In this document: one piece after another, positions 1 through 64,000 of the stretch | Layout: each line of letters opens with the position of its first letter | Position numbering within the stretch: position 1 is the stretch's first letter | Assembly (NCBI GenBank): GCA_949298795.1 | Contig: CASFXV010000002.1 | Span: 62,001-126,000 of the forward strand | Direction: 5' to 3' | Length of the DNA stretch: 64,000 nt | Source: an uncultured bacterium | Lineage (GTDB): Bacteria; Elusimicrobiota; Elusimicrobia; Elusimicrobiales; Elusimicrobiaceae | Program-made: the position numbers and the translations under genes | The notes under the pieces: model-generated | Seen by the model: the letters and a program-made list of their open reading frames with translations, nothing else | What the model was told of the DNA's origin: nothing | Database searches by the model: none

Positions 1-360
1 GTTTACAATCAAAAAACCGCAAAAGAAATTTTTGACTACGCCAAAGAGCTAGGCGCCAACCAAATCACCTTCCGGGAGTTATATGCCTCCGGTACGGGAA
101 CCCCGCAGGATAATTGGATAAAAGAACATGCCGTTTCTAAAACGCTGCTGCAAGAGATAAAATCTTTTATTAAAGAAAACGGGCGGCCGCTTCGCATTAT
201 GGAATACGGGCAAACCTTGTATTCCGTAGAGGGAATGTCTGTAGTGGTAGACGATGATTGCATGTCTACTGCGTTAAAAGAAGAAATGAAATACTTAATT
301 TTAAGGCCGGACTGCAAACTCTACTCTTTATGGGACGACAAAGGCAGCCTAGTCTTTTAA
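1..360 (+). CDS. C-terminal fragment of a probable radical SAM-like protein (partial)
   Basis: Frame 1 is open from the window edge to the TAA at 358-360, giving 119 residues with no start inside the window. The fragment has the look of the C-terminal half of a MoaA-like radical SAM protein: a conserved 'FRELYASGTGTP' segment, then a charged helix and an 'RIMEYGQTLY' strand. The CxxxCxxC cluster motif would lie upstream and is not visible, so the family call is a guess. It converges on nadR, and the two stop regions overlap by 12 bp (349-360). It is the only plus-strand gene on this side of the NAD operon. Confidence 0.5.
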   Translation, partial: VYNQKTAKEIFDYAKELGANQITFRELYASGTGTPQDNWIKEHAVSKTLLQEIKSFIKENGRPLRIMEYGQTLYSVEGMSVVVDDDCMSTALKEEMKYLILRPDCKLYSLWDDKGSLVF

Positions 361-1320
361 ATACTTTTTTACCGTGGCCATACGCTGCGCCAAAGAACCC
401 TTTAACCGAATAAACGGGATTTTGCGCTTTTCCAAATCGGCAATAATTTGCTGGTGGAAAACGCCTCTTTTCTGTTCTCCGCTCCGGTCCCAGGTGTCAT
501 CATAAGGGATATCATCTTCACACAGAAAAAACAAATCATAGCGGCTTTGGCACTGCTGGGCCAGACGGGTCATCTCCGGCAAGGCTTTGCCGTGATAATC
601 CAGCGAAAACATGTACGTGGTAATTGCATTGGTATCCACAAAAAAATATTTATTAGCCTCTTGAAGCAGCATGTCTTCCCTTGCTATATGCGTTTTGGCA
701 ATCGTAATAAACTCCTTAAGCCCAATACGCCTGTTTATTTGATGCTCGGCCCAATATTCCCGCCCGTATTCGGGCATCCATACGGTATTTAAGTCTTTGG
801 CTAACGCCTGTGCCAGCGTGGTTTTACCGGTGGACGGGGCGCCCATAAATACAATTTTCTGAATTAAATCCTTATACACCACCGGAGAGAGAAAACGTCT
901 GTTTTCAAATGTGTTTTGCCGGATTTTAGTGGCCGATACCGGAACCGTGCTTCGTTTTTCATCTACCCTTCTGTCTTGTGCGCCTAATGCACGGCTGACA
1001 TGTTCGCCGTAATATTCGCTGCAGTAGAAATGCGTAATGGGCTGCCCGTTAAGCAATTTTTTAATAAATTCTTCTTCGGCCTTTTCATACGCCGGCAAAG
1101 GCATATTTTCTGAAGGAGAGTTCCGCGCTTCAATTACTTTTACCTGCGGGTAAAGTGTTTTTATCCACCCGGCCCGAACATGCAACGGAACGGAAATCAG
1201 CGGCGTATCATAAATAATGACAAACAATTCATCCACTTCTTTTAAGGCCGTCTCAATCACATATTGATGTCCTTTATGCAGGGGAGCGTATTTGCCTAAC
1301 GTAAGTCCTATTTTTTTCAT
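349..1320 (-). CDS. nadR: Bifunctional NMN adenylyltransferase / nicotinamide riboside kinase NadR
   Basis: Cytoplasmic NAD+ salvage enzyme: the kinase domain phosphorylates nicotinamide riboside to NMN and the adenylyltransferase domain converts NMN to NAD+. The nucleotidyltransferase signature GKYAPLHKGH is at residues 9-18, a 'PVSATKIR' ISGTxIR-like motif near 127-134, and the kinase Walker A GAPSTGKT at 160-167. The 323-residue form starting at 1320 is preferred over an upstream start at 1356, because its ATG overlaps the pnuC stop as ATGA, implying translational coupling. There is no N-terminal HTH, unlike enterobacterial NadR, so it should be purely enzymatic. It directly follows the transporter that supplies its substrate. 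Confidence 0.93.
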   Translation of the reverse strand: MKKIGLTLGKYAPLHKGHQYVIETALKEVDELFVIIYDTPLISVPLHVRAGWIKTLYPQVKVIEARNSPSENMPLPAYEKAEEEFIKKLLNGQPITHFYCSEYYGEHVSRALGAQDRRVDEKRSTVPVSATKIRQNTFENRRFLSPVVYKDLIQKIVFMGAPSTGKTTLAQALAKDLNTVWMPEYGREYWAEHQINRRIGLKEFITIAKTHIAREDMLLQEANKYFFVDTNAITTYMFSLDYHGKALPEMTRLAQQCQSRYDLFFLCEDDIPYDDTWDRSGEQKRGVFHQQIIADLEKRKIPFIRLKGSLAQRMATVKKYLKD

Positions 1321-1997
1321 AATAAATCCCGGTTCTTTTGGGCGCCTAAATGCCATTTCACGGCGCCGTAAAAACTATTAACCAAATATAAAAACCACAT
1401 AAGCACCATCATTCTGCCTTCCGGGCTGCCTTGAAACCAACGTATGCTCCACATCAGCACCGTAAAGACATTAAGCGATATGTACAAAAACCACTGTTCC
1501 TGGAAGCGGTACATCATTAAAAAAGTCGCCGCGATAGACAATACATTGGTCAGCGCGTCTATGTAAGGGGTCTTTTGCGTATCAATGAGGGAAAGAGCCA
1601 GCCCCAACCCAACGGTGCATACAGCGCAAGCCACAAACAACCACACGCGTTTTGTTGCAGACATGCGCCGCATTAACACCACACGGTCTTTCATTTTATT
1701 TTTCCACAAAAACCACCCCGCAATGGAGGTGGGCACAAAGAACAATAAATTAAGGCCCATTTCCCCATATAAACCGTTGGTATAAGCCACGTAAGCGTAA
1801 GCCACGCAATTATACAGCCCTACGGGATACGTGCCAATATTTCCCCGGGCGGCTAAAATCACACACAACAAGCCGGAAAAAGTGACCGTAAACAGAAAAA
1901 AAGATTCCCGGGCGGCCGCCGCCACTACGCTTACCGTAAAGAGTAATATATAGGGATATAGTTTATCCAAATTTTTCCACGTGCTTCTTGTTTGCAT
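1317..1997 (-). CDS. pnuC: Nicotinamide riboside transporter PnuC
   Basis: Inner-membrane facilitator for nicotinamide riboside. The 226 residues form about seven hydrophobic segments, and the family's W-x-x-Y-x-x-x-N region is visible as 'WFLYISLNVFTVLMW' near residue 170. Length is normal for PnuC. The stop TGA overlaps the nadR ATG (1317-1320), so import and trapping by NadR kinase are coupled. A 57-nt gap separates it from the Nudix gene upstream. No separate strong promoter is seen in that gap, so it probably belongs to the same long transcript. An AGGA Shine-Dalgarno sits about 10 nt before the ATG. Confidence 0.92.
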   Translation of the reverse strand: MQTRSTWKNLDKLYPYILLFTVSVVAAAARESFFLFTVTFSGLLCVILAARGNIGTYPVGLYNCVAYAYVAYTNGLYGEMGLNLLFFVPTSIAGWFLWKNKMKDRVVLMRRMSATKRVWLFVACAVCTVGLGLALSLIDTQKTPYIDALTNVLSIAATFLMMYRFQEQWFLYISLNVFTVLMWSIRWFQGSPEGRMMVLMWFLYLVNSFYGAVKWHLGAQKNRDLL

Positions 1998-2054
1998 AAT
2001 AGAGATCCTGCTGATAAGAAATGCTGCCCGTTTACTGCAATTTCTGCTGCGTTT

Positions 2055-2939
2055 CTACCAAGTGTTATCTTTTAAAAAAGCGTTTAGATTGCGTTTGTAT
2101 AACTGGGCAGGCCGATGCCCGGCATTTGCCACGCTTTTAGCTGTTTCTGTTACATAAGGGGACATCTTGCGCCGAAAGTTAGCCGTCAGCAGTTTTTTAT
2201 CCAAAATGGTTTCATAAACCTGCTGCAGCGAAGTAAGCGTAAATAAGTCCGGCAAGAAACGAAATGCAACGGCCGATCTTCCCAACTCTTGGCGTATTTG
2301 TGTAATGGCAAAAGCAATAATTTGCGCGTGATCAAAAGCCAAGCCGTCATTGTGAAGAATTTTATAACACACTTCTTTATTATATAAAGACACTGTTTCA
2401 CGCAGTTCAACCGTGGAATTTAAAACAATATCCCCCGCAGTTAACTGCAAATGGTAGGTGGATGTATTCCGGCAGCCGTTTTTAAAGGCATACGTCTTTT
2501 GCTCTATAAGCCGGTATTTTACAGAAAACCAGCGCGCCTCTGCGGCATCCCGGGTGGCGGTTAAGGGGGTTTTGGGGGGTTCGGTCAAAGCCCAAAACGC
2601 GCTGGATACAATCCAACCGCGGGGGTCTCTTTTCGGAGCGCTGAAAAGGTGAAGCTGTTGCAAATCCGCCTTTTCTATGCCGGTTTCTTCATTTAGTTCA
2701 CGTTTGGCGGCTTGCTCCACGCTTTCTCCCTCGCGCACAAAACCGCCCGGCAGCGCCCACTTGTTTTTAAACGGGTGCTCCGCCCGTTTAATTAACAGCA
2801 AAGAAAACGCCTTTTCGGGAAGTTTACGGTAATTATCCGGCTTTAAGTCCAACACGGAAAACACCGTCATATCCACCGCTACGGACGGACGCTTATAGTC
2901 GTCTTGGTTATACTGTTTTAAAAAAACTTTTTCTTCCAT
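2055..2939 (-). CDS. NrtR-type Nudix protein: NAD-metabolism regulator or ADP-ribose pyrophosphatase
   Basis: The 294 residues carry an N-terminal Nudix domain and a C-terminal winged-helix region. The Nudix box is complete at residues 66-88 (G-x5-E-x7-REL-x-EETGI), so catalysis is possible. The C-terminal 'LFTLTSLQQVYETIL...NFRRKM' segment is the helix-turn-helix typical of NrtR repressors, which control NAD genes and respond to ADP-ribose. NrtR proteins usually have a degenerate Nudix box and are regulators only. Retention here allows a dual role or a plain ADP-ribose pyrophosphatase. The gene begins 1 bp after nadE stops, inside an operon of NAD salvage genes, which fits autoregulation. 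Confidence 0.82.
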   Translation of the reverse strand: MEEKVFLKQYNQDDYKRPSVAVDMTVFSVLDLKPDNYRKLPEKAFSLLLIKRAEHPFKNKWALPGGFVREGESVEQAAKRELNEETGIEKADLQQLHLFSAPKRDPRGWIVSSAFWALTEPPKTPLTATRDAAEARWFSVKYRLIEQKTYAFKNGCRNTSTYHLQLTAGDIVLNSTVELRETVSLYNKEVCYKILHNDGLAFDHAQIIAFAITQIRQELGRSAVAFRFLPDLFTLTSLQQVYETILDKKLLTANFRRKMSPYVTETAKSVANAGHRPAQLYKRNLNAFLKDNTW

Positions 2940-2940
2940 A

Positions 2941-3675
2941 TCATTTTTTGTAATTAAAAGCCGGCATCAACTGGGTTTTAAATAAATTTTTGGCATGCAA
3001 AGAATCTATTTTTTCTTTAAAATCCGGGTTTGGACATACGCCGCTGCGAATGTATTCATCCAACGCGGCATAGGTAAAACCCAGTTTTTCTTCGTCGCTT
3101 TTTCCGGTAAGGCCGTCAGCAGGAGCCTTGGTTACCAGGTATTCGGGCAAGCCCAGCTCTTTGCCAATTTCAATAATTTCCGTTACGGTCAAATTTAAAA
3201 GCGGGGCAAAATCCCCGGCGCCGTCTCCATAACGGGTAGAATAGCCTACCCAGGCTTCCGACAAGTTAGACGTATTAATCACCCGCCCGTTGACGGATTG
3301 CGCCACCGCATATAAAGCAGACATTCTAAGACGAGGAGCCAAATTAATGCGGCTCTGTGAAGTGACGGGAATTTGACCGGCCAGCTGCTCCAAAATACTA
3401 TCGTAAGCGGTTTGAATATTAATCTCAAACTTTTCAATACCCAAATGGCTGCAAACGGCCCGGGAATCGGCAATATCGCGCTGGGTTCCGTTGGGCATCA
3501 GCACGCCCACTACCCGGTCTTTTCCCAAAGCCCGCACACAAAGGGCCGCTACCACCGTGCTGTCTTTCCCGCCGGAAATCCCCACCACCGCTTTACAGCC
3601 TTTGCCGTCCGTTTCAAAACGCTGTTTTAACCAATTTACAGCTTGTTGAGTTACTTGTTTGGCATCAAACATCAT
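2941..3675 (-). CDS. nadE: NH3-dependent NAD+ synthetase
   Basis: ATP-dependent amidation of nicotinate adenine dinucleotide to NAD+ using ammonia. The PP-loop SGGKDS is at about residues 34-39, and the protein is the short single-domain form (244 residues) with no glutaminase domain. The C-terminal 'KAPADGLTGKSDEEKLGF' segment is the usual NadE signature. It starts with tandem ATGs right after the NadV-like gene, with GGAGG about 11 nt upstream inside that gene's 3' end. Its presence means the operon can also finish NAD+ from nicotinate-type intermediates, although no nicotinate phosphoribosyltransferase or NaMN adenylyltransferase is visible in the window. Confidence 0.92.
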   Translation of the reverse strand: MMFDAKQVTQQAVNWLKQRFETDGKGCKAVVGISGGKDSTVVAALCVRALGKDRVVGVLMPNGTQRDIADSRAVCSHLGIEKFEINIQTAYDSILEQLAGQIPVTSQSRINLAPRLRMSALYAVAQSVNGRVINTSNLSEAWVGYSTRYGDGAGDFAPLLNLTVTEIIEIGKELGLPEYLVTKAPADGLTGKSDEEKLGFTYAALDEYIRSGVCPNPDFKEKIDSLHAKNLFKTQLMPAFNYKK

Positions 3676-3676
3676 A

Positions 3677-5155
3677 TTAAAAAGTTCCTCCGTGCAAAAT
3701 AGTACGTACTTCTTGAAGTGTAAATTCTTTTGTCATTTTTCCGTCTTTAAAAACGCTTTGCAGCAGGTTTTCTTTCTCTTGCGGAAAAGTGTATTTATCC
3801 AAGCCATCTTCATAAGTGATACGGCCTTGAGCGTCTTTAAATACCCGGCATAAGCCGCGCTGGGATTTTTTGAAGTGGCCGTCATCGGTCTTCGGATTTT
3901 TAAATATCATAAGCGGCTTATCTTGCATTTCCGCATAGGTTGCTTTCACGGCAATTCCAAACGTATCCCGAGTAAAGGGTTTTAGTTCTTCCCCCTGTTC
4001 TAAGCATTGCATGGAAAAACTCCCCACCCCCAGCGATACATTATTGCAGGCAAATCCGTTTTCCACCAGCGTTTGATAGATTTTTTCCGCCCGCTGGGGA
4101 GTAATGCTGTCCCCGTAAATGGCTTTTATATGCGGGTTGAGCACTTTATACCCTTTGCTGTTTACGCTTCCGCCGAAGGTTTCCCATAAGTGAAAAACGG
4201 TTTTTGTAACAATATCAGCCGGGTCCCCACTGTCCCCTCTTACGCTAAGCGTACCTTGGTGGGCTAAAATTTGGTCTTTACAGCGAACCAGCAAATTATC
4301 CACCAAGTTCCAATAGTCGTAGCTGTCACTGACCATAGAAAAAGAGTGGTTCGGATAAATATCCTGCAGCAATCTTTTTATCATGGTAATTTCGTCCCCG
4401 TCTACGGCGTAGTTACTGCACATCACGGAATGTTCCGTACTAATAGCCCCAAAAGCCACGGGTTCTTTTGTGCAATCACAATTATAATAATGCTCCAGCC
4501 ATGCAATGGCGGGAACAGTGGCCGTATTTAAGAAAGATAAACAAAACGCCGCGCTGCTGGCCATGGCGCTTTCCAAACTTTCCTGGCCGCGCATACTAAA
4601 ATCCCCCATCGCCCGGGCACGGGGGACGGATTCCTCCACGCTTAAATCATAATACTTATTTACAATCTGTCTGTATTTATACCCTACGTTGGCGCAAAGC
4701 ATCGGGTGCCAAAGGGAACAGCTCATCAGCGTTTCAATGGCGTTTACCACCCAGGCAAATTGCGGGTGCGTGTTGCTGATTTCCAGCATAGGCACCTTAA
4801 CTGGAACGCGCGTCCCTTCCGCAATGGCTTTTATCTCCAGCGGCAGATAGCCTAAATCGTGCAAATCCGCTATTTTTTTATCTTGATAACTTCCGGCCCC
4901 AAGCGTATGGCTTAAAATCCGGTTATATTCTGCCAGGGCTTTCTCTTTGGGAATACGGAAAAAATGATTATTAAAATATTCAATCAAATATTTTTTGATA
5001 AATGCCTGCAAACCAAACATAACCAGTTTGTCTTCCCCTTCTAAACGCGTCATGCGCGGGGTAAAATAAGAAACCAGTTTGGTAATGGCTTGGGGGTATT
5101 GTTCGCTATGAACGGTTTTGTAAAAATCACATAACAAAAGAGGCGGTATGGGCAT
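3677..5155 (-). CDS. nadV: Nicotinamide phosphoribosyltransferase (NAMPT/NadV family; Namat alternative)
   Basis: The 492 residues align by eye along the whole of human NAMPT. Conserved landmarks are the D10/Y12/K13 start motif (DSYK equivalent), R189 in MRG (human R196), H242 in TEHS (H247), D277 in SDSYD, R306/D308 in RGDSGDP (R311/D313), and a C-terminal TRD. The residue matching human D219, which contacts the nicotinamide amide, appears to be Ala212 in NTAT, so substrate specificity may differ. The conventional reaction is nicotinamide + PRPP to NMN, which NadR would adenylate. Because it is paired with a short Prs-like gene, it could instead be a nicotinamide ADP-ribose transferase. A good AGGAG precedes the ATG. 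Confidence 0.85.
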   Translation of the reverse strand: MPIPPLLLCDFYKTVHSEQYPQAITKLVSYFTPRMTRLEGEDKLVMFGLQAFIKKYLIEYFNNHFFRIPKEKALAEYNRILSHTLGAGSYQDKKIADLHDLGYLPLEIKAIAEGTRVPVKVPMLEISNTHPQFAWVVNAIETLMSCSLWHPMLCANVGYKYRQIVNKYYDLSVEESVPRARAMGDFSMRGQESLESAMASSAAFCLSFLNTATVPAIAWLEHYYNCDCTKEPVAFGAISTEHSVMCSNYAVDGDEITMIKRLLQDIYPNHSFSMVSDSYDYWNLVDNLLVRCKDQILAHQGTLSVRGDSGDPADIVTKTVFHLWETFGGSVNSKGYKVLNPHIKAIYGDSITPQRAEKIYQTLVENGFACNNVSLGVGSFSMQCLEQGEELKPFTRDTFGIAVKATYAEMQDKPLMIFKNPKTDDGHFKKSQRGLCRVFKDAQGRITYEDGLDKYTFPQEKENLLQSVFKDGKMTKEFTLQEVRTILHGGTF

Positions 5156-5166
5156 ATAATCATCTC

Positions 5167-5943
5167 CTAAATAATTTCAATTAACGGATGCTGCGCGGTA
5201 AAAATACTGCAGGTGGTGTAAATACGTTCCACCAGGCCGCTTTTAATTAATTCCCCGTTAAGAATACTGTTTTCACAATGGGTAACATAAAGCCAAATTT
5301 TCTCAGCTCCCAATGTTTTTAGCTTTTTAGCCGCGTGATAGAACGTTCCCCCATAAGAGGATATATCGTCCACTATCAAGGCGTTAAAAGCAGAGGGAGG
5401 CACTTTTCCTTCCACTTTCAGCCCTAATATTTTTCCGGTTTTCCAATCCCGTTCTTTAACGCCGTAAATGACGTTTTTATCCGTATACTTTTGATACCGT
5501 TTACAAGATCCCGCGTCCGGAAAGAAAATAACGTCTTTTTCTGTCAGTAACTTTTGGGCCAGGGCGGCTATTTTTGGTTTTATATCCTCGCTGGAAATAC
5601 GTTCAATCATCTGCAAAGAAACATTTGAGTGGGCGTCGCGCACGATTACTTTCTCCAATCCCAAGCTATTAATAAACTGGGCAAAATACTTAAGAGTAAA
5701 CACTTCATCCTCATTTTTTACCCGGTCCATTCTGGCGTTGGGAATATAAGGCAAATACAACGTTATTTTTTCGGTGCCATGCTCTTTTAAATGATTGACC
5801 AAGAAAAACAGCGTCACGCATTCTTCATTATTTTCAAAAAGCCACTCTACAGCTGCATTTTTCCCCTGCGGGGGCAAATTTAAACGGAGGGTGCCGTCCG
5901 GATAATACTGCGGAGTGATTTTCAGTTCGTTTACCTTAATCAT
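5167..5943 (-). CDS. Short ribose-phosphate pyrophosphokinase-like protein (Prs or Adps-type)
   Basis: This is a phosphoribosyltransferase-fold protein of the PRPP-synthetase family, but only 258 residues against about 315 for housekeeping Prs. Recognisable parts are ARMDR at 70-74 (ARQDR in Prs), RDAHS at 102-106 (the D-x-H metal/ATP element), a KERDWKTGK loop at 163-171, and VDDISSYGGTF at 191-201 replacing the canonical VDDMIDTGGT. In a housekeeping role it would make PRPP for the adjacent NAMPT-like enzyme. In the phage NARP1 pathway the homologous partner (Adps) instead makes ADP-ribose pyrophosphate. The divergent loop, truncated C-terminus and strict linkage to nadV make the second reading possible. 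AGGAGG is upstream. Confidence 0.8.
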   Translation of the reverse strand: MIKVNELKITPQYYPDGTLRLNLPPQGKNAAVEWLFENNEECVTLFFLVNHLKEHGTEKITLYLPYIPNARMDRVKNEDEVFTLKYFAQFINSLGLEKVIVRDAHSNVSLQMIERISSEDIKPKIAALAQKLLTEKDVIFFPDAGSCKRYQKYTDKNVIYGVKERDWKTGKILGLKVEGKVPPSAFNALIVDDISSYGGTFYHAAKKLKTLGAEKIWLYVTHCENSILNGELIKSGLVERIYTTCSIFTAQHPLIEII

Positions 5944-5953
5944 AACCTGCCTC

Positions 5954-6469
5954 CTATATTACACCAATTTGGCACTGCTTCATGGCTTCCAGCGCATTGG
6001 CATGGCTTTGCGGAGTAACCCCCGCGCAAGCATTGCCGTCCACGGTAATATTCACCTCCGGCAGAACCGCTTTTAATATTAATGCGTTGGAAATAACACA
6101 AATATCCGTGCATACCCCCACCAATTCTATTTCCTGCACGGAAGGATAATGTGTTTTGATATATTCCGCCAATTCCAAAGAGCCAAAAGAAGGTTTATCT
6201 ATTATGACGCTGCCGGCAACGTCTAACGAAGAATCTATCTCCCACCCGGCCGAACCTTTTATACAATGTTTAACGGGAAGATTTTTCCCTTCCTGGGTTT
6301 CTAAATAGTTTTCTTGGTGGGTATCCCTGGTAAAAAGGACAGGCGCATTACAGCGCTTATATTCTTTTATTTTGGCTTGTACAGCCGGCAAAATATGCCG
6401 GGCTTCTTTTGTGCCTAAAGAACCGTCTATAAAATCTTTTTGCATGTCTATTACAATTAATAGTTTCAT
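5954..6469 (-). CDS. pncA: Nicotinamidase (PncA-like isochorismatase family)
   Basis: Hydrolyses nicotinamide to nicotinate. With the start at 6469 (MKLLIVIDMQKDF, GGGAG eight nt upstream) the protein has 171 residues and the full PncA set: catalytic D8, K92 and C124 (in CTDIC), plus metal ligands D49, H51 and probably H68. An in-frame start at 6502 would add 11 residues, but lies in the inferred 5' leader. It is the first gene of the NAD operon, 39 nt below a predicted transcription start. Having both a nicotinamidase and a NAMPT-like enzyme is unusual because they compete for nicotinamide. Other isochorismatase-family amidases remain possible, but the context favours PncA. Confidence 0.87.
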   Translation of the reverse strand: MKLLIVIDMQKDFIDGSLGTKEARHILPAVQAKIKEYKRCNAPVLFTRDTHQENYLETQEGKNLPVKHCIKGSAGWEIDSSLDVAGSVIIDKPSFGSLELAEYIKTHYPSVQEIELVGVCTDICVISNALILKAVLPEVNITVDGNACAGVTPQSHANALEAMKQCQIGVI

Positions 6470-6492
6470 CGTTTTAGCTCCCGCAAAATATC

Positions 6493-6524
6493 TTATTATC
6501 ATTTTAATAATATCATTATAATAA
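6493..6524. repeat. AT-rich inverted/direct repeats over the NAD-operon promoter (candidate operator)
   Basis: Arms TTATTAT (6493-6499) and ATAATAA (6518-6524) form an inverted repeat. Inside it TATCATT occurs twice with a 14-bp period (6497 and 6511). The block spans the -10 box and predicted start site of the operon that encodes an NrtR-like protein, so it is a plausible binding site. AT-rich sequence makes such repeats easy to find by chance. Confidence 0.3.
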
Positions 6525-6543
6525 TTTTTATTTTGTTTTTCAA
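6515..6543 (-). promoter_or_regulatory. Promoter of the NAD salvage operon
   Basis: On the minus strand the -35 box TTGAAA (6543-6538) and the -10 box TATAAT (6520-6515) are separated by exactly 17 bp. This is the best sigma70-type promoter in the window together with the one at 27933-27961. The predicted start near 6508 leaves a leader of about 39 nt before pncA. Confidence 0.8.
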
Positions 6544-6755
6544 TCCCCTATCACTTAATTACAGAACATGCTGTTTGTTTTTCCTTTGAACAGCCCTCCG
6601 CAATCCGTTTTTGTTTTCCGGCCGCCCCTTCTGCCCAGATATTTTCCTTTTTAAGAAAAACAATCCCCGGGCAAAAAATAAAAGGGGGCCTTCTAATCCA
6701 AAATCACATACACAAAAATCCCCGCTGTTTCTTATAATAAACGAAGGAGGATTTT

Positions 6756-7853
6756 ATGAACAAAACAATTGCTTGTTTGTTGGCTTTTGCTTTAACCGCT
6801 TGGCAAGCCGTGCCCGCTTGGGCGTGCACCGGTATTGCTTTTAGCGCCAAAGACGGTTCCCGCCTGCAGGCCCGCACAATAGAATGGGGCGGATTTTCTT
6901 TAGACAGTAAACTGGTCATCATGCCGCGCGGGCAGGAAAACACTTCTTTCACCCCGCAGGGGCAAAACGGCCTTTCTTGGAAAAATAAATACGGGGCCGT
7001 GGGTATCAGCACGGTAAAAGACGCTTTTATAGGGGAAGGGGTAAACGAAAAGGGTTTAGGGGCCGGAATTTTCTATTTCTCCGGCTACGGCAGCTTGGCG
7101 CCGTTCAACGCCAAAAAGGCCAAAAAATCCGTGGCGGACGTAGAGCTGGTGCGCTGGATGCTGACCAACTTTGCCACGGTGGACGAAGTAATAGCCGGGC
7201 TGAAGAAAATAGAAATTATAGGCATTTATCCGCCCCAGCCGGGCCAAAAAACAGCTTCCACCGGGCATTGGCGCATTGCGGACGCTTCCGGCCGCAGCAT
7301 TGTGCTGGAAATTGAAAACAACGGCCAGCGCCATATTTATGAAAACACCGTGGGCGTGTTTACCAATTCCCCCTCATTCCCGTGGCAGGTAACGCATTTA
7401 AACAATTACGTAAACCTGCACCCGGGCGCGGTAAAACCCAATAAACTGGGGCAGACGGAACTGGCCGCCTTTGGCGCGGGTGCCGGCATGTGGGGCCTGC
7501 CGGGGGACATTACGCCGCCTTCGCGCTTTGTACGGGCGTTTTTCTACCTGCACACGGCGCCCGTGCCCGCCACGGCGCAAGAAGGGGTATTGCAGGCTTT
7601 TCACATCTTAAATAATTTTGATATCCCGATAGGCGTGGAATTTGCCGCCGGAGAAGAAATACCCGCTATTCCCAGCGCTACCCAATGGACGAGCGTAACC
7701 AACTTAACGCACCCCGCTTTCTATTACCGCACCATGAACAACAGCCAAATCCGCCAAGTGGATTTGACCAAAATAGACTTTGCGGGCATAAAAGCGCAAG
7801 TACTGCCGCTGGATAAAGAACCGGAACAATTCCACTTGGTAGAATTGGAATAA
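6756..7853 (+). CDS. Secreted choloylglycine hydrolase family protein (linear amide C-N hydrolase)
   Basis: Ntn-hydrolase of the bile salt hydrolase / penicillin V acylase family. A signal peptide (residues 1-23, ending AWA) is followed directly by C24, so export would expose the catalytic N-terminal Cys. R40 (position 17 of the mature protein) is kept. The position-20 acid is Glu (RTIEW) instead of the Asp of classical BSH/PVA, as in many Gram-negative relatives. At 365 residues it is normal for the periplasmic subgroup. Substrate cannot be read from sequence: bile salts, penicillin V or acyl-homoserine lactones are all known for the family. It is monocistronic, with AGGAGG before the ATG and a terminator at 7871-7901. 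Confidence 0.85.
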   Translation: MNKTIACLLAFALTAWQAVPAWACTGIAFSAKDGSRLQARTIEWGGFSLDSKLVIMPRGQENTSFTPQGQNGLSWKNKYGAVGISTVKDAFIGEGVNEKGLGAGIFYFSGYGSLAPFNAKKAKKSVADVELVRWMLTNFATVDEVIAGLKKIEIIGIYPPQPGQKTASTGHWRIADASGRSIVLEIENNGQRHIYENTVGVFTNSPSFPWQVTHLNNYVNLHPGAVKPNKLGQTELAAFGAGAGMWGLPGDITPPSRFVRAFFYLHTAPVPATAQEGVLQAFHILNNFDIPIGVEFAAGEEIPAIPSATQWTSVTNLTHPAFYYRTMNNSQIRQVDLTKIDFAGIKAQVLPLDKEPEQFHLVELE

Positions 7854-7870
7854 AACAATTTGCCTAATAA

Positions 7871-7901
7871 AAAACCTCCGCTTGTTAAAAGCGGAGGTTT
7901 T
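7871..7901. terminator. Bidirectional rho-independent terminator
   Basis: Thirteen-bp stem AAAACCTCCGCTT / AAGCGGAGGTTTT with a 5-nt loop and T runs on both strands. It serves the hydrolase (plus) and the citrate-synthase operon (minus, ending 7917). The core CCGCTTGTTAAAAGCGG recurs at 43753-43769. Confidence 0.9.
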
Positions 7902-7916
7902 TATTTAAAAGCAACA

Positions 7917-8921
7917 TTATAAATGCGCTATAACCGCCTCGGCAAACTGTTGAGTTGTTGCGCTTCCGCCCAAATCAAACGTAAGCGTTTTGCCCTCTTT
8001 TAATACGTTTAGCAAGGCGGTTTCTATACGCTGCGCGCAGTCGGCCTCGCCCAAATGCCGAAGCATCAAGCACGCGCTTAACAACAGGGCGGTGGGGTTG
8101 GCTTTATTCTGCCCCGCCAAGGCCGGGCTGCTGCCGTGCACCGCTTCAAATACGGCGGCTTTTACGCCGATGTTTGCCCCGGGGGCCACTCCTAAACCGC
8201 CCGTAAGCCCGGCGGCCAGGTCAGACACAATATCCCCATATAAATTAGGCAATACCAGTACGTCGTAAATTTCCGGGTTAATAACCAACTGCATGCACAA
8301 ATTATCCACCAATACTTCATCATAGGTTATTTGCGGATACTCCTGTGCCACGGCGCGGACCGCTTCCAAAAACAGCCCATCAGAAAATTTGCAAATATTG
8401 GCTTTGCTGACCGCCGTTACTTTGCGGCGGTTGTTTTTTACGGCATAGTCAAAAGCGTAGCGCGCGATGCGTTCGGACGCGCCGCGCGTAATGCGCTTAA
8501 TGGATTCCGCCGTATCATCATCCACCTTGCGTTCTATGCCGGCGTAAAGGTCTTCGGTATTTTCCCGCACGATGACTAGGTCCACCTTATCATAGCGGCT
8601 TTTTACGCCGGGCAATGTTTTAGCCGGGCGCACGCAGGCATATAAATCCAACGCTTTGCGAAGCGCCACATTCACACTGCGAAAGCCTTTGCCAATGGGC
8701 GTGGTAATAGGGCCTTTTAACGCCACCGTATTTTTGGCAATACTGTCCAGCACGCGCTGGGGGAGCACTTCCCCCTCCGCCTCCAGCACGGCGGCGCCGG
8801 CGCTTTGTTCTTCCCACTCTATGGGCGCGTCCGCCGCCTGCAAAATGGAAGCAACCGCGCGGGTAATTTCCGGCCCGATGCCGTCCCCCGGGATTAAGGT
8901 CACCAAATGTTTTTTTGTCAT
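7917..8921 (-). CDS. icd: NAD-dependent isocitrate dehydrogenase
   Basis: Member of the isocitrate/isopropylmalate dehydrogenase family, 334 residues. It has the GDGIGPEI start, 'GPITTPIGKGFRSVN' (as in mitochondrial IDH3) and RENTEDLYAGIE, which resembles the NAD-IDH branch more than LeuB. Oxidative decarboxylation of isocitrate gives 2-oxoglutarate. The start ATG overlaps the aconitase small-subunit stop (ATGA, 8918-8921), and the gene is last in an operon beginning with a Re-citrate-synthase-like enzyme. Homoisocitrate or isopropylmalate dehydrogenase are alternatives, but motifs and neighbours favour isocitrate. Confidence 0.82.
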   Translation of the reverse strand: MTKKHLVTLIPGDGIGPEITRAVASILQAADAPIEWEEQSAGAAVLEAEGEVLPQRVLDSIAKNTVALKGPITTPIGKGFRSVNVALRKALDLYACVRPAKTLPGVKSRYDKVDLVIVRENTEDLYAGIERKVDDDTAESIKRITRGASERIARYAFDYAVKNNRRKVTAVSKANICKFSDGLFLEAVRAVAQEYPQITYDEVLVDNLCMQLVINPEIYDVLVLPNLYGDIVSDLAAGLTGGLGVAPGANIGVKAAVFEAVHGSSPALAGQNKANPTALLLSACLMLRHLGEADCAQRIETALLNVLKEGKTLTFDLGGSATTQQFAEAVIAHL

Positions 8922-9418
8922 ACCAAATCAAACCCGCCGTGTTTCTTAATATGCGCCATCAGGCCGCCTTCATTTAAAATTTTAATCATCACGTCCGGCA
9001 GCGGGGCGACGGGAATATCCGTTTTTTGCGTCAGGTTATGCACCACGCCGGCTTTTACGTCCACATCCAACTCGTCCCCGGCGTTGATTTTATCCGTATC
9101 GCACTCCACCAAAAGTAGCCCAATATTAATGGCGTTGCGAAAGAATATGCGCGCAAAACTTTTGGCCAGCACCGCGTTTACGCCCGCCAGTTTGATAATG
9201 GTGGGGGCGTGCTCGCGCGAAGAACCCAACCCAAAATTTTTGCCGGCTACCACAAAATCCCCTTTTTGCATGGAGGAGGCAAACGCCGGGTCCGCGTCTT
9301 CCAAAACGTGTTTGGCCATTTCCGGCAAATTGCTGCGCAAGTGAAACAAGCGGCCGGGGGCGATATGGTCCGTGCTGATATCGTCTCCAAATTTCCAAGC
9401 TTTTCCTTTTAATTGCAT
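8918..9418 (-). CDS. Aconitase/isopropylmalate isomerase family, small (swivel) subunit
   Basis: LeuD-like swivel subunit of 166 residues, with the 'GDDISTDHIAPGR' N-terminus and the 'GKNFGLGSSREHAP' substrate-binding loop of the two-subunit hydro-lyases. It would pair with the large subunit encoded 1 bp upstream. The operon has no 2-isopropylmalate synthase but a citrate-synthase-like condensing enzyme, so aconitase activity is more likely than leucine biosynthesis. It overlaps the dehydrogenase gene by 4 bp. Confidence 0.85.
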   Translation of the reverse strand: MQLKGKAWKFGDDISTDHIAPGRLFHLRSNLPEMAKHVLEDADPAFASSMQKGDFVVAGKNFGLGSSREHAPTIIKLAGVNAVLAKSFARIFFRNAINIGLLLVECDTDKINAGDELDVDVKAGVVHNLTQKTDIPVAPLPDVMIKILNEGGLMAHIKKHGGFDLV

Positions 9419-9419
9419 A

Positions 9420-10673
9420 TTAAATCTCCCTCGGGTCTGTAATGTGCCCGGTCAATGCGCTGGCTGCCGCCGTGGCGGGGCTGCACAGGTAAATAAACCC
9501 TTTGGTGTTGCCCATACGGCCCTGAAAGTTGCGGTTTTGGGTGGAAAGGCAGGCTTCCCCGTCGCCCAAAATACCGCCGTGCACGCCCACGCAGGGGCCG
9601 CAGCCCGGGGTTTGCACGCTGGCGCCGCTTTCCACAAAAGTTTCAATCAACCCTTCTTTTAAGGCTTGCAGCATTACATCGCGCGAAGCGGGCGTGATAA
9701 ACAAACGTACGCCGTCCGCCACTTTTTTACCTTTTAAAATACTTGCGGCCACACGCAAATCTTCTATACGCCCGTTGGTGCAGGTACCAATATAAATTTG
9801 GTTGATTTTGATGTCCGCCAATTCTTTGGCTTTTTTCACATTGTCCACCGTGTGTGGGCAGGAAACCACCGGCTCCAGCTTAGACGCGTCTATTTGAATG
9901 ACGCGTTCGTATTCGGCGCCTTCGTCCGCTTTTACTTCTTTAAATTTATCGCCGCGGCCGTGTTCCTGCAAATATTTTTTGGTTTTGTCGTCCGTGGCAA
10001 TCAGCCCGGCTTTTGCGCCGGCTTCCACGGCCATGTTGGAAAGGGTAAAACGGTCCGCCATTTCCATATTTTCAATAGTGTCTCCGCAAAATTCCAAGGC
10101 TTTATAGGTGGCTCCGTCCGCCCCGATAAGGCCGATTAAATGCAAAATTAAGTCTTTGGCTCCCACGCCGGGCTGGAATTTGCCCGTTACTTCCACCTTA
10201 AACGTGGCGGGCACTTTCAGCCAGGTTTTGCCAATAGCCATGCCTACGGCTACGTCCGTGGAACCCATGCCCGTGGCAAACGCGCCCAGCGCGCCGGAAG
10301 TGCAGGTGTGGGAATCCGCCCCGATTAAAATTTCCCCGGGGTTTACGTATTTTTCCACCAGCAACTGGTGGCATACGCCTTCGCCAATCTCGCTAAGGAC
10401 GGCGCCCGTGCGTTTGGCAAAATCACGCAAAACCACATGGGTGTTGGAAAGTTCTTTGCGGGGGCTGGGGGCGGCGTGATCAATAAACAAAATGGTGCGG
10501 GCAGGATTTTTGACGGTGGTAAAACCGGCTTTTTCCAACTCGGCCACCGTAAGGGGGCCGGTGCCGTCCTGCACGGCGGTAACGTCTACATCCGCCACCA
10601 CAAAATCACCCGCGCGCACCGGCGCGGGGGCATGGGCGGAAATGATTTTTTCGGCTAACGTCTGTTTAAGCAT
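9420..10673 (-). CDS. Aconitase/isopropylmalate isomerase family, large (Fe-S) subunit
   Basis: LeuC-type large subunit of 417 residues. Cluster ligands are visible: one Cys in 'GTCTNGR' and two in 'PGCGPCVGVHGG'. 'GADSHTCTSGALGAFATGMGSTD' (seen near 118-140) is the family signature. With the adjacent small subunit it should bind a [4Fe-4S] cluster and isomerise citrate to isocitrate in this context. This short two-subunit form is common in thermophiles, archaea and anaerobes that use it for aconitase, homoaconitase or LeuCD, so specificity is inferred from the operon. Its start overlaps the end of the synthase gene by 8 bp. Confidence 0.85.
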   Translation of the reverse strand: MLKQTLAEKIISAHAPAPVRAGDFVVADVDVTAVQDGTGPLTVAELEKAGFTTVKNPARTILFIDHAAPSPRKELSNTHVVLRDFAKRTGAVLSEIGEGVCHQLLVEKYVNPGEILIGADSHTCTSGALGAFATGMGSTDVAVGMAIGKTWLKVPATFKVEVTGKFQPGVGAKDLILHLIGLIGADGATYKALEFCGDTIENMEMADRFTLSNMAVEAGAKAGLIATDDKTKKYLQEHGRGDKFKEVKADEGAEYERVIQIDASKLEPVVSCPHTVDNVKKAKELADIKINQIYIGTCTNGRIEDLRVAASILKGKKVADGVRLFITPASRDVMLQALKEGLIETFVESGASVQTPGCGPCVGVHGGILGDGEACLSTQNRNFQGRMGNTKGFIYLCSPATAAASALTGHITDPREI

Positions 10674-11925
10674 TTTTTTCTTCTCCCAAATAATGCGGGG
10701 TAATGGTCATTACTTTGGCGGCAATGTCCGGGTGATGATAGATAAAGCGCAACTCGCTTTCCACCAGCGGCAGCTGGTTGTGTACGTTGGCGTAGCGCAC
10801 CAGTTCCAAAATTTCACGAGCGTGGGCGTCACTCTTAAATTCCAGCTCCAGCTTTTCGTAAACGTTGCGAAAGCCTTTAATACCGCCATACTCCCCGGTG
10901 GTAATTACGCGGCCGGTTTCTATCACTTCCGGCTCCCCGCGGCCCATTTCTTCAAAATCATACAGTTCATAATTGCGGCGGTCTTTTAAAGCGCCGTCCG
11001 CATGAATGCCGGACTCGTGCGCAAACGCATTGGCCCCCACCGCCGGCTGGTTGATGGGTATCGGCACGCCAAACGCGTAAGACGCGTACTTAGCCAACTG
11101 CCAAGCTTTGTTTAGGCGAATATTGGGGTTTAATTTATAATCCCCCATGCCGCTGCCATGCACAATGGCCAACAGACAGGAAACCAAATCCGCATTGCCG
11201 GCGCGTTCCCCCAAACCGTTTACGGTGGTGTTAATAAACGCTTCCACGCCGCCGTCCACCGCGCCTTTGGCGCCCATGACGGAGTTGGCCACCGCCATAC
11301 CCAAATCATTATGACAATGCAATTCTATGCCAATGCCGGAAGCTTCGGCAATTTTGCGTATGCGGCTATAGATAACGTCCGGCGTGTCATAGCCCAGCGT
11401 ATCGCAATAGCGAAAGCGTGAAGCGCCGGCTTCTTTGGCGGCGCAGGCGAACTCAACCAAAAAATCCAAGTCCGTGCGGGAGGCGTCCTCCGCGTTTACC
11501 CCCACGCTTAAGGCCCCCTTGGCTTTAGCCGCTTTTACCGCATGTACGGCTTTATTTAAAATGGCCTTGCGGTCAAAACGGCCTCCAAATTTGCCGGCCA
11601 GCATTTGGTCTGACGTGGACATAGACAAATTGCAATACTGCAAGCCGGGCACGTTTTTATAAGCCAGCTCTACATCCTCTTCCACCGCGCGCAGCCAGCC
11701 GCTTAAACGGGTTTTGGTGATAATACCTTGTTTTACCAGTTTTAAATTGGCGTTTAAATAATTGGTTTCATGGCTGGTAGTGGGAAAACCAAATTCTGAG
11801 AAAGCAACCCCCAGCTCATTCAAGTAACAATTCAACATGGTTTTTTGAAGTTTAGACAGACCTAAGCGGGAGGTTTGCACCCCGTCCCGGTTGGTAACGT
11901 CTACAATCCAAATCGTATGCTTCAT
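10666..11925 (-). CDS. Re-type citrate synthase (homocitrate synthase/isopropylmalate synthase family)
   Basis: DRE-TIM metallolyase of 419 residues condensing acetyl-CoA with a 2-oxo acid. The N-terminus carries DVTNRDGVQT (D-x-RDGxQ metal/substrate motif), then 'SEFGFPTTSHE', 'LHCHNDLGMAVANS' with metal His residues, and 'NGLGERAGN'. The VTNRDGVQT / FGFPTTxHE variant is the one I associate with the Re-citrate synthases of clostridia and other anaerobes, not with LeuA or NifV. Followed by aconitase and isocitrate dehydrogenase, it would supply 2-oxoglutarate for glutamate without a Si-citrate synthase. Homocitrate synthase for lysine or other use is the main alternative. GGAGG precedes the ATG. 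Confidence 0.8.
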   Translation of the reverse strand: MKHTIWIVDVTNRDGVQTSRLGLSKLQKTMLNCYLNELGVAFSEFGFPTTSHETNYLNANLKLVKQGIITKTRLSGWLRAVEEDVELAYKNVPGLQYCNLSMSTSDQMLAGKFGGRFDRKAILNKAVHAVKAAKAKGALSVGVNAEDASRTDLDFLVEFACAAKEAGASRFRYCDTLGYDTPDVIYSRIRKIAEASGIGIELHCHNDLGMAVANSVMGAKGAVDGGVEAFINTTVNGLGERAGNADLVSCLLAIVHGSGMGDYKLNPNIRLNKAWQLAKYASYAFGVPIPINQPAVGANAFAHESGIHADGALKDRRNYELYDFEEMGRGEPEVIETGRVITTGEYGGIKGFRNVYEKLELEFKSDAHAREILELVRYANVHNQLPLVESELRFIYHHPDIAAKVMTITPHYLGEEKNA

Positions 11926-11958
11926 ATCGGGTCCTCCAAAATCTTTTTATATTCGTAG

Positions 11959-11986
11959 ATTTTAGCATATTTATACACGCTGTCTT
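11959..11986 (-). promoter_or_regulatory. Promoter of the citrate synthase operon
   Basis: Minus-strand extended -10 TGC-TAAAAT (TAAAAT at 11964-11959) with AAGACA 16 bp upstream (11986-11981). It lies between the terminator of the upstream gene and the synthase SD, leaving a leader of about 25-30 nt. Confidence 0.55.
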
Positions 11987-12012
11987 AGGGGAAATTAACA
12001 AAAAACCCCAAT

Positions 12013-12039
12013 AAAAACCCCGCTTTAAAAACAGCGGGG
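12013..12039 (-). terminator. Terminator of the secreted paralogue at 12052
   Basis: On the minus strand CCCCGCT / AGCGGGG stem (12039-12033 with 12024-12018) with an A/T-rich loop, followed by a T run. Confidence 0.75.
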
Positions 12040-12051
12040 AACAATAAAATG

Positions 12052-13506
12052 TTATTTGGGTTTATTCCGGTGATACTTTTGGAATAATTCCTGAAATTTT
12101 TCCCGGTATGGGCCGGGTACCCTCTTATAATGGCAGGATGTGCTATACAGCGAAGAAGAAGACGGAGGGAACTTGCCATGAACAGAAACATACTCCAGCA
12201 ACCTCTCATAAAGGCCTTTCTCAGGCAAAAACTGCTGCTGCTGTTTTAAACGCTGCAAAACAAGACGGGCCCCCAACAAATCCGGGTTATCCTGCAAGGT
12301 TTCCACCTTGGAAAACAAAACTGTTCCTTCTTGCGGCCATTGGCGGTTTTTCAACACATAAGTTTTTAATTCTTCCAATACACCCAATACCTGCGCGTGG
12401 GGTTCCCCGCCAGCCATCACGCCCTTTGCCAAGTTGGAAGCATAGTGTTCATACAACGCCAAACCCGCCCGGTACTTCTCCGCCGGGGGAACATACGCTC
12501 TAAACGCTTGTTCGGCTTCGCGCCGGGCAACGGCGGAAACATAGGGGCTGTACAATACTTTTATTACTTTCCAGGAAATCAAAGCCTCTCCTTCGGCAAA
12601 GGCCTTAAAAGATTGCCCGAAGGCCGATTTGGTGTTGTGTTGTTTCTTCTTTATATCCAATTGCACCAAGCGGGAAGAAAGCGTTTTTTCCATTTGGTCA
12701 ATACGCTGGTTAATTTCTTGTTGCTGCCAAGGGAACAGCCTGTCATAATGTTTTTTATAAAATTCCAGGGATTGGCCCTTCCCCCCATATAGAGACCCCA
12801 TTACCCTGCGGATAGCTTCCCGGCGGGCGGTATTCCCCTGTTCCGGAAGAACTAATTTTGCCGGGTGAAGGTCGTCCCATTCATACATTTGGGAAAGTGT
12901 CTTCAAGTTTTTATCATGCTGCACCGTTGAAATTCTTTGATGGAGCAAAGCCTTGTCACTGCGGGCCAAAATGTTACCGGCGTTGGAAAAATCCAGCTTG
13001 GAAAGGGACCATAAAATGTTGCGGTACTCGTTTGGCGCAAGCAATTTTTCCTGCAGGGCGCCGTTTAATAAAGCCACCGCTTTTTTAAGTTCCGCGCCGT
13101 CATATAAATTAAACTGTAAAAATTGTCGGCTTAAATCCTTGCGGGAAGAAACGGATTTAGCAGAAGCACCTTCCGGTAAAGAAAATTCTTCCCCCGTCAG
13201 CCAGCTGTGCACCAAAGCCTGCGCCTGCGCGTACTGACCGGAGCGGAAAAGAGCCTCTAAACCGTCACGCTGGGGGCCGGCGGGAACGCGTTTGAACAAT
13301 AAAAAAGAAACGCGCTGCAAATCCCTGCAGGAACGAAAACTCCTTAATTTAGTAAGGCGCTTTTCCAATTCCAACAGGTCTTTTTCGGAGGCTTTTACGC
13401 TGCCGGCGGCAAGTTTTTTGCCTACAGCCTCAATCACCGGTTTCTGAGCAAAGGCAGCCGGGCACAACAAAAATACACACAATATAAAACAGGCTATTTT
13501 CTTCAT
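12052..13506 (-). CDS. Secreted protein of unknown function, tandem paralogue A
   Basis: About 484 residues with a clear signal peptide (MKKIACFILCVFLLCPAAFA). I do not recognise a family. It is mostly alpha-helical and lysine/glutamine-rich. It carries two copies of a short repeat: an N-terminal 'FKRVPAGPQRDGLEALF' and a C-terminal 'YKRVPGPYREKFQELF', with a 'NRQWPQEGTVLF' stretch before the second. The neighbour at 13664 is a full-length paralogue, so this is a tandem duplication. An in-frame TTG at 13515 is an alternative start and sits closer to a GGGG that may act as Shine-Dalgarno. The promoter region contains the shared leader element at 13526-13595. Confidence 0.75.
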   Translation of the reverse strand: MKKIACFILCVFLLCPAAFAQKPVIEAVGKKLAAGSVKASEKDLLELEKRLTKLRSFRSCRDLQRVSFLLFKRVPAGPQRDGLEALFRSGQYAQAQALVHSWLTGEEFSLPEGASAKSVSSRKDLSRQFLQFNLYDGAELKKAVALLNGALQEKLLAPNEYRNILWSLSKLDFSNAGNILARSDKALLHQRISTVQHDKNLKTLSQMYEWDDLHPAKLVLPEQGNTARREAIRRVMGSLYGGKGQSLEFYKKHYDRLFPWQQQEINQRIDQMEKTLSSRLVQLDIKKKQHNTKSAFGQSFKAFAEGEALISWKVIKVLYSPYVSAVARREAEQAFRAYVPPAEKYRAGLALYEHYASNLAKGVMAGGEPHAQVLGVLEELKTYVLKNRQWPQEGTVLFSKVETLQDNPDLLGARLVLQRLKQQQQFLPEKGLYERLLEYVSVHGKFPPSSSSLYSTSCHYKRVPGPYREKFQELFQKYHRNKPK

Positions 13507-13525
13507 TATTATCAAGATATAAAAA

Positions 13526-13595
13526 CCCCGACATCCCCAGCCAGGGCCTTAAGACCTAACTTCCGTGGTTTTTGGACCTATGTTCACTAGGCCCA
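13526..13595 (-). promoter_or_regulatory. Shared leader element, copy A
   Basis: Reading on the minus strand: TGGGCCTA, then TAGGTCC and TAGGTCT half-sites, AAGGCCCTGG, and finally GGGG about 11-20 nt before the start codon. The same ordered blocks occur upstream of the genes at 13664 and 43799. GGTC-TTAA-GGCC can form a short hairpin, and GGGCCT can pair with AGGCCC. Confidence 0.5.
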
Positions 13596-13623
13596 GCCGC
13601 TATTATCTATGGAATAACGCTTT

Positions 13624-13646
13624 AAAAAGACCCTGTTTACACAGGG
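13624..13646 (-). terminator. Terminator of paralogue B
   Basis: Minus-strand hairpin CCCTGT / ACAGGG (13646-13631, 4-nt loop) followed by a T run, 18 bp after the stop codon of the gene ending at 13664. Confidence 0.75.
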
Positions 13647-13663
13647 GCAAAGAGACATAAAAC

Positions 13664-15109
13664 CTATTTCATATAATGATATTTTTCAAACAATTTAAGG
13701 AAACGCTCCCGATACGGCCCCGGAATTTTTTTATAACGCATAAGCGCATGATACAAAGAAGAGGTAGACGGAGGCAATTTGCCATGCTGGGCAATATAAT
13801 TCTGAAGAGAAACATATATTTCTTTTTCCGGCAACTTCTGTTGCTTCTGTTTCAAACGCTTTATCATCAGTTTGGCCCCGTCCAAATCAGGGGCAGTTTC
13901 CAGTTCCTGTAAACGGACAAACAAAGCAGACCCCTCCTGCGGCCATTGGCGGTTTTTAGCCAAATACTCATCCAATTCCTGTAAAGGTCCCAACACCTGT
14001 TGCATCTCCGGAGACACAACCAGATTTTTATCTAAATTTTGGGAATATTCCTCATACAAGGCCACCCCCGCTATTACTTCTTCCCCGTAGGAAAGACCTC
14101 CGGACAAAGCCTTTTCAGCCGCACGGCGGGCGGGGCCGGATACATAAGGGCTGTAAAGCACCTGCATTACCGTCCAGGAAGAATTGACCACCCCGGTTAC
14201 AAAACGGGCAAATACAAAGGAAAAATGCCGTTTATCCATATGTCCTTTGTTTGATGCGTTTGCTTGCAATACGCGCTGGGCAATGGTTTGTTCCATTTGG
14301 TCTATTTGCGCGTCCAATTCTTGCTGGCGCCAGGGCGGAAGCTGCTCATAATAGGCTTGATGAACAGACAAAGGCTTTTTCTTGCCCCCTGCTAACGGGC
14401 CTAATACTTGGCGGATGGCCTCCCGACGGGAAATGTTGTCCAAAGGCGGTATTTCCATCGGACGCGGATTTAGATCTTCCCATTCATACATTTTGGCAAG
14501 CTGAAGCTGCGCTTTTTCGCATTGGGGTTGGGGAATCGTATGATGCAAAATGGCTTTGCCGTTACGGGTTAAAATATATTCCGCATTGCGAAAATCCAAG
14601 CGGGAAAGAGACCATATAATATTGCGGTACTCATTTAAATTTAGTAATTTTGCCTGCCAGCCCGCCTGTAAAAACAGAACCGCTTTTTTTAACTCCGGGC
14701 CTTTAGAAAGGTCAAACTCCAGAAAGCGGGCGGCAAATTCCGCGCGGCGGCTTTTAGGTTTAACGGGAGCGGGCTGTTTAAATAAATCCTCCCCCGTCAG
14801 CCACATATGCACCTTGGCCTGCGCCTGCAGATATTTACCGCAACGGAACAAATCCTCCAGCGCATCACGCTGGGGGCCGGGCTCCACCCTGTATTTAAGC
14901 AACAAATCAACTCTTGCCAAACTGGTGGGGTTTGGTTCTTTTCTTAGTATAATAAAACGTTTTTCCAATTCTTTTAAGTCTCTTTCCGTCGCTTTTACGC
15001 CAAAAGACTCCGCCTTCTTGCAGAAAGTTTTTATAACATTCTTTTGGGCAAAAGAATAAGAAGAAATAAACAAAACCAATAAAAAACCATAAAATATTTT
15101 TTTCATCAT
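13664..15109 (-). CDS. Secreted protein of unknown function, tandem paralogue B
   Basis: About 481 residues, collinear with the product of 12052-13506 over its whole length. Shared blocks include 'GPQRDALEDLFRCGKY', 'NEYRNIIWSLSRLDF', 'MYEWEDLNPRP', 'VLYSPYVSGPARR' and the C-terminal 'YKKIPGPYRERF'. A signal peptide ends near FISSYSFAQ. No catalytic motif is visible, and a helical repeat scaffold is likely. Start uncertain: tandem ATGs at 15109/15106, an in-frame TTG at 15124 eight nt from GGGGG, and GTG at 15130. Separate terminators and leader elements show that A and B are transcribed independently despite being adjacent. Confidence 0.75.
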   Translation of the reverse strand: MMKKIFYGFLLVLFISSYSFAQKNVIKTFCKKAESFGVKATERDLKELEKRFIILRKEPNPTSLARVDLLLKYRVEPGPQRDALEDLFRCGKYLQAQAKVHMWLTGEDLFKQPAPVKPKSRRAEFAARFLEFDLSKGPELKKAVLFLQAGWQAKLLNLNEYRNIIWSLSRLDFRNAEYILTRNGKAILHHTIPQPQCEKAQLQLAKMYEWEDLNPRPMEIPPLDNISRREAIRQVLGPLAGGKKKPLSVHQAYYEQLPPWRQQELDAQIDQMEQTIAQRVLQANASNKGHMDKRHFSFVFARFVTGVVNSSWTVMQVLYSPYVSGPARRAAEKALSGGLSYGEEVIAGVALYEEYSQNLDKNLVVSPEMQQVLGPLQELDEYLAKNRQWPQEGSALFVRLQELETAPDLDGAKLMIKRLKQKQQKLPEKEIYVSLQNYIAQHGKLPPSTSSLYHALMRYKKIPGPYRERFLKLFEKYHYMK

Positions 15110-15132
15110 ACTAATAAAATACAATAACACGG

Positions 15133-15182
15133 CCCCCGTAGACAGGGCCTAAAGTCCTATATTTAACCGCTTTTTAGGCCCA
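15133..15182 (-). promoter_or_regulatory. Shared leader element, copy B
   Basis: Minus strand: TGGGCCTAAA, then TAGGACT, TTTAGGCCCTG and GGGGG. Here GGGCCTAAA and TTTAGGCCC are perfect 9-nt complementary arms around a 19-nt loop. The element lies immediately after the terminator at 15196-15219, so the promoter must overlap it or lie inside it. Confidence 0.5.
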
Positions 15183-15195
15183 TCTTCCGTAAATT

Positions 15196-15219
15196 AAAAC
15201 CCCCGCTTGACTGCCAAGC
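15196..15219 (-). terminator. Terminator of the GGDEF-EAL gene
   Basis: Minus-strand CCCCCGCTTGG / CAAGCGGGGG-type hairpin followed by TTTTAATTT, 11 bp beyond the stop of the gene ending at 15230. Confidence 0.85.
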
Positions 15220-15229
15220 GGGGGGTTTA

Positions 15230-17464
15230 TTAAAGGCTTTTTAGAAATGCCTCCGGGGGAAGCGGGTCTCCCCATAAAGAGCCGGAAACAAAACGGATGT
15301 CGTTTTGTTTTAAGAACTCTGCCTGTTTGGCGGTAGTCACGCCGTCAAACTCAAGCCCGGCGCCCAAAGCAGAAGCCAAATATTTAAAAGAATCAAACAT
15401 TTGTTTCATGCGCGTTAAATCTTGGGTATCGGGTACCGCCACCACCTGCACCTTAAGCCACTGTGCTTTTACTTTAGCCAAAAATTGAATGGCGGAAAGT
15501 CCCTCCCCAAAACGGCTTACCCCAATCACAAAACCTTCTTTTTGCAAACGGGTGCCCAAATCAATTAAGTCATTAATGCTGTGCTCCATAGAATTTTGGG
15601 AAAGGTCCAGTTCCAAATCCGCCGGGTTTACTTTATAACTGTCCGCCAATTTCTTTAATGCGGACGAGAAATACGGATTATATATATGCAGCGGGGATAA
15701 AGTAACCGAAAAAGGCCCCTCTTGCCGGCCCTGGGAACGAAGCGTTTTAATCAGCTTAAGCACTTCTTCCACTACAAACATGTCTATGCGGCGGGCAAAA
15801 CCGTTGCGCTCAAAAATAGGGCGGAAGGTGTGCCCATGCAAATCCCCCAGCACCGGGTGTTGCCAAAGCACCCGCGCCGCCGCGCGCACCACACGGCCGG
15901 AAGTTAAATCCCGCACCGGCATAAGCATAAGTTTAAACTCACCGCGGGAAAGGGCTCCTTCCATATCATTTTCCAGGCGTTTTTCCAAATTGGCCTGGGT
16001 GAGCATATCCTCGTTAAAAAAGGCAACCGCTTCTACGCTGTATTTTACGCTGCGGCGCGCCAAAAAAGAACGGTTCACCATTTCCTCTATGGGCATTTGC
16101 TTGTCTTTAATAAGGTACACGCCAAAAGAAAGAAGCAGCCGCAAAGAAGGCGTCTTTTTGCCGGGGGTGGAGAGGATTTCTTCATTTATTAATTCCAACC
16201 GGTTGCGAAGGCTTTGCTCGTCCTGATACTTTAACAACAGCTGGAAGCGGTCCGTTTCCATGCGGGAAAATTCTTCCCCTTCCTTTATATGGCTGGCCAA
16301 TATTTGGGAAATATGCTTTAGCAGTTCATCCCCGCTGCCCGGGCCGTAAATGTTGGATATAATTTTAAAACGGTCTACATCCAGCGTTACAAAAGCATAA
16401 AGTTGCTGCGGGTTGGCTTTTAATAAAGAAGCCAACACTTGCTGCATTTTATTCCAATTAGGCAGACCGGTAACAGGGTCTTCATACGTTGCGCGCTCCA
16501 AGGCAAAACGGTTGGATTTCTGCACCGCCAAAATATAATACAACAATAAAGCAATTAAACCCAGCCCCGCCGCCATAAAAGCAAGCGTCAGCCACACCAA
16601 ACGGGCGGTTTTCACCAAAAGCACTTTTTCCGGAACCAATGAAACCATATACCAATCGTTGATGCCCACCGGCACATAGCTGGCGTACATGCGCCCGCCT
16701 TTGCGCGTGGTAAACAATAAGCTCCCCGTGCGGCCCGCCAGCATATCTTCTTTCATCTTGGAAACGTCTTCTTGGGTATGCCAAGTAAGGTTATCGCGGT
16801 CTGCAAAGATATTGGTAAAGTTTTCAATAGCCGTTTCATGGTTGGCGTTAATGACCTTATCCCCGTTGGAACGCACAATTACATTGTACCCTTGCCCCCC
16901 AAAGCTGTATACGGACAAAATATCCGTATATACGGCAATGGAGCGGGTAGACGCCAAAACGCCTTTTACCTCCCCGTCTTTAAAAACAGGGACCGCCTGC
17001 ACGATAATTTCTTTGCCGTCCGTAGAGTCTTTGCGGCGCTGGGACAGGGCGGCCTTGCCCTGCATGGCTTGTAAAAAGGCCGGCTGGGAAGAGGCGTCCA
17101 TTACAAAACCGTCATTAAATACGGCATATCCGTCCGGGCGGATAAAAGCCATTCTTTTGAACGAATTATTCTTAGTTTCCGCATTCAGCAAATCCATCAT
17201 TTTTTCTTTATCTAAAGAAGTATACCCGGCAATAGCCGTAGCCATGGATTTAAGAGAGTCTTCGTCCCCTTCAATTTGCGTTTGTAAAATTCTTACCCCT
17301 TGGCGGGCGACTTCTTCCAAGCTGGAGCGAACCTCGCTTTCCAACGTGCGCTGAAGCCGGCCCACATACAGCAAACTCATCAAAGCTAAAACAGCTAAAA
17401 AACCCGTTACCGCCAAAAACGGAAGCAAAAACGGATATTTATTTTTCAGTTCTTTAAAGTGCAT
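15230..17464 (-). CDS. Membrane dCache receptor with degenerate GGDEF and EAL domains
   Basis: 744 residues. TM1 about 10-34, periplasmic double-Cache-like sensor about 35-285, TM2 about 288-313, GGDEF fold about 325-485, EAL fold about 490-740. The GGDEF signature is ETDRF (403-407) and the EAL triad is AAR (528-530 within RAAARVLWQHP), so neither cyclase nor phosphodiesterase activity is expected. It is more likely a c-di-GMP or GTP receptor, or a scaffold. The ATG at 17464 is chosen because AGGGGGG sits 3 nt upstream. A TTG at 17479 would overlap the preceding gene. Co-transcribed with the unknown gene ending at 17473. Confidence 0.82.
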   Translation of the reverse strand: MHFKELKNKYPFLLPFLAVTGFLAVLALMSLLYVGRLQRTLESEVRSSLEEVARQGVRILQTQIEGDEDSLKSMATAIAGYTSLDKEKMMDLLNAETKNNSFKRMAFIRPDGYAVFNDGFVMDASSQPAFLQAMQGKAALSQRRKDSTDGKEIIVQAVPVFKDGEVKGVLASTRSIAVYTDILSVYSFGGQGYNVIVRSNGDKVINANHETAIENFTNIFADRDNLTWHTQEDVSKMKEDMLAGRTGSLLFTTRKGGRMYASYVPVGINDWYMVSLVPEKVLLVKTARLVWLTLAFMAAGLGLIALLLYYILAVQKSNRFALERATYEDPVTGLPNWNKMQQVLASLLKANPQQLYAFVTLDVDRFKIISNIYGPGSGDELLKHISQILASHIKEGEEFSRMETDRFQLLLKYQDEQSLRNRLELINEEILSTPGKKTPSLRLLLSFGVYLIKDKQMPIEEMVNRSFLARRSVKYSVEAVAFFNEDMLTQANLEKRLENDMEGALSRGEFKLMLMPVRDLTSGRVVRAAARVLWQHPVLGDLHGHTFRPIFERNGFARRIDMFVVEEVLKLIKTLRSQGRQEGPFSVTLSPLHIYNPYFSSALKKLADSYKVNPADLELDLSQNSMEHSINDLIDLGTRLQKEGFVIGVSRFGEGLSAIQFLAKVKAQWLKVQVVAVPDTQDLTRMKQMFDSFKYLASALGAGLEFDGVTTAKQAEFLKQNDIRFVSGSLWGDPLPPEAFLKSL

Positions 17465-17472
17465 TTTCCCCC

Positions 17473-17979
17473 CTAACAATGCCCCGGGTTATCCTGTCCC
17501 TGCGCGCGAAACGCCCCTACCAGCTGCTGGGAGTAGGCAAACATGGGGTAAAACGGGTTTTGCGTATCACGCGCCTGCGCTTCGGGAAGTTCTTTATAAA
17601 ACAGCCGGTCTTTAGCCACGGCAAATAGCATAACGCTTCCGGGCTGCGCGGCGGGAAGTTGGGTGGATTTTTCCATTTTATCCGTCAGCTTGCTTGCATG
17701 GGCCAGCATACGGGCGGCAATTTCCTGCAGTTTTTCATTGCCGTGCCCGCCAATAACGCCGCCCAAACCGCTTTTGCTGTTGTTTTCAAAATACAGGCTG
17801 CTGTCCCCCAACGAGTTGGTGGCAATTAACAAATATTTTACTTCCTGCCCGTCTTGAACGGGCATTTCCACCCCGGCAATGGATATTTTATCCGGTCCTA
17901 ACTCCATAACGCCTTTTCTGTTTTCCAAATTTTTTACATCCAGCCAAAAACCCCTCATATTCTGATACGCTTTGTTCAT
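17473..17979 (-). CDS. Conserved protein of unknown function, partner of the GGDEF-EAL receptor
   Basis: 168 residues with no recognised family. No signal peptide or membrane segment is evident. It opens with 'NKAYQNMRGFWLDVKNLEN', has a glycine-rich 'SGLGGVIGGHGNE' loop near residue 75 and ends in a Gln/Gly-rich tail. A TTG at 17985 is possible, but ATG at 17979 has GGAG seven nt upstream. The stop lies 8 nt before the next ATG, whose SD overlaps it, so the pair is translationally coupled and probably functions together, perhaps in a signalling output. Confidence 0.6.
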   Translation of the reverse strand: MNKAYQNMRGFWLDVKNLENRKGVMELGPDKISIAGVEMPVQDGQEVKYLLIATNSLGDSSLYFENNSKSGLGGVIGGHGNEKLQEIAARMLAHASKLTDKMEKSTQLPAAQPGSVMLFAVAKDRLFYKELPEAQARDTQNPFYPMFAYSQQLVGAFRAQGQDNPGHC

Positions 17980-18075
17980 ATACAATCTCCTATTGAGCCC
18001 ATAGTATCATTTTATGAGCGGCATTTTCAAAAACAATAACGCATTAGCCGTCTACCCAAAAACAAACACAAAGAG

Positions 18076-18081
18076 TATAAT
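18076..18081 (+). promoter_or_regulatory. -10 box of deoB promoter
   Basis: Perfect TATAAT 28 nt before the deoB ATG, followed by TTAGGAGA as Shine-Dalgarno. No good -35 hexamer is found at 16-18 bp. Confidence 0.5.
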
Positions 18082-18108
18082 AAAAGAAAGTTTTTTAGGA
18101 GACATCTT

Positions 18109-19317
18109 ATGAACAAAACAGGCAAAGCGGTTATTTTAATGATGGACTCTTTTGGTATAGGCGGGGCGGAAGACGCCGCCAAATTTAACGACGCAGGCGC
18201 CAACACCCTGGGACACATTATCCAAACCCGCAAGAAATTAAATATTCCCAACTTAACCGCTTTGGGCCTGCTGCAGGCGGCAGAAGATTCTTGCGCAATA
18301 AAATTACAACCCGGCCCGCAGTCCCCCGCCTGCATACAAATGCCCTCCAAATACGGTTTTATGAAAGAAATCAGCCGCGGGAAAGACACTTCCTCCGGTC
18401 ATTGGGAAATGGCCGGCTGCCCCGTACAGTTTGACTGGGGTTACTTTCCGCCGCAGTATCCTTCTTTTCCGCAGGAACTGGTAGATAAAATATGCCAAGA
18501 AGCCGGCCTGCCCGGTATTTTGGGCAATAAAGCCGCCTCCGGCACCGCTATTATTGAAGAATTGGGCTTAGAACACATAAAAACCGGCAAACCTATTTGC
18601 TACACTTCGGCGGACAGCGTTTTTCAAATCGCCGCGCATGAAAAACATTTTGGGCTGGAGCGTTTGTACAAAGTGTGTGAAATTGCCTTTAAACACATTA
18701 AACCCTATCATATCGCCCGCGTAATTGCGCGCCCTTTTGAAGGGGACGCGCCCTCTACGTTTAAACGCACCAAAAACCGCCACGATTATTCCGTCACTCC
18801 TCCTAACCCCACTCTGTTGGACGCATTAAAAAACGCCGGGGGAGAGGTAATATCCGTAGGTAAAATTGCCGATATTTTTGCCAAGCAAGGCATTACCCAA
18901 GCCATAAAAGCCAGCGGGCTGGAAGAATTGTGGAACGCCACTTTGCAAGCTTTTAAAGAAGCCCAACCCGGCAGCTTAATATTTACTAATTTTGTAGATT
19001 TTGACATGACCTGGGGCCACCGGCGCGATACCGAAGGCTACGCCCAAGGGCTGGAATATTTTGACCAGCGCCTGCCGGAGCTGGCCGCCCTAATGGGACC
19101 GCAGGACATTGCGTTTATCACGGCGGACCACGGGTGCGACCCCACTTACCAAGGGACCGACCACACCCGCGAGCATGTACCCGTTATTTTATTTGGCCCG
19201 CAGGTAACCCCCAAAAATATAGGCGCGCGCGAAACATACGCGGACTTAGGACAAACCGCCGCAGAATTTTTTGGTCTTGCGCCGCTGCCGTTTGGAAAGA
19301 GCTTTCTGCACGAGTAA
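18109..19317 (+). CDS. deoB: Phosphopentomutase
   Basis: Alkaline-phosphatase-superfamily mutase that interconverts (deoxy)ribose 1-phosphate and 5-phosphate for nucleoside salvage. It starts 'MMDSFGIGGAEDAAKFNDAGANT' in the DeoB pattern, has the 'GKDTSSGHWEMAG' phosphothreonine region near residue 90, and ends with metal-binding 'FITADHGCDPTYQGTDHTREHVP'. Length of 402 is typical. It is monocistronic, with its own -10 box, AGGAG SD and a terminator at 19361-19385. Ribose 5-phosphate made here could feed PRPP supply. Confidence 0.95.
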   Translation: MNKTGKAVILMMDSFGIGGAEDAAKFNDAGANTLGHIIQTRKKLNIPNLTALGLLQAAEDSCAIKLQPGPQSPACIQMPSKYGFMKEISRGKDTSSGHWEMAGCPVQFDWGYFPPQYPSFPQELVDKICQEAGLPGILGNKAASGTAIIEELGLEHIKTGKPICYTSADSVFQIAAHEKHFGLERLYKVCEIAFKHIKPYHIARVIARPFEGDAPSTFKRTKNRHDYSVTPPNPTLLDALKNAGGEVISVGKIADIFAKQGITQAIKASGLEELWNATLQAFKEAQPGSLIFTNFVDFDMTWGHRRDTEGYAQGLEYFDQRLPELAALMGPQDIAFITADHGCDPTYQGTDHTREHVPVILFGPQVTPKNIGARETYADLGQTAAEFFGLAPLPFGKSFLHE

Positions 19318-19360
19318 CAAACTCCCCGCCCCGGGCGGGCCGCTTTAAAAACAAATAAAA

Positions 19361-19385
19361 ACCCCGGGGCACCCCGGGGTTTTTT
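19361..19385. terminator. Bidirectional terminator after deoB
   Basis: ACCCCGG / CCGGGGT stem with A run on the left and T run on the right. It can end deoB (plus) and the Trx-CcdA gene (minus, ending 19398). Confidence 0.85.
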
Positions 19386-19397
19386 GATGGGGAACAT

Positions 19398-20822
19398 TTA
19401 CCAATTTTTCAACAATAACACCAAAAGCGCCGCAAACACCCCGCATAACAATAGTTTGGCCAAACCCAAGTGTTTTTTAAGCCAACCGCTAAACGTGGCG
19501 GACTCATACCCCGCCAAGGCCAACATAAACACCAGCACCAGCGGCACAATAAACATCAAATTGTATACCAGTAAAAATTCCGCCGCGCGCCAAAAATTAT
19601 CCCCGGCTTCTTTCAGCACCACCACAATGGTGGGCAAATAAACCTGCCCCGTGCATACCGCCTCCACCAAAGACACCACAAACCCCACTATCAAAGCCGC
19701 CGCCCCCAGCCGCCAAACGCTTTTATTGCGGTCTTTTAAAAAAGCGTGCATTACTTTATGAATAAAGGTTTTGTACTTAACCGGCAGCTGTAAAATAATG
19801 CCGGAGGCGTCTTTGGTGCGGCAGTAATGCCAGCAGTCATACGCGCTTAACAACAAGAAAGCCGCGCACAAAAGAACCGTTATCATCTTAAGGCCCCACA
19901 TCACATAATAAAATCCCTGCATGGCGTATAAGAATTTAAACGCACCCAGCCCAAGCAACACATACGCAATAAAAACAGCCGCACAATAGGCCGCGCCTAC
20001 GGCAATAATTTCCCGCTTTTCATATTTATAAACGGAAAGAAAAGAAATAAAAAAAACAATCACCGCAAAGGCGCACGGGTTAATCCCGTCCACCAGCCCC
20101 GCGCCGGCAATCATCCAAAAAGTAAGTTGGTTAAAAACGTCTTGGTGGGTGGGCTGTGGTTTGGCCAGTTCGGGTTCTTGCCCGGAAGCGGGCAAAGCGG
20201 TTTTTGGGGAAACCTCTTCTTTTGCGCTTGGGCTGAGCGGTAAGACTGCTTCAGACTGGCCGTCTGTTTCTTTCGCCGGGGATTGGGCTTTCTGCTGTTT
20301 TACGGCGGGAACGGACGGCTCTTTAGGCTGAGAAACAGCTGTATTGGCCGGGGCGGGGTTTTCTTTTCCAAGAGGATTTGTTTTTACTTGCGCCACCCCT
20401 TCAGCAAGCAGTTCCGCGGGAATTTGCACCCGGGTGTTTTCTTTGTTCATTAACGCTTTGGAAACCGCCAAATCCGCCCGGTCTTTAATTTCTGACGGGT
20501 AGCCCATTAAAAATTCTTCCCCTATCACCATGGCAGGCGTGCCGCCGCGCTCTATGCCATATTCCCGCATGGCGTTAAGGAAAGCCAAATTATATTTTGT
20601 CACGTCTACCCGTACAAATTCTATGCGGGAGGCGTTGCGGCTTAAAAACCCGTCTAAAAATTCTTTTTCCATGTGGCGGCAATGCAAACAATAAGGAGAC
20701 CCAAAATACACCACCCGTATTTTGGGGGCAGACTCCGTTTGCCCTTGGGCAAAAACCGGTAAAAACAAAACCAGCAGTAAACCAAACAGAACCATACATT
20801 TTTTAATCATAGTTTTTAACAT
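19398..20822 (-). CDS. Secreted thioredoxin-fold / CcdA-DsbD-like transmembrane fusion
   Basis: 474 residues (470 from the second ATG at 20810). Order: signal peptide to about residue 27; thioredoxin fold with the redox pair CLHC near 45-48 and a cis-Pro 'GGTPAMVIG'; a long Pro/Ala/Lys/Glu linker about 135-225; then a CcdA-like domain with about seven TM helices. That domain carries the two conserved Cys sites 'DGINPCAF' and '[11 protein letters not shown]'. It would carry electrons from cytoplasmic thioredoxin through the membrane to the periplasmic Trx domain, like DsbD with domains re-ordered. Last gene of an ECF sigma operon; its 5' end overlaps the preceding stop. Confidence 0.85.
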
Positions 20823-21295
20823 TCCTCACAAAAATCATAAAAAGACGGGGCGGACGGATACGTCCCTCCCGCGCATTTTTGCGCGTGCGGCGGCGTTTGC
20901 CGGCAATAGGAGAAAGAAGCCTCTTCCTGCAAAAAAAGCGTTTCCTGCGCGGGGGCGCCGCCCGCCGGGCGGTGTTTCCAACAATGGCAGCCGGACGGGT
21001 GAGAATTCTCTCTGTCCAACACACACACCCATACGGCCTCCTGCCCCGGGGGTTGCCCGGAAGAGGAAAAATTGCTCCCGTATGGGGCGCGCACGGCGCG
21101 GGCGGAAAACACGGCCGAAGCGCCCATCCCCGCCGCAAAAAACAGCGCGCATATTCCCCAGGCGGCCGCCGTGCGCCAAAGCGGCATTCTAACGGCGGGA
21201 GCGTGTATGCGTTGCCAAACACGTTCCTGCGCCGCGCCGGACGCGTCAAAATCCAACCGGGAATACTTCCTTAAAAAATCTTCTTGCCTGTTCAT
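20816..21295 (-). CDS. Cys-rich single-pass membrane protein, candidate anti-sigma factor
   Basis: 159 residues: a 40-residue N-terminal region with acidic and basic residues, one TM helix about 44-64, and an extracytoplasmic tail containing seven cysteines (including CHC and CEEC) plus one Cys in the TM. The ATG overlaps the sigma factor stop (ATGA, 21292-21295), the normal arrangement for a cognate anti-sigma factor. No classical zinc HxxxCxxC anti-sigma motif is seen, so the role rests on context. Several GC-rich overlapping frames exist in this stretch. This one is chosen for the overlap, the TM and the fit to the downstream gene. Confidence 0.6.
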
Positions 21296-21777
21296 ACATT
21301 CATCTCCTTGCGCAGCTTGGCGATACTGCGGTGCAAAATGGTACCCACATTGCTTTCACTCAGCCCGGTCTGGCGGGCGATTTCCCGGTTGTTCATGCCG
21401 GAATAAAATTTTAAGGCAACCAAATCTTTTTCTTTCCGGTTTAATACGGCCATGGCGTTAAGCAAAGCCCGGGTGTCCTCTTGCTGCAAAGCGTCTTCTT
21501 GCGGAAGGGGCAAAAAGGCATTTTCCTCAAACCCGGTTAAAGATAAAAATTTACGTACGTAATACAAGCGGTAATACATATTAATTTCGTTACGGGCAAT
21601 GGTAAATATCCATTGGCGAAACGTACCTTTTTGCGGGTTAAACAAAGCTATTTTTTCATACGCTTTGCGCCAAGTACAGGCGGCCAAATCCTCCGCCAGC
21701 GCACGCTGGCCCACGCGGCATAAAATATAAGCAAACACAGGCTTAAAAAATTCTTGGTATAAAGAGGCAAAATTCAT
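21292..21777 (-). CDS. ECF-family RNA polymerase sigma factor
   Basis: 161 residues with the sigma-2 region ('ALAEDLAACTWRKAYEKI', then 'GTFRQWIFTIARNEINMYYR') and sigma-4 ('LNRKEKDLVALKFYSGMNNREIARQTGLSESNVGTILHRSIAKLR'-like HTH, residues about 112-158). It probably directs a small regulon for envelope redox or disulfide stress, judging from the Cys-rich partner and Trx-CcdA fusion downstream. AGGA lies before the ATG. A GGAAA about 65 nt upstream could be an autoregulated -35, but I cannot define a matching -10. Confidence 0.88.
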   Translation of the reverse strand: MNFASLYQEFFKPVFAYILCRVGQRALAEDLAACTWRKAYEKIALFNPQKGTFRQWIFTIARNEINMYYRLYYVRKFLSLTGFEENAFLPLPQEDALQQEDTRALLNAMAVLNRKEKDLVALKFYSGMNNREIARQTGLSESNVGTILHRSIAKLRKEMNV

Positions 21778-21842
21778 AACGTCTTCCTACTCATACTATG
21801 CATAAGTGCAAAAAGTATCACAAAATTTCTTTCCAAAACAAA

Positions 21843-21860
21843 CGCCGCTGGCAGGCGGCG
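21843..21860 (-). terminator. Terminator of the flavoprotein gene
   Basis: CGCCGC / GCGGCG hairpin with a 6-nt loop, followed on the minus strand by TTTGTTTT. Confidence 0.7.
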
Positions 21861-21893
21861 TATAGAAGGGCGGTTTGCCTTTGCAAAAACCTT

Positions 21894-22964
21894 TTAACGG
21901 ATAATGGAAATACTTTCCAGGCCGCTTTTCATTATCCATTTACGCAAAAACGGCCAGTACATAAACGGGCATTTAAGCAGCTTAAACCATAATTTCAGCC
22001 GCAGTAAAAACGTCGCGCGCGCATAACGGCGGTGTTCCGCCGGGGAAGGGTTTTCTTCCAATGCAAAGGCCAAACGCAATGCGCTTAGCATGGCGCTGGA
22101 CAGGCCTTCCAAACTGCTGGGGCTGATGAAGCCCGCCGCCTCCCCAATTAAAAAAACGCCGTCTTGGCCCAGGCAAAATTCCCGCCAGCCGGACGGGCGG
22201 AGCACGCGGCAGGCTTCGGTTTTACAAACTTCTCCAAACTTAAAACCGTAATTTTCAAGCGCACTCTTTTGGGCTTCAAAACGTTCGCGGCAATTAGCCG
22301 CGGGGTACGCCCCGCCAAAAATAAAATACCCGTCTTTGGATACGGACCAGGAGTAACAATCGGTTTGGGCCGGGTCAAAAATACAGGAATAAAACGGGCT
22401 TTTATGCGTTTCTTTAAACCATTGCTGCAAGGCAACGTAACTGCGTATTTTATGATGCGGGAAAAACGTGCGGCGCACGATGGAATCGGCCCCGTCCGCC
22501 CCTACAATGCGTTTGGCGCAAACCGTATGGGTTTGCCCGTCCCGCGTATAAGATACGCAAAACAAGCCGTTCGGCCGCCGCTCCAAACGGGCCGCCTGCA
22601 CCCCCGTTTGCACCTGTACATGCGCGGGGATAAGAGACATCAGCCAGCGGTCAAACTGTTGGCGGTCCATATTTACGTAAAAACGCTGGTAATGGCGGCA
22701 CAGTCCGGTTGCCAAATCCAGCGTGCGCACGGCAAAAAGCTGCGGGTCCACTAAAATAGATTTGGGCAAAGTTAAATCAAAGCGGGCCAGCGTTTTTTGC
22801 GCGTCCGGCGCCAACAGGCCGCCGCAGGGTTTTGCAAAGCCGCCGGGCTGAAAAGTTTTTTTATCCAAACACAATACTTTTTTTCCGGGCAGCAACCGCG
22901 CCAGCGTGCTGCCGGCCGGCCCTAACCCGATAACGACCACATCAAAAAGAGTGTCTGTTGGCAT
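21894..22964 (-). CDS. FAD-dependent oxidoreductase, geranylgeranyl reductase family
   Basis: 356 residues. N-terminal Rossmann motif GLGPAGS (13-19), a 'CGGLLAPDA' substrate-side segment, 'GADGADSIVRR' and the C-terminal FAD motif 'LIGEAAGFISPSSLEGLS'. The family reduces isoprenoid double bonds (for example in menaquinone or lipid chains) or acts as a general flavin monooxygenase-like enzyme. The true substrate is unknown here. It lies 32 bp after csoR on the same strand and ends at a terminator, so it may be part of the copper operon transcript. A link to copper (for example quinone protection) is speculation. Confidence 0.8.
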   Translation of the reverse strand: MPTDTLFDVVVIGLGPAGSTLARLLPGKKVLCLDKKTFQPGGFAKPCGGLLAPDAQKTLARFDLTLPKSILVDPQLFAVRTLDLATGLCRHYQRFYVNMDRQQFDRWLMSLIPAHVQVQTGVQAARLERRPNGLFCVSYTRDGQTHTVCAKRIVGADGADSIVRRTFFPHHKIRSYVALQQWFKETHKSPFYSCIFDPAQTDCYSWSVSKDGYFIFGGAYPAANCRERFEAQKSALENYGFKFGEVCKTEACRVLRPSGWREFCLGQDGVFLIGEAAGFISPSSLEGLSSAMLSALRLAFALEENPSPAEHRRYARATFLLRLKLWFKLLKCPFMYWPFLRKWIMKSGLESISIIR

Positions 22965-22996
22965 TTTGTTTTTACTACCCTACTGGTAAAGGAATA

Positions 22997-23266
22997 TTAT
23001 TTGGATATTTTATCAATTATATCCACCATTTCGGCCGCTTTTTGACGGGCCTCTTTCCCACCGGAGCCAAAGGCCCCCGCCACGCAATGCCCCAAATGGG
23101 CGCGGAGCACCTCGCAATGGGCGCGGCGCAAAACGGCTTGGGCCGCCAACAGCTGGTTGACGATATCAATGCAGTAGCGGTCCTCCTCCACCATTTTCAG
23201 TACGCCTTCCACCTGTCCGCGGGCGGTTTTTAATAAACGCGTAATTTTTTTATGGTCTGCCTGCAT
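22997..23266 (-). CDS. csoR: Copper-sensing transcriptional repressor CsoR
   Basis: 89-residue all-helical DUF156 repressor. The Cu(I) ligands C32, H57 and C61 have the exact spacing of Mycobacterium CsoR (C36-H61-C65), separating it from nickel RcnR and formaldehyde FrmR proteins. It is encoded 8 bp after copA, with AGGAG in that gap. It should repress the copA-csoR operon through the palindrome at 25787-25808 and release DNA on binding Cu(I). Confidence 0.92.
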   Translation of the reverse strand: MQADHKKITRLLKTARGQVEGVLKMVEEDRYCIDIVNQLLAAQAVLRRAHCEVLRAHLGHCVAGAFGSGGKEARQKAAEMVDIIDKISK

Positions 23267-23274
23267 AATTTCTC

Positions 23275-25776
23275 CTAGCGGATATTTGTTACCTGATATC
23301 CGGCCTGTTCCACCGCGCCGCGCAACGCCTGCGGGGAAAGGTTTTCCCCCTCCACCGTAACTTGCTTAGCGGTTAAATTCACCTGCACTTTTTTTACGCC
23401 CTCCACCGCCTGCAGCGTGCCTTGCACGCGGCCGGCGCAATGGGCGCACATCATGCCTTCCACCGTTAATACCTGTACCATAAGAGGGGGTTCCTCCTTT
23501 CCTTTTTTAATTTTATACGGCTTAAAATACCTAAGCCGCAAAGCGTTAGTAACCACAAAAACAGAACTTAAACTCATGCACGCCGCCGCAAACATGGGGT
23601 TTAATTTCCACCCCAGCCAAGGATAAAAAACACCCGCCGCCAGCGGTATGCCGCATACGTTATAAATAAACGCCCAAAACAGGTTTTGCTTAATATTTCT
23701 TATCACCGCATGAGAAAGGCGCACGGCAGCCGCTACGCCGGTTAAATCATTTTTTACAAGCACCACGTCGGACGTTTCCAACGCAATATCAGTCCCCGCG
23801 CCCACGGCCACGCCTACATCGGCCCGCGCCAGGGCGGGGGCGTCGTTGATGCCGTCCCCCACCATCATTACTTTTCCGTTCTTTTGCAAACGGCGTATTT
23901 GCGCTTCTTTGTCTTGCGGAAACACGCCGGCAATAATGGTTGTAATTCCCAGCTGTTTTCCTATGAAACGGGCGGCGGATTCATTATCCCCCGTTAGAAG
24001 CACTACGTTTAGGCCCATTTGCCGCAATTGGCAAACGCCCTCCCGCGCGGACGGCTTTAACGAATCCGCCAACGCCAGTATACCGGCCAGTTGTCCGTCA
24101 AAAGCAAAAAACAGCACCGTTTTGCCCTGTTTCGCCCAAGCTTGGGCCTGCTGAGCGAAAGAAGAGGAAACGGCCACACGGCGCCGGTGCATCAGCCCTT
24201 CATTTCCGGCGATAATTTGTTTCCCGTTTACGCGGGCGCAAATGCCCGCCCCCGGCAGGGTTTCAAACTCCTGCGCAAGCTGCGGGACAACTCCCTGCGC
24301 CTGTTGGGCGCGCAGTACGGCGCGCGAAAGCGGATGTTCGGACGGAGACTCCGCCCAAACGGCGTAATTCCAAAAATCCCCTTCCGGCATGCCGTCCGCC
24401 AGCAGGAAATCGGTTACTTCCGGCTTGCCTTGGGTAAGCGTGCCGGTTTTGTCAAAAACCACCGTATCCGCCAAGCGGGCGGTTTCCAATACTTCGGCCG
24501 ATTTAAATAAAATTCCGCGGCGGGCCCCGGTGCCTGTACCCACCATTACGGCGGTGGGAGTAGCCAACCCCAGCGCGCACGGGCAGGAAATCACCAACAC
24601 CGCCACGGCGCACCCTATCGCCCAGCCCCAGCCGTAACCGGCCAGCAGCCACCCGGCAGCCGTTACCGCCGACAAACCAATCACCGCCGGCACAAAAACC
24701 CCGCTTACTTTATCTGCCAGTCTGCCAATGGGCGCTTTGGAGGAGGAAGCCTCTTCCACCAGTTGTATGATTTGGGAAAGAAGCGTCTGCTTTCCGGCAT
24801 GGGTTACCTGAAAACGAAAATACCCCGCCCGGTTTATCGTGCCCGCGCGCACCAGGGCCCCGGCTTCTTTATCCACAGGCAAGCTTTCCCCCGTTAAGGC
24901 GGATTCATCCAACGCACCACGCCCGCTGAGAACAATGCCGTCCGCCGCCACAGCCATGCCCGCTTTTACGGCTAAAATGTCCCCCGGTTGAATATCGGCG
25001 GTGTCTATTTCCCGCTCTGTATCTTTTTCCACCCGCAAGGCCTTGGGCGGGGTGAGCTGAAGCAGTTGCTCAATGGCACCGGACGTTTTGCGTTTGGCGC
25101 GCGTTTCCAAATATTTGCCCAAGGTAATCAGCGTTAAAATCATACCGGCGGATTCAAAATACAGGCCGTGCAGCGCTTCAAAAGCGGGCGCCCAGCCTTG
25201 CGTATTTTCCATCAGTATCAGCACGCGGTATAACGTCCACAAGCCGGACGCCGCCGCCGCCCCTGCGCCCACCGCAATCAGGCTGTTCATATTCGGCGCG
25301 CCGCGCAACAACGCTTTAAAACCATTGATAAAAATCGCCCGGTTAATAAAAAGAACAGGAACCAGCAGCAGCCCTTGCGTTAAAGCAAACACGCCCGGGT
25401 TTTGCGTTAAAACGGCAGGCAAAGGCAACGAAAACATATGCCCCATGGCAATATAAAAAAGGGGAAGTAAAAACAAAAGGGAATATTGCAAGCGCAAACG
25501 CAAATCCCGCTCCTCGCTTTCCGAGGAAGAAGCGGGCTTTTCCTTTCCCGCGGGAACGGGTTGTTCCGGCAAGATAATCAGCGTGTAACCGGCCTGTTCC
25601 ACCGCGTCCTTTAAACGCTGCGCGTTAAAGGCGTCGTCCGTCTCTACACGCAGCGTATTTTGCAGTAAATTAACCGCTGCCGTTTTAACGCCCGGCGCGC
25701 TTGAAGCGGCTTTTTCCACATGGGCGGAACAGGCGGCGCAGCTCATGCCTGATACTTTAAAAACAAATTGCGGCAT
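23275..25776 (-). CDS. copA: Cu(I)-exporting P1B-type ATPase CopA
   Basis: 833 residues. N-terminal heavy-metal-associated domain with CAAC at 13-16, eight TM segments, the CPC metal site in 'SCPCALGLATP', the phosphorylation site DKTGTLT, SEHPLS in the N-domain and GDGINDAPAL. Copper-specific residues are present: YN before 'VCGIPLAAG' and MSLSS in the last TM. Unusually, a second HMA domain (CAHC) sits at the very C-terminus (about 765-830). The product exports cytoplasmic Cu(I). GGAGG is 3 nt from the ATG. Confidence 0.95.
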   Translation of the reverse strand: MPQFVFKVSGMSCAACSAHVEKAASSAPGVKTAAVNLLQNTLRVETDDAFNAQRLKDAVEQAGYTLIILPEQPVPAGKEKPASSSESEERDLRLRLQYSLLFLLPLFYIAMGHMFSLPLPAVLTQNPGVFALTQGLLLVPVLFINRAIFINGFKALLRGAPNMNSLIAVGAGAAAASGLWTLYRVLILMENTQGWAPAFEALHGLYFESAGMILTLITLGKYLETRAKRKTSGAIEQLLQLTPPKALRVEKDTEREIDTADIQPGDILAVKAGMAVAADGIVLSGRGALDESALTGESLPVDKEAGALVRAGTINRAGYFRFQVTHAGKQTLLSQIIQLVEEASSSKAPIGRLADKVSGVFVPAVIGLSAVTAAGWLLAGYGWGWAIGCAVAVLVISCPCALGLATPTAVMVGTGTGARRGILFKSAEVLETARLADTVVFDKTGTLTQGKPEVTDFLLADGMPEGDFWNYAVWAESPSEHPLSRAVLRAQQAQGVVPQLAQEFETLPGAGICARVNGKQIIAGNEGLMHRRRVAVSSSFAQQAQAWAKQGKTVLFFAFDGQLAGILALADSLKPSAREGVCQLRQMGLNVVLLTGDNESAARFIGKQLGITTIIAGVFPQDKEAQIRRLQKNGKVMMVGDGINDAPALARADVGVAVGAGTDIALETSDVVLVKNDLTGVAAAVRLSHAVIRNIKQNLFWAFIYNVCGIPLAAGVFYPWLGWKLNPMFAAACMSLSSVFVVTNALRLRYFKPYKIKKGKEEPPLMVQVLTVEGMMCAHCAGRVQGTLQAVEGVKKVQVNLTAKQVTVEGENLSPQALRGAVEQAGYQVTNIR

Positions 25777-25786
25777 ATTCCTCCAA

Positions 25787-25808
25787 ATACCCCACCCCTG
25801 GGGGGTAT
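25787..25808. promoter_or_regulatory. CsoR operator
   Basis: ATACCCC...GGGGTAT imperfect palindrome (22 bp) directly upstream of copA, matching known CsoR sites. It lies just downstream of a perfect -10 TATAAT on the minus strand (25820-25815), so bound repressor would block initiation. Confidence 0.85.
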
Positions 25809-25881
25809 ATTATTATTATATATCATTTAGCGGTTTGCTTTTTGCCCACGCAATAAACAAGCCCAAAAACATTTCTTTCAT

Positions 25882-25910
25882 TTGTTAGATTTGTTCTTTT
25901 TTGCTAGACT
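25882..25910 (+). promoter_or_regulatory. Promoter of the CNNM/CorC gene
   Basis: TTGTTA (25882-25887), 17-bp spacer, extended TGC-TAGACT (25905-25910). The ATG is only 11 nt further on and there is no Shine-Dalgarno, so the transcript may be essentially leaderless. Confidence 0.5.
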
Positions 25911-25921
25911 ATTACTCGTCT

Positions 25922-27217
25922 ATGACTATACTTATTATCATACTGATGTTAGTGCTAAACGCACTGTTGGCCGCTTACGAAATGGCCTTGGCCTCTGTTT
26001 CCCGCACCAAACTGTCTATTTTGGCGCAGGAAAAGAAACCCGGCGCGGAAAACGCGCTGTTTATGAAAGACCATATGGAAGGCAGCCTGGCTGTTGTACA
26101 AATTGGCATTACATTAGTGGGCGCGGTGGCGGCCGCTTCCGGCGGCGCAAGCGCCGATGAAGCTTTTTCCCCCAAGCTGCAGGAATGGTTCGCTCTGCCC
26201 AAACGGGTGGCGGACATGCTGTCTGTTGCCGTGGTGGTACTGCCGCTAAGCTTTATTACCATTGTATTTGCGGAACTTACCCCCAAAACCTTTGCCATTA
26301 AAAACAAAGAATGGGTGGTGCTTAAATTTTCCCCCGTCATGCGCCTGATGTACGCGGTGCTTTTTCCCATCGTGCGCATTATGGAATCTTTGGTTAAACT
26401 AACCACTCAAAAATCTTTTAAGCAGGAAACAGACCCCAAAGAAGCCCAACAAGCCGCCCTGGCGGATTTGCGCACCGCGGTGTCCATTGCCTCTTCTTCC
26501 CGTTTATTTGGCAAAGCGGAAGAAAAGATTATGCTTTCCAGCGCGCTTTTTTACGTGCGTAAAATACGGGAAATACAAGTACCCATAGACCAAGTATACG
26601 TGCTGTACGCAAACGACTCTATCGCAGACACCTATTTAAAAGCCCACATGGACATGCACACCCGCTTCCCCGTGTGTGACCAGAAAGACAACTTGCAAAG
26701 CATTATCGGGTATTTAAACTTTAAGGATATTTTCCAAGCCACCAAACTTTCCGCCGGCAAACCCACCACGGCGCGTTCCATCATGCGCCCGATTGTCAGC
26801 CTAGAGGCGGACACTATTATTTCCGCCGCCTTGGATAAAATGATAAAAACCCACCAGCATATTTGCCTGGTAACGGAAAAAGGGAAAATAACCGGCATTG
26901 TCACCTTGGAAGACATTTTTGAAGAAATGGTGGGTGAGATTGAAGACGAGTATGACTTTTTTGCCGCCTATATCCGCCCGTTTGGGGACGGCGTAGTAGC
27001 CAGCGCGGCGGCCAACATCACGGATATTTACGCCGCGCTGAACCTGCCCGTTCCGGCGGAAATGGCAAAAGTTTCTTTGGAAAAATGGGCCGAACAAAAA
27101 TTGGGGCGCCCGGTTGCCAAAGAAGACAAAATCTCCGCGGACGGCCTATGCGTGGACCCGCGCAAATTCCGCCGCCACCGGCTGATGGAAGCCATGGTAA
27201 CAAAAGGAAATATTTAA
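25922..27217 (+). CDS. CNNM/CorC-family membrane protein with CBS pair (hemolysin-C-like)
   Basis: 431 residues: CNNM transmembrane domain (three or four TM, residues 1 to about 180) including 'ELTPKTFAIKN', a tandem CBS pair (about 200-335, 'FPVCDQKDNLQSIIGYLNFKD' and 'ICLVTEKGKITGIVTLEDI'), and a C-terminal CorC/HlyC domain. Members mediate Mg2+ (sometimes Na+ or Co2+) efflux with ATP sensed by the CBS domains. The ATG at 25922 is chosen. An upstream in-frame TTG at 25901 overlaps the predicted -10 box. Stands alone between divergent copA and a convergent HAD gene. Confidence 0.85.
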   Translation: MTILIIILMLVLNALLAAYEMALASVSRTKLSILAQEKKPGAENALFMKDHMEGSLAVVQIGITLVGAVAAASGGASADEAFSPKLQEWFALPKRVADMLSVAVVVLPLSFITIVFAELTPKTFAIKNKEWVVLKFSPVMRLMYAVLFPIVRIMESLVKLTTQKSFKQETDPKEAQQAALADLRTAVSIASSSRLFGKAEEKIMLSSALFYVRKIREIQVPIDQVYVLYANDSIADTYLKAHMDMHTRFPVCDQKDNLQSIIGYLNFKDIFQATKLSAGKPTTARSIMRPIVSLEADTIISAALDKMIKTHQHICLVTEKGKITGIVTLEDIFEEMVGEIEDEYDFFAAYIRPFGDGVVASAAANITDIYAALNLPVPAEMAKVSLEKWAEQKLGRPVAKEDKISADGLCVDPRKFRRHRLMEAMVTKGNI

Positions 27218-27230
27218 CTGGCTGTAAAAA

Positions 27231-27257
27231 ACCCCGGGCAAAAGCCCGGGGTTTTTA
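27231..27257. terminator. Bidirectional terminator
   Basis: ACCCCGGGC / GCCCGGGGT stem, loop AAAA, T runs on both sides. It separates the CNNM gene from the convergent HAD gene. Confidence 0.9.
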
Positions 27258-27276
27258 TTAAGCTTAGTTGGCAAAA

Positions 27277-27900
27277 TTAAATACAAACCAGTTTGCTAGC
27301 GGACAGAATCCCTTTTTTGATTAACTCCTGCCTAAGCTGCTGCGGGGAGTGGAAATCAATGGTTTTCATGCCCACTTTGGCGGCTGCGATGGTGTTCTCC
27401 GTCTTATCGTCAATAAACAATGTTTCCGCCGGGTTTAACTGGTAACGCTCCAACAAAATTTTATATAAAGCCAAATCCGGCTTAATGGTTTTTTCCTCTC
27501 CGGAAATAACCACCCCGGAAAACAGCGGGAAGAAATTGTATCTTTCCTTAGCCAATGAAATGGTTTCGGCGGACCAGTTGGTTAAACCGTAAATTTTATA
27601 TCCTTGGTCATAGAGTTCTTTCATAATTTCAACACTGCCTTTAATCAGTCCGCCCAGCATTTCCTCCCAGCGCAGGTAATAGTCGTCAATTTGGGCGGAA
27701 TAGCGCGGATATTTGGCTTTCAGCTCCGCAATTCCTTCTGAAAAACTGCGCCCCGCGTCTTGGCGGGCGTTCCATTCCAAGGTGCAAATATTGTTTAAAA
27801 ACCATTCCATTTCCTGTGTGGAAGAAAAAATCTTACGGTATAAATACCGTGGGTTCCAGTCAATCAGTACGCCGCCGAAATCAAACACGATGTTTTTCAT
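27277..27900 (-). CDS. HAD-family phosphatase (YihX-like)
   Basis: 207-residue HAD hydrolase. Motif I is 'FDFGGVLIDW' (first Asp the nucleophile, second catalytic Asp replaced by Gly as in many YihX/epoxide-hydrolase-N-type relatives), motif II 'GLTNWS', motif III 'KPD', motif IV 'FIDDKTEN'. A small alpha-helical cap sits after motif I. YihX of E. coli hydrolyses alpha-glucose-1-phosphate; the true substrate here is unknown. It has a strong own promoter (27933-27961) and GGGGGA as SD. Confidence 0.8.
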   Translation of the reverse strand: MKNIVFDFGGVLIDWNPRYLYRKIFSSTQEMEWFLNNICTLEWNARQDAGRSFSEGIAELKAKYPRYSAQIDDYYLRWEEMLGGLIKGSVEIMKELYDQGYKIYGLTNWSAETISLAKERYNFFPLFSGVVISGEEKTIKPDLALYKILLERYQLNPAETLFIDDKTENTIAAAKVGMKTIDFHSPQQLRQELIKKGILSASKLVCI

Positions 27901-27932
27901 GTTTCCCCCTGATAAATTGCCCCTTCGTTTTT

Positions 27933-27961
27933 ATTATAACTTTAGCTTACCGTATTTTCAA
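27933..27961 (-). promoter_or_regulatory. Promoter of the HAD phosphatase gene
   Basis: Minus-strand TTGAAA (27961-27956), 17-bp spacer, TATAAT (27938-27933). Same hexamers and spacing as the NAD operon promoter. Confidence 0.8.
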
Positions 27962-27983
27962 CGGGGTTTTATACCTGCTTTTT

Positions 27984-28011
27984 ATAAAAATGCCAGGCGG
28001 TTAACCTGGCA
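27984..28011 (-). terminator. Terminator of purA
   Basis: Minus-strand TGCCAGG / CCTGGCA hairpin (28011-27991, 7-nt loop) followed by TTTTTATAAA, just after the purA stop at 28019. Confidence 0.85.
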
Positions 28012-28018
28012 TTTTATA

Positions 28019-29035
28019 CTATAAGACTAAGGTGTCCTCCATATCCGGCCCGGTGGAAATTAAAGTCAGCTGCGGGTGCGGATACGTTTGTTTGGCCAAC
28101 TCTTTTAGGCTTTCTAAAAACTCCTTGGCCTGCGGGGTAAAATCTTCGTAGGATTTTATTTGGTCATTCCCGGCAAACATATCAATATGCGTAATGGCTA
28201 TTTTGGTGCAGTTGTTAATCATAATAGCACGCGCGGCAGAGCGTTCTTCAAACGAACCAATGCGGCGCAGGCGTTTGCTGACGCTGCCTATCTCATGCCC
28301 TTTGGTATGATAAACTTCCAGCTGTTTTTCATCGGTAAGTTCATGGTCCAGCGGGCCGGGGCCTACACGCGTAACATACGGCTTGAAAACCACGTATACG
28401 TCCCGCACACTTTTAGGGCCCAGGCCGGCCTCCCCCAAAAAAGTGGAAGCGGTGGTATCGCGAGAGGTAACAAAAGGATATTCCCCATGCAGCAAAGATA
28501 GTTTGATCCCCTGGGTGCCTTCCAATAAAATATCTTCCCCTCTGTCCAACGCGCCGTTAAGCAGGGAGGGCACATCCTGGATAAAATCTTTCAGCAAAGG
28601 TTCGTCTTTGGCAAATTTCACATCCCGCCGCTCAATGCGGTGTTTCACCGCCTGGCCTAAGCCGGTGCCCACGCTGCCGATATGCTGCATAAAGTGGGAG
28701 GCGTTCTTCTCGGCGGAGGTTTCCTCGTCGCTAATCAATACGGCAAGCGGGTCAATAATCAACCGGTCGCGCGTACCGGTAAGTTCCACTTCTTTTAAAA
28801 GCCACTCGGTTTTTGTATAAGCGCCCGCCCCCAAAACCAGCTTGGTGTTGGGATTTAAAAACCCGGACGGAATGTTTTTTAACGTATAAGATTTCCCGTT
28901 GCACACCACGGTATGCCCGGCATTGGGCCCGCCTATACGCACACAGTAACTATAGTTGCCTTTATAAGATAAATAAGCGGAAATTTTTCCTTTTCCTTCG
29001 TCTCCGGCTTGACCGCCGCATACGATGTCTATCAT
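28019..29035 (-). CDS. purA: Adenylosuccinate synthetase, short archaeal-like form
   Basis: GTP-dependent IMP + aspartate to adenylosuccinate. The P-loop is GGQAGDEGKGK (7-17), keeping the catalytic Asp (D12) but with Ala for the usual Trp, and the catalytic His is in 'NAGHT'. At 338 residues it is about 90 shorter than typical bacterial PurA and resembles the compact archaeal enzymes. Phage PurZ is also short and related to archaeal PurA, but it lacks the catalytic Asp kept here. The ATG overlaps the purB stop by 4 bp, so the two steps IMP to AMP form one operon. Confidence 0.88.
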   Translation of the reverse strand: MIDIVCGGQAGDEGKGKISAYLSYKGNYSYCVRIGGPNAGHTVVCNGKSYTLKNIPSGFLNPNTKLVLGAGAYTKTEWLLKEVELTGTRDRLIIDPLAVLISDEETSAEKNASHFMQHIGSVGTGLGQAVKHRIERRDVKFAKDEPLLKDFIQDVPSLLNGALDRGEDILLEGTQGIKLSLLHGEYPFVTSRDTTASTFLGEAGLGPKSVRDVYVVFKPYVTRVGPGPLDHELTDEKQLEVYHTKGHEIGSVSKRLRRIGSFEERSAARAIMINNCTKIAITHIDMFAGNDQIKSYEDFTPQAKEFLESLKELAKQTYPHPQLTLISTGPDMEDTLVL

Positions 29036-30423
29036 AATTTGCCTCCGGCTTGGCGCGGCGCCAACCCCACATAAGAAAATACGGTTAACGCGCGCAAACG
29101 CTCTTTGGTTTGTGCATCTGTATCCAACTCATTAATAAAATCTTGCAAATCCTGTTTGTTAAAGAAGCGCCCCCGGGTAAACGCTTTTACTTTTTCATAA
29201 GCCTCAGGTATTCCCGCCGCGCGCAAAAGGGTTTGCAGTCCCTCGGCTAATACCTCCGGATGGGCAGCCAGCTGTTCCCTAGCGGCCTGGCGGTTAAAAG
29301 AAACTTTGTTTATCCCTTTTAATAAAGAATCATACGCCGCCAGCGCATACCCAAACGCCATGCCCATATTACGAAGAACCGTAGAGTCTGACAAGTCCCT
29401 TTGCAAACGGGAAAGGGGCAGTTTTTGCGAAAAGAAACCAAGCAGTGCGTTGCAAAGCTGTAAATTTCCTTCCGCATTTTCAAAATCAATCGGGTTTATT
29501 TTTTGCGGCATGGTGGAAGAACCCACTTCTCCGGGCCGGGCGTTTTGTTTTAACAGTCCGTCGCTGATATAACGCCAGAAATCTTGGCAGACCCCCAGCA
29601 AAATGACGTTCACCCGGCGCAGATTATCAAACATTTCCGCGTAAGAATCCCGGTTGTCTATTTGGGTGGAAAGCGGGCTTAAGAAAAGTTTTATTTTGCG
29701 CCCTTTGTTGAGTTTGTCCACCAAACGCCGCGCGGTGCGGGGCCAGTCCACCCGCGCAAACGCCGCCATATGGGCGTTATAGCACCCCACCGCCCCGCTG
29801 AATTTGCAGGAAATACGGGTTTTTCTTAACTGCTCCAGCTGGCGGGCCAGGCGGCTTTCAAACACACGCACCTCTTTGCCAAAAGTGGTGGGTACGGCCG
29901 GCTGGCCATGCGTGCGGGCCAAAAGCACGCTTTTGGCTTCTTTGCGCGCCAAAGCCGCCAAAGAACGGCGTAAATTTTCAAGCGCGGGAAGTAATCCTTT
30001 TTCCAACCCGTCAGACAATAAGACCGCGTAAGACACGCTGTTTACGTCTTCGCTGGTAAGGGCAAAGTGTATCCAGGGAGTATATTTTTTAAGTGCGGCG
30101 GCGGATAGTTTTTCTTGGATAAAATATTCCACCGCTTTCACGTCATGATTGGTGGCCGGGCGGCCGTTACGGCCGGAAAATTCATATTCTTGCAAAGCGG
30201 CCAAATCCTTTTCGTTTAAACTAGGTATTTGCTGTAAAATTTTTAACTGCGCTTTAGCCGGCGCGGGCACACCGGGCAGGTTAAGAGAAAGAATTTCCTC
30301 CAGCCAAGCGCACTCCGTACGGACGCGGGCAAAAGCCAAGGCCGCTTCCCCCATGTACCGGGCCAGCGCGCTTACTTTACGGGCATAACGCCCGTCTAAC
30401 GGGCAGAGTATGTTTTCTTTCAT
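29032..30423 (-). CDS. purB: Adenylosuccinate lyase
   Basis: 463-residue fumarase/aspartase-superfamily lyase acting twice in purine synthesis (SAICAR to AICAR, adenylosuccinate to AMP). Signature 'SSTMPQKINPIDFENAEGN' lies near residues 300-318, catalytic His is in 'ARTHGQPAVPTTFGKE', and the N-terminus 'CPLDGRYARKVSAL' is of the E. coli type. The first gene of the purB-purA pair. There is no SD. The -10 box ends 7 nt before the ATG, so translation may start at the 5' end of the mRNA. Confidence 0.94.
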   Translation of the reverse strand: MKENILCPLDGRYARKVSALARYMGEAALAFARVRTECAWLEEILSLNLPGVPAPAKAQLKILQQIPSLNEKDLAALQEYEFSGRNGRPATNHDVKAVEYFIQEKLSAAALKKYTPWIHFALTSEDVNSVSYAVLLSDGLEKGLLPALENLRRSLAALARKEAKSVLLARTHGQPAVPTTFGKEVRVFESRLARQLEQLRKTRISCKFSGAVGCYNAHMAAFARVDWPRTARRLVDKLNKGRKIKLFLSPLSTQIDNRDSYAEMFDNLRRVNVILLGVCQDFWRYISDGLLKQNARPGEVGSSTMPQKINPIDFENAEGNLQLCNALLGFFSQKLPLSRLQRDLSDSTVLRNMGMAFGYALAAYDSLLKGINKVSFNRQAAREQLAAHPEVLAEGLQTLLRAAGIPEAYEKVKAFTRGRFFNKQDLQDFINELDTDAQTKERLRALTVFSYVGLAPRQAGGKL

Positions 30424-30430
30424 TATTTAT

Positions 30431-30439
30431 ATTTTACCA
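30431..30439 (-). promoter_or_regulatory. Extended -10 of purB, abutting the start codon
   Basis: TGG-TAAAAT on the minus strand (TAAAAT 30436-30431). The ATG begins at 30423, so the transcription start should fall at or next to the A of ATG. Confidence 0.5.
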
Positions 30440-30465
30440 AAATTAAGCATTGGGCCCCATAAGCA

Positions 30466-30489
30466 AAACCCCCGCCTAAGCGGGGGTTT
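30466..30489 (-). terminator. Terminator of the ankyrin gene
   Basis: AAACCCCCGC / GCGGGGGTTT stem with a 4-nt loop, adjoining the stop at 30492. T runs exist on both strands. Confidence 0.85.
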
Positions 30490-30491
30490 GT

Positions 30492-31370
30492 TTATTTAAC
30501 GGCGCCATAGGCGCGCAAAACTTTTTCCACTTGGGGATATTTCTGCCTTTTGCTGATTTCCAACGCGGTAAACCCCTTGGGCGCCGTTAAATTGGGGTCC
30601 GCCCCGGCTTTTAAAAGCACCTCGGCAATATCGGCCCGGTTTAAAAGGGCCGCCTGCATTAAGCCGGAAACGCCCCCTTTGCTTTGGGCGTTTAAATTTA
30701 CTTCCGGCATAGTTACCGCGCTTTCAATTAACTCCGCCGGGATATGCGGGGAAATCAAACGCACCCATAAGGGAGCCCCGCTCATCACATCCATAAAAAG
30801 TTCTTCCCCCTGGGTGGAGTTTACATCCAAACCCGCTTCCAGAAAAGAGCGGAGCATTTCCCAACAATTTGTTTGTTCCGGGTAAGTTTCTCCCCCCTCC
30901 ACCACTATTTCTGCCAGGGAAACCCCGTCCGCCAGTTCATCGGGGCTTATGGCGTTTTCCAACAGCAAACGGGCCGTTTCCTGGCTTCCGGGCAAATAAC
31001 AAACAAAAGCCGCCACTCCCAAAGGACTCGTTCCCACCGCAATGACCGGCGCGTCTTCCTTAGCGGAAGAAGGAATTTTTTCCGTTGTTTTAGCTTGTAA
31101 GTTGACCCCTTGCTCCACCAACGCGCGCGCCGCTTTTGAATGCCCTAATAATACCGCTTTGGATAAAGCCGGCAAACCCGGCTGGGTGACGGCGTCTTTC
31201 GGAAATCCCCAGCTAAACGCTTTACTAATAAGCGCGGGGTTATCTTCTTCTATTCCTTTCAAAAGCCAGCTGCGCTGGCAGGCACGCAAAACGCCGAAAC
31301 AAACTAGTCCCGCCACCGCCAGCAGGATAAAACACCAAATTATCTTTTTTATATTTTTCTTTTTCAGCAT
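30492..31370 (-). CDS. Membrane-anchored ankyrin-repeat protein
   Basis: 292 residues: a TM anchor at about 8-30 (inside-positive LKKKNIKK) and then ankyrin repeats facing the periplasm. Recognisable helices are 'LPALSKAVLLGHSKAARALVEQGVNLQ', 'TSPLGVAAFVCYLPGSQETARLLLENA', and 'SGLMQAALLNRADIAEVLLKAGADPNLT' followed by 'GFTALEISKRQKYPQVEKVLRAYGA'. About five repeats, some degenerate. The role is unknown, probably protein-protein contact in the envelope. Lies between the RND operon and purB with its own terminator. Confidence 0.8.
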   Translation of the reverse strand: MLKKKNIKKIIWCFILLAVAGLVCFGVLRACQRSWLLKGIEEDNPALISKAFSWGFPKDAVTQPGLPALSKAVLLGHSKAARALVEQGVNLQAKTTEKIPSSAKEDAPVIAVGTSPLGVAAFVCYLPGSQETARLLLENAISPDELADGVSLAEIVVEGGETYPEQTNCWEMLRSFLEAGLDVNSTQGEELFMDVMSGAPLWVRLISPHIPAELIESAVTMPEVNLNAQSKGGVSGLMQAALLNRADIAEVLLKAGADPNLTAPKGFTALEISKRQKYPQVEKVLRAYGAVK

Positions 31371-31387
31371 ACTTTTATTTTATAAAA

Positions 31388-31420
31388 ATACCCGGGGGAA
31401 ATACGCTTTCCCCCGGGTAT
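31388..31420 (-). terminator. Terminator of the RND efflux operon
   Basis: Fourteen-bp stem ATACCCGGGGGAAA / TTTCCCCCGGGTAT, 5-nt loop, then TTTTTAT on the minus strand. Confidence 0.9.
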
Positions 31421-31435
31421 GCGGATAAAAACCAA

Positions 31436-32851
31436 TTACTCAGCCGCAGCAGTTTGCGTTTGGGCAAACCCGTCCTGCTCTGTCCAGCCGCCGCCTAACG
31501 CCTGGCACAAAGTCACCACGGCGTTAAGCTCGTTTAAGCGGGCGGTGGAAAGGCTCATTTCAGCAGAAAGCAAATTGCTTTCCACATCCAATAAATCCGT
31601 AACGCCAATCAGCCCGGCCGCTTCCTGCTTTTTGGTTAAATCATAGCTGCGCTGCATAGCCTGGGTTTGTTGTTTGTAAGAGTCAAACACTTCCCGGTTA
31701 ATGCGGTTGGCGGAAAGCGCGTCCAGCGCTTCTTTAAACGCGCCCTGCACCGTTTTTTCATACGCAGCCAACATCTGGCGGTATTGGGCCTCGGCCGCTT
31801 TGTTTTGGGAGCGGATTTTTCCTCCCTCAAAAATAGGAGCCGTTACCCCGGCCGCCAAATTCCACACGCCGGAAGAACCACCGGCAAACAACTCATTTAA
31901 CGCCCCGCTGGCATACCCGGCGGAAGCCGTTAACGGAATAGACGGGAAATACGCCGCGCGCGCCGCGCCGATATTGGCATTGGCGGCGATTAACTGCCCC
32001 TCCGCCTGGCGCACGTCCGGCCGGCGGGTTAACAAATCAGAAGGCAGCCCCTCCGGCACATTAGGGATAAGCGTAATGGCGGAAAGTTTTTTGCCCCTTT
32101 CCACGCCGTCCTGCGCAATGGCGCGCGGGCTTCTGCCCAAAAGCACGGACAAAGCCGTTTCCGTTTGGGCTATTTTAAGCGTTAACTCCCGCTGTTGCGC
32201 CTCTACGGAAGACATACTGGCCTGCACGCGTTTTAAATCCACTTCCGTACAATAGCCGTTTTTGTAACGGCTTTCATAAATACGCACGTTTTCTTTGCGG
32301 GCTTCCAGCGTGCGGGAGGCAATGGCAAGCTGTTCATCCAACGCGCGCAAAGTAAAATAATTGCGCGCCACATCCGCGGTTAAAGCCAAACGCACCGTAT
32401 CGCGGTTAGCCTCGCTGGATAGAAGCTGCGCGCGGGCCGCTTCGCTCAAGCGGCGGTATTTACCCCATAAATCCAACTCAAAAGACACCACGGCATTGGC
32501 GGTGCTTTGGGTTTGGCCAGAGCCCTGCGCATTGCCGGCGCGGCCGGTTTCCCCCACGGCGCTGAGGGAGGGAAGCTGGTCCGCCGTGGCAAGGCCCACA
32601 TTGGCGCGGGCTTCGTCCACACGGGCAATGGCTAATTGCAAATCTTTATTATAAGCCAAGGCTTCTTCTTCCATTTTATTTAACACGGGGTCTTCAAACA
32701 CTTCCCACCATTTGGTAGTGGTAAAAATGCTGAAATCTTCCTGCGAAGCGGCGGGAAGCTGGGTTTCCGGTTTTTTGTAATTGGGCCCCAGCATACAGCC
32801 CCCCGCAAACAAAGCGCCCGCAAATAAAAGCGCAAATTGTTTTAATTTCAT
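31436..32851 (-). CDS. Outer-membrane efflux lipoprotein (TolC/OprM/NodT family)
   Basis: 471 residues with a lipobox at AGGC (Cys 19), followed by the family start 'MLGPNYKKP' and 'WWEVFEDPVLNKMEEEAL'. Two OEP repeats about 60-245 and 270-460 contain the long alpha-hairpins and porin strands. It forms the outer-membrane channel of the tripartite pump. Start ATG overlaps the RND gene stop (ATGA, 32848-32851), with AGGAGG 8 nt upstream. Confidence 0.92.
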   Translation of the reverse strand: MKLKQFALLFAGALFAGGCMLGPNYKKPETQLPAASQEDFSIFTTTKWWEVFEDPVLNKMEEEALAYNKDLQLAIARVDEARANVGLATADQLPSLSAVGETGRAGNAQGSGQTQSTANAVVSFELDLWGKYRRLSEAARAQLLSSEANRDTVRLALTADVARNYFTLRALDEQLAIASRTLEARKENVRIYESRYKNGYCTEVDLKRVQASMSSVEAQQRELTLKIAQTETALSVLLGRSPRAIAQDGVERGKKLSAITLIPNVPEGLPSDLLTRRPDVRQAEGQLIAANANIGAARAAYFPSIPLTASAGYASGALNELFAGGSSGVWNLAAGVTAPIFEGGKIRSQNKAAEAQYRQMLAAYEKTVQGAFKEALDALSANRINREVFDSYKQQTQAMQRSYDLTKKQEAAGLIGVTDLLDVESNLLSAEMSLSTARLNELNAVVTLCQALGGGWTEQDGFAQTQTAAAE

Positions 32852-35800
32852 GCTTGTTCCTCCTGGCCGGACGCCTGCTGCGCCGGTTTTTGTTCCAAAT
32901 TCATTTCGGCCCCGGTTTCCGTTCTGGCGGCGCTTTTTCCGCCAAGCAGTACAAAGAATAACGGAACAAATAACGGGGCAATCAACGTGGCCGCCAACAT
33001 ACCAAACACCACAGCCGTACCGATAGCATGGCGGCTGGCCGCGCCCGCGCCGGAGCTGATAGCCAGCGGCACGCAGCCTAAGATAAAGGCCAAAGAAGTC
33101 ATCACAATCGGGCGGAAGCGAAGCTGGGCCGCCTGTACGGCGGCTTTGGCCGCGTCTAAGCCTTGCTCTTTAAGCAGTACGGCAAATTCCACAATCAAAA
33201 TAGCGTTCTTTGCCGCCAAACCCACCAACGCCACCAAAGCGATTTGGAAATAAATATCGTTGGATAAGCCGCGCGCGAACGTGCCGGCCAAAGCGCCGAA
33301 AATGGCAAACGGAACCGCCAATAATACGGCAATGGGCAGGCTCCATTTTTCATACTGGGCGGCTAAAATTAAAAACACCACCAGCATGCCCAATAACAAG
33401 GCGGAAGCGGAAGAAGAACCAGAAAGTTTTTCCTGGTAAGTGGTACCGGTCCAGGCCAAGGTAAAGCTGGGGTCCAATACCTCTTTGGCAGTTTTTTCAA
33501 GCGCTTCAATCGCGTCGCCGCTGCTGTATCCGGCGGCGGGCGTGGCGATAATTTTGGCCGCGGGGAACACGTTAAAGCGTTCCACCATATCCGGCCCCAA
33601 CGTGGGCGTAAGCGTTACCAAGGAAGACAAAGGCACCATGGAACCGGAACTGGAGCGCACGTAAATGCCGGCAATTTGTTCCGGGCGGGCGCGGTATTCG
33701 CCTTCGGCCTGCATCATTACTTTAAAGCTGCGGCCGGAATAGGTAAAGTCGTTCACGTACGCCGTACCAAAAGTGCCTTGAATGGTGGTGTAAAGCTCGC
33801 TTAAAGAAACGCCCATGCTCTGCGCTTTGATTTCGTCCACCGTCATTTGATACTGCGGAACGGCGGAAGAGAACGTGGTGCTTACGCTGGCGATTTGCGG
33901 GAGCTTTTTCACCGCTTCCAAAAACCCGTTGGTTTGGGCTTCCAGCTCTTTACTGCCGCCGGAGCCGCGGTTTTGAATATAACCTTCCAAACCACCGGTG
34001 GTGCTCATACCCGTAATGGCGGGCGGGTTGAACGGCATAACTAACGCGTCCGGAATTTTGGCTTGGGAAAGTTTAAAAATAGTACCCACCAAACCAAAAG
34101 AGGACAAAGCTTCCGTCTTGCGTTCGTCCCACGGTTTTAAGCGGATAAAAGAAGCAATACCGTTGCTTTTTTGCGTACTGCTAAGCATATCAAAGCCGGA
34201 AAAGGTCAACTCGTCCGCCACGCTGGGCTGGGCTTGAATTAATTTTTCCAACTCGCTGGCTACTTGCTGGCTTTGAGTAAGGGAAGAGGCCGGGTCCAGC
34301 TGGGTGGCCACCATCACCATACCCTGGTCTTCATCCGGCAGCAAACTGCTGGGCACAATTTTAAACAAGCCCAGCGCCCCGGCAAACAACAGCGCAATAC
34401 AAACCAGCGCCACCGGTATGCGGCGGATAAAGAAAGACACCGCACCGGTATATTTATTGGTTAATTTTTCAAAGAAACGGTCAAACTGATAAAAGAAACC
34501 GTGGGTGGGTTCTTCGCGGTGGCGCAAAAGAAGCGCGCACAAAGCCGGCGTAAGCGTAAGCGCCACCAGGCCGGAAATCACCACAGACACCGCAATAGTG
34601 ATGGCAAACTGCTGGTACATGACCCCGGTTAACCCGCCCATAAACGCCACCGGCACAAACACGGAACACAATACCAGCACAATGGCCACCACCGGGCCGG
34701 ATACTTCGTCCATGGCTTTAATAGTGGCTTCTTTAACGGGCAGGCGTTCGGTACGCATGATACGCTCTACGTTTTCAATCACTACGATAGCGTCGTCCAC
34801 CACAATACCGATAGCCAACACCAGCCCAAACAGCGTAAGCGTATTAATGGAAAAACCAAACATCATCATTCCCGCAAACGCCCCGATGACAGACACCGGC
34901 ACCGCCAAACAGGGGATTAGCGTGGCCCGCCAGTCTTTTAAGAACAAATACACCACCAAGAACACCAAAATCATGGCTTCAATTAAGGTGTGGATTACTT
35001 CTTTAATGGAGGCGGTTACAAACAGGGTGGTGTCGTAAGCTACTTTATAATCAATATCCAAATCCGGCGGGAAGTTTGCCGCCAGTTCTTTTAAACGCGC
35101 GTCCACCGCTTTGGCCGTAGCCACCGCGTTGGCGCCGGGGGACAAATACACCCCCACCGGCACAGCCGGCTTGCCGTTTAAGTTGCCGTTAAATTCATAG
35201 TTTTGGCTGCCCAGCTCTATGCGGGCTACGTCTTTTAAACGCAGGGAGGTTCCGTCCGCATTGGCGCGCAAAATAATCTCGCCAAATTCTTCCGGCTTGG
35301 TGAAGCGGCCGGGCGCGATGATGGAGTACATCCGGTCCACCGACTGCGGCAGCGGCGGCTGACCGATTTTACCGGCGGCGCGCTGTACGTTTTGGGCTTG
35401 CACGGCGGCGATTAAATCACTGACGGACAACCCCCGCTGGGACAACACGTCCGGCTTAATCCAAATACGTATGGAATAGTCGTTGGCGGCCATGACCATG
35501 GCGTCGCCCACGCCTTCAATACGTTTTAAATCGTCCACAATATTGATTAAGGCATAGTTGCCAATGGTAGTGGTATCCGTTAAACCGCTGGGAGAATAAA
35601 AAGCGATAAACTGCAAAATGGAAGAAGACTTTTTATCCACCGTAATACCGTAGCGGCGCACTTCTTCCGGCAAAGAAGCCGTGGCGCCCTGTACGCGGTT
35701 GTTTACGTTAATCATGGCCTGGTCCGGATCGGTACCTACTTTAAAGGTAACAATCAGGTTCATGTCCCCGTTAGAGGCGGAGGTGGAGTTCATGTACAGC

Positions 35801-36027
35801 ATGTCCTCCACGCCGTTTACCTGCTGTTCAATGGGGGCGGCCACCGTTTCGGCAATTACCTCCGGGCTGGCCCCTGGATAGGTGGCCGAAACCTGAATGG
35901 TGGGAGGCGTTAAATTGGGGTATTGCTCAATGGGCAGCATGGTGATAGACACCACCCCGAACAATACGATAAGAAGCGAAATGACCGTAGAAAATATCGG
36001 CCGGTTAATAAAAAATTTTGAAAACAT
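32848..36027 (-). CDS. RND efflux transporter, HAE1 (AcrB/MexB) family
   Basis: 1059 residues with 12 TM helices and two large periplasmic loops. The N-terminus 'MFSKFFINRPIFSTVISLLI' pattern is typical of AcrB. The proton-relay Asp pair is in 'GIVVDDAIVVIENVERI', and the Lys partner is in 'AKNAILIVEFA'. HAE1 pumps export drugs, dyes and detergents such as bile salts, a sensible function in the gut and beside a bile-salt-hydrolase-family enzyme elsewhere in the window. Ten bp separate it from the adaptor gene. Confidence 0.96.
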   Translation of the reverse strand: MFSKFFINRPIFSTVISLLIVLFGVVSITMLPIEQYPNLTPPTIQVSATYPGASPEVIAETVAAPIEQQVNGVEDMLYMNSTSASNGDMNLIVTFKVGTDPDQAMINVNNRVQGATASLPEEVRRYGITVDKKSSSILQFIAFYSPSGLTDTTTIGNYALINIVDDLKRIEGVGDAMVMAANDYSIRIWIKPDVLSQRGLSVSDLIAAVQAQNVQRAAGKIGQPPLPQSVDRMYSIIAPGRFTKPEEFGEIILRANADGTSLRLKDVARIELGSQNYEFNGNLNGKPAVPVGVYLSPGANAVATAKAVDARLKELAANFPPDLDIDYKVAYDTTLFVTASIKEVIHTLIEAMILVFLVVYLFLKDWRATLIPCLAVPVSVIGAFAGMMMFGFSINTLTLFGLVLAIGIVVDDAIVVIENVERIMRTERLPVKEATIKAMDEVSGPVVAIVLVLCSVFVPVAFMGGLTGVMYQQFAITIAVSVVISGLVALTLTPALCALLLRHREEPTHGFFYQFDRFFEKLTNKYTGAVSFFIRRIPVALVCIALLFAGALGLFKIVPSSLLPDEDQGMVMVATQLDPASSLTQSQQVASELEKLIQAQPSVADELTFSGFDMLSSTQKSNGIASFIRLKPWDERKTEALSSFGLVGTIFKLSQAKIPDALVMPFNPPAITGMSTTGGLEGYIQNRGSGGSKELEAQTNGFLEAVKKLPQIASVSTTFSSAVPQYQMTVDEIKAQSMGVSLSELYTTIQGTFGTAYVNDFTYSGRSFKVMMQAEGEYRARPEQIAGIYVRSSSGSMVPLSSLVTLTPTLGPDMVERFNVFPAAKIIATPAAGYSSGDAIEALEKTAKEVLDPSFTLAWTGTTYQEKLSGSSSASALLLGMLVVFLILAAQYEKWSLPIAVLLAVPFAIFGALAGTFARGLSNDIYFQIALVALVGLAAKNAILIVEFAVLLKEQGLDAAKAAVQAAQLRFRPIVMTSLAFILGCVPLAISSGAGAASRHAIGTAVVFGMLAATLIAPLFVPLFFVLLGGKSAARTETGAEMNLEQKPAQQASGQEEQA

Positions 36028-36036
36028 GGCTCCCTC

Positions 36037-37383
36037 TTATTTTTCCGCCTGGTCCGCCGCGGCCTCTGGCTGCTGGGCGGCGGGCTGTTCTTGGTTTTGA
36101 GCAGGCTGGGCGGAAGCCGCGGCCTTAGTTTCCTGCGCGGACGGGGCTTTTTTATCCTCTTCTTTTTTACCGCCTAAAGAAGCCGGCAAAGAGAAATCTT
36201 TCATCGTTACGTTTACCTGCATGCCGGGTTTTACTTTAATCAACCCGCCGGAAACAATGGTTTCCCCGCCTTTTAAGCCTTCCGTGATGATGTACATATT
36301 ATCCTGCAATTCCCCCTGCACCGGGCGGGCCAAAACGGCGTTATTTTCATCCACCACATATACAATCATGCCGTTGGGCGTATTCAACACGGCGGAAGAG
36401 GGCACCAAAACCGCATCTTTATAAGTAGCCCCCACTAAACGCACGCGCACAAATTGGCCGGGCATAAGCTGACGGCTGTTATTGGGATTGGCAAACTGGG
36501 CTTTCATAGCCAAGCTGGAGGTTTGGGCGTTTTCCGTACTGTCAAAGAAAATGATTTTGCCTTTTTCCGGATATACTTTCCCGTTAGAAAGAACCACCTC
36601 TACATAAATAGGCGCTTTGGAAGGTTCCACCTCGCGGTATACTTTCGGGTCAATGGCCGGGGCGGATTCTTTATCCCCCAACACAATTTGACCGGATACA
36701 TAACCGCTGGCTAATTTTTCAAACTGGCGGCCCGGCATGGAAAAATTCACCCACAGCGGGTTAATCTGTACCATCGTGGTAAGAAAACCCGTTTCCCCGG
36801 CAGGGGAAATCAAACTGCCCACGGACTGGGCTTCCCGCCCGGTAATGCCGGAAATGGGCGCCGTTACTTTGGTATAACCCAAATTAATTTCCGCGTTGCG
36901 CACTTCCGCTTCGGCCACTTGCACGTCCGCTTGGGCCGCTTCAAAGGCGGAAAGAGCGTCATCATAATTTTTTTGGCTGACGGCATTGTCCGCGCGCAGC
37001 GTTTTCATGCGGTTGTATTCCCGCCGGGTGCTGCGTTCCTGCGCCTGGGCCTGCGCCAAAGCGCCTTTTGCTTTGGCTAAAGCCGCTTTATACTCTTTAT
37101 CATCTATTTGAAAAAGCTGAGTGCCTTCTTTTACATATTCCCCTTCATTAAACAGGCGCGCTTCCAAAATTCCGCCCACTTGGGCGCGAATATTTACCTG
37201 CAAAGAACCCGCCACTTGGGCAGGATATTCTATATTCCAGGGTAAATCCGTCTTAAGCACTTTAATGGCATTCACCGCCACCGGGGCGCTTTGCCCGGCA
37301 GCCGTTTTGTCTTTACAGGCAATGCTGCATAACATACCTGTTAAAAGAAAAACCCCTACTAAACCTCTAGCTACTTTTTGCAT
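36037..37383 (-). CDS. RND pump periplasmic adaptor (AcrA/MexA family) lipoprotein
   Basis: About 448 residues; lipobox SIAC near residue 24. Barrel-sandwich hybrid ('INIRAQVGGILEARLFNEGEYVKEGT'-type start about 45-70), alpha-hairpin about 85-165, then beta-barrel and membrane-proximal domains. The C-terminus is a low-complexity Ala/Gln/Glu/Pro tail (about 400-448). The second ATG (37383) is preferred because GAGG is 7 nt upstream. The first ATG at 37389 would leave almost no spacing. First gene of adaptor-pump-channel operon under the palindromic operator at 37439. Confidence 0.93.
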   Translation of the reverse strand: MQKVARGLVGVFLLTGMLCSIACKDKTAAGQSAPVAVNAIKVLKTDLPWNIEYPAQVAGSLQVNIRAQVGGILEARLFNEGEYVKEGTQLFQIDDKEYKAALAKAKGALAQAQAQERSTRREYNRMKTLRADNAVSQKNYDDALSAFEAAQADVQVAEAEVRNAEINLGYTKVTAPISGITGREAQSVGSLISPAGETGFLTTMVQINPLWVNFSMPGRQFEKLASGYVSGQIVLGDKESAPAIDPKVYREVEPSKAPIYVEVVLSNGKVYPEKGKIIFFDSTENAQTSSLAMKAQFANPNNSRQLMPGQFVRVRLVGATYKDAVLVPSSAVLNTPNGMIVYVVDENNAVLARPVQGELQDNMYIITEGLKGGETIVSGGLIKVKPGMQVNVTMKDFSLPASLGGKKEEDKKAPSAQETKAAASAQPAQNQEQPAAQQPEAAADQAEK

Positions 37384-37419
37384 AACCATTCCTCTTGTTT
37401 AAAATAAACATCCTTTAAA

Positions 37420-37428
37420 ATTATAGCA
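37420..37428 (-). promoter_or_regulatory. Extended -10 of the RND operon
   Basis: TGC-TATAAT on the minus strand (TATAAT 37425-37420). A TAAACA at 18 bp upstream (37449-37444) as -35 lies within the palindrome. Confidence 0.6.
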
Positions 37429-37438
37429 AGTTTTTAGC

Positions 37439-37468
37439 AAATTTGTTTACCGAGCGGTAAACAAATTT
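37439..37468. promoter_or_regulatory. 30-bp palindromic operator (TetR-like)
   Basis: Perfect inverted repeat AAATTTGTTTACCG / CGGTAAACAAATTT separated by AG. It sits over the -35 of the RND operon and just before the divergent acetyltransferase promoter. The TTTACCG/CGGTAAA core is typical of TetR/AcrR-family sites. No regulator gene is nearby. Confidence 0.75.
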
Positions 37469-37494
37469 TAATTAGTGGTATTTTGCACAGGAAT

Positions 37495-37503
37495 TGCTAC
37501 AAT
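37495..37503 (+). promoter_or_regulatory. Extended -10 of the acetyltransferase gene
   Basis: TGC-TACAAT ends 6 nt before the ATG at 37510 and no SD is present at a usable distance, so a leaderless transcript is predicted. Confidence 0.5.
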
Positions 37504-37509
37504 ACCTGT

Positions 37510-38067
37510 ATGAGCGAAAAACAAAACATGTTGGAAAGCCGCCCTTATAACGCGGCCGACCCGGAACTGCTGCAAGAAAGAAACCGCGCCAGGGACTTGC
37601 TTAAAAAACTTAATTTTACTTCTCCCCAAGAAGGAGAGCTGCGCGCCCAGCTGCAAAAGGAATTGTTGCCAAACGCCGCCGAAGATCTGCGCATAGAATA
37701 CCCTTTCTTTTGCGACTACGGCACCCAAATATACACGGGCAAAAATGTTTTTATTAACTTCAACTGCACCATTTTAGACTGCGCCCAAGTGGAAATAGGG
37801 GATAACACCCTTATTGGTCCTAACGTACAAATATACACCGCCACCCACCCGCTGCAGCCGCAAAAACGTTTAGAAGGGCTGGAGTCCGCCCAAAAAGTAC
37901 GCATCGGCAAAAACGTGTGGCTGGGCGGAGGGTGCATCATACTGCCCGGCGTATGGGTGGGTGATAACGCCGTTGTGGCGGCCGGCGCCGTCGTTACGCG
38001 CGACGTAGCCCCCAACACGGTAGTGGCGGGAAGCCCGGCAAAAATCATCCGCCGTTTTTTGGGCTGA
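37510..38067 (+). CDS. maa: Sugar O-acetyltransferase (maltose/galactoside acetyltransferase family)
   Basis: 185-residue left-handed beta-helix acetyltransferase using acetyl-CoA. N-terminal Mac domain 'MSEKQNMLESRPYNAADPEL' matches Maa; hexapeptide repeats run about 65-180 with catalytic His in 'YTATHPLQPQKR' and C-terminal 'VWLGGGCIILPGVWVG', 'VVAAGAVVTRDV', 'AGSPAKIIR'. Start set at 37510 because it restores the family N-terminus and removes nine residues overlapping the promoter. It is divergent from the RND operon and could share the 37439-37468 operator. It probably detoxifies non-metabolised sugars. Confidence 0.9.
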   Translation: MSEKQNMLESRPYNAADPELLQERNRARDLLKKLNFTSPQEGELRAQLQKELLPNAAEDLRIEYPFFCDYGTQIYTGKNVFINFNCTILDCAQVEIGDNTLIGPNVQIYTATHPLQPQKRLEGLESAQKVRIGKNVWLGGGCIILPGVWVGDNAVVAAGAVVTRDVAPNTVVAGSPAKIIRRFLG

Positions 38068-38146
38068 TATATTGTAACCTATTGCCAAACCCGCAATATG
38101 CTCCGGCCCGCATGCCGTCTTTTTATGTATTTGTTATGGGGGTTTT

Positions 38147-39061
38147 ATGAAAGTGGCAGACACCTTAGCACAATTAATTGGAAATACGCCTTTGGTGCGT
38201 ATACAAAAGCTAAACCCGGGGCCCGGTGTGGTATATGCCAAGCTGGAAATGTTCAACCCGTACAGCATTAAAGACCGCGCCGCCCTAAATATGCTGCAAC
38301 AAGCCGAGCAGTCCGGCCTGCTTAAACCAGGCGGGCATATTGTGGAGCCTACCAGCGGAAACATGGGAATCGCCTTGGCTTTTTTAGCCGCCGTAAAAGG
38401 ATACACCATCACCCTGACTATGCCCGAAAACATGAGCCCGGAACGCGTAAAAATGCTTAAAGCGCTGGGGGCCCATATCGTACTTACCCCTGCGCAAAAC
38501 GGGATGAGCGGCGCCATCAAAAAAGCACAGGAAATTTTGAACCAAACCCCCGGGGCGTTTATGCCTTCCCAGTTTGAAAACCCCGCCAATGCGCAAGCCC
38601 ACCGCCAAACCGCTTTGGAAATTTTAAAAGATTTAGACCGCCGCGTAGACATATTGGTTTGCGGGGTGGGAACTGGCGGCACCTTAAGCGGCACCGCGCA
38701 AGAGTTAAAAAAACATTGCCCCGGGTTGTATACCGCGGCGGTGGAACCGCAGGACAGCCCCGTTCTTTCCGGCGGCAAACCGGGCCCGCATAAACTGCAA
38801 GGCATTGGGGCGGGGTTTATCCCTAAAATTTTGGATACTAAACTGATAGATGAAATTATTCCCGTTACGGCGGAAAACGCCGGGCAAACGGCCCGCGCGC
38901 TGGCTAAGACGGAAGGCATTTTGGCCGGCATCAGTTCCGGCGCGGCGCTGTGGGCGGCGCTGCAAATAGCGGCCCGCCCGCAAAACGAAGGGAAAAACAT
39001 CGTGGTGATTTTTCCGGACAGCGGAGAAAGATACTTAAGCACCTGGGAGTTTGAAGAGTGA
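38147..39061 (+). CDS. cysK: Cysteine synthase (O-acetylserine sulfhydrylase)
   Basis: 304-residue fold-type II PLP enzyme converting O-acetylserine and sulfide to cysteine. PLP Lys is in 'NPYSIKDRAA' (residue 43), substrate loop 'PTSGNMGIA' at about 68, and the phosphate-binding 'GVGTGGTLSG' near 176. Length and motifs are standard. GGGGG lies 5 nt before the ATG. The stop overlaps the GTG start of the next gene (GTGA), so the two are coupled. Confidence 0.93.
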   Translation: MKVADTLAQLIGNTPLVRIQKLNPGPGVVYAKLEMFNPYSIKDRAALNMLQQAEQSGLLKPGGHIVEPTSGNMGIALAFLAAVKGYTITLTMPENMSPERVKMLKALGAHIVLTPAQNGMSGAIKKAQEILNQTPGAFMPSQFENPANAQAHRQTALEILKDLDRRVDILVCGVGTGGTLSGTAQELKKHCPGLYTAAVEPQDSPVLSGGKPGPHKLQGIGAGFIPKILDTKLIDEIIPVTAENAGQTARALAKTEGILAGISSGAALWAALQIAARPQNEGKNIVVIFPDSGERYLSTWEFEE

Positions 39062-39903
39062 AATTAACAACCGTTCTTGTTTGCCTGCTTGTATGGGCGG
39101 CCGCACCCGCCGCCTGGGCCCAGCCGCAGGACGTTATTGTAATAGAAATGGACGGAAGCGATTTTTCTTCTCCTTTCGCAGAGCCCAGCGTTTCCTTATG
39201 GCAAAACTCCACCCGCCAAATTGAAAAAGCATTTAAAAATAAAACTTTATCCCAAGTGCTTACGGAGGCCACCAGCGTGCCCAGCATACAAGACACAGTA
39301 ACTTCTTCTTCCGGCAAAAAATACATTCTGCTGCGCTATGGGGACGAGGACTCTTTCCGCAAATTATTGTTCTCTTCCCAAGAACCCCCAAAATTTTTAG
39401 CCGCCGCCTCCAACGTGCCGGAAGTATTGGCCCTGCAGCAAAAATATAAAGTGGATATGACCGTTACCCGCGCCGCGTTTGAAGCGGCCTACCCGCAAGC
39501 CACTTTTTTAAACGTAAGCGATTTGCAAAACAACACCACCCAAGCCGTCTTTCAATTACAGCAAAACCCTAAAAAACCGCTTTCCACCTATTATGTATTT
39601 GAGGATGATAAACTGACCCACACTTTTTTTGACGACGCCTCTTATAACGCCTATTTAAAGAAAATGTCAGACGCCAACAAAGCCTACACGCAAGAACAGG
39701 AAAAGAAAAAACAAGCCGAAGAAGCCGCCCGCCAAAAAGCCCTTCAAGAACAGGAAGAACAAAAACGCCGGAAGGCCGCCAAATGGCAGCGCGCGCTGGT
39801 GGAAGGCGGCACCACGGAACAATATTTATACGGCCCGCGCCTGATCAAAGGCCCCGCGTTGGAACGCCGCAAAAAACAAAAGGAAGAGCAAAACAAAAAA
39901 TAA
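39058..39903 (+). CDS. Secreted coiled-coil protein of unknown function
   Basis: 281 residues beginning at GTG 39058, overlapping the cysK stop. Signal peptide ends near residue 22 (APAAWAQ). The middle part (40-190) looks globular with a 'YYVFEDDKLTHTFFDD' segment; residues about 195-245 form a Lys/Glu/Gln-rich coiled coil; the tail is very basic (RRKKQKEEQNKK). No family is recognised. Coupling to cysK suggests co-expression but not a shared pathway. Confidence 0.65.
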   Translation: MKLTTVLVCLLVWAAAPAAWAQPQDVIVIEMDGSDFSSPFAEPSVSLWQNSTRQIEKAFKNKTLSQVLTEATSVPSIQDTVTSSSGKKYILLRYGDEDSFRKLLFSSQEPPKFLAAASNVPEVLALQQKYKVDMTVTRAAFEAAYPQATFLNVSDLQNNTTQAVFQLQQNPKKPLSTYYVFEDDKLTHTFFDDASYNAYLKKMSDANKAYTQEQEKKKQAEEAARQKALQEQEEQKRRKAAKWQRALVEGGTTEQYLYGPRLIKGPALERRKKQKEEQNKK

Positions 39904-39994
39904 AAATACACGAATATTTTTAAACTACGGGCCAAAACGCTTCAAACTTTTCCGCTAACTAAATTTTTTAACATACTAACCCCGGCGGATTTCC

Positions 39995-40000
39995 TATAAT
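39995..40000 (+). promoter_or_regulatory. -10 box next to the start of the PLD-family gene
   Basis: Perfect TATAAT, 7 nt before the ATG at 40008; the upstream ATG at 39999 overlaps the box itself. No SD is present, so a leaderless mRNA is predicted. The -35 is unclear. Confidence 0.45.
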
Positions 40001-40007
40001 GGGTATT

Positions 40008-41447
40008 ATGCATATGGACCCAATAGCCCTGTCTTCTTTTGGTATAGCCGGCGCGCTGTATGTTGTGTTGCAGCTCAGCGTTACCATACACATTTTGTTA
40101 CATAAAGACGAAGTCCCCAGCGCCATAGGCTGGATGGGCCTCATTTGGCTTACCCCGTTATTGGGTACGGTCATCTATGTATTATTGGGGATAAACCGCA
40201 TACACCGCAAGGCCCTGTCCCTGCGCAACAGCGGGCCCAATATCATTACACATTCTAACCCCAATATAACAGAAGCCCAACGCCACATACCGCCCTCTTT
40301 TATACAGTTGCTTCGTTTGGGTTATAAAGTACACCCGCAACATTTTGCCGCCGGAAACCGTATCACCCCTTATATTAACGGAGACGCCGCCTACCCGGAA
40401 ATGTGCCGCCTTATATCTTCAGCCAAAAAAGAAGTTTTAATCTCCAGCTATATTTTTAATAATGACAAAGCCGGCCAAATGATTTTATCCGCCGCCCAAA
40501 ACGCCGTAAAAAACGGAGCCAAAGTAAAAATTTTGGTGGACGGAGTGGGGCTCAATTATTCCAAACCCAATTTAGCGCACGCCGTTAAAAAACACAAGGG
40601 GATAGAATTTGGCGTGTTTCTCCCGTCCAAAAGCCCGGTCACGCTGCCGTTCCTTAATCTGCGCAATCACCGCAAAATGATGATTATAGACGGGAAAGAA
40701 GCCTTTTTTGGCGGAATGAATATTGCCGCCGGCAACCTGATAGCCCAACAGCCTAAAGAACCCATACAAGACGTAACCTTTAAAGTACAAGGCCCCGTAG
40801 TACAGCAAATGATACGGGTTTTTGAGGAAGATTGGATTTTTTCCGGGAAAAAGCATTTTATTCCGTTTTCCGTTTCAGAACAAACACTCCTTCCCGGAGC
40901 CACCCCCGCACGCATTATCCCGGACGGGCCGGATAACGATTTTGGGAAAATAAAAACATTAATCATGGGGGCTTTGGTATGCGCCCAAAAATCCATACAC
41001 ATCGTTACGCCGTATTTCCTGCCGGAAAGGGACGTGCTTAACGCCCTAGCGCTGGCCAGTATGCGCGGGGTACATGTGGAAATTATCCTTCCTTCCAAAA
41101 GCAATATATGGGGGATGGACTGGGCCATGCGGGCCAACTTTCCCCGTTTGCTCAAAAGAGGCATTAAGATTTACCATACCCCGCCGCCATTTGATCACAG
41201 CAAACTTCTTGTGGTGGACGAGGCGTGGACGTTTATCGGATCGGCCAATTGGGACGTGCGCAGCTTTCGGCTTAATTTTGAGTGCAACCTGGAATGCTTA
41301 GGCCCCGGCCCCGCCGCCCAAACGCTTAAAATCATTCACGCCAAAAAACAAAACGCCAAGGCCGAAGTGCTTAACCCGCACCAACACCCCCCTATGTGGA
41401 AATTAATAAGAAACAACGCGTTTAAATTGTTGACCCCTTATTACTAA
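40008..41447 (+). CDS. cls: Cardiolipin synthase-like phospholipase D family protein
   Basis: 479 residues. Two N-terminal TM helices (about 5-55), linker, then two PLD domains with complete HKD motifs: 'HRKMMIIDGKEAFFGGMN' and 'HSKLLVVDEAWTFIGSANWD'. This architecture and length match bacterial ClsA-type enzymes that condense two phosphatidylglycerols into cardiolipin at the inner membrane. Start at 40008 is preferred; 40014 is also possible. The stop is 1 bp before the next ATG. Confidence 0.88.
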   Translation: MHMDPIALSSFGIAGALYVVLQLSVTIHILLHKDEVPSAIGWMGLIWLTPLLGTVIYVLLGINRIHRKALSLRNSGPNIITHSNPNITEAQRHIPPSFIQLLRLGYKVHPQHFAAGNRITPYINGDAAYPEMCRLISSAKKEVLISSYIFNNDKAGQMILSAAQNAVKNGAKVKILVDGVGLNYSKPNLAHAVKKHKGIEFGVFLPSKSPVTLPFLNLRNHRKMMIIDGKEAFFGGMNIAAGNLIAQQPKEPIQDVTFKVQGPVVQQMIRVFEEDWIFSGKKHFIPFSVSEQTLLPGATPARIIPDGPDNDFGKIKTLIMGALVCAQKSIHIVTPYFLPERDVLNALALASMRGVHVEIILPSKSNIWGMDWAMRANFPRLLKRGIKIYHTPPPFDHSKLLVVDEAWTFIGSANWDVRSFRLNFECNLECLGPGPAAQTLKIIHAKKQNAKAEVLNPHQHPPMWKLIRNNAFKLLTPYY

Positions 41448-41448
41448 T

Positions 41449-42189
41449 ATGTTTTATACCAAACCGGGAAAAGACCATATTCTCATTATAAAAGGAAAAG
41501 CGGAAAAAACCTGCCTGCCGCGTCAATTTGCTGTATGCGTATGGAATTTGCATAAATGCAAAGGCCCCGGCTGGAAAGAAGAATTTGCCCGGCATTGTCA
41601 AAAAAGTGATTTGTTCCTTTCGCAAGAAATCATGTTCCGCCCGGAAGAAGAAAACAGCTTTTGCTCCGCCGGGTTGGAATGGACGTCCGCCGTCAGCTTT
41701 TTTTCTTTTCTTCGTAAAGCCCCCATAGGGATAGCCACCGGGTGCCGCGCCCCAGCGCTGCGGGCCGATTACCGCGCCAATGTGTTTGAACCTTTTGTAC
41801 AAACCCCCAAAATGACGCTTAGCACCTTATACCCCACCGAACGGGGGCTGCTGTTGGTGGTTAATTTGCATGCCATCAACTTTAGGGGATTAAAGCCGTT
41901 TAACCTGCATATGGCGGCCGCCGCGGAACTTCTGCGCGGGTTTGACGGCCCCGCTTTGGTGGCGGGTGATTTTAACGTGTGGAGCAAAAAACGTTTAAAC
42001 GCCATGCGGCAAACGGCCCAGGCACTGCAATTAAACGAAATTTCTTTTGAGCCGGACAACCGCTCGCGCTTTTTTGGCAAAAAACTGGACTTTATATTTA
42101 CCCGCGGCTTAAAACTGCTACACGCGGAAGCGTTTCCTTCTTCCGCGTCTGACCACAACCCCCTTACCGCCCTGCTGGAAGTGCAATAA
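41449..42189 (+). CDS. Endonuclease/exonuclease/phosphatase family hydrolase
   Basis: 246-residue Mg2+-dependent EEP-fold protein. Motifs: 'LSQEIMF' (metal Glu), 'LVVNLHAIN', 'LVAGDFNVWSKKR' (D-x-N), 'LDFIFTRGL' and 'SDHNPL' (catalytic Asp-His). No signal peptide. Immediately follows the cardiolipin synthase-like gene (1-bp gap), as small EEP proteins often do next to PLD enzymes. Substrate may be a phosphodiester of lipid or nucleic acid; not determinable here. Confidence 0.82.
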   Translation: MFYTKPGKDHILIIKGKAEKTCLPRQFAVCVWNLHKCKGPGWKEEFARHCQKSDLFLSQEIMFRPEEENSFCSAGLEWTSAVSFFSFLRKAPIGIATGCRAPALRADYRANVFEPFVQTPKMTLSTLYPTERGLLLVVNLHAINFRGLKPFNLHMAAAAELLRGFDGPALVAGDFNVWSKKRLNAMRQTAQALQLNEISFEPDNRSRFFGKKLDFIFTRGLKLLHAEAFPSSASDHNPLTALLEVQ

Positions 42190-42204
42190 CCCCCTTTCCA
42201 AATA

Positions 42205-42213
42205 TGCTAAAAT
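42205..42213 (+). promoter_or_regulatory. Extended -10 of the hydrogenase gene
   Basis: TGC-TAAAAT, 31 nt upstream of the ATG. The short leader has no recognisable SD. Confidence 0.45.
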
Positions 42214-42244
42214 ATAAAAAATAGCTTATTTTTACGAAACAATT

Positions 42245-43726
42245 ATGAACACAACAGACAATAAAGCCGTATTTTTTAAACGCCGGGCCTTACGGGAAGT
42301 AATTGAGGCCTTTGACCGGGGCGAACTGGAAACAAACGCTTTTCGCATTCCTTTTAAAGTAATTCCGCCGGATTCCAAATCCGCCGTGCGCTGCTGCATT
42401 TATAAAGAACGGGCCGTTTTCCGCGCACGCACGCTGGCCGCCTTAGGGGGCAGTGTGGAGCAGGACGACGAAGCCACCTCTTTAAACGAATACGCCAAGC
42501 AGGCGCTGCTGCGCAAAGATATTCCGTCCACCCCGCTTACGGTAATGGATATTGCCTGCAAAGGCTGCGTGAAAGCGCGCCATATCGTAACGGAAGCCTG
42601 CCAAGGCTGTTTAGCCCGCCCGTGCCAACAGGCATGTAAATTTGGGGCCATCTCTTTTGAAAACGGACGCTCTAAAATTGACCCGGACAAATGCAAAAAC
42701 TGCGGCCAATGCAAAGAAGCCTGCCCCTACAACGCCATTACCTACGTGCCCGTTCCGTGCGAACAATCCTGCCCGGTAAACGCCATTCATAAAGGGGAAA
42801 ACGGATTTGCTGAAATTGATTTTGACAAATGTATTTCCTGCGGGCATTGTATGGACGCATGCCCCTTTGGCGCCATTATGGAACGCAGCCAACTAATTGA
42901 TATATTAAGCACCATGAAAAGCGGCAAGAAAGTATGCGCCATGATTGCCCCTTCCATCGTGGGTCAGTTTGACTGCACCCTCCCCCAGTTGATGACAGCC
43001 ATTAAAAAAGCCGGCTTTGCCAAAGTAACCGAAGTAGCCCTGGGCGCGGACGTAACCACCGCCCACGAAGCGGCAGAACTGGTGGAACGCCTGGAACGCG
43101 GGGACAAGTTTATGACCACGTCCTGCTGTTCCGCCTGGATACAGGCCGTTAAAAAACATTTGCCGGCCTTGAAACCTTTTGTTTCCGACACGCTGACCCC
43201 CATGGCTTATACGGCTGAAATTGAAAAGAAAAACGGTTTTACCACCGTATTCGTGGGACCGTGCGTATCCAAACGCGTAGAAGCGACGGACAACCCCAAT
43301 ATTGATTATGTAATGACGTACGAAGAATTGGGCGCCATGCTGGACGCAAAAGGCATTAACCCCGCCGAATGTGAAGACACCCCATTAGATCCGTCCATCT
43401 CCGGCGAAGGCCGCTATTACGGCGTTACCGGCGGTGTAGCGGAGGCGGTAGAACACGCCCTGCCCGGACGGACCATTAAAAAAATGGCTATCAACGGGTT
43501 GGATAAAAAAGCCATGCTTATGCTGCAAGCCTACGCTAAAGGAATTGGGGACTTTCAGCTTTTAGAAGTAATGAGCTGCAAGGGAGGCTGCATTGGCGGC
43601 CCCTGCACCATGAAAAAACAGGCCCAGGTTATCAAGCCCATTAAAGACTTGGTAGCCCAAAGCCCCAAAGTAAAACCCGCCGTCTTGCACGAGAGCAAAA
43701 AAACGGATAAAAAAGAAAGCAAATAA
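42245..43726 (+). CDS. [FeFe] hydrogenase, group-B-like monomer
   Basis: 493 residues. N-terminal ferredoxin region with four cysteine groups about 100-205: 'CQGCLARPCQQAC', 'CKNCGQCKEACP', 'CEQSCP' and 'CISCGHCMDACP'. H-cluster motifs: L1 'TSCCSAW', L2 'GPCVSKR', L3 'MSCKGGCIGGPC'. These L1-L3 variants differ from group A (TSCCPxW, MPCxxK, ExMACxxGCxxGGGxP) and fit group B enzymes. Lacks the PAS domain of group C sensors. It should reduce protons with electrons from ferredoxin. No maturases (HydEFG) or electron-bifurcating partners are adjacent. Confidence 0.88.
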   Translation: MNTTDNKAVFFKRRALREVIEAFDRGELETNAFRIPFKVIPPDSKSAVRCCIYKERAVFRARTLAALGGSVEQDDEATSLNEYAKQALLRKDIPSTPLTVMDIACKGCVKARHIVTEACQGCLARPCQQACKFGAISFENGRSKIDPDKCKNCGQCKEACPYNAITYVPVPCEQSCPVNAIHKGENGFAEIDFDKCISCGHCMDACPFGAIMERSQLIDILSTMKSGKKVCAMIAPSIVGQFDCTLPQLMTAIKKAGFAKVTEVALGADVTTAHEAAELVERLERGDKFMTTSCCSAWIQAVKKHLPALKPFVSDTLTPMAYTAEIEKKNGFTTVFVGPCVSKRVEATDNPNIDYVMTYEELGAMLDAKGINPAECEDTPLDPSISGEGRYYGVTGGVAEAVEHALPGRTIKKMAINGLDKKAMLMLQAYAKGIGDFQLLEVMSCKGGCIGGPCTMKKQAQVIKPIKDLVAQSPKVKPAVLHESKKTDKKESK

Positions 43727-43746
43727 AAACCTGTCTTATAAAATAC

Positions 43747-43777
43747 AAAACCCCCGCTTGTTAAAAGCGGGGGTTTT
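43747..43777. terminator. Bidirectional terminator after the hydrogenase gene
   Basis: AAAACCCCCGCTT / AAGCGGGGGTTTT stem, 5-nt loop. Its core is identical to the terminator at 7871-7901. Confidence 0.9.
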
Positions 43778-43798
43778 AAAATACGCAAACTTAAAACA

Positions 43799-44410
43799 TT
43801 AATTAAAAGGGTCTTCTTCACACTCGTTTAGGCAAATATCCAATATTTTTTCTTTTACCTCAAAACCCAAACGGATAATGCGGTCTTCAGTCGTCCAATC
43901 CCTAAACCACACAAAAACGGTATTGCCCTTGCGTTCCACTTTATCGGGAAACTGGCTTTTGGCATCAAAATCAAACCGCAGCAAGGCACGCAAACGCAGG
44001 AATGTATCCTCGCTCATGCTAAACAAATCCATCGGGTTGCCCGCGGCTACGACATACGGGGCAAACAGTTTATTGTTGTTGGTTTCCAGCTGCAACCATT
44101 CCCGGCGGCCCTTTATCAAGGCGTATATAGAAGTTAATTGGCTTTCCGCTCTGGCGCCGTATTCTTGTTTTACCAGCTGTACGAATTTACTTTCCGGAGT
44201 CATAAAATCCTGATAGCAAAGTTTTATGTATATTTCCTCTTTTTTATGGCGGGCGTCATACCAGTTGGACAAAAGGCCGGCAGGATAAACTTCCTGTTCC
44301 ACTTGCCACAAATAATAAACCCATTGCGGATAGGTTTGCGCAAAAGTAGGAAGAGCAAACGAAAAGACAAACATTACAAGTAAAATGATTTTCTTCATAT
44401 TTATTAGCAT
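43799..44410 (-). CDS. Secreted protein of unknown function with the shared leader element
   Basis: 203 residues, signal peptide ending near PTFAQ. No family recognised. The mature protein is Tyr/Trp-rich at its start ('YPQWVYYLWQVEQEVYP') and ends with an acidic 'CLNECEEDPFN' holding two of its three cysteines. It is not a homologue of the tandem paralogues at 12052-15109, yet its leader carries the same ordered motif. GGGGG is 6 nt before ATG 44410; a second ATG at 44398 restores a typical MKK signal peptide start. Confidence 0.65.
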   Translation of the reverse strand: MLINMKKIILLVMFVFSFALPTFAQTYPQWVYYLWQVEQEVYPAGLLSNWYDARHKKEEIYIKLCYQDFMTPESKFVQLVKQEYGARAESQLTSIYALIKGRREWLQLETNNNKLFAPYVVAAGNPMDLFSMSEDTFLRLRALLRFDFDAKSQFPDKVERKGNTVFVWFRDWTTEDRIIRLGFEVKEKILDICLNECEEDPFN

Positions 44411-44416
44411 ACAAAA

Positions 44417-44466
44417 CCCCCACAGCGTATACCAGGGTCATTAGACCCAAACGTTATATAGGCCCA
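44417..44466 (-). promoter_or_regulatory. Shared leader element, copy C
   Basis: Minus strand: TGGGCCTA, then TGGGTCT-AAT-GACCCTGG, then GGGGG just before the start codon. Here GGGTC / GACCC form a perfect 5-bp stem with a 4-nt loop. Confidence 0.5.
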
Positions 44467-44571
44467 TTTCTTAAAATTTATATCATTTCTCAATTTATGG
44501 TATTTAATAATCTCCTAAATGCATGATTGGTTATATTTAAAAATTTCTTTTTTCAACGAATCTTTTACACA

Positions 44572-44602
44572 CAAAAGCCCCTCTTTCAAAAAGGGGCTTT
44601 TG
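44572..44602 (-). terminator. Terminator of the pilin-like gene
   Basis: CAAAAGCCCCT / AGGGGCTTTTG stem of 11 bp, T-rich on the minus strand, 42 bp past the stop at 44645. Confidence 0.85.
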
Positions 44603-44644
44603 CAATATATCTAATACATTCAACAATGTAATAAGTAACCTTCT

Positions 44645-45139
44645 TTAATCTCCCACCGGCATATAATACTGGGGAGAACCAGAGGCATTCTTTTTTTCCC
44701 ACCCTAACGATTTGGCTACCTGCTCGCCAAAATCCGTATATACATAACAGAAAGGCTTGATATGCATATGAAAAGAAAGATCACACTGCCAGGCCGAGGA
44801 CAAAGGTAATTTGATATATCTTCGCACATAATCACTCTGCTGAGTCCAACAATGAATATGATCTTCCTCGTTTCCAAAACACGCCAACAACTGTCCATTT
44901 GTTAAGAAAGATTCTCTCCACCCGCCGGACACATCACTTAAAGAGGAAGGTGCTTTCCCGTTGGCCATATAATATAAGTTAAATTCCTGGCGCAAGTGAC
45001 GCGCCTCCGTTAATATATTACTAATACGTCCCTTTGCGACCGCTTTTTGATATTGAGGCACAGCCACAGAGGCTAAAATACCAATAATTAACACCACTAC
45101 TAACAGTTCTATTAGCGTAAATCCGGTTATTTTCCACAT
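44645..45139 (-). CDS. Type IV pilin-like protein (prepilin N-terminal methylation domain)
   Basis: 164 residues. Very short leader peptide MWKITG followed by FTLIELL and a hydrophobic helix of about 22 residues, the class III signal cleaved by prepilin peptidase. The 'PQYQKAVAKGR' helix continuation and 'EARHLRQEFNLYYMANGKAPSSLSD' resemble the abundant Elusimicrobium pilin-like proteins. Four cysteines in the C-terminal domain could form disulfides. Isolated from any assembly genes (pilB, pilD, pilC absent), consistent with dispersed minor pilins. GGGGGG acts as SD. Confidence 0.9.
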   Translation of the reverse strand: MWKITGFTLIELLVVVLIIGILASVAVPQYQKAVAKGRISNILTEARHLRQEFNLYYMANGKAPSSLSDVSGGWRESFLTNGQLLACFGNEEDHIHCWTQQSDYVRRYIKLPLSSAWQCDLSFHMHIKPFCYVYTDFGEQVAKSLGWEKKNASGSPQYYMPVGD

Positions 45140-45507
45140 AGAATGATCCCCCCTACAGGCATTGCATAAAAGTCACTATATCAAAAAAAACAAAGCAAGC
45201 GCCTTGAAAATAAATCAAAACTCCGCAAAGAGAATCGGATAACTTTTCCAATAAACGCATACCATTTTTACCGGTAAATTTTACAATCAAAATATATTTC
45301 TTTAGCTTGTATGATATGGAATATTTCATGGTATATTTTTTCTCTATACTTTTTATCTTTCGTAAATAATTTGTTAAATAACCACACAGCACGGGAAGAA
45401 ACTCAACCACCTGACACAAAATATACAGTATCCCAAAACGCAACTATTACGACAGGCTCATGCAAAAAAACTATATCCATTTTTAAACAAGCGGATTGCT
45501 AAATACA
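45140..45507. other. AT-rich gap with no convincing gene
   Basis: The 368 bp between the pilin gene and the rpsI terminator are clearly richer in A/T than their surroundings. Minus strand bears the pilin promoter near 45175-45183. Short open frames exist on both strands but show no codon bias, Shine-Dalgarno or family resemblance. No stable RNA fold or repeat was recognised. Confidence 0.5.
45175..45183 (-). promoter_or_regulatory. Extended -10 of the pilin-like gene
   Basis: TGA-TATAGT on the minus strand, about 36 nt before the ATG, after a long T tract. Confidence 0.45.
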
Positions 45508-45534
45508 AAAACCCCTCCCAATAACGGGAGGGGT
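45508..45534 (-). terminator. Terminator of the rplM-rpsI operon
   Basis: ACCCCTCCC / GGGAGGGGT stem followed by TTTTTGT on the minus strand. Confidence 0.9.
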
Positions 45535-45563
45535 TTCTTGCAAAACTTGGTTCCGCCCAACGA

Positions 45564-45959
45564 TTAACGTTTGGAGAACTGGAAGCGTTTGCGCGCACCC
45601 GGCTGGCCCGGTTTTTTGCGTTCCACCATTCTGGGGTCGCGCGTTAAGAAACCGGCTTTTTTGACAGCTTTTTTAATATCTTCGCTGATAGTAGCCAAGG
45701 AGCGGGCAATAGCGTGGCGCACGGCGCCGGCTTGAGCGGCTACTCCGCCGCCGTTTACTTTGGCTTTTACATCGTACTCTTTGTCCAAATTGGTCAGCAC
45801 GAGCGGGGCTTTTACCGCCGCTTTGTAGCGTTCGCAGCCGCCAAAGTAGTCTTCCAACGTTCTGGCATTGATGGTAATTTCGCCCTTGCCTTTTAAGAGT
45901 TCAACCTGGGCGACGGAGGTTTTTCTTCTTCCGGTTTTAAGTTCTTTGGTATTGTTCAT
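45564..45959 (-). CDS. rpsI: 30S ribosomal protein S9 (uS9)
   Basis: 131 residues; 'GRRKTSVAQV' start region, 'GGGVAAQAGAVRHAIAR' and the invariant C-terminal tail ending FQFSKR that reaches the P-site tRNA. Cotranscribed after rplM with a 14-bp gap, as in nearly all bacteria. Confidence 0.97.
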   Translation of the reverse strand: MNNTKELKTGRRKTSVAQVELLKGKGEITINARTLEDYFGGCERYKAAVKAPLVLTNLDKEYDVKAKVNGGGVAAQAGAVRHAIARSLATISEDIKKAVKKAGFLTRDPRMVERKKPGQPGARKRFQFSKR

Positions 45960-45973
45960 AAATAGTTTCCCTC

Positions 45974-46399
45974 TTATTTGCCAAAACGATGGCCGAAATC
46001 ATGTTCCTCACCGGCGAACAAGCGCAGGCGTTTCATTCTGGGGGCGCGAAGTCTGTTCACGTCCAACATTCTTTTTACCGCCAGTTCAATCACGCGGGTA
46101 GGATCTTTTTCCATCTGTCTTTTAAGCGGGATTTCTTTACCGCCTTTGGCATAACCGGAGTGGGTGAAATAAATTTTTTGTTCCAATTTATTACCGGTAA
46201 CGGCTATTTTGGCAGCATTGGTGACTACGACAAAGTCTCCGCAGTCCATGCTGGGGGTGTAAGTTCTTTTGTGTTTGCCCATCAGCAGTACGGCAATTTG
46301 GGTAGCCAGTCTGCCTAAGGTCTGTCCGCTGGCGTCAATATGATGCCATTTGCGGGAGGTTTCAACTTCCTTTACGGAAGGCAAAAAAGTTTTTGTCAT
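45974..46399 (-). CDS. rplM: 50S ribosomal protein L13 (uL13)
   Basis: 141 residues; 'WHHIDASGQTLGRLATQIA', 'GDFVVVTNAAKIAVTGNKL', 'KKIYFTHSGYAKG'-like segment and the conserved 'VKRMLDVNRLRAPRMKRLRLF'. First gene of the rplM-rpsI operon. Its leader contains a GC-rich hairpin (46430-46449) that may be an autoregulatory site. The SD is weak (AAGGT). Confidence 0.97.
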   Translation of the reverse strand: MTKTFLPSVKEVETSRKWHHIDASGQTLGRLATQIAVLLMGKHKRTYTPSMDCGDFVVVTNAAKIAVTGNKLEQKIYFTHSGYAKGGKEIPLKRQMEKDPTRVIELAVKRMLDVNRLRAPRMKRLRLFAGEEHDFGHRFGK

Positions 46400-46429
46400 G
46401 TTTTGTTTCTACCTTTTGTAATTAATGCG

Positions 46430-46449
46430 CAGCGGAGTGGTGGCCGCTG
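46430..46449 (-). promoter_or_regulatory. Hairpin in the rplM leader, candidate L13 autoregulatory site
   Basis: CAGCGG-CCACCACT-CCGCTG: 6-bp perfect stem with 8-nt loop, midway between the promoter and the L13 start. L13 leaders with autogenous control are known in other bacteria; no sequence match is claimed. Confidence 0.35.
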
Positions 46450-46475
46450 TCTTAATGACTCGTGGTTTCCTATAT

Positions 46476-46484
46476 ATTATAGCA
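46476..46484 (-). promoter_or_regulatory. Promoter (-10) of the rplM-rpsI operon
   Basis: TGC-TATAAT on the minus strand. Predicted leader about 70 nt. Confidence 0.6.
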
Positions 46485-46511
46485 AAATCGTCCGTGTTTT
46501 TTGCAGGTTTT

Positions 46512-47498
46512 TTACGCTGACGGCTGTAAAGAGTCCAACACTTCTTTAAACAGGCTTTGCACCTGTTCCAGCAAATCCAAGCGCACAAACTTGCCCCGCA
46601 CTTCGGCCGCGTTGGGAAAATCCTTTATCCAATACCCGGCCGTTTTGCGGCTGCGGTTAATGCCAATGCGTTCCCCGTAATGGGCCACGTTTTCTTCTAT
46701 CAAGGCCAAATACGTCCGCAAACGCTGGGCCGGGGTATGGCTGGTAACGGGCTGCCCTTGCAATTCATTGGCTATATCCCGGAAAATAAGCGGGTTGCCC
46801 ACGGCCCCGCGCCCAATCATCACGCCGGCGCACCCCGCTTGAAAAAATTGTTTTGCGTCCTGCGCGTTCAACACGCCGCCGTTCCCGATAACCGGGATTT
46901 TTACCGCGGCACACACCCGGGCCAGCGCCTCTATATTAGGCGGGCCGCTGTGTACGTCCACCGCGGCACGCGCGTGCATAACCACAGCCGCCGCGCCCGC
47001 CTCCTGCGCCAAATACGCCAGCCGGGAGCCCAAAAATTCTTTATGGTTTAACGCAATGCGCGTTTTAAGCGTAACCGGTATGCTGACGGCTTTTACCGCC
47101 GCTTCCAGCAGACGGGCTAAATGGGCCGGGTCTTTCATCAGCACGCAGCCCGCCCCCGCCTTATTTATTTTTTTAACGGGGCAACCGGCATTTAAATCCA
47201 CAATATCCGCCCCGGCTGCCTGGGCGTTGCGGGCGGCTTGGGCAATGGTGTGCGCGTCTGAACCAAAAATTTGCATGGAAACGGGGTGCTCTTTAGCAGA
47301 CACCTGAAGCATTCTCCCGCTGCGCGCGTTGCCATAATGCAGCGCGTGTGCGGAAACCATTTCCGCACAAACGAGCCCCGCCCCGCCCCGCAAACATAAA
47401 ATGCGGAAAGGGGAATCCGTTATCCCGGCCATAGGGGCCAACACCAAATTATTGGCGCAGGTCACGCCGGCTATTTTAAGCGGCCGGATAAAATCCAT
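46512..47498 (-). CDS. dus: tRNA-dihydrouridine synthase (DusB-like)
   Basis: 328-residue FMN TIM-barrel enzyme that reduces uridine in tRNA. 'LAPMAGITDSPFR' start, 'NAGCPVKKINKAGAGCVLMKDP' with the catalytic Cys, 'KTRIAL', 'HARAAVDVHSGPPN' and 'IPVIGNGGV'. ATG 47498 overlaps the upstream TGA (TGATG), and AAGGA is 7 nt upstream; a TTG at 47501 is less likely. Last gene of the 5'-nucleotidase cluster. Confidence 0.92.
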   Translation of the reverse strand: MDFIRPLKIAGVTCANNLVLAPMAGITDSPFRILCLRGGAGLVCAEMVSAHALHYGNARSGRMLQVSAKEHPVSMQIFGSDAHTIAQAARNAQAAGADIVDLNAGCPVKKINKAGAGCVLMKDPAHLARLLEAAVKAVSIPVTLKTRIALNHKEFLGSRLAYLAQEAGAAAVVMHARAAVDVHSGPPNIEALARVCAAVKIPVIGNGGVLNAQDAKQFFQAGCAGVMIGRGAVGNPLIFRDIANELQGQPVTSHTPAQRLRTYLALIEENVAHYGERIGINRSRKTAGYWIKDFPNAAEVRGKFVRLDLLEQVQSLFKEVLDSLQPSA

Positions 47499-48991
47499 CA
47501 ATTTTCCTTCTGCCAGCGGCCCAAGGGAGGCACGGGCAATTCTTTATATTTAATCAGGCAGGAACGCATAATTTGGCGGGCTTCCACAAACGTATTCTTA
47601 AATTCCAACGCGTTAACAAATTCATCATGCCCAAAACCGCCGGCCATAATATGGTCCGTCACCGCCACCCGGTACGTTTCCTGCGGGCGGAGTACGCGCC
47701 CGCCGTTAAAAACAATACGTTGTATTTTAGGCGCATCTTTGCCCGAAACGCTATACCAAACCTTCATGCCGGATATTTGCGGAAAATTATCTTTAGCCGC
47801 CAAAGACGCTTCTAACGCTTTTTGTAAATCACGGCCTTTAATGGTAACGAAGGTAACGGCGTCGCTGTAAGGGTACATACGGTAAACGTCATACTCGGTA
47901 ATGCGTCCGGCCGGCAGGGAAGCGCGTATAGAGTCTGCATTTAAAACGGCTCCGTCCAGGCGGGACCATTTATGCAAACAATCCGTTAAAATATTGCCCA
48001 GGCTGGATTCCCCATGTAAATTGCCTTTTATTTCTTCTTGGGCGGAAGTAACCCGCGCATTCATTTTATGCTGGGTTTCTTTGCGAAGCGTTTCCGTGGC
48101 GGAAGCGATTTGGGCGTCCTCCCCAAAAGTGTCTTTAGCCAGTAAAATGTCTTCAAAATCCATATTGCTTAGCTGGTTGTTTCTATCAAACGTTAAACGA
48201 ATGCGGCCCAAACTGTCAAACTTGGCGCCCGGATAAACAATAAAGGTTTTGTTGATTTTGTCCGTTTCGGCGTTTTCCCGGTCCATATTGGAACTTAAAA
48301 TTAAATCGATGGCGGGGGCTTCTTCCGCCAAAGTGGAATCGCTCACCCCTTCTTTTTCCGGGGAGCCCACCGAACTCAACAACACCACCACCTGTACCCC
48401 TTTTTCTTTTAACCGTTCGCTCATTTCTTTAGCGGCGGCTACCGGGTCCGTGGCTTTCATGCCGGTTAAACGGTGGGTGGTGTTTACCGGTTTAGGGTCC
48501 AACAAAGCAAACAAACCCACTTTTACGCCGTTTACTTCCCGTATTAAATAATCGTGGGTGGGCCAAGGGTTTTTGCCGTCTATGGTCAAATTAGAAATAA
48601 TATACGGATACGGCATTTTTTGGATAATTTGGCGCAAAGAAGGCCAGCCGAAAACCAAATCTTTATCCGCCACCGCGGCCGCCGTATACGGGATAGACCC
48701 CGCCAGCCGGGGCAAAAATTCCCCCTTGGAAAGAAGCCCCTCCGGCGTTTGGCTGAACCAGTTTCCGCCGTCCAACAATAAATAAGGCTGTTTTTGTTTT
48801 TCCAAAAAGTTTTTTAATACGGCGTAGCCGCCCACGTCCCGGTTGCCGAATCGGGGTTCGGGGCGGGTCCAAAAGAAGCCTTGTATGTCTGAAGTGTAAA
48901 AAATGTCCACCGTTTTGGCGTCTTTTTTAAAGCACCCGCCCAACAGCACACAGCACGCAAGCAAACTGCATAAAAAAACTTTTTTGTTCAT
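47498..48991 (-). CDS. Degenerate 5'-nucleotidase (UshA-like) lipoprotein, probable pseudoenzyme
   Basis: 497 residues with a lipobox at LGGC (Cys 20). The fold of UshA is retained (N-terminal metallophosphatase, C-terminal 5_nucleotid_C domain with 'SSLGNILTDCLHKWSRLDGAVLNADSIRASLPAG'). Metal ligands are altered: the D-x-H start is TSDIQG, the GNHE/D block is replaced by 'VADKDLVFG', and the GHxH block by 'LSSNMDRE'. Hydrolysis is therefore unlikely; nucleotide or peptide binding is possible. Three bp after an intact paralogue. Confidence 0.82.
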   Translation of the reverse strand: MNKKVFLCSLLACCVLLGGCFKKDAKTVDIFYTSDIQGFFWTRPEPRFGNRDVGGYAVLKNFLEKQKQPYLLLDGGNWFSQTPEGLLSKGEFLPRLAGSIPYTAAAVADKDLVFGWPSLRQIIQKMPYPYIISNLTIDGKNPWPTHDYLIREVNGVKVGLFALLDPKPVNTTHRLTGMKATDPVAAAKEMSERLKEKGVQVVVLLSSVGSPEKEGVSDSTLAEEAPAIDLILSSNMDRENAETDKINKTFIVYPGAKFDSLGRIRLTFDRNNQLSNMDFEDILLAKDTFGEDAQIASATETLRKETQHKMNARVTSAQEEIKGNLHGESSLGNILTDCLHKWSRLDGAVLNADSIRASLPAGRITEYDVYRMYPYSDAVTFVTIKGRDLQKALEASLAAKDNFPQISGMKVWYSVSGKDAPKIQRIVFNGGRVLRPQETYRVAVTDHIMAGGFGHDEFVNALEFKNTFVEARQIMRSCLIKYKELPVPPLGRWQKEN

Positions 48992-48994
48992 ACT

Positions 48995-50458
48995 TTATTT
49001 AATAATAATACGCCCGGTAGGAACGGGTTTTAAGGGGCTTTGCTCCTCTATGGCTTCTTCCATAATTTCTTGGATGCTGTCGTCCCCTACTTGTTTTTTA
49101 TCTTTATCTTCAATTTCTTTAAACATCCAGCCTTCGCTGCCGCCGCCCGCGATGTAGGAATTGGTTCCCACAATATAGGTAGCGTTTTTATCCAGCGGTT
49201 TGCCGTTTACCCAAATTTTTAAATCCTGTACTTTTCCTTTGCGCAGTTTGTATTCAATTTTTAAACCGGAATAAGAAAACAAATTGCGCGGTGCCAAGCC
49301 AAACTTTACAAATTTTTCCAAAAATTTGCCGCTTACCTTTACATTGGTAATGGTATTGCCAAACGGGTGCATGTTGACCAGATCCCGCTTGGTAACGGTG
49401 CCTTTTTCCAAATCAACGCGGGTGCCGCCGTTATTGTGTATAAATATTTCGGCGCCGCTGTAATCGCGGCAAATATCCGCCACCCAGTTGTTAAGAGGGG
49501 AATCTCCTTCGTTTCCTTTAACCGGCGTGCGCGACAGTTTAGCCTGGGCCGAACCCAACACTTTATCCATGCCCGGTTCTTTTAACGCTTCCGCCAAGGC
49601 GGCCACCGGGGCGTACAGGCCGGTCTTTTGCGTATCTAACGGAATTAACTCTGACTTGGCAGACACCAGCTTGCCGGTTTTATCGTCCGTTTCCACCGTA
49701 ATGCGGCTTACGTTTTGCAAATAGCAGCCGCTTTCCACAAACAAAATACCGCCGTGGTATTCATTTTGAATGATTTTATGCGCATGCCCGCCCAGCACGA
49801 TATCAATATCTTCTTTGTGTTTTAAAGCCAATTTAAGCAATCCCGAATCTTTGCCGTGTTTGTCATCGGCAATAGAGTTGTGGTCCAACAAAACAACCAC
49901 GTCCGGGTTTTGTTTTTTGACTTCTTCCAACACTTCTTTTAACACTTTGGAGGTTTTTAAAATTTTGTATTGTTCCGTATCGTTGGTGGGGTATTCGTGC
50001 CCTAAGCCAATAACGGCATATTTTACGCCGTCCACGTCAAAAATACGGTACGCCTGTAAATAATCCGGCTGGGTACCGCTTTTGCGTTCTACAAAATTGG
50101 CGGACAAAATAGGAAACGCCGCCGCGCGCAGCATAGGTTCCACAGCGGGGTCCTTGAAATCAAATTCATGGTTGCCCAAGGTGGAAGCGTCATACCCTAC
50201 CGCGTTCATTAACAGTACGCTTTTTACGCCTTGGGAGTTTTTAGCTTCCACGGTGCCGTTGGCAAAATCGCCCGAATCCAACAACAAATAGGGTCTTTTT
50301 TCCTGCTGTAAAAGCCCGGCTAACGCGGCAAAGCCGCCCCGGCCGTCTTTGGGGTAATAAAAACCGTGGGTATCGCTGGTGTGATAAATAACCGTGGTTT
50401 TAGCAAATAAAAACACCGGGAAAAACACAGCCACAAACAAAACGGCAACTTTTTTCAT
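48995..50458 (-). CDS. ushA: Secreted 5'-nucleotidase / UDP-sugar hydrolase family
   Basis: 487 residues, signal peptide about 1-19. Intact metal motifs: 'HTSDTHGF' (D29, H31), 'STLGNHEFDF', 'VLLDHNS' and 'LGGHAHK'; C-terminal nucleotide-binding domain with 'IHNNGGTRVDL' and a Phe/Tyr region 'SYSGLKIEY'. Periplasmic dephosphorylation of nucleotides yields nucleosides for uptake; could also attack extracellular NAD-derived nucleotides, feeding PnuC. GGGAGG before the ATG. A possible -10 (TAAAAT, 50478-50473) lies after the nifS terminator. Confidence 0.9.
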   Translation of the reverse strand: MKKVAVLFVAVFFPVFLFAKTTVIYHTSDTHGFYYPKDGRGGFAALAGLLQQEKRPYLLLDSGDFANGTVEAKNSQGVKSVLLMNAVGYDASTLGNHEFDFKDPAVEPMLRAAAFPILSANFVERKSGTQPDYLQAYRIFDVDGVKYAVIGLGHEYPTNDTEQYKILKTSKVLKEVLEEVKKQNPDVVVLLDHNSIADDKHGKDSGLLKLALKHKEDIDIVLGGHAHKIIQNEYHGGILFVESGCYLQNVSRITVETDDKTGKLVSAKSELIPLDTQKTGLYAPVAALAEALKEPGMDKVLGSAQAKLSRTPVKGNEGDSPLNNWVADICRDYSGAEIFIHNNGGTRVDLEKGTVTKRDLVNMHPFGNTITNVKVSGKFLEKFVKFGLAPRNLFSYSGLKIEYKLRKGKVQDLKIWVNGKPLDKNATYIVGTNSYIAGGGSEGWMFKEIEDKDKKQVGDDSIQEIMEEAIEEQSPLKPVPTGRIIIK

Positions 50459-50481
50459 ACAACCTCCCTTGGATTTTAAAC

Positions 50482-50508
50482 AAAAGGACCGCGGGTTTCC
50501 CCGCGGCC
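50482..50508 (-). terminator. Terminator of the nifU-nifS operon
   Basis: CCGCGGG / CCCGCGG stem with 4-nt loop, then CCTTTTG on the minus strand. Confidence 0.85.
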
Positions 50509-50514
50509 CGTAAA

Positions 50515-51684
50515 TTATGCGGCTATCCGGCTGAACGGGGAAATCTTACGCAGTTTTTCCACAATGCCGGGCATTACTTTAAGCACCAAGTCTATATCCT
50601 CTTGGGTGGTTTGGTCAGAGAGAGAAAAGCGGATAGACCCGTGCGCAAACTGAAACGGCACGCCCATCGCCCGCAGTACGTGCGAAGGCTCCAGCGAGCC
50701 GGACGTACAAGCCGACCCGGAAGACGCGCAAATGCCGTAATCGTTTAAATACATTAAAATAGATTCCCCTTCAATATACCCAAAACTGATATTGGTGGTA
50801 TTGGGTACGCGGGACGCGGGGTTGCCGTTAATTTTAGTGTCCGCGATAGCGGACGTCAGCCCTTGTTCCAGCCGGTCCCGCAAGGCGGCTACACGCCGCA
50901 TGGTGCCGTCCTGCAGGCGGGTTTTGGCCAATACGGCCGCCATGCCCAAGCCCACAATATAGGGCACGTTTTCCGTACCGGCGCGGCGGTGTTTTTCTTG
51001 GTGGCCGCCCATTAAAAAGGGCATAAAGCGCCTGCCGCGCCGCACATACAAGGCGCCCACCCCTTTGGGGCCGTGAAATTTATGCGCCGATAAGGACAAC
51101 ATATCTATATCCGTACCGCTTACGTTAACGGGTATTTTTCCAACCGCCTGTACGGCGTCTGTATGAAACAGCGCGCCTTTTTGTTTAGTAAGAAGGGCAA
51201 TCTCTTCAATTGGGAAAATGGTTCCCGTTTCGCTGTTGGCCCACATAACAGACACGAGCGCCGTGTCCTCGTCCAACACTTCTTTAAAGCGGGCCATATC
51301 AAAATTGCCTTTTTCATCCACGCCGATAAAATCCACCCGGTAACCTTGGGCCTCTAAATATTTAAAGGGTTCCATCACCGCCGGGTGTTCCACGGCGGAA
51401 GTGATAATATGTTTCTTTTTGGGCTGGGTGCGTACGGCCGAAAAAATGGCCGTGTTGTCGCTTTCCGAAGCGCAGGAAGTAAAAATGATTTCATCGGCAT
51501 ATTGTGCGCCGATTAAATCCGCCACTTGCTGGCGGGCGATGTCTATGGCTTTGCGGTTGGAACCGCCAAAGGTATGCATGCTGGAAGCGTTGCCGTATTT
51601 TTCCCCAAAATAGGGCAGCATAGCCTCTATCACTTCCGGCAGGCATTGGGTGGTGGCGTTGTTATCCAAATAAACCGTTTTCAT
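50515..51684 (-). CDS. nifS: Cysteine desulfurase, NifS type
   Basis: 389-residue PLP enzyme that supplies sulfur from cysteine. 'YLDNNATTQCLPEV' start, PLP Lys in 'SLSAHKFHGPKGVG', catalytic Cys loop 'ASSGSACTSGSLEPSHVL' near residue 325 (NifS/IscS class). Directly follows nifU (5 bp), giving a two-gene NIF Fe-S system. No nitrogenase genes, so this is the general Fe-S assembly machine needed for the hydrogenase and aconitase in the window. Confidence 0.95.
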   Translation of the reverse strand: MKTVYLDNNATTQCLPEVIEAMLPYFGEKYGNASSMHTFGGSNRKAIDIARQQVADLIGAQYADEIIFTSCASESDNTAIFSAVRTQPKKKHIITSAVEHPAVMEPFKYLEAQGYRVDFIGVDEKGNFDMARFKEVLDEDTALVSVMWANSETGTIFPIEEIALLTKQKGALFHTDAVQAVGKIPVNVSGTDIDMLSLSAHKFHGPKGVGALYVRRGRRFMPFLMGGHQEKHRRAGTENVPYIVGLGMAAVLAKTRLQDGTMRRVAALRDRLEQGLTSAIADTKINGNPASRVPNTTNISFGYIEGESILMYLNDYGICASSGSACTSGSLEPSHVLRAMGVPFQFAHGSIRFSLSDQTTQEDIDLVLKVMPGIVEKLRKISPFSRIAA

Positions 51685-51689
51685 ACAAT

Positions 51690-52541
51690 TTAAATATGCT
51701 CCACCGTTAAGGCAGGATCCACTTTCTCTTTTAAAGCTTTTTCCACCAAATTTTTAATGGTGCCGGCGGCGCCCATACAGCCGCTGCACATGCCCAGCAG
51801 GCGCACTTTTACCTGGGTGCCTTCCAAATCCACCAGTTCCACGGAACCGCCGTCCATATTTAATTTGGGGCGAACTTCTTCTTCCAGCACTTTTTCTATG
51901 CGGCGGATTTTTTCCACCAAAGTCATTTTTGAAAAATCTTTTTCTTCTTCTTTCGGTGCGGAAACTTGGCAGGCGTTTACTTTATCCAAAATCTTTTGTA
52001 TTTCCCCTTTGCAGCGCCCGCAGCCGCCGCCGGCTTTGGTAAAGTGGGTTACGTCCTCCACCGTGGTTAAATGGTTGGCGCGTATGGCTTTGATGATGGT
52101 TTCTTCCGACACGTTAAAACAATGGCAGACGATTTTTTCTTCTTCCTGTTCAAACGTAACGGGTTTGCCGCCCTGGCGATAGCTTTTAACGGCGGCTTCC
52201 AGCGCTTCCATACCCATGACGGAACAGTGCATTTTTTCCGCAGGCAGCGTGCCCAGCGCGTCGGCAATATCCTGGTTGGTGATTTTAGAGGCTTCTGCTA
52301 TGGTTTTGCCTTTAATCATTTCCGTTAACATGGAGGACGAGGCTATGGCGCTGGCGCAGCCGAACGTTTCAAATTTGGCGTCTTCTATCACATCGGTTTC
52401 TTTATTTACTTTAATGGTAAGCTTCAATGCGTCCCCGCATACCAGGCTGCCCACCTGGCCGGTACCGTCCGCATTTGGGATAACCCCCACATTACGCGGA
52501 TTTTTAAAATGGTCCATTACTTTATCGGTATAATCCCACAT
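51690..52541 (-). CDS. nifU: Fe-S cluster assembly scaffold NifU
   Basis: 283 residues with all three NifU domains: N-terminal IscU-like (Cys in 'VCGDAL', 'FGCASAIASSS', 'HCSVMG'), central BFD-type [2Fe-2S] ('VCHCFNV' and 'GGGCGRCK'), and C-terminal Nfu ('GMCSGCMGA'). ATG 52541 (MWDYTDK) is chosen, with GAGG 7 nt upstream. The start four codons earlier lacks this spacing. First gene of nifUS, divergent from nadK. Confidence 0.95.
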   Translation of the reverse strand: MWDYTDKVMDHFKNPRNVGVIPNADGTGQVGSLVCGDALKLTIKVNKETDVIEDAKFETFGCASAIASSSMLTEMIKGKTIAEASKITNQDIADALGTLPAEKMHCSVMGMEALEAAVKSYRQGGKPVTFEQEEEKIVCHCFNVSEETIIKAIRANHLTTVEDVTHFTKAGGGCGRCKGEIQKILDKVNACQVSAPKEEEKDFSKMTLVEKIRRIEKVLEEEVRPKLNMDGGSVELVDLEGTQVKVRLLGMCSGCMGAAGTIKNLVEKALKEKVDPALTVEHI

Positions 52542-52569
52542 ACAAAACCTCACTTTATTACTTATTTAT

Positions 52570-52578
52570 ATTATATCA
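52570..52578 (-). promoter_or_regulatory. Promoter (-10) of nifUS
   Basis: TGA-TATAAT on the minus strand with no clear -35; leader about 22-25 nt. Confidence 0.55.
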
Positions 52579-52630
52579 TTTTGGCCGCCGCGCGCCCGGG
52601 TTAAACGGAGCCGGCGGGCAGTGTAATATT

Positions 52631-52639
52631 TGCTAAAAT
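52631..52639 (+). promoter_or_regulatory. Extended -10 of nadK
   Basis: TGC-TAAAAT, with the ATG only 9 nt downstream. AAGGA lies between them, so either a very short leader or a different promoter is used. Confidence 0.4.
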
Positions 52640-52648
52640 AAAGGAACG

Positions 52649-53491
52649 ATGAAATTTAAACGCGCCGTCATTTTTTACAATGCCTTTAAAACCCATAACC
52701 GCCCGCTGGCAGAGGAGCTGCTTGCCCTGGCGCGCCAAAAAGACTTGCGCGCCGACATTCTGACGGACCTTTCCCTTCTGCCCGCCCAAAAAGGGGCGGA
52801 TTTGGTCGTGTGTCTGGGAGGAGACGGCTCCACCCTGCAGGCGGCGCGCGCGGCGGCCCCGCTGGGCCTGCCCGTATTTAGCATTAACTGCGGCACATTG
52901 GGGTTTTTATCCGGCTGTGAAGTGCAAAACTGCCGCCAGGCGTTGGGGGACGTGCTGGACGGAAAAGGCATTATCAACCCGCGTTTTATGCTGCATGCCA
53001 CGGTTAAAACGGCAAGCGGCGCTTTAATTGGGGAAGGCCTGGCGTTTAATGACTGCGTCATCCGCTCCGCCCAGGCGCGCGCTTTTTCTTTAGAGACGGA
53101 CTTTAACGGCCGAGAACTGCAAAAATATTTTGGGGACGGCATTATCGTATCCACCCCCACCGGCTCCACCGCGTATTCTTTGGCCGCCGGCGGGCCCATT
53201 ATCGCACCGGAAATAGATGTATTTTTGCTCACCCCCATTTGCCCCCACTCCCTGGGCCAACGCCCGCTTATTTTACCGGCGGACGGAGCTATTACCTTTA
53301 CCCCCGCTTTTAAATACCCGGAAGACCAAGCCACCGCCAGCTTAGACGGGCAGATCAACTTTCCGCTGCAAGCGGGCAGCCGGGTGATTATCTCCCGCAG
53401 CCCGGTGCGCGCCCAATTGATTACTTTGCCGGGGAGAGATTTTTTTAATATTTTAAGCCAAAAACTGAAATGGGGTAACCGTTCATGTTAA
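52649..53491 (+). CDS. nadK: NAD kinase
   Basis: 280 residues, ATP-dependent NAD+ to NADP+. 'VCLGGDGSTLQAAR' (GGDGS at about 53-57), 'INCGTLGFLSG', 'AFNDCVIRSA' (NDxxI in place of the usual NE) and 'STPTGSTAYSLAAGGPII'. It begins the nadK-recN cluster, overlapping recN by 7 bp. Complements the NAD+ salvage operon at the other end of the window. Confidence 0.94.
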   Translation: MKFKRAVIFYNAFKTHNRPLAEELLALARQKDLRADILTDLSLLPAQKGADLVVCLGGDGSTLQAARAAAPLGLPVFSINCGTLGFLSGCEVQNCRQALGDVLDGKGIINPRFMLHATVKTASGALIGEGLAFNDCVIRSAQARAFSLETDFNGRELQKYFGDGIIVSTPTGSTAYSLAAGGPIIAPEIDVFLLTPICPHSLGQRPLILPADGAITFTPAFKYPEDQATASLDGQINFPLQAGSRVIISRSPVRAQLITLPGRDFFNILSQKLKWGNRSC

Positions 53492-55155
53492 AGAAATTAA
53501 GCATACAAAATTTTGCCATCATTTCTAATTTAAGTTTACGCTTTGGGCCCGGGCTAAATGTATTTTCCGGGGAGACGGGCGCCGGCAAATCCATTGTAAT
53601 AGAAGCCTTGGGCTTTGTGCTGGGCGCGCGGGGGGACGCAGACGCCATTAAAGACGGCGCGCAGAAAATGACCGTCAGCGCGGAATTTTCCTCTGATATG
53701 CTTCCGGAAAACATCCGCCAAGAACGCCAGTTAACCCAAGACACGTTTACTTTAAAAAGAGAGCTGGACCGCCACGGCAAAGGCAAAGCCTATATAAACG
53801 GCAAGCCGGTTACCGTATCCGCCTTGGCTCAAATCGGGCGTTATTTGGTGGACTTTCACGGCCAGCATGAACACCAAAGCCTGTTACATCCTTCCGTACA
53901 TTTAACACTGCTGGATAAATTTGCCAAGCAGGAAGCTCTGCTGCAAAAAGTGCTGGCGTCTTACACGCATTTAAAAAATATAGAAGAACGCCTCAACGCG
54001 GCCGCCCTTTCCGAGCAGGAAAAAGAACGCCTGCGGGATTTATGCGCCTATCAACTAAAAGAAATTGAAGACGTAAACCCCACTGCGGACGAAGACCTGC
54101 AGCTGGAGCAAAGCCTGCCCAAAATGAAAAATTCCGGCAAATTGCTGGAACTGGCCCAAACCGCGTATAATGAATTATACGAAGATGAATCTTCCGCCAC
54201 GGAACGCGCCGGCAAAGCGGCGCGCTGTTTGGAAGACATGGCCCAGCTGGACGAAAACGCCGCCGAGCTGGCAGAAAGCCTAAACTCCGCCTTGGCCGCA
54301 TTGGAAGATGCCGCCTCCTCTTTAGCCGCTTATAAAGACGACATTAACCTGGACCCGCAAGCGCTGGACGATATGCTTTCGCGCCATGAAAAAATAAAGC
54401 GCTTAAAAAGCAAATACGGCCCCGGGATAGAAGACGTTTTAAAAACCGCGCAGGATTTAAAACAGCGCCTGCACGCGCTGGAACATCAAAACGAAGAAGA
54501 AGAACAACTGCGCCAAGAATGGGAAAAAGAACACGCCCAGCTGCTGCGTTTGTCCCAGCAAATGCATGACAAGCGCATGCAGGCGGCGGAGAAACTTTCC
54601 CAATTATTGTGCGAGCAAATCCGCCCGCTGGGTTTTAACGCGGTGCGTTTCCGCGCCAATGTGGAAATGGACGAAGAAAACCTGGGCCCCACCGGTGCGG
54701 ACAAAGTGGAGTTTTTATTTTCCCCCAACCCCGGCCAAGCGCTTAGGCCGCTAAAGAACATCGCCTCCGGCGGGGAAATTTCCCGCGTGATGCTGGGTTT
54801 AAAAACCGTGCTGGCCCCCACCGTACCCGTTATGGTGTTTGACGAGGTGGACGCCGGCATAGGCGGGGAAACAGCGCATCTGGTGGGTGAAAAATTAAAG
54901 GCGGTGTCCAACGGGAGGCAGGTATTGTGCGTGACTCATTTGGCGCAAGTGGCCGCCCAGGCGGATGAAAACTTCCACGTAGCCAAAACCGCCCAAAAAG
55001 ACAATACCGAAGTAGCCATCACCCTGCTTAACGGCAAAAGCCTTACGGCGGAAATCGCCCGCATGCTGGGCGGCAACGCAGACCCCAAATCCGCCGCGTA
55101 TATACATGCGCAGGAATTATTAAAACAGGCAGGCAGAAAAAATGAAACTAAATAA
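53485..55155 (+). CDS. recN: DNA repair protein RecN
   Basis: 556-residue SMC-like ATPase for double-strand break repair. Walker A 'GETGAGKSIVIEAL' at about 30-43, long coiled coils about 155-370, ABC signature 'IASGGEISRVMLG' and Walker B 'PVMVFDEVDAGIGG'. Standard length. It overlaps nadK (7 bp) and the small membrane gene downstream (14 bp), so the three form one operon. Confidence 0.95.
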   Translation: MLKKLSIQNFAIISNLSLRFGPGLNVFSGETGAGKSIVIEALGFVLGARGDADAIKDGAQKMTVSAEFSSDMLPENIRQERQLTQDTFTLKRELDRHGKGKAYINGKPVTVSALAQIGRYLVDFHGQHEHQSLLHPSVHLTLLDKFAKQEALLQKVLASYTHLKNIEERLNAAALSEQEKERLRDLCAYQLKEIEDVNPTADEDLQLEQSLPKMKNSGKLLELAQTAYNELYEDESSATERAGKAARCLEDMAQLDENAAELAESLNSALAALEDAASSLAAYKDDINLDPQALDDMLSRHEKIKRLKSKYGPGIEDVLKTAQDLKQRLHALEHQNEEEEQLRQEWEKEHAQLLRLSQQMHDKRMQAAEKLSQLLCEQIRPLGFNAVRFRANVEMDEENLGPTGADKVEFLFSPNPGQALRPLKNIASGGEISRVMLGLKTVLAPTVPVMVFDEVDAGIGGETAHLVGEKLKAVSNGRQVLCVTHLAQVAAQADENFHVAKTAQKDNTEVAITLLNGKSLTAEIARMLGGNADPKSAAYIHAQELLKQAGRKNETK

Positions 55156-55429
55156 AAATATTTTTATCCCCCACCGCTGGCTGGGTTTAAAAGGCTTGCG
55201 CCGGATTTTTGTTTTCTTTTTTTACATTCCGTTTGTCATCTTTTTATACAGCGCCTTTCAATGGACATATTTGTTTTTCGTCCCGCCGCCGGAGTCTTAT
55301 TCCGCCCCGGTAAAGCAAATTTGGGCGGCCGCCGCGGTGCAAAGTTTTCTTTTAATGGTTTTGCTGGCCGCCGTAATAGCTGTTTTTAAAACGCTGGAAT
55401 CCGTTTCCCGCCAAACGGCAGAAAAATAA
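55142..55429 (+). CDS. Small two-TM membrane protein of unknown function
   Basis: 95 residues: a basic N-terminus (PHRWLGLKGLRR), TM about 21-45 rich in Phe, and TM about 62-85. Overlaps recN by 14 bp and so is probably translated by coupling. No family recognised. Confidence 0.6.
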   Translation: MKLNKNIFIPHRWLGLKGLRRIFVFFFYIPFVIFLYSAFQWTYLFFVPPPESYSAPVKQIWAAAAVQSFLLMVLLAAVIAVFKTLESVSRQTAEK

Positions 55430-55442
55430 GCCTTTCTTATTC

Positions 55443-55470
55443 TTTACAGGGCCCTTCTTTTTGATACAAT
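55443..55470 (+). promoter_or_regulatory. Promoter of the Cys-rich small membrane protein gene
   Basis: TTTACA (55443-55448), 16-bp spacer, extended TGA-TACAAT (55465-55470). Confidence 0.6.
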
Positions 55471-55532
55471 ATGAATATAAGGATTCGCCGGGGGTTGTTT
55501 GCAGGCGCGCCTTATCAAACAGGAGGAACATT

Positions 55533-55880
55533 ATGTCTAAATGCTGCAAATGCGCCAAATGGTGGCCGCATAACTGGCTTTGCTTGAAACACTTGTATTA
55601 TGTGTTTATCGCGTTGTTTTATCTTACGCTGGTTTCCGCGCTGTACTTTTTCATCAGCGCCATGTTGGTTCCCGCCGGAGTGTTTGAAAATGCCGGCCAG
55701 AACAAATGGTTCTTTATCCTTAATACCATTACGCCCATTTTGCTGGGTATGATTATGAGCTTGACTTTGGCTAAAATCATCAAAGTTTTGCGCAAAATCA
55801 AACACGCGGTAGCTCCCTGCGCCTGCGCGGCCCAGCCGGAAGTAACCGCCGAAGCAGTAGTGGAAAAAGAATCCAAATAA
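55533..55880 (+). CDS. Small Cys-rich two-TM membrane protein of unknown function
   Basis: 115 residues from the ATG preceded by AGGAGG (8 nt). N-terminus 'MSKCCKCAKWWPHNWLCLKH' holds four Cys and His/Trp, suggesting a metal or Fe-S site on the cytoplasmic side. Two TM helices (about 24-48 and 62-85), then a 'CACAA' pair and an acidic tail. Has its own promoter. Family unknown. Confidence 0.65.
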   Translation: MSKCCKCAKWWPHNWLCLKHLYYVFIALFYLTLVSALYFFISAMLVPAGVFENAGQNKWFFILNTITPILLGMIMSLTLAKIIKVLRKIKHAVAPCACAAQPEVTAEAVVEKESK

Positions 55881-55935
55881 TTTAAGCGCGGCGGGGCTGG
55901 CATACGGCCCTGCCGCGTTTTTTAAGAGAGGGAGC

Positions 55936-57231
55936 ATGAAAAGAAGTATCGCTTTATTTACCGCATTACTCGCCGCCGCCGCCCTGCAGGCTGAAAGCAT
56001 CAAACTAAAAGACGGCACTATTTTAAGCGGTTCCATTTTAAGCCAAACCCAATATACTTTAAACCTGGCCACTTCTTACGGCACTGTTACCCTCAACCAA
56101 AAAGAAATTGAACAGATTTTGCCGGACAAACACCGCATTTTGCTTAAAGGCGGGACGCAGCTTGTCGGCGTTATTTTAGATTTGGACGAATTTAACCTGA
56201 AACTTCAAACAGACAGCGGCGTAGTAAACATAGACATGCCTCAAATAGCCAATATTGAAGTGTATGACTATGACCAAGGCGAAAAACAACAACAGCAATA
56301 TGTAGAGCAAAAAATAGAAACCGCCGCCCAGGCCGCACAAAAGCAACAGCAAATCGCCCAAACCGGTACGGTAGAAGCGGCGGGTGGATTGTCTTTTGAT
56401 TCGGATATAGACAAAGTGTTTGACGCCCAAAATGCCACCGTGGTAGGCGGGCGCGTGGTCACCCAAACCCCTACTCAGCCCGTCACTCCCACCGCGCAAG
56501 CCCCAAAAATGTTAAGCGATGAAGAAGCCTTTTTAAAAGGGGTGAAATCCGGCGCGGTCACCCAGCAGGAATTTGCCGCCGCGGCCAAAACGGAGCTGGC
56601 CTCCAAAAAACAACCTAAAAAAGAATCCCCTTTAAAAAATGAACAGAATTTCAACAAATATTTGGCCATTCAACTAGGTGCGATGCCGTTGGATTTACAA
56701 TTAAACGTAAGCAAACTGCCCGGCTTTGAGGGGCAAACCGAACCTAAAGATTTAAGCGGCACCAGCGTTGTGGTTGCGGGTAAGTTTTTGTGGCGGGTAA
56801 TGGACAGCAACTTTTGGCTGGGCCCTACGTTAAGCATAGCCAATATTGACGGGGCAGACTTCCCGGATTTAGACCCTAACGCCGCTGACCCGACCCACTA
56901 TCCTAATCCTACGGTAAAAACCAGCGGACAAATTTTTAATATTGGTTTGGCGGCAAATTATTACATCAATCCCCAACACCGCTTTGCTTTTTATTTAACG
57001 GGCAACGCCGGGTATGAGATGTTATCCCTTAATTACCGGGGAGAGGTGGAAAGCCGCTCCTTCAAATCTAACGGGCTGTCCGCTTCCGCCGGGGCAGGGG
57101 TAGAAACCCGCATAGACGATTTATATTTAGGAATAGAAGTGCGCCAACAGTTTGTCGCCCGGAGTGATGAGCTGGAAGACTCTGCCGCCTCCAACACCGT
57201 ATTTAGCGCGCAAGCCAGCTGGAAATTTTAA
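55936..57231 (+). CDS. Outer-membrane beta-barrel protein with N-terminal SH3/Sm-like repeats
   Basis: 431 residues. Signal peptide about 1-19. Two imperfect repeats of about 40 residues follow: 'IKLKDGTILSGSILSQTQYT' (21-40 onward) and 'ILLKGGTQLVGVILDLDEFN', each with an LKDGT/LKGGT turn, like the small beta-barrel modules found in Planctomycete and Elusimicrobia envelope proteins. A Gln-rich coiled coil (about 113-140), a Pro/Thr linker, then a beta-barrel (about 235-431) ending in 'QASWKF', the C-terminal Phe expected for BAM insertion. Function unknown; glycerate kinase starts right at its stop. Confidence 0.7.
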   Translation: MKRSIALFTALLAAAALQAESIKLKDGTILSGSILSQTQYTLNLATSYGTVTLNQKEIEQILPDKHRILLKGGTQLVGVILDLDEFNLKLQTDSGVVNIDMPQIANIEVYDYDQGEKQQQQYVEQKIETAAQAAQKQQQIAQTGTVEAAGGLSFDSDIDKVFDAQNATVVGGRVVTQTPTQPVTPTAQAPKMLSDEEAFLKGVKSGAVTQQEFAAAAKTELASKKQPKKESPLKNEQNFNKYLAIQLGAMPLDLQLNVSKLPGFEGQTEPKDLSGTSVVVAGKFLWRVMDSNFWLGPTLSIANIDGADFPDLDPNAADPTHYPNPTVKTSGQIFNIGLAANYYINPQHRFAFYLTGNAGYEMLSLNYRGEVESRSFKSNGLSASAGAGVETRIDDLYLGIEVRQQFVARSDELEDSAASNTVFSAQASWKF

Positions 57232-58251
57232 ATGAACATACTTGTTTTGCCCAATGCGTTTAAAGGTTCTTTAAGCGCACTGCAAGCGGCACGTATTTTG
57301 CACAAAGCGTTATCCCCCCGTCACCGCGTTTTCGCCGCCCCGGTTTCCGACGGAGGAGACGGTTTTATAGATTTTTTTAAATATCTTTATCCCTCCGCGC
57401 GCTTGGTTTATTTTCAGGCTAGAAACGCTTTCTATAAAAATAAAAAAACATCTTATCTCCTCCTGCCGGACGGCAAAACCGCCGTTATAGAAACCGCCCG
57501 CATTTGCGGCTTGGGTACAGCCAAAAAAGAAGAGCTGGACCCTCTAAACGCCACTTCTTACGGGGTGGGGCAAGCCATTATGCACGCCGTTAAAAAAGGG
57601 GCTAAAAATATTTATATCGGTTTAGGAGGAGTAGCCTGCAACGACGGAGGAAGCGGAGCCGCCACAGCTTGCGGAACCCGCTTATCGGACAAACAAAACC
57701 GTACATTGGCCTTGGGCGCCCAGCCTTTATTGCAGCTGGCGCATATAGATAATACGGGTTTAGTAAAAAATTTAAAAGGAGTCCGCCTGTTTGCCGTGGC
57801 GGACGTTACCAACCCGCTTTTAGGGCCTAAAAGCTCCGCCAAAATATTCGGCCCGCAAAAAGGGGCCACCCCCAGCCAAGTAAAATTATTGGACCGCGCC
57901 ATGGCCGTTTACGCCCGCCGCATAAAAAAAGAACTGGGCAAAGACATCGCCCACACGCCTTCCACCGCGGCGGCGGGAGCCATTTGCGCCGGGTTGTACG
58001 GCTTATTTAACGCAAAAATCTTGTTAGGCTCGGATTTTTTGTTTCACAAAGCACACTTTCATAAGCAAGCGCAGCGCGCGGACTTGATTATCACGGCAGA
58101 AGGCAAGCTGGACAGCCAAACCTTTGGAGGCAAAGCCCCCCTGGCGGTTATCAAATTGGCCAAAAAATACAAAAAGCCGGTTCGGGCAATTGGGCAAGGA
58201 CGCGCTGAAACACCTCTCTTTCCTGCCGGACCAAATAGCCGTACTGAGTGA
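57232..58251 (+). CDS. glxK: Glycerate kinase (GlxK family), 3' end apparently frameshifted
   Basis: 339 residues as read. 'LVLPNAFKGSLSALQAA' start, 'SDGGDGF', 'GLGGVACNDGGSGAATACG', 'VADVTNPLLG', 'GAAGAICAGLYG' and 'ITAEGKLDSQTFGGKAP' are diagnostic; it phosphorylates D-glycerate with ATP. The last 20 residues after VRAIG do not look like the family. Dropping one G from the GGG at 58192-58194 continues in another frame as 'GKDALKHLSFLPDQIAVLSD' through to a TAA at 58322-58324, giving a credible C-terminus. Either a sequencing/assembly error or a real mutation. Confidence 0.88.
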   Translation: MNILVLPNAFKGSLSALQAARILHKALSPRHRVFAAPVSDGGDGFIDFFKYLYPSARLVYFQARNAFYKNKKTSYLLLPDGKTAVIETARICGLGTAKKEELDPLNATSYGVGQAIMHAVKKGAKNIYIGLGGVACNDGGSGAATACGTRLSDKQNRTLALGAQPLLQLAHIDNTGLVKNLKGVRLFAVADVTNPLLGPKSSAKIFGPQKGATPSQVKLLDRAMAVYARRIKKELGKDIAHTPSTAAAGAICAGLYGLFNAKILLGSDFLFHKAHFHKQAQRADLIITAEGKLDSQTFGGKAPLAVIKLAKKYKKPVRAIGQGRAETPLFPAGPNSRTE

Positions 58252-58324
58252 TTTTGCCCGCTCCCCGCAGGATTGCCGTCTGCACGCCGCCAAATACCTA
58301 AAACGCCTTTGCAAGACGTTATAA
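58195..58324 (+). other. Displaced C-terminal coding segment of the glycerate kinase
   Basis: Frame 2 here encodes about 42 residues ('KDALKHLSFLPDQ' to 'AAKYLKRLCKTL') that end naturally 23 bp before the convergent gene. It joins the kinase reading frame if one G at 58192-58194 is removed. Not a separate gene. Confidence 0.7.
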
Positions 58325-58347
58325 AAAATGATTGCATACGGAATAAA

Positions 58348-59688
58348 TTACATATAAACCCGAAGTTGGGTTAAACGAAAACCCGGCTTATTCAAGCCGG
58401 GCTTTCTATTTAAGAGGGATTTTGTTCTTGGGCTCCGTCTGGAGCGGGCGCCGGCTGCAAAGCGGGGTCCGGCGACGGTAAAAGCGCCGTCCGCCAGCCA
58501 TTTCAACCCGCCTTTTTCTATACGAAAAGACATTAAATTGGAAAAGATAACGCTAAAGAAAATAACGGAATAAATTACATCCTGCACGGCCCCCCCGTCC
58601 CCCGGCAGCTGCTGCGCCACCATGGCCGCCAACACCGCACTGACGAGCCCATTAGGGCACATAGCCAGCAGAACGGAAGCGTCTGTGCGGCTTATTTTCT
58701 TAGAGGTGCACAAATCCACCGCCGGCCAGCGCACCAACAACTTTATCACTGCCAACATGGCCCCCGCCGCCACAAACTGCCATTCCCCAATGCGCATGCA
58801 AATGCCCATGTATACAAAGAAAAGCGTTTTAAAAATAAATTTCAGTTCATCAAAAAACACGCGTTCTTCCGCGTTTAAAGCAACGCCTTTAAACTCAAAT
58901 TTTTTAAGCCACAACCGGCTGAACATACGTATATTCCCCGCCACAATACCAAAAGTAAGCGTGGCGATGGCGCCGTCCCCCCCTAACAGTTCGCTGGCCC
59001 CATATACTAAAAGCACAAAAGCAAACGTAAGGGAAACAGCATTCTCCATACGGCGGATGCGGTTTAAAACGCCCATCCAAAACAGCCCCGCCGCCAACGC
59101 AAACAAAATGCCAATACCAAAGGATTTAACAATCTGCAGCCCCACCAGTCCGGCGGATACGGCTTCCCCTTTCACCAAAACCCCCAGCAAAGCCAACGCC
59201 ACCACAATGGAGTATACGCCCGTTAAGTTGGCTTCCAAAAAAAGAATGGTTTTGGTATTATCGGCAATTTTCAACTTGGCAAGCATAGGCACAATAATAG
59301 CGGCGGAATTATTCGCCACAATGGATCCGATAATAAAAGAGGCCATCAGCGGCAGGCTTAGCGTCCAATGCACGGCAAAAGAAACCACCACCCCCACCAG
59401 CACAAAACAAACCGTAGTAAGCAGCAACCCCTGCCCCACCGCGCCGCGCAGAGAGGAAACTTTAAAGTCAATTCCGCTTTCAAAAAGTACCACAATCAAC
59501 GCCAACGTGGTAAAAATTTCCCCGGCGGAGCCAAACATATCCGGCGTTACTATCTGCAGGCCGGGGCCGATAATCATCCCCAGCACCATCAAAGGCAATA
59601 CGTCCGGAAGGCGGGTTTTTTCAAACAAGAAAGAAAACATTTGCCCCAGGAACAAAACGGCACCGATAAACAAAATGGCGTAAGTCAT
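58348..59688 (-). CDS. Cation/proton antiporter (CPA family), 3' end apparently frameshifted
   Basis: 446 residues as read; about 12 TM helices, 'VVLFESGIDFK' and 'GSIVANNSAAIIVPML' are typical of CPA-family Na+/H+ or K+/H+ exchangers. The last 47 residues are Arg/Pro-rich and are read straight through a terminator hairpin (58377-58401), which is implausible. Removing one base from the run of four A at 58480-58483 (T on the coding strand) gives the tail 'PSPDPALQPAPAPDG' and a TAA at 58412-58410, just before the terminator. The true gene is probably 58410-59688 with a single-base error or mutation. Confidence 0.85.
   Translation of the reverse strand: MTYAILFIGAVLFLGQMFSFLFEKTRLPDVLPLMVLGMIIGPGLQIVTPDMFGSAGEIFTTLALIVVLFESGIDFKVSSLRGAVGQGLLLTTVCFVLVGVVVSFAVHWTLSLPLMASFIIGSIVANNSAAIIVPMLAKLKIADNTKTILFLEANLTGVYSIVVALALLGVLVKGEAVSAGLVGLQIVKSFGIGILFALAAGLFWMGVLNRIRRMENAVSLTFAFVLLVYGASELLGGDGAIATLTFGIVAGNIRMFSRLWLKKFEFKGVALNAEERVFFDELKFIFKTLFFVYMGICMRIGEWQFVAAGAMLAVIKLLVRWPAVDLCTSKKISRTDASVLLAMCPNGLVSAVLAAMVAQQLPGDGGAVQDVIYSVIFFSVIFSNLMSFRIEKGGLKWLADGAFTVAGPRFAAGARSRRSPRTKSLLNRKPGLNKPGFRLTQLRVYM
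58377..58401 (-). terminator. Terminator of the antiporter gene
   Basis: CCCGGCTT / AAGCCGGG stem (4-nt loop) with TTTTCG after it on the minus strand. It lies inside the uncorrected antiporter frame. Confidence 0.8.
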
Positions 59689-59713
59689 ATTGTTATTATA
59701 TGAAAATTTATCC

Positions 59714-59742
59714 TTGCGCCGGGAAACAATATTTCATTTAAT
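59714..59742 (+). promoter_or_regulatory. Promoter of the response regulator gene
   Basis: TTGCGC, 17 bp, TTTAAT (59737-59742). The ATG is 9 nt downstream and has no SD, so another leaderless candidate. Confidence 0.4.
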
Positions 59743-59750
59743 ACATTATT

Positions 59751-60683
59751 ATGGAACACAATGCGAAAATTTTACTGGCGGACGATTCCCCCACCCTGCG
59801 TTTTTTAGTGGCCGAAGTATTAACTGAAGCCGGCTTTACCGTGGTGGAAGCAGAAGACGGACAGGACGCCGTGGAAAAGACGTATAAAGAAAACCCGGAT
59901 TTGCTTATTTTGGATTACGACATGCCCCGTAAAACCGGTTTTGAAGTGGTGCGTGAAATACGCAGCCGCACCGGCTATTTGCATACGCCCATTATCATTT
60001 TTACGGCGGATACGCATAAATCCACCAAAATGGAAGGCCTTGGCCTAGATATAGACGACTACTTAAACAAACCGGCGGACGGGGACGAAATTGTGGCCCG
60101 CGTAAAATTATTATTAAAACGCAATAAACAAAAAATGGACAGCAACCCCCTTACCCGCCTGCCGGGGAACCCGTCCATACAAGCGCGGGTGGAAAGCGAA
60201 ATAGCCTCCGGCCGGCAATTTGCCGTCTTATATTGTGATTTAAATAATTTTAAAGCCTATAATGACAAATACGGCTTTGCCGCTGGGGATAGGGTGTTAG
60301 TTTCCGTGGCCGGTATTATTATACAGGCTTCCGCTCAGGATAACACCTCTTTTGTGGGGCACATAGGCGGGGATGATTTTATTGTGGTGTGTTCCTTTGA
60401 AAAAGCGCAAAGCATTGCCCAAGCCATTATCCAGCAGTTGGACGCAACGGCTCCTTCTTTTTATAACGAGCAGGACCGGGCGCAAGGTTTTATGGAATCC
60501 GTTAACCGCAAAGGGGAAAAGGAACGCTTCAAATTCTTGTCTATAGGCATTGGCATTGTGCATAACAGCCAGCGCCCGCTTACGTCTTTTGCTATGGTAA
60601 GCAACATAGGCAGTGAACTAAAATGTTTAGCTAAGCAACATGAAGGCCTAAGCTATTATGTATTGGACCGCCGCACCGCTTAA
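59751..60683 (+). CDS. Response regulator with GGDEF domain (diguanylate cyclase)
   Basis: 310 residues. Receiver domain 1-125 with phospho-acceptor D55, acidic D11/D12, and K108; GGDEF domain about 130-305 with 'YCDLNNFKAYNDKYG' (metal Asp 163) and active-site GGDDF at 206-210. GGDDF is a known functional variant, so c-di-GMP synthesis is plausible. No upstream RxxD inhibitory site is obvious. No histidine kinase is adjacent. c-di-GMP made here could be read by the degenerate receptor at 15230. Confidence 0.88.
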   Translation: MEHNAKILLADDSPTLRFLVAEVLTEAGFTVVEAEDGQDAVEKTYKENPDLLILDYDMPRKTGFEVVREIRSRTGYLHTPIIIFTADTHKSTKMEGLGLDIDDYLNKPADGDEIVARVKLLLKRNKQKMDSNPLTRLPGNPSIQARVESEIASGRQFAVLYCDLNNFKAYNDKYGFAAGDRVLVSVAGIIIQASAQDNTSFVGHIGGDDFIVVCSFEKAQSIAQAIIQQLDATAPSFYNEQDRAQGFMESVNRKGEKERFKFLSIGIGIVHNSQRPLTSFAMVSNIGSELKCLAKQHEGLSYYVLDRRTA

Positions 60684-60695
60684 CTTGATGGTTAC

Positions 60696-60725
60696 AAAAA
60701 AGCCCTTCTTTAAGAAGGGCTTTTT
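60696..60725. terminator. Bidirectional terminator
   Basis: AAAAAGCCCTTCTT / AAGAAGGGCTTTTT stem with T runs both ways, between the GGDEF regulator and crcB. Confidence 0.9.
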
Positions 60726-60735
60726 GTTTTGCTTT

Positions 60736-61098
60736 TTAAAAAGGCCTGTGCAGTTTAAATCCGCCCCATACAAACAGCAAACAAACGGTTATATTTAAAA
60801 AAATATTCAACAAAGCCAACCCCGTTTCTTTCCCGTTTAGCAAAGTCAAGGTATCTAATGAAAAGCTGGAAAACGTGGTAAACCCGCCCAACACGCCCAC
60901 CACCAAAAACAAACGGGCTGGGTGGGAAGGAGAATCAAAATACGGAGCTAAAAAGCCGATAAGCAAACTGCCCGCGGCATTTACCGCCAGCGTAGCCCAA
61001 TGCCCGCGCCACATAAGCGCCGCCGCGCCCAGCGTTACGCCGTAACGAAGCGCCGCTCCCACAAAACCGCCTAAACCTACATATAAAAAAGCCGCCAT
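60736..61098 (-). CDS. crcB: Fluoride ion channel CrcB/Fluc
   Basis: 120 residues, four TM helices. Signature 'VGLGGFVGAALRYG' start, 'VNAAGSLLIGFL' with the pore Asn, and 'GGFTTFSSFSLDT' with the central TM3 break. Works as an antiparallel dimer exporting F-. Single gene (homodimer type). No fluoride riboswitch is recognisable in the 25-bp gap upstream, so it relies on the upstream operon. Confidence 0.93.
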   Translation of the reverse strand: MAAFLYVGLGGFVGAALRYGVTLGAAALMWRGHWATLAVNAAGSLLIGFLAPYFDSPSHPARLFLVVGVLGGFTTFSSFSLDTLTLLNGKETGLALLNIFLNITVCLLFVWGGFKLHRPF

Positions 61099-61123
61099 AT
61101 TGTTTACGTCCTATAAAATTCTT

Positions 61124-61774
61124 CTATAAAAGTTTTAAAATATCCTGCGCTTCCGCCGCCCAGCAGGAAGGGTGATAAGGGGCCAATTGTTCGCGTGAGC
61201 GAAACCCCCACAACACCGCACACGCACGCAAAGAAGCATTTAAAGCGGTTTGCATGTCTACGTCACTGTCCCCCACGTACAATACGGCTTCTTTAGGGGT
61301 TGGGGCCGCGTGCAAAATATCGGCCACAATTTGCGGGTGAGGCTTAACCGGCACATGATCCCGCGCCCCCAATACGCAGCAAAAAGGGATTTGCGGAAAG
61401 TAATGCTTAATTAATTTTTCAGTGGCGCTGTGGTATTTATTAGAGGCAATCGCCAGCTTAATCCCCCGGGCATTCAATGTCTTTAATAAATCCATAATAC
61501 CAGGGTAAACGGATGTGGCGTCCGCGTTGTGTTTGTCATAATGCGCTTGAAAAACGGAGCGCATTTTTTCTATATTTTCAGGCGTTTTGGCACCGTCCGG
61601 CAGGGCGCGTTCCAATAATTTGGTAACGCCGTTGCCCACAAAAGAGCGGCACTCTTCCTCCCCCCGCGGGGGGAAACCCAACGTTTTTAACGCATAATTG
61701 GCCGATGCGGCCAAATCCGCAATAGTATTTAAAAGGGTTCCGTCCAAATCAAAAATAACCAGCTTTGTATTCAT
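61124..61774 (-). CDS. gph: Phosphoglycolate phosphatase-like HAD hydrolase
   Basis: 216 residues, HAD subfamily IA. Motif I 'FDLDGTLLNT' (both Asp), cap domain about 15-85, motif II 'AIASNK', Lys in 'HVPVKPHPQ' and motif IV 'YVGDSDVDM'. Hydrolyses phosphoglycolate or a related sugar phosphate. Followed 25 bp later by crcB on the same strand. Confidence 0.88.
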   Translation of the reverse strand: MNTKLVIFDLDGTLLNTIADLAASANYALKTLGFPPRGEEECRSFVGNGVTKLLERALPDGAKTPENIEKMRSVFQAHYDKHNADATSVYPGIMDLLKTLNARGIKLAIASNKYHSATEKLIKHYFPQIPFCCVLGARDHVPVKPHPQIVADILHAAPTPKEAVLYVGDSDVDMQTALNASLRACAVLWGFRSREQLAPYHPSCWAAEAQDILKLL

Positions 61775-61792
61775 ACTTCCTAGATCCTCAAA

Positions 61793-61813
61793 TAAAAGCC
61801 GCCCTTAGGCGGC
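61793..61813 (-). terminator. Terminator of the glmS-acpS-nnrD-hydrolase operon
   Basis: GCCGCC / GGCGGC stem, loop CTTA, followed by TTTTATTT on the minus strand. Confidence 0.85.
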
Positions 61814-61827
61814 CGGTACAAGTGCCG

Positions 61828-62721
61828 TTATAAATAACGGCGGAAAAAATCGCTTAGGCGTTGTTTGTATTCAAAACCGCCCACTTCCGCGCATTTGTTG
61901 TGTTTGGCGCCGGGAACCAGCCAAATTTCTTTGGGGTCTCCCGCACGTTTAAACAGCAGTTTGGCCTGCGCGGCGGGGACAATACTGTCATAACGCCCGT
62001 GAATAATAAACACCGGGCGGGGAGAAATTTTACCTATATTGTATTTAGGGCTGTAGCGCTCCGGGTTAACGTGCAAATCTTTGCGGATATAATGCAGAAC
62101 AATGGGAATGACTGGGAAAGAAGGCACTTTATGATGTACCCACGCCCAGCGGGAAACCACCCGCCGAAACGAATAGTAAGACGCTTCCGCCGCCACGCAG
62201 CTGATTTGCGGGTTGGAAGCCCCTTCGCAAATAGCCACCATCGCCCCCATAGACAAGCCGTATAATCCTATTTTTTTGCAGGACTCCGGCCGGGTTTCTT
62301 TTAAATATTTAATGGCGGCGCGCACGTCCCGCGTTTCCAAATAACCGATGGAACTGATTTTTCCTCCGCTTTCCCCCAAAGCGCGGAAATCAAAATACAA
62401 TAAGTTAAAGCCCAAATCATGCAAAAAATACGTGTTTTTTAAAATGTCCGAACGGTTCATTCCCCAGCCGTGCATTAAAATAATGGTCTTTTCAGACCCG
62501 TCATACGGAATAAACCAACCCTTAATATTTACCTTGTCTTCCGTAGTAAAATAGACATTATCGTAAGGCATTTTATATTCGTCCGGCCAAAGATACAGCG
62601 CCTTGCGCTTAGACACCGGGTGCAATACTTTTTTAGCCGTATACGCACACAGCCACACCAGCCCCAAAGCGGCCACAGACAAACAAATTAAAATAAGTAA
62701 TAAAATATGCCACCAATGCAT
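61828..62721 (-). CDS. Membrane-anchored alpha/beta hydrolase
   Basis: 297 residues. N-terminal TM anchor about 5-28. Oxyanion motif 'ILMHGWGMNRSD', nucleophile elbow 'GLYGLSMGAM' (Ser about 171), Asp in 'IIHGRYDSIVPA' and His in 'GAKHNKC'. Resembles the BEM46/FrsA-like hydrolases of the cell envelope; substrate unknown. 12 bp after nnrD. Confidence 0.82.
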   Translation of the reverse strand: MHWWHILLLILICLSVAALGLVWLCAYTAKKVLHPVSKRKALYLWPDEYKMPYDNVYFTTEDKVNIKGWFIPYDGSEKTIILMHGWGMNRSDILKNTYFLHDLGFNLLYFDFRALGESGGKISSIGYLETRDVRAAIKYLKETRPESCKKIGLYGLSMGAMVAICEGASNPQISCVAAEASYYSFRRVVSRWAWVHHKVPSFPVIPIVLHYIRKDLHVNPERYSPKYNIGKISPRPVFIIHGRYDSIVPAAQAKLLFKRAGDPKEIWLVPGAKHNKCAEVGGFEYKQRLSDFFRRYL

Positions 62722-62733
62722 TGTATCTTTCCT

Positions 62734-63621
62734 TTATTTTAACACTTGGCTTATGGCATCTGGCAGGTAGTCCAATAATTCACCCGCCAGCACACAATAA
62801 TCCGTTAAATCTCCGGCGGCCAAATCCCCGCTTAAACCGTGTAAATATACGGCACAGGCGGCGGCTTTTTGCGCACTGGCTAAGTTAAATCCTTCCGCCA
62901 AGCCTATCTGCGCCAAAAAACCGGCTACTAATCCGCACAAAACGTCCCCCGTACCCGCTTTAGCTAGCGCACATCCGCCGGTAGGGTTTTGCCATACTTC
63001 ATCTCCTGCGCATAAAAGGGTATTTTTCCCTTTCAGCAGGCAGACCGCGCCCGTTTTTTCTTTTAACGCGCGTACTTGCTGTTCCCGGGTTTTTTTGTCG
63101 CGGGCGATATCGGTTTTTAGCAAGCGGGCCATTTCCCCGGGGTGCGGGGTAAGCACGGTAATCTGTTCACGCGGGAAAACGCTGTCCAGCCCGCTGGCGG
63201 CCAAACGGTTTAACGCGTCCGCATCCGCCACCAAAGGCAAATGACACTGCTTCATAAAAGGAACCGCCGCCGGCGAAGATCCTAGCCCCGGCCCAATGAC
63301 CGCCAAACACGGGTTAAAAGCTTTTACCAAGGCATCCAACACGCCTAACGCGCGCAAATCAATTACGCCGTCTGTTTCCGGCAGGGGAAAAGTAATGGCT
63401 TCCGGCAAAGCGGCTATAGCCGCCGCTTGGCGGCTTTGCGGCAACGCAAGCACCACCAGCCCCGCACCGGCTTTTAAAACGCTTTTGGCGCACAGCAGCG
63501 CCGCGCCCGTCATGGTATTGGACCCGGCCACCACCAACACGCGGCCAAAAGTGCCTTTGTTGGAATCGGACTCTCTTTGAGGCAAAAAGGATTTTATGGT
63601 TTTACGTTTAATTTCGCGCAT
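62734..63621 (-). CDS. nnrD: ADP-dependent NAD(P)H-hydrate dehydratase
   Basis: 295-residue ribokinase-fold enzyme that repairs hydrated NAD(P)H. 'GRVLVVAGSNTMTGAALLCAKS' start, 'VLTPHPGEMARL', 'LLKGKNTLL' and 'ALAKAGTGDVLCGLVAGFLAQ'. Only the dehydratase domain is present; the NnrE epimerase, often fused N-terminally, is absent. Overlaps acpS by 14 bp. Confidence 0.92.
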   Translation of the reverse strand: MREIKRKTIKSFLPQRESDSNKGTFGRVLVVAGSNTMTGAALLCAKSVLKAGAGLVVLALPQSRQAAAIAALPEAITFPLPETDGVIDLRALGVLDALVKAFNPCLAVIGPGLGSSPAAVPFMKQCHLPLVADADALNRLAASGLDSVFPREQITVLTPHPGEMARLLKTDIARDKKTREQQVRALKEKTGAVCLLKGKNTLLCAGDEVWQNPTGGCALAKAGTGDVLCGLVAGFLAQIGLAEGFNLASAQKAAACAVYLHGLSGDLAAGDLTDYCVLAGELLDYLPDAISQVLK

Positions 63622-63964
63622 TTTCCACCACCGCCGTAGCTACGGCATAGTTTTTTGTATGGGACAGACTGATAAAAACCCGCAAACCGGCGCACCTTTC
63701 ATCATCTATATGAATACGGGGTTCTCCGTCCGGCCCGTTATGTACCGTTATCTTTTTAAAAGCCACTTCACCAAACGGCAAAGCTTTGTAAACCGCCTCT
63801 TTGGCGGCAAAACGTACGGCCAAATGTTCAAAACAATTTTTGCGGGCGCGGCAATAGGCAATTTCTTCGGCGGAAAAAATCCGCTCCAGCGCGCCGGGCT
63901 TTTTGGCAAAATCCGCTATGCGCGCCACTTCCACAATATCCGTGCCCAACCCTACAATCGCCAT
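63608..63964 (-). CDS. acpS: Holo-[acyl-carrier-protein] synthase
   Basis: 118 residues. 'GLGTDIVEVARI' with the Mg2+ Asp, 'RFAAKEAVYKAL' with the catalytic Glu-Lys, and 'ISLSHTKNYAVA'. Transfers 4'-phosphopantetheine to ACP. ATG overlaps the glmS stop (TAATG, 63962-63966). Confidence 0.95.
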   Translation of the reverse strand: MAIVGLGTDIVEVARIADFAKKPGALERIFSAEEIAYCRARKNCFEHLAVRFAAKEAVYKALPFGEVAFKKITVHNGPDGEPRIHIDDERCAGLRVFISLSHTKNYAVATAVVENARN

Positions 63965-64000
63965 TATTCCACCGTTACGCTTTTGGCTAAATTGCGGGGC
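63964..64000 (-). CDS. glmS: Glucosamine-6-phosphate synthase GlmS, C-terminal end (partial)
   Basis: The last eleven codons before the TAA (63966-63964) read PRNLAKSVTVE, the almost invariant C-terminus of GlmS, where it closes the isomerase active site. The rest lies beyond the window. Too short for the track but unambiguous. Confidence 0.93.
   Translation of the reverse strand, partial: PRNLAKSVTVE

Follow-up and report, generated by a model that had tools for sequence, protein, structure and literature searches.

Gene organization of the operon

The window, i.e. the whole stretch of 64,000 nucleotides analysed in this work, contains adjacent genes resembling prs and nadV, which raises the question of what reaction of NAD metabolism the pair carries out and with which substrates. 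The earlier note on this DNA had placed a possible Adps-Namat (NARP1-type) module at positions 3677-5943, and both open reading frames are found there, next to each other on the minus strand. These coordinates omit half of the system, as pncA lies upstream of the pair and nadE, nrtR, pnuC and nadR lie downstream. The complete operon reads pncA, adps-like, namat-like, nadE, nrtR, pnuC and nadR; all its genes are co-directional and either overlap or are separated by gaps of 2-58 bp.

The first gene (5954..6469, on the minus strand like all the genes below) encodes a pncA-like nicotinamidase of 171 aa, recognized by the Isochorismatase Pfam model at 106 bits. The ORF list set its start at 6502, within the candidate operator described below, and the conserved start, MKLLIV, is at 6469. 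Among solved structures the protein matches the pyrazinamidase/nicotinamidase of Pyrococcus best (1ilw/1im5, E 2.4e-16), and the curated PncA model matches it below the cut-off only; its specificity for nicotinamide is presumed from family membership. The next genes encode a Prs-fold protein of 258 aa (Adps-like, 5167..5943), a predicted ADP-ribose pyrophosphokinase, and a Namat-like transferase of 492 aa with an altered pyridine pocket (3677..5155), a predicted nicotinate ADP-ribosyltransferase. They are followed by nadE, encoding a short NH3-dependent NAD synthetase of 244 aa (2941..3675), and by nrtR (2055..2939), encoding a regulator with NUDIX and NrtR winged-helix domains and an intact Nudix box, GFVREGESVEQAAKRELNEETGI. 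The ADP-ribose-type Nudix regulator reported earlier is present, but it comes after nadE and not directly next to nadV. The downstream part of the operon, pnuC for a nicotinamide riboside transporter (1317..1997) and a nadR-like gene for an NMN adenylyltransferase/ribosylnicotinamide kinase (349..1356), lies outside the conserved core.

Both the adps-like and the namat-like gene have intact frames and evolve under strong purifying selection. Each was compared with an orthologue in another Elusimicrobiales genome: Namat is 82.9% identical (pN 0.112 vs pS 0.837) and Adps 71.3% identical (pN 0.19 vs pS 0.78). The intact frames and pN values far below pS ruled out chance ORFs or pseudogenes.

Relationship of the central enzymes to Adps and Namat

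The short Prs-like protein carries the VDDISSYGGT loop, quoted correctly in the earlier note, at residues 191-200 (5344..5373, minus strand). In the alignment its Prs counterpart is DDIVDTAGT, and the ribose-5-phosphate loop DT(A/G)GT of PRPP synthetase is replaced by SYGGT. The protein is 42% identical to the SPbetaL1 Adps (155 bits) vs 26% to the Prs of its own genome (60 bits), and it matches PHROG 619, the phage family of the SPbetaL1 Adps and Felixounavirus proteins, at 228 bits, while its score with the Prs model TIGR01251 is under the cut-off (100.7 vs 113 bits). By these comparisons it groups with the verified Adps and not with PRPP synthetase, which bears out the lineage suspected before, and ADPR-PP formation is predicted from the close relation to the assayed Adps. 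Its predicted structure matches PRPP synthetases, as expected since no Adps structure has been reported (PMC12774641). The lack of a second prs gene had been named as an argument against an Adps; a separate, full-length housekeeping prs is present on another contig (G000:C4:17258-18172, 382 bits).

Among solved structures the NadV-like protein matches the SPbetaL1 Namat best (433 bits), with the Xanthomonas NAMPT at 176 bits. Its AlphaFold2 model (pLDDT 93) has Namat as the top fold match (TM 0.92, 43% identity), followed by HdNadV and then human NAMPT (28% identity). The protein groups with the verified Namat and not with NAMPT, and clustering with NMN-forming NadV/NAMPT, the other possibility raised earlier, was not seen. 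It also scores over the cut-off of the NCBIfam model PRK09198 (468 bits), named nicotinate phosphoribosyltransferase; the PncB family model TIGR01513 has no match in the genome, the window gene included.

The clamp-helix (selectivity clamp) region, GSFSMQCLEQGEELKPFTRD (3965..4024, minus strand), contains the Namat GSX..TRD motif, lengthened by 9 residues. With respect to the full motif, GSx-phi-x-phi-x-phi-TRD with aromatics at positions 3 and 7, the Phe at position 3 and TRD are kept, 9 residues are inserted, position 7 is not aromatic, and the aromatic at position 396 is absent. The clamp residues R37 (the counterpart of SPbetaL1 clamp-loop Arg40), F380 and T395-R396-D397 are kept. Insertions of 9 to 45 residues in the clamp helix are found in the larger subgroup of these proteins, to which the window belongs. 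A Clostridium-type sister subclade with the same pocket has a complete adenine/ADPR-PP clamp with both aromatics in 29/29 members and shares 59% identity with the verified SPbetaL1 Namat; the full clamp and this identity to an assayed enzyme make ADPR-PP a well-supported donor there. The ADPR-PP preference of the window Namat is less certain than that of the Clostridium subclade because of the clamp insertion and the missing aromatic.

The NadV of Haemophilus ducreyi (plasmid record NC_005329.1; PDB 9ke8/9keo), crystallised with NMN, is 55.7% identical to the SPbetaL1 Namat, and its clamp region reads GAQTYQRNTRD.

The altered pyridine pocket

Pocket numbering was mapped to human NAMPT through PMC12774641, PMC4442680 and PMC4186856, and 55 Asp-type Namats (53 Asp, 2 Glu) were compared with 124 of the Ala/Ser type (A/S). 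In the SPbetaL1 Namat nicotinamide is contacted by Phe189, Arg192, Asp215, Ala242, Arg306, Asp13' and Tyr15'; Asp215 forms a hydrogen bond with it, and the D215A enzyme formed 8.1-fold less NAD+ from nicotinamide (PMC12774641). The equivalent Asp219 is described as fundamental to the substrate specificity of NAMPT (PMC7096376), where it forms one hydrogen-bonded tunnel wall with His191 and Gly217 (PMC4186856).

In the window protein this nicotinamide-recognition position is occupied by Ala212 (4520..4522, minus strand, as are the other three codons). Gly184 (4604..4606) corresponds to SPbetaL1 His187 and human His191, Gly236 (4448..4450) to SPbetaL1 Ser239 and human Ser241, and Ser239 (4439..4441) to SPbetaL1 Ala242 and human Ala244. 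The four positions split the two types completely or nearly so: 187 from His to Gly/Ala/Ser, 215 from Asp/Glu to Ala/Ser, 239 from Ser to Gly and 242 from Ala to Ser. Position 215 is Ala or Ser in all 125 non-redundant A/S loci, window included (Ser in 19), and the equivalent of human NAMPT Gly217 is also altered in the subclade of the window. F189, R192, H245, R306, D308 and the clamp TRD are common to both types, and the catalytic core is kept in the window. Human NAPRT has Ser at the place structurally equivalent to Asp219 (PMC4442680). The profile alignment to PncB put the Ser of its GTSN motif opposite Asp215/Ala212, although with a weak overall profile score that makes this a hint only.

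Glu stands in place of Asp at 215 in two Namat-type proteins, from Prevotella phage Lak-B3 (L221) and from locus L191, and neither PncA nor NadE is encoded nearby.

Operon content across related loci

Relatives were gathered from IMG/VR (120 loci), GTDB genomes (80 loci), phages and plasmids. The survey was based on 183 non-redundant loci (97% identity), with neighbours counted within 8 kb. Sequence comparison demonstrated PncA and/or NadE near 122 of 125 Ala/Ser-type Namats (110 PncA, 95 NadE) vs 0 of 54 Asp-type ones (Fisher p about 1e-42, kinship among loci not being corrected for); three A/S loci had neither gene within this distance. Adps was equally common with both types (118/125 Ala/Ser-type vs 49/54 Asp-type, p 0.35), hence the difference in PncA and NadE is not a contig-end effect. 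Through 33 different arrangements the genes remain linked and in the same orientation. Twelve plasmid loci, fetched later with an Asp-type query, all agreed with the residue-operon rule: 11 are Asp-type and lack both PncA and NadE, and the remaining one, from Acetoanaerobium noterae, is Ala-type with PncA, NadE and an NrtR-like gene.

At the 125 A/S loci, those of phages included, PncB was never found and NadD was found once; a NadR-like gene was present at two, one of them the window. The near absence of all three suits direct NaAD formation and not a PRPP-based route. A macrodomain gene, which may supply ADP-ribose to the pathway, occurs at 34/125 variant loci (about a quarter).

In many phage and clostridial copies the macrodomain gene sits between namat and nadE (e.g. 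L005:16648-17181). The 'hypothetical protein' of phage Phass-1 (L006:8974-9897) is a NadE, encoded beside the nicotinamidase, Adps and Namat-like genes of this phage. On a Curtobacterium plasmid (L238:9506-10624) an Asp-type Namat gene precedes two others, one of the NADAR family and one encoding a Nudix protein, possibly another ADP-ribose recycling set.

The variant type occurs in phages, Clostridia, Elusimicrobia and archaea. In a careful 34-row tree the A/S-type Namats form one clade (support 99/92), with one change in 98% of bootstrap trees. Accordingly, the residue switch and the change of operon content happened probably once and were kept rather than replicated; the strength of the association lies in its retention across a deep, horizontally spread clade and through many rearrangements, not in repeated origin. 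Two separate origins of the variant were considered as a quick tree left Phass-1 outside the clade, and were rejected since the careful tree places it inside. No relatives of the Phass-1 Namat were found in IMG/VR.

Putative regulation by NrtR

A promoter-like site, TTGAAA-17-TATAAT (6515..6543, minus strand; 11/12, consensus match only), precedes the operon, and beside its -10 box lies the palindrome ATTATTAAAATGATAAT (6495..6511), one mismatch from the consensus ATTATCAnnnTGATAAT, a candidate NrtR operator. The palindrome ATTATCAnnnTGATAAT, with up to 3 mismatches, was found upstream of the operon in 39/48 NrtR-bearing loci, whereas shuffled sequences contained it in about 9% of cases. The window NrtR has the expected domains and scores below the NCBI equivalog cut-off; NCBIfam names the family ADPR-responsive repressor. 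NrtR may bind at the palindrome and would in this way control the operon. ADP-ribose releases NrtR-family repressors from DNA, so it would be both inducer and substrate. With its Nudix box intact, the window NrtR may also hydrolyse ADP-ribose.

Proposed pathway and alternative explanations

We infer, with a probability of about two in three, that the operon is a deamido version of NARP1 NAD+ reconstitution which uses nicotinate instead of nicotinamide. NAD+ broken by NADases or ADP-ribosylation would yield nicotinamide and ADP-ribose. PncA, judging by its family, would convert nicotinamide to nicotinate, and the Adps-like enzyme would form ADPR-PP by moving pyrophosphate from ATP onto ADP-ribose, as its assayed relative does. 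The Namat variant, to judge from its pocket and operon, would join nicotinate to ADPR-PP and form NaAD directly, from which NadE would make NAD+ with NH3 and ATP, as members of its family do. Through NrtR the operon would be switched on as ADP-ribose rises. It also appears reasonably probable that a nicotinate ADP-ribosyltransferase (nicotinate + ADPR-PP -> NaAD + PPi) forms, with Adps, PncA and NadE, a self-contained deamido pathway in phages, Clostridia, Elusimicrobia and archaea, in many cases with an ADP-ribose-sensing repressor.

The same genes could serve an ordinary deamido salvage, in which the Prs-like protein makes PRPP, the NadV-like protein is a nicotinate phosphoribosyltransferase producing NaMN, the host NadD converts this to NaAD and NadE finishes. 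Such a route explains PncA, NadE and the loss of Asp215 equally well, NadD is present in the host, the PRK09198 match bears the appropriate name, and the near structural relative HdNadV was crystallised with NMN. It is nevertheless unlikely: the Prs-like protein falls below the Prs cut-off and groups with Adps, a full prs already exists in the genome, NadD is missing from 124/125 A/S loci, including the phage ones, and the ADPR-PP clamp is complete in the Clostridium-type subclade.

Alternatively, Adps and Namat could join nicotinamide to ADPR-PP and yield NAD+ as in canonical NARP1, with PncA and NadE belonging to an independent neighbour route. The lineage, the conserved clamp residues and the catalytic residues agree with this, and the SPbetaL1 D215A enzyme, 8.1-fold reduced, retained some activity (PMC12774641). 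We consider it decidedly improbable as the nicotinamide pocket residues are gone from all variant members, PncA would use up the nicotinamide, PncA and NadE never occur in Asp-type operons, and the genome has no PncB for the neighbour route. A plain NMN-forming NadV with a second PRPP synthetase, the default annotation, has in its favour the automated names and the NadR and PnuC of the same operon, which could handle NMN/NR, but is scarcely credible given a NAMPT match weak relative to Namat, the lost Asp219 equivalent, a Prs-like protein that is not a Prs and a housekeeping prs that leaves no PRPP shortage to be expected.

The nicotinate/NaAD/NadE route thus fits the operon better, since Asp215 is lost and the linked PncA would destroy nicotinamide. 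Of the Adps-Namat module proposed in the earlier note the lineage stands, whereas nicotinamide-using chemistry does not agree with Ala in place of Asp215, the three other changed pocket positions and the linked PncA.

Host genome and surroundings

The host is a gut bacterium; its genome, 92% complete, measures 1.56 Mb. The operon is carried by 3/66 genomes of its genus and by 4/90 of the family; such rarity indicates an accessory, probably mobile trait. The genus has de novo nadC, nadD and a second, two-domain nadE. No other NaPRT-fold gene was found anywhere in the genus, so the nicotinate of the operon has no other known user there; clostridial hosts carry PncB too, which gives nicotinate another user. 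The suggestion that the operon repairs NAD+ after the NADase toxins of the host itself found no support, as neither TIR_2 nor SIR2_2 NADase domains are present in the assembly. One macrodomain gene lies elsewhere in the genome. PADLOC called no core gene as a defence gene and gave only two weak matches to unrelated models.

Roughly 5-9 kb past the nadR end of the operon (L231:3846-7745 = G000:C2:53846-57745) come a restriction gene of the GmrSD/HEC-06-like kind and a DUF6119 gene, with a ParB-MTase gene beyond, and the region therefore resembles a mobile island or a defence island. A radical SAM gene adjoins nadR (L231:11488-12360). In an Elusimicrobiales relative (L092:4329-5933, 11123-17233) the operon adjoins a large serine recombinase; after the operon, several radical SAM proteins are encoded in a row, along with a second NAD-synthase-like gene, whose product has 350 aa.

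Significance and comparison with known systems

In the open-access literature searched, no description of a nicotinate version of NARP1 and no co-mention of NARP1 with nicotinamidase were found, and an earlier account may exist elsewhere. NaAD, nicotinate and PncA are absent from the Namat paper, which states that the role of chromosomal NARP1 systems needs further study (PMC12774641). The proposed pathway, if true, would add a new reaction to NAD metabolism, the formation of a dinucleotide from nicotinate in one step, and would explain the nicotinamidase and NAD synthetase beside misannotated 'prs' and 'nadV' in phages and gut bacteria. NAD+ reconstitution would then exist in two chemical versions, separated in genomes by a testable four-residue rule, and a phage counter-defence that also clears nicotinamide, via PncA, would be predicted. 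An ADP-ribose-controlled bacterial operon would support a role of chromosomal NARP1 systems in NAD/ADPR homeostasis.

The closest known system is NARP1 (Adps-Namat) of Bacillus phage SPbetaL1 and Paenibacillus foliorum, of which bacterial chromosomal members are known. Both have an adjacent Prs-fold Adps and NadV-fold Namat with the same catalytic residues, identity of the window proteins being 42% for Adps and about 43% for Namat, and the Namat-type clamp GSx...TRD is intact in the sister subclade and extended in the window. The window differs in its pocket (H187G, D215A, S239G, A242S), in the predicted substrate, nicotinate, and product, NaAD, and in the near-obligate PncA and/or NadE partners of the variant, often with NrtR or a macrodomain protein. 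The proposed route starts with PncA and finishes with NadE, as does Preiss-Handler salvage (PncA, PncB, NadD, NadE), but a single pair of the Adps/Namat type takes the place of PncB and NadD, and the predicted donor is ADPR-PP, not PRPP. The NAMPT/NadV enzymes (human, Xanthomonas, HdNadV) have the type II PRTase fold and the catalytic His, Arg and Asp in common with the window protein, in which the equivalents of Asp219, His191, Ser241 and Ala244 are all changed and identity to human NAMPT is 28%. Finally, an NrtR-like Nudix plus winged-helix protein and a promoter palindrome, here a candidate operator, are common to this operon and NrtR-regulated NAD salvage operons; unlike in those, the window NrtR would govern an ADP-ribose-consuming pathway, whose inducer (ADPR, by family) would be its own substrate.

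What the first reader, a model, noticed from the sequence alone, without database searches (positions are those of the whole stretch)
13526..13595. A conserved leader element is shared by three secreted-protein genes (copy A)
Copies A (13526-13595), B (15133-15182) and C (44417-44466) share ordered blocks: TGGGCCTA, a TAGGYCY-type half-site run ending in G(G/A)CCCTG, and GGGG(G) near the start codon. C belongs to an unrelated gene 30 kb away, so the element is not just a by-product of the A/B duplication. It may be an RNA hairpin controlling translation or an operator with repeated TAGGYCY half-sites.
Basis: seen in the sequence. Interest (0 to 1): 0.7.

Follow-up and report, generated by a model that had tools for sequence, protein, structure and literature searches.

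The report
Shared promoter switch for secreted proteins
In uncultured gut bacteria of the order Elusimicrobiales, several dozen genes for exported proteins carry the same DNA switch just upstream of where transcription starts, probably bound by a DosR-like two-component regulator, so the cell can probably control much of its secreted repertoire together.

Summary
The shared element is real, but it is a DNA operator inside a promoter, not an RNA leader. Copies A, B and C are the only significant window hits of a sequence profile. The core is a 16-bp palindrome, TRGGTCTWWWGRCCCT. A -10 box lies at fixed spacing; the inferred start places the palindrome centre at -42.5. A second, weaker copy often lies 22-25 bp upstream. 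In A, B and C the ATG falls at the inferred start, so those mRNAs should be leaderless. The two arms do not covary. The host is an uncultured gut Elusimicrobiales bacterium with about 50-65 such sites. Of 143 sites read in it and in related genomes, 126 precede a signal-peptide gene. The operator occurs in two families of the order. Best candidate regulator: a NarL/DosR/VraR-type response regulator (RR2, outside the window). It carries DosR's base-contacting Lys-Lys-Asn triad and was found in all 26 operator-bearing genomes checked. The operator resembles the DosR and LiaR/CesR boxes. CRP/FNR, TetR and a second NarL-type regulator were tested and fit worse. Binding and expression are untested. 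This is a new regulon of a known kind; most of its secreted targets match no known family.

The parts
13543..13558 (-). Copy A, proximal operator TAGGTCTTAAGGCCCT
   Evidence: exact consensus match; independent profile hit E 2e-5
13565..13580 (-). Copy A, distal operator TAGGTCCAAAAACCAC, centre 22 bp upstream
   Evidence: palindrome score above zero at the enriched spacing; aligned sequence conserved in orthologue L281
13588..13595 (-).
   Evidence: sequence; near-match TAGGGCCTT in L281
13514..13519 (-). Copy A, -10 box TATCTT
   Evidence: fixed position in 125 aligned promoters; coordinates checked
12052..13506 (-). Gene A, exported protein of 484 aa, no Pfam match; ATG at the inferred start of transcription
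15144..15159 (-). Copy B, proximal operator TAGGACTTTAGGCCCT
   Evidence: exact consensus match; independent profile hit E 5e-5
15167..15182 (-). Copy B, weak distal operator TGGGCCTAAAAAGCGG, centre 23 bp upstream (one good half-site)
   Evidence: sequence and spacing
15116..15121 (-). Copy B, -10 box TATTTT
13664..15109 (-). Gene B, exported paralogue of A (50% identity); ATG at the inferred start of transcription
44434..44449 (-). Copy C, proximal operator TGGGTCTAATGACCCT
   Evidence: exact consensus match; profile hit E 1e-9, but C was in the training set
44459..44474 (-). Copy C, weak distal operator TTAAGAAATGGGCCTA, centre 25 bp upstream (one good half-site)
   Evidence: sequence and spacing
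44406..44411 (-). Copy C, -10 box TATGCT
43799..44398 (-). Gene C, exported protein of 199 aa unrelated to A and B; ATG at the inferred start of transcription

Best explanation
The element is the operator of a class II-type activated promoter that defines a large regulon of exported proteins in Elusimicrobiales. A protein dimer binds the 16-bp palindrome TRGGTCTWWWGRCCCT centred at about -42.5, next to a poor -35 (TTG/TGG), and probably helps sigma-70 RNA polymerase start at a TANAAT -10 box. A second dimer on a weaker copy 22-25 bp upstream probably binds cooperatively. In about a quarter of targets, including A, B and C, the start codon is the first transcribed base (leaderless mRNA). The most likely activator is RR2 (G000:C3:42007-42633, minus strand, outside the window), a NarL/DosR/VraR-type response regulator encoded beside a receiver-histidine kinase. 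Shown by computation: palindrome, fixed -10 spacing, tandem copies, conservation, class of target gene, lack of arm covariation, and co-occurrence with RR2. Inferred: the start site, activation rather than repression, binding by RR2, cooperativity, and the signal.
For: 48 copies against 6 reversed controls in this genome; 126 of 143 sites before signal-peptide genes; -10 box at fixed distance and palindrome centre at -42.5 in 125 promoters; second site 22-25 bp upstream in 46% against 0.5% in shuffles; no arm covariation, all p > 0.1; ATG distance bimodal, 33-35 nt with 3% Shine-Dalgarno-like against 42 nt or more with 80%; conserved before orthologues. For RR2: present with the K-T-[IV]-K-N helix motif in all 26 operator-bearing genomes checked; the only NarL-type HTH in G042, which has 11 sites; first Lys lost in G124, which has no sites; same base-contact triad as DosR (PMC4082495); operator matches the DosR core at 10.6 of 16 positions against 5.1 in shuffles.
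Against: No binding or expression data. The RR2 correlation follows phylogeny in part. G061 keeps an RR2 relative (54% identity, triad intact) without sites, and G183 has RR2 with two weak sites only. No good operator at the RR2 locus held, so no sign of autoregulation. Most transcription factor families were not surveyed. A repressor using the same site is not excluded.
Confidence: 0.7

Rival explanations
1. The same DNA operator and regulon, but bound by a different regulator: the second NarL-type regulator RR1 (G000:C1:102536-103180, minus strand), or a family not surveyed.
For: RR1 is in every f1 genome searched, directly after its own histidine kinase gene, and its family can bind such palindromes. 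Most helix-turn-helix families were not searched.
Against: RR1 is kept at 70% identity in G124, which has no sites; no RR1 orthologue was detected in operator-bearing G042 or G056; its recognition helix lacks the DosR triad (N, H, V). CRP/FNR is undetected in three operator-rich genomes and the TetR proteins are not orthologous.
Confidence: 0.3
2. The palindrome is a repressor site: a dimer over the -35 blocks polymerase, and the regulon is switched on when it leaves.
For: The right half-site touches the -35 region, and repressors commonly act there.
Against: The centre stays at -42.5, the -35 is poor and the -10 spacing is fixed, as expected for an activator; DosR-type regulators mostly activate (established knowledge).
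Confidence: 0.15
3. A transcribed RNA hairpin that controls translation.
For: The two copies can be drawn as a long imperfect hairpin in some promoters.
Against: No covariation at any of 16 pairs in 79 elements, with C-A mismatches as common as T-A pairs; the element lies upstream of the inferred start, which the bimodal ATG distances fix independently; no Rfam match.
Confidence: 0.02
4. A dispersed repeat or mobile element with no regulatory role.
For: Dozens of copies per genome.
Against: Copies share only the operator and -10 with unrelated flanks (125 of 126 sequences non-redundant), face one class of gene in one orientation, and are conserved before orthologues. Reversed-pattern controls are near zero.
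Confidence: 0.01

Closest known systems
DosR (DevR) regulon and Dos box of Mycobacterium tuberculosis (TTSGGGACTWWAGTCCCSAA; PMC2275270, PMC4082495)
   Same: NarL-type response regulator; palindrome with the same length and centre (GG.CT-WW-.G.CCC); often several sites per promoter; recognition helix with the same Lys, Lys, Asn at the base-contact positions; regulon of about 50 genes.
   Different: The half-site has T where Dos has A and A or G where Dos has T; targets are exported proteins, not hypoxia genes; the adjacent kinase is a receiver-histidine kinase, not a haem sensor of the DosS kind as far as read; overall similarity to DosR is modest (E 7e-31) and below that to VraR.
LiaR / VraR / CesR of Firmicutes (16-bp inverted repeat TCAGHCTnnAGDCTGA; PMC4447274)
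   Same: RR2's closest relatives of solved structure are VraR chains (E 1e-38); 16-bp inverted repeat with the same GHCT-nn-.GDC core.
   Different: The outer half-site bases differ (TRGG against TCAG); VraR has Thr where RR2 has Asn in the triad; S. mutans LiaR also needs an A4 flank; the LiaR regulon answers cell-envelope stress.
DegS-DegU of Bacillus (from own knowledge)
   Same: A NarL-type two-component system that controls secreted enzymes as a group.
   Different: Different binding sequence; orthology not tested; most targets here are proteins of unknown function.

Membership tests
Class II-type activator-dependent sigma-70 promoter | Activator site centred near -41.5 or -42.5, overlapping or next to the -35 | tested here: met
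   centre -42.5 relative to the inferred start in 125 promoters; the start itself is inferred
Class II-type activator-dependent sigma-70 promoter | Sigma-70-type -10 box at fixed spacing with a poor -35 | tested here: met
   TANAAT at positions 38-43 and TKKY at the -35
Class II-type activator-dependent sigma-70 promoter | Transcription rises when the site is bound | not testable with these tools
   needs reporter or expression data
NarL/LuxR-type response regulator (candidate RR2) | Receiver domain followed by a GerE helix-turn-helix | tested here: met
   Pfam GerE match and full-length alignment to VraR and NarL chains
DosR/LiaR-type operator | 16-bp palindrome with GG.C and G.CC half-sites around a 4-bp A/T-rich centre | tested here: met
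DosR orthologue | Base-contact residues Lys179, Lys182, Asn183 | tested here: met
   K, K, N in RR2 of all 26 operator-bearing genomes checked
DosR orthologue | DosR as the closest known relative | tested here: not met
   VraR scores higher, so RR2 works like DosR but is not filed as DosR
LiaR/VraR orthologue | VraR as the closest relative of solved structure | tested here: met
   E 1e-38
LiaR/VraR orthologue | Operator TCAGHCTnnAGDCTGA with the outer half-site bases kept | tested here: not met
   positions 1, 2, 13 and 14 differ in nearly all sites
Structured cis-regulatory RNA | Base pairs kept by compensatory change | tested here: not met
Known Rfam family | Match at the gathering score | tested here: not met

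The most novel reading that the evidence does not exclude
A DosR-like response regulator is an order-wide or wider switch for the secretome of Elusimicrobia: target genes turn over quickly and most encode orphan exported proteins (with some ankyrin-repeat, protease, nuclease and receiver-domain proteins), while operator and regulator stay fixed, and a quarter of the targets are read from leaderless mRNAs.
Probability: 0.4. Interest if true: 0.62.

Novelty: new member of a known kind. Interest (0 to 1): 0.5.

Why it matters
I found no paper describing a regulon or regulatory motif for this bacterial group in the library searched. The operator marks a co-regulated set of exported proteins in gut Elusimicrobiales, most of unknown function and so otherwise hard to prioritise. 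It names a testable regulator, gives a sequence tag for finding the proteins these bacteria deploy together, and offers a natural case of a fixed operator and regulator with changing targets.

Tried and rejected
RNA hairpin: no covariation, upstream of the inferred start, no Rfam match. CRP/FNR: undetected in three operator-rich genomes. TetR: looked promising by presence and absence, but the proteins are not orthologous and those in f1 mostly sit beside TolC-type operons. XRE/HTH_3: scarce and inconsistent in operator-rich genomes. RR1: see rivals. Autoregulation: no good site at the RR1 operons or the RR2 locus held. Literature searches for a known Elusimicrobia motif or regulon found none; a ComA search returned nothing.

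Full report
WHAT IS THERE. The finding points at minus-strand sequence upstream of three genes for exported proteins. Genes A and B are paralogues (50% identity). Gene C, 30 kb away, is unrelated apart from its signal peptide. The core TRGGWCTWWWGRCCCTG matches exactly at 13558-13542, 15159-15143 and 44449-44433 and nowhere else in the window without mismatches. A sequence-only profile built from 34 relatives, including C but not A or B, gives exactly these three significant window hits.

HOW OFTEN AND WHERE. In the 1.56-Mb genome that holds the window, the core occurs 48 times with up to two mismatches, against 6 for the reversed pattern. Of 143 distinct sites read in this genome and relatives, 126 are followed within 220 nt by an ORF with a signal peptide by a simple hydropathy rule. 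In 644 kb of this genome taken as stretches (574 ORFs), 19 strong sites lie before ORFs. By eye 17 of these ORFs have a clear signal peptide, one has a signal peptide out of frame and one is unclear. The deliberately permissive automatic classes give Fisher p = 3e-6. The taxon is an uncultured gut lineage of Elusimicrobiales: relatives of gene A lie in MAGs so labelled. Upstream of gene A's relatives the element is conserved at 73% and 51% protein identity (L281, L282) and eroded in a third (L280).

ANATOMY. Aligning 125 non-redundant promoters shows four things. First, a 16-bp palindrome TRGGTCTWWWGRCCCT with nearly invariant GG, C, G and CCC positions. Second, a poor -35 (T, G/T, G/T, T/C) directly after it. 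Third, a TANAAT -10 box 17 bp further on at fixed spacing. Fourth, an A-rich position 7 nt after it, taken as the start site (+1). The palindrome centre is then at -42.5. The two central bases are TT or AA far more often than TA, an A-tract-like preference typical of DNA sites. A second, weaker palindrome has its centre 22-25 bp upstream (46% of promoters score above 5, shuffles 0.5%), with a minor third cluster at 45-49 bp. The GGGG blocks are not conserved.

LEADERLESS CLASS. The distance from operator to ATG is bimodal: 34 promoters at 33-35 nt, none at 28-32, two at 36-41, and 61 at 42 nt or more within the sequence examined. Shine-Dalgarno-like sequence is present in 3% of the first class and 80% of the last. 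The simplest reading is that the first class, which includes A, B and C, starts transcription at the start codon. This independently fixes the start site and places the element outside the transcript.

RNA OR DNA. For the hairpin reading, pairing between arms was tested at all 16 positions over 79 elements with a distal site. No pair exceeds permutation (all p > 0.1), and at the variable inner pair C-A mismatches are as common as T-A pairs (25 and 26). No Rfam family matches the window. The RNA reading is rejected.

EVOLUTIONARY DEPTH. A strict promoter pattern (half-sites, -35 and -10) is found in nearly all congeners and in all three genomes of a sister genus, at lower counts in a third genus, with almost no control hits over 341 genomes of the phylum. 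With the profile, counts are 65, 91 and 55 in three f1 genomes, 16-43 in genus g15, 9-14 in g13 and g14, 0 in the single g16 genome, 5-17 in the sister family f2, and 0-1 in f3, f5, f6, f7 and f21; one f11 and two f15 genomes have 8-18. The contexts of the f11 and f15 sites in that search were not inspected. In f2 the operator precedes a conserved secreted endonuclease I gene in several genomes, so the link to export predates the family split.

REGULON CONTENT. Of 95 target proteins from relatives, few match Pfam: ankyrin repeats, trypsin-like peptidase, receiver domain, SpoIID, endonuclease I, a glutaminase. In this genome there are also SpoIID, trypsin-like, receiver-domain and weakly ChaN-like proteins. 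The clearest non-exported target is a family 2 glycosyltransferase gene seen in four genomes about 150 nt downstream.

WHICH REGULATOR. CRP/FNR proteins are undetected in operator-rich G000, G011 and G030. TetR proteins looked promising by presence and absence, but they are not orthologous. Each f1 genome has two full-length NarL-type regulators in common. RR1 follows its own histidine kinase; RR2 stands between a receiver-histidine kinase and a TadE-like gene. RR2 with the helix motif K-T-[IV]-K-N was found in all 26 genomes with five or more sites that were checked. G042, with 11 sites, has a single NarL-type HTH and it is RR2. G124, with no sites, keeps RR1 at 70% but has a fast-diverged RR2 (62%, against 67-73% in the more distant family f2) with Asn for the first Lys. 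Exceptions: G061 keeps an RR2 relative at 54% with the triad intact but no sites, and G183 has RR2 and two weak sites. RR2's closest relatives of solved structure are VraR and, fourth, DosR/DevR. DosR contacts bases through Lys179, Lys182 and Asn183 (PMC4082495); RR2 has K, K and N there, VraR K, K and T, and RR1 N, H and V. The DosR box TTSGGGACTWWAGTCCCSAA (PMC2275270) and the CesR motif TCAGHCTnnAGDCTGA (PMC4447274) share the 16-bp architecture with this operator, which matches the DosR core at 10.6 of 16 positions against 5.1 in shuffles. These lines of evidence are circumstantial; the presence/absence line is confounded by common descent, and no binding was tested.

HOW IT PROBABLY WORKS. 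A signal received by a sensor kinase, possibly the adjacent receiver-histidine kinase, phosphorylates RR2. RR2 dimers bind the proximal and, where present, the distal operator and recruit sigma-70 polymerase to promoters with a poor -35, switching on the exported-protein set. Activation rather than repression is inferred from the fixed spacing, the poor -35 and the habits of the family.

CONFIDENCE. That the element is a DNA operator in a promoter: about 0.95. That it controls a regulon of mainly exported proteins: about 0.9. That RR2 is the regulator: about 0.65. Activation: about 0.8.

Noticed in passing
L026:225-1442 (-) and L027:296-1414 (-), own genome contig C2 about 36-38 kb: Two neighbouring regulon members end in a response-regulator receiver domain (PF00072, E 7e-12 and 4e-8), and L026 has a clear signal peptide. 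Three more of 95 targets in relatives match the same domain. A receiver domain in an exported protein is unusual; the acceptor Asp seems kept and the conserved Lys lost.
   Followed up: partly
L027, start of the gene (G000:C2, near 38.0 kb): The start region reads ATGAAAAAATAG, a run of six A that puts the signal peptide out of frame with the rest of the gene. Slippage, phase variation or an assembly error.
   Followed up: no
L008:81-1454 (-) and L009:82-1455 (-), own genome contig C27: Tandem exported paralogues, both with the operator, carry an HELGHAFGL-type zinc-protease motif; L008 matches no Pfam family at E 0.01. Possibly an unrecognised secreted metalloprotease family.
   Followed up: no
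L021:1670-2422 (+), L089, L112, L125: A family 2 glycosyltransferase gene without a signal peptide carries the operator in four genomes, with the ATG about 150 nt downstream: a conserved exception to the exported-protein rule.
   Followed up: partly
L177, L286, L287, L292: In genera g12 and g15 the operator precedes a conserved small ORF of about 50 aa (MKxNLKFxLALG...), in two cases (L177, L292) followed by a signal-peptide gene.
   Followed up: partly
L291:1613-2485 (+); also L289, L293, L297, L298, L302: In family f2 the operator precedes a conserved signal-peptide gene with a TTG start; in L291 the protein is an endonuclease I (PF04231, E 7e-39).
   Followed up: partly
G000:C3 about 41-44 kb (L233): The RR2 gene lies between a receiver-histidine kinase gene and a TadE-like gene, an arrangement also seen in several other f1 genomes.
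   Followed up: no
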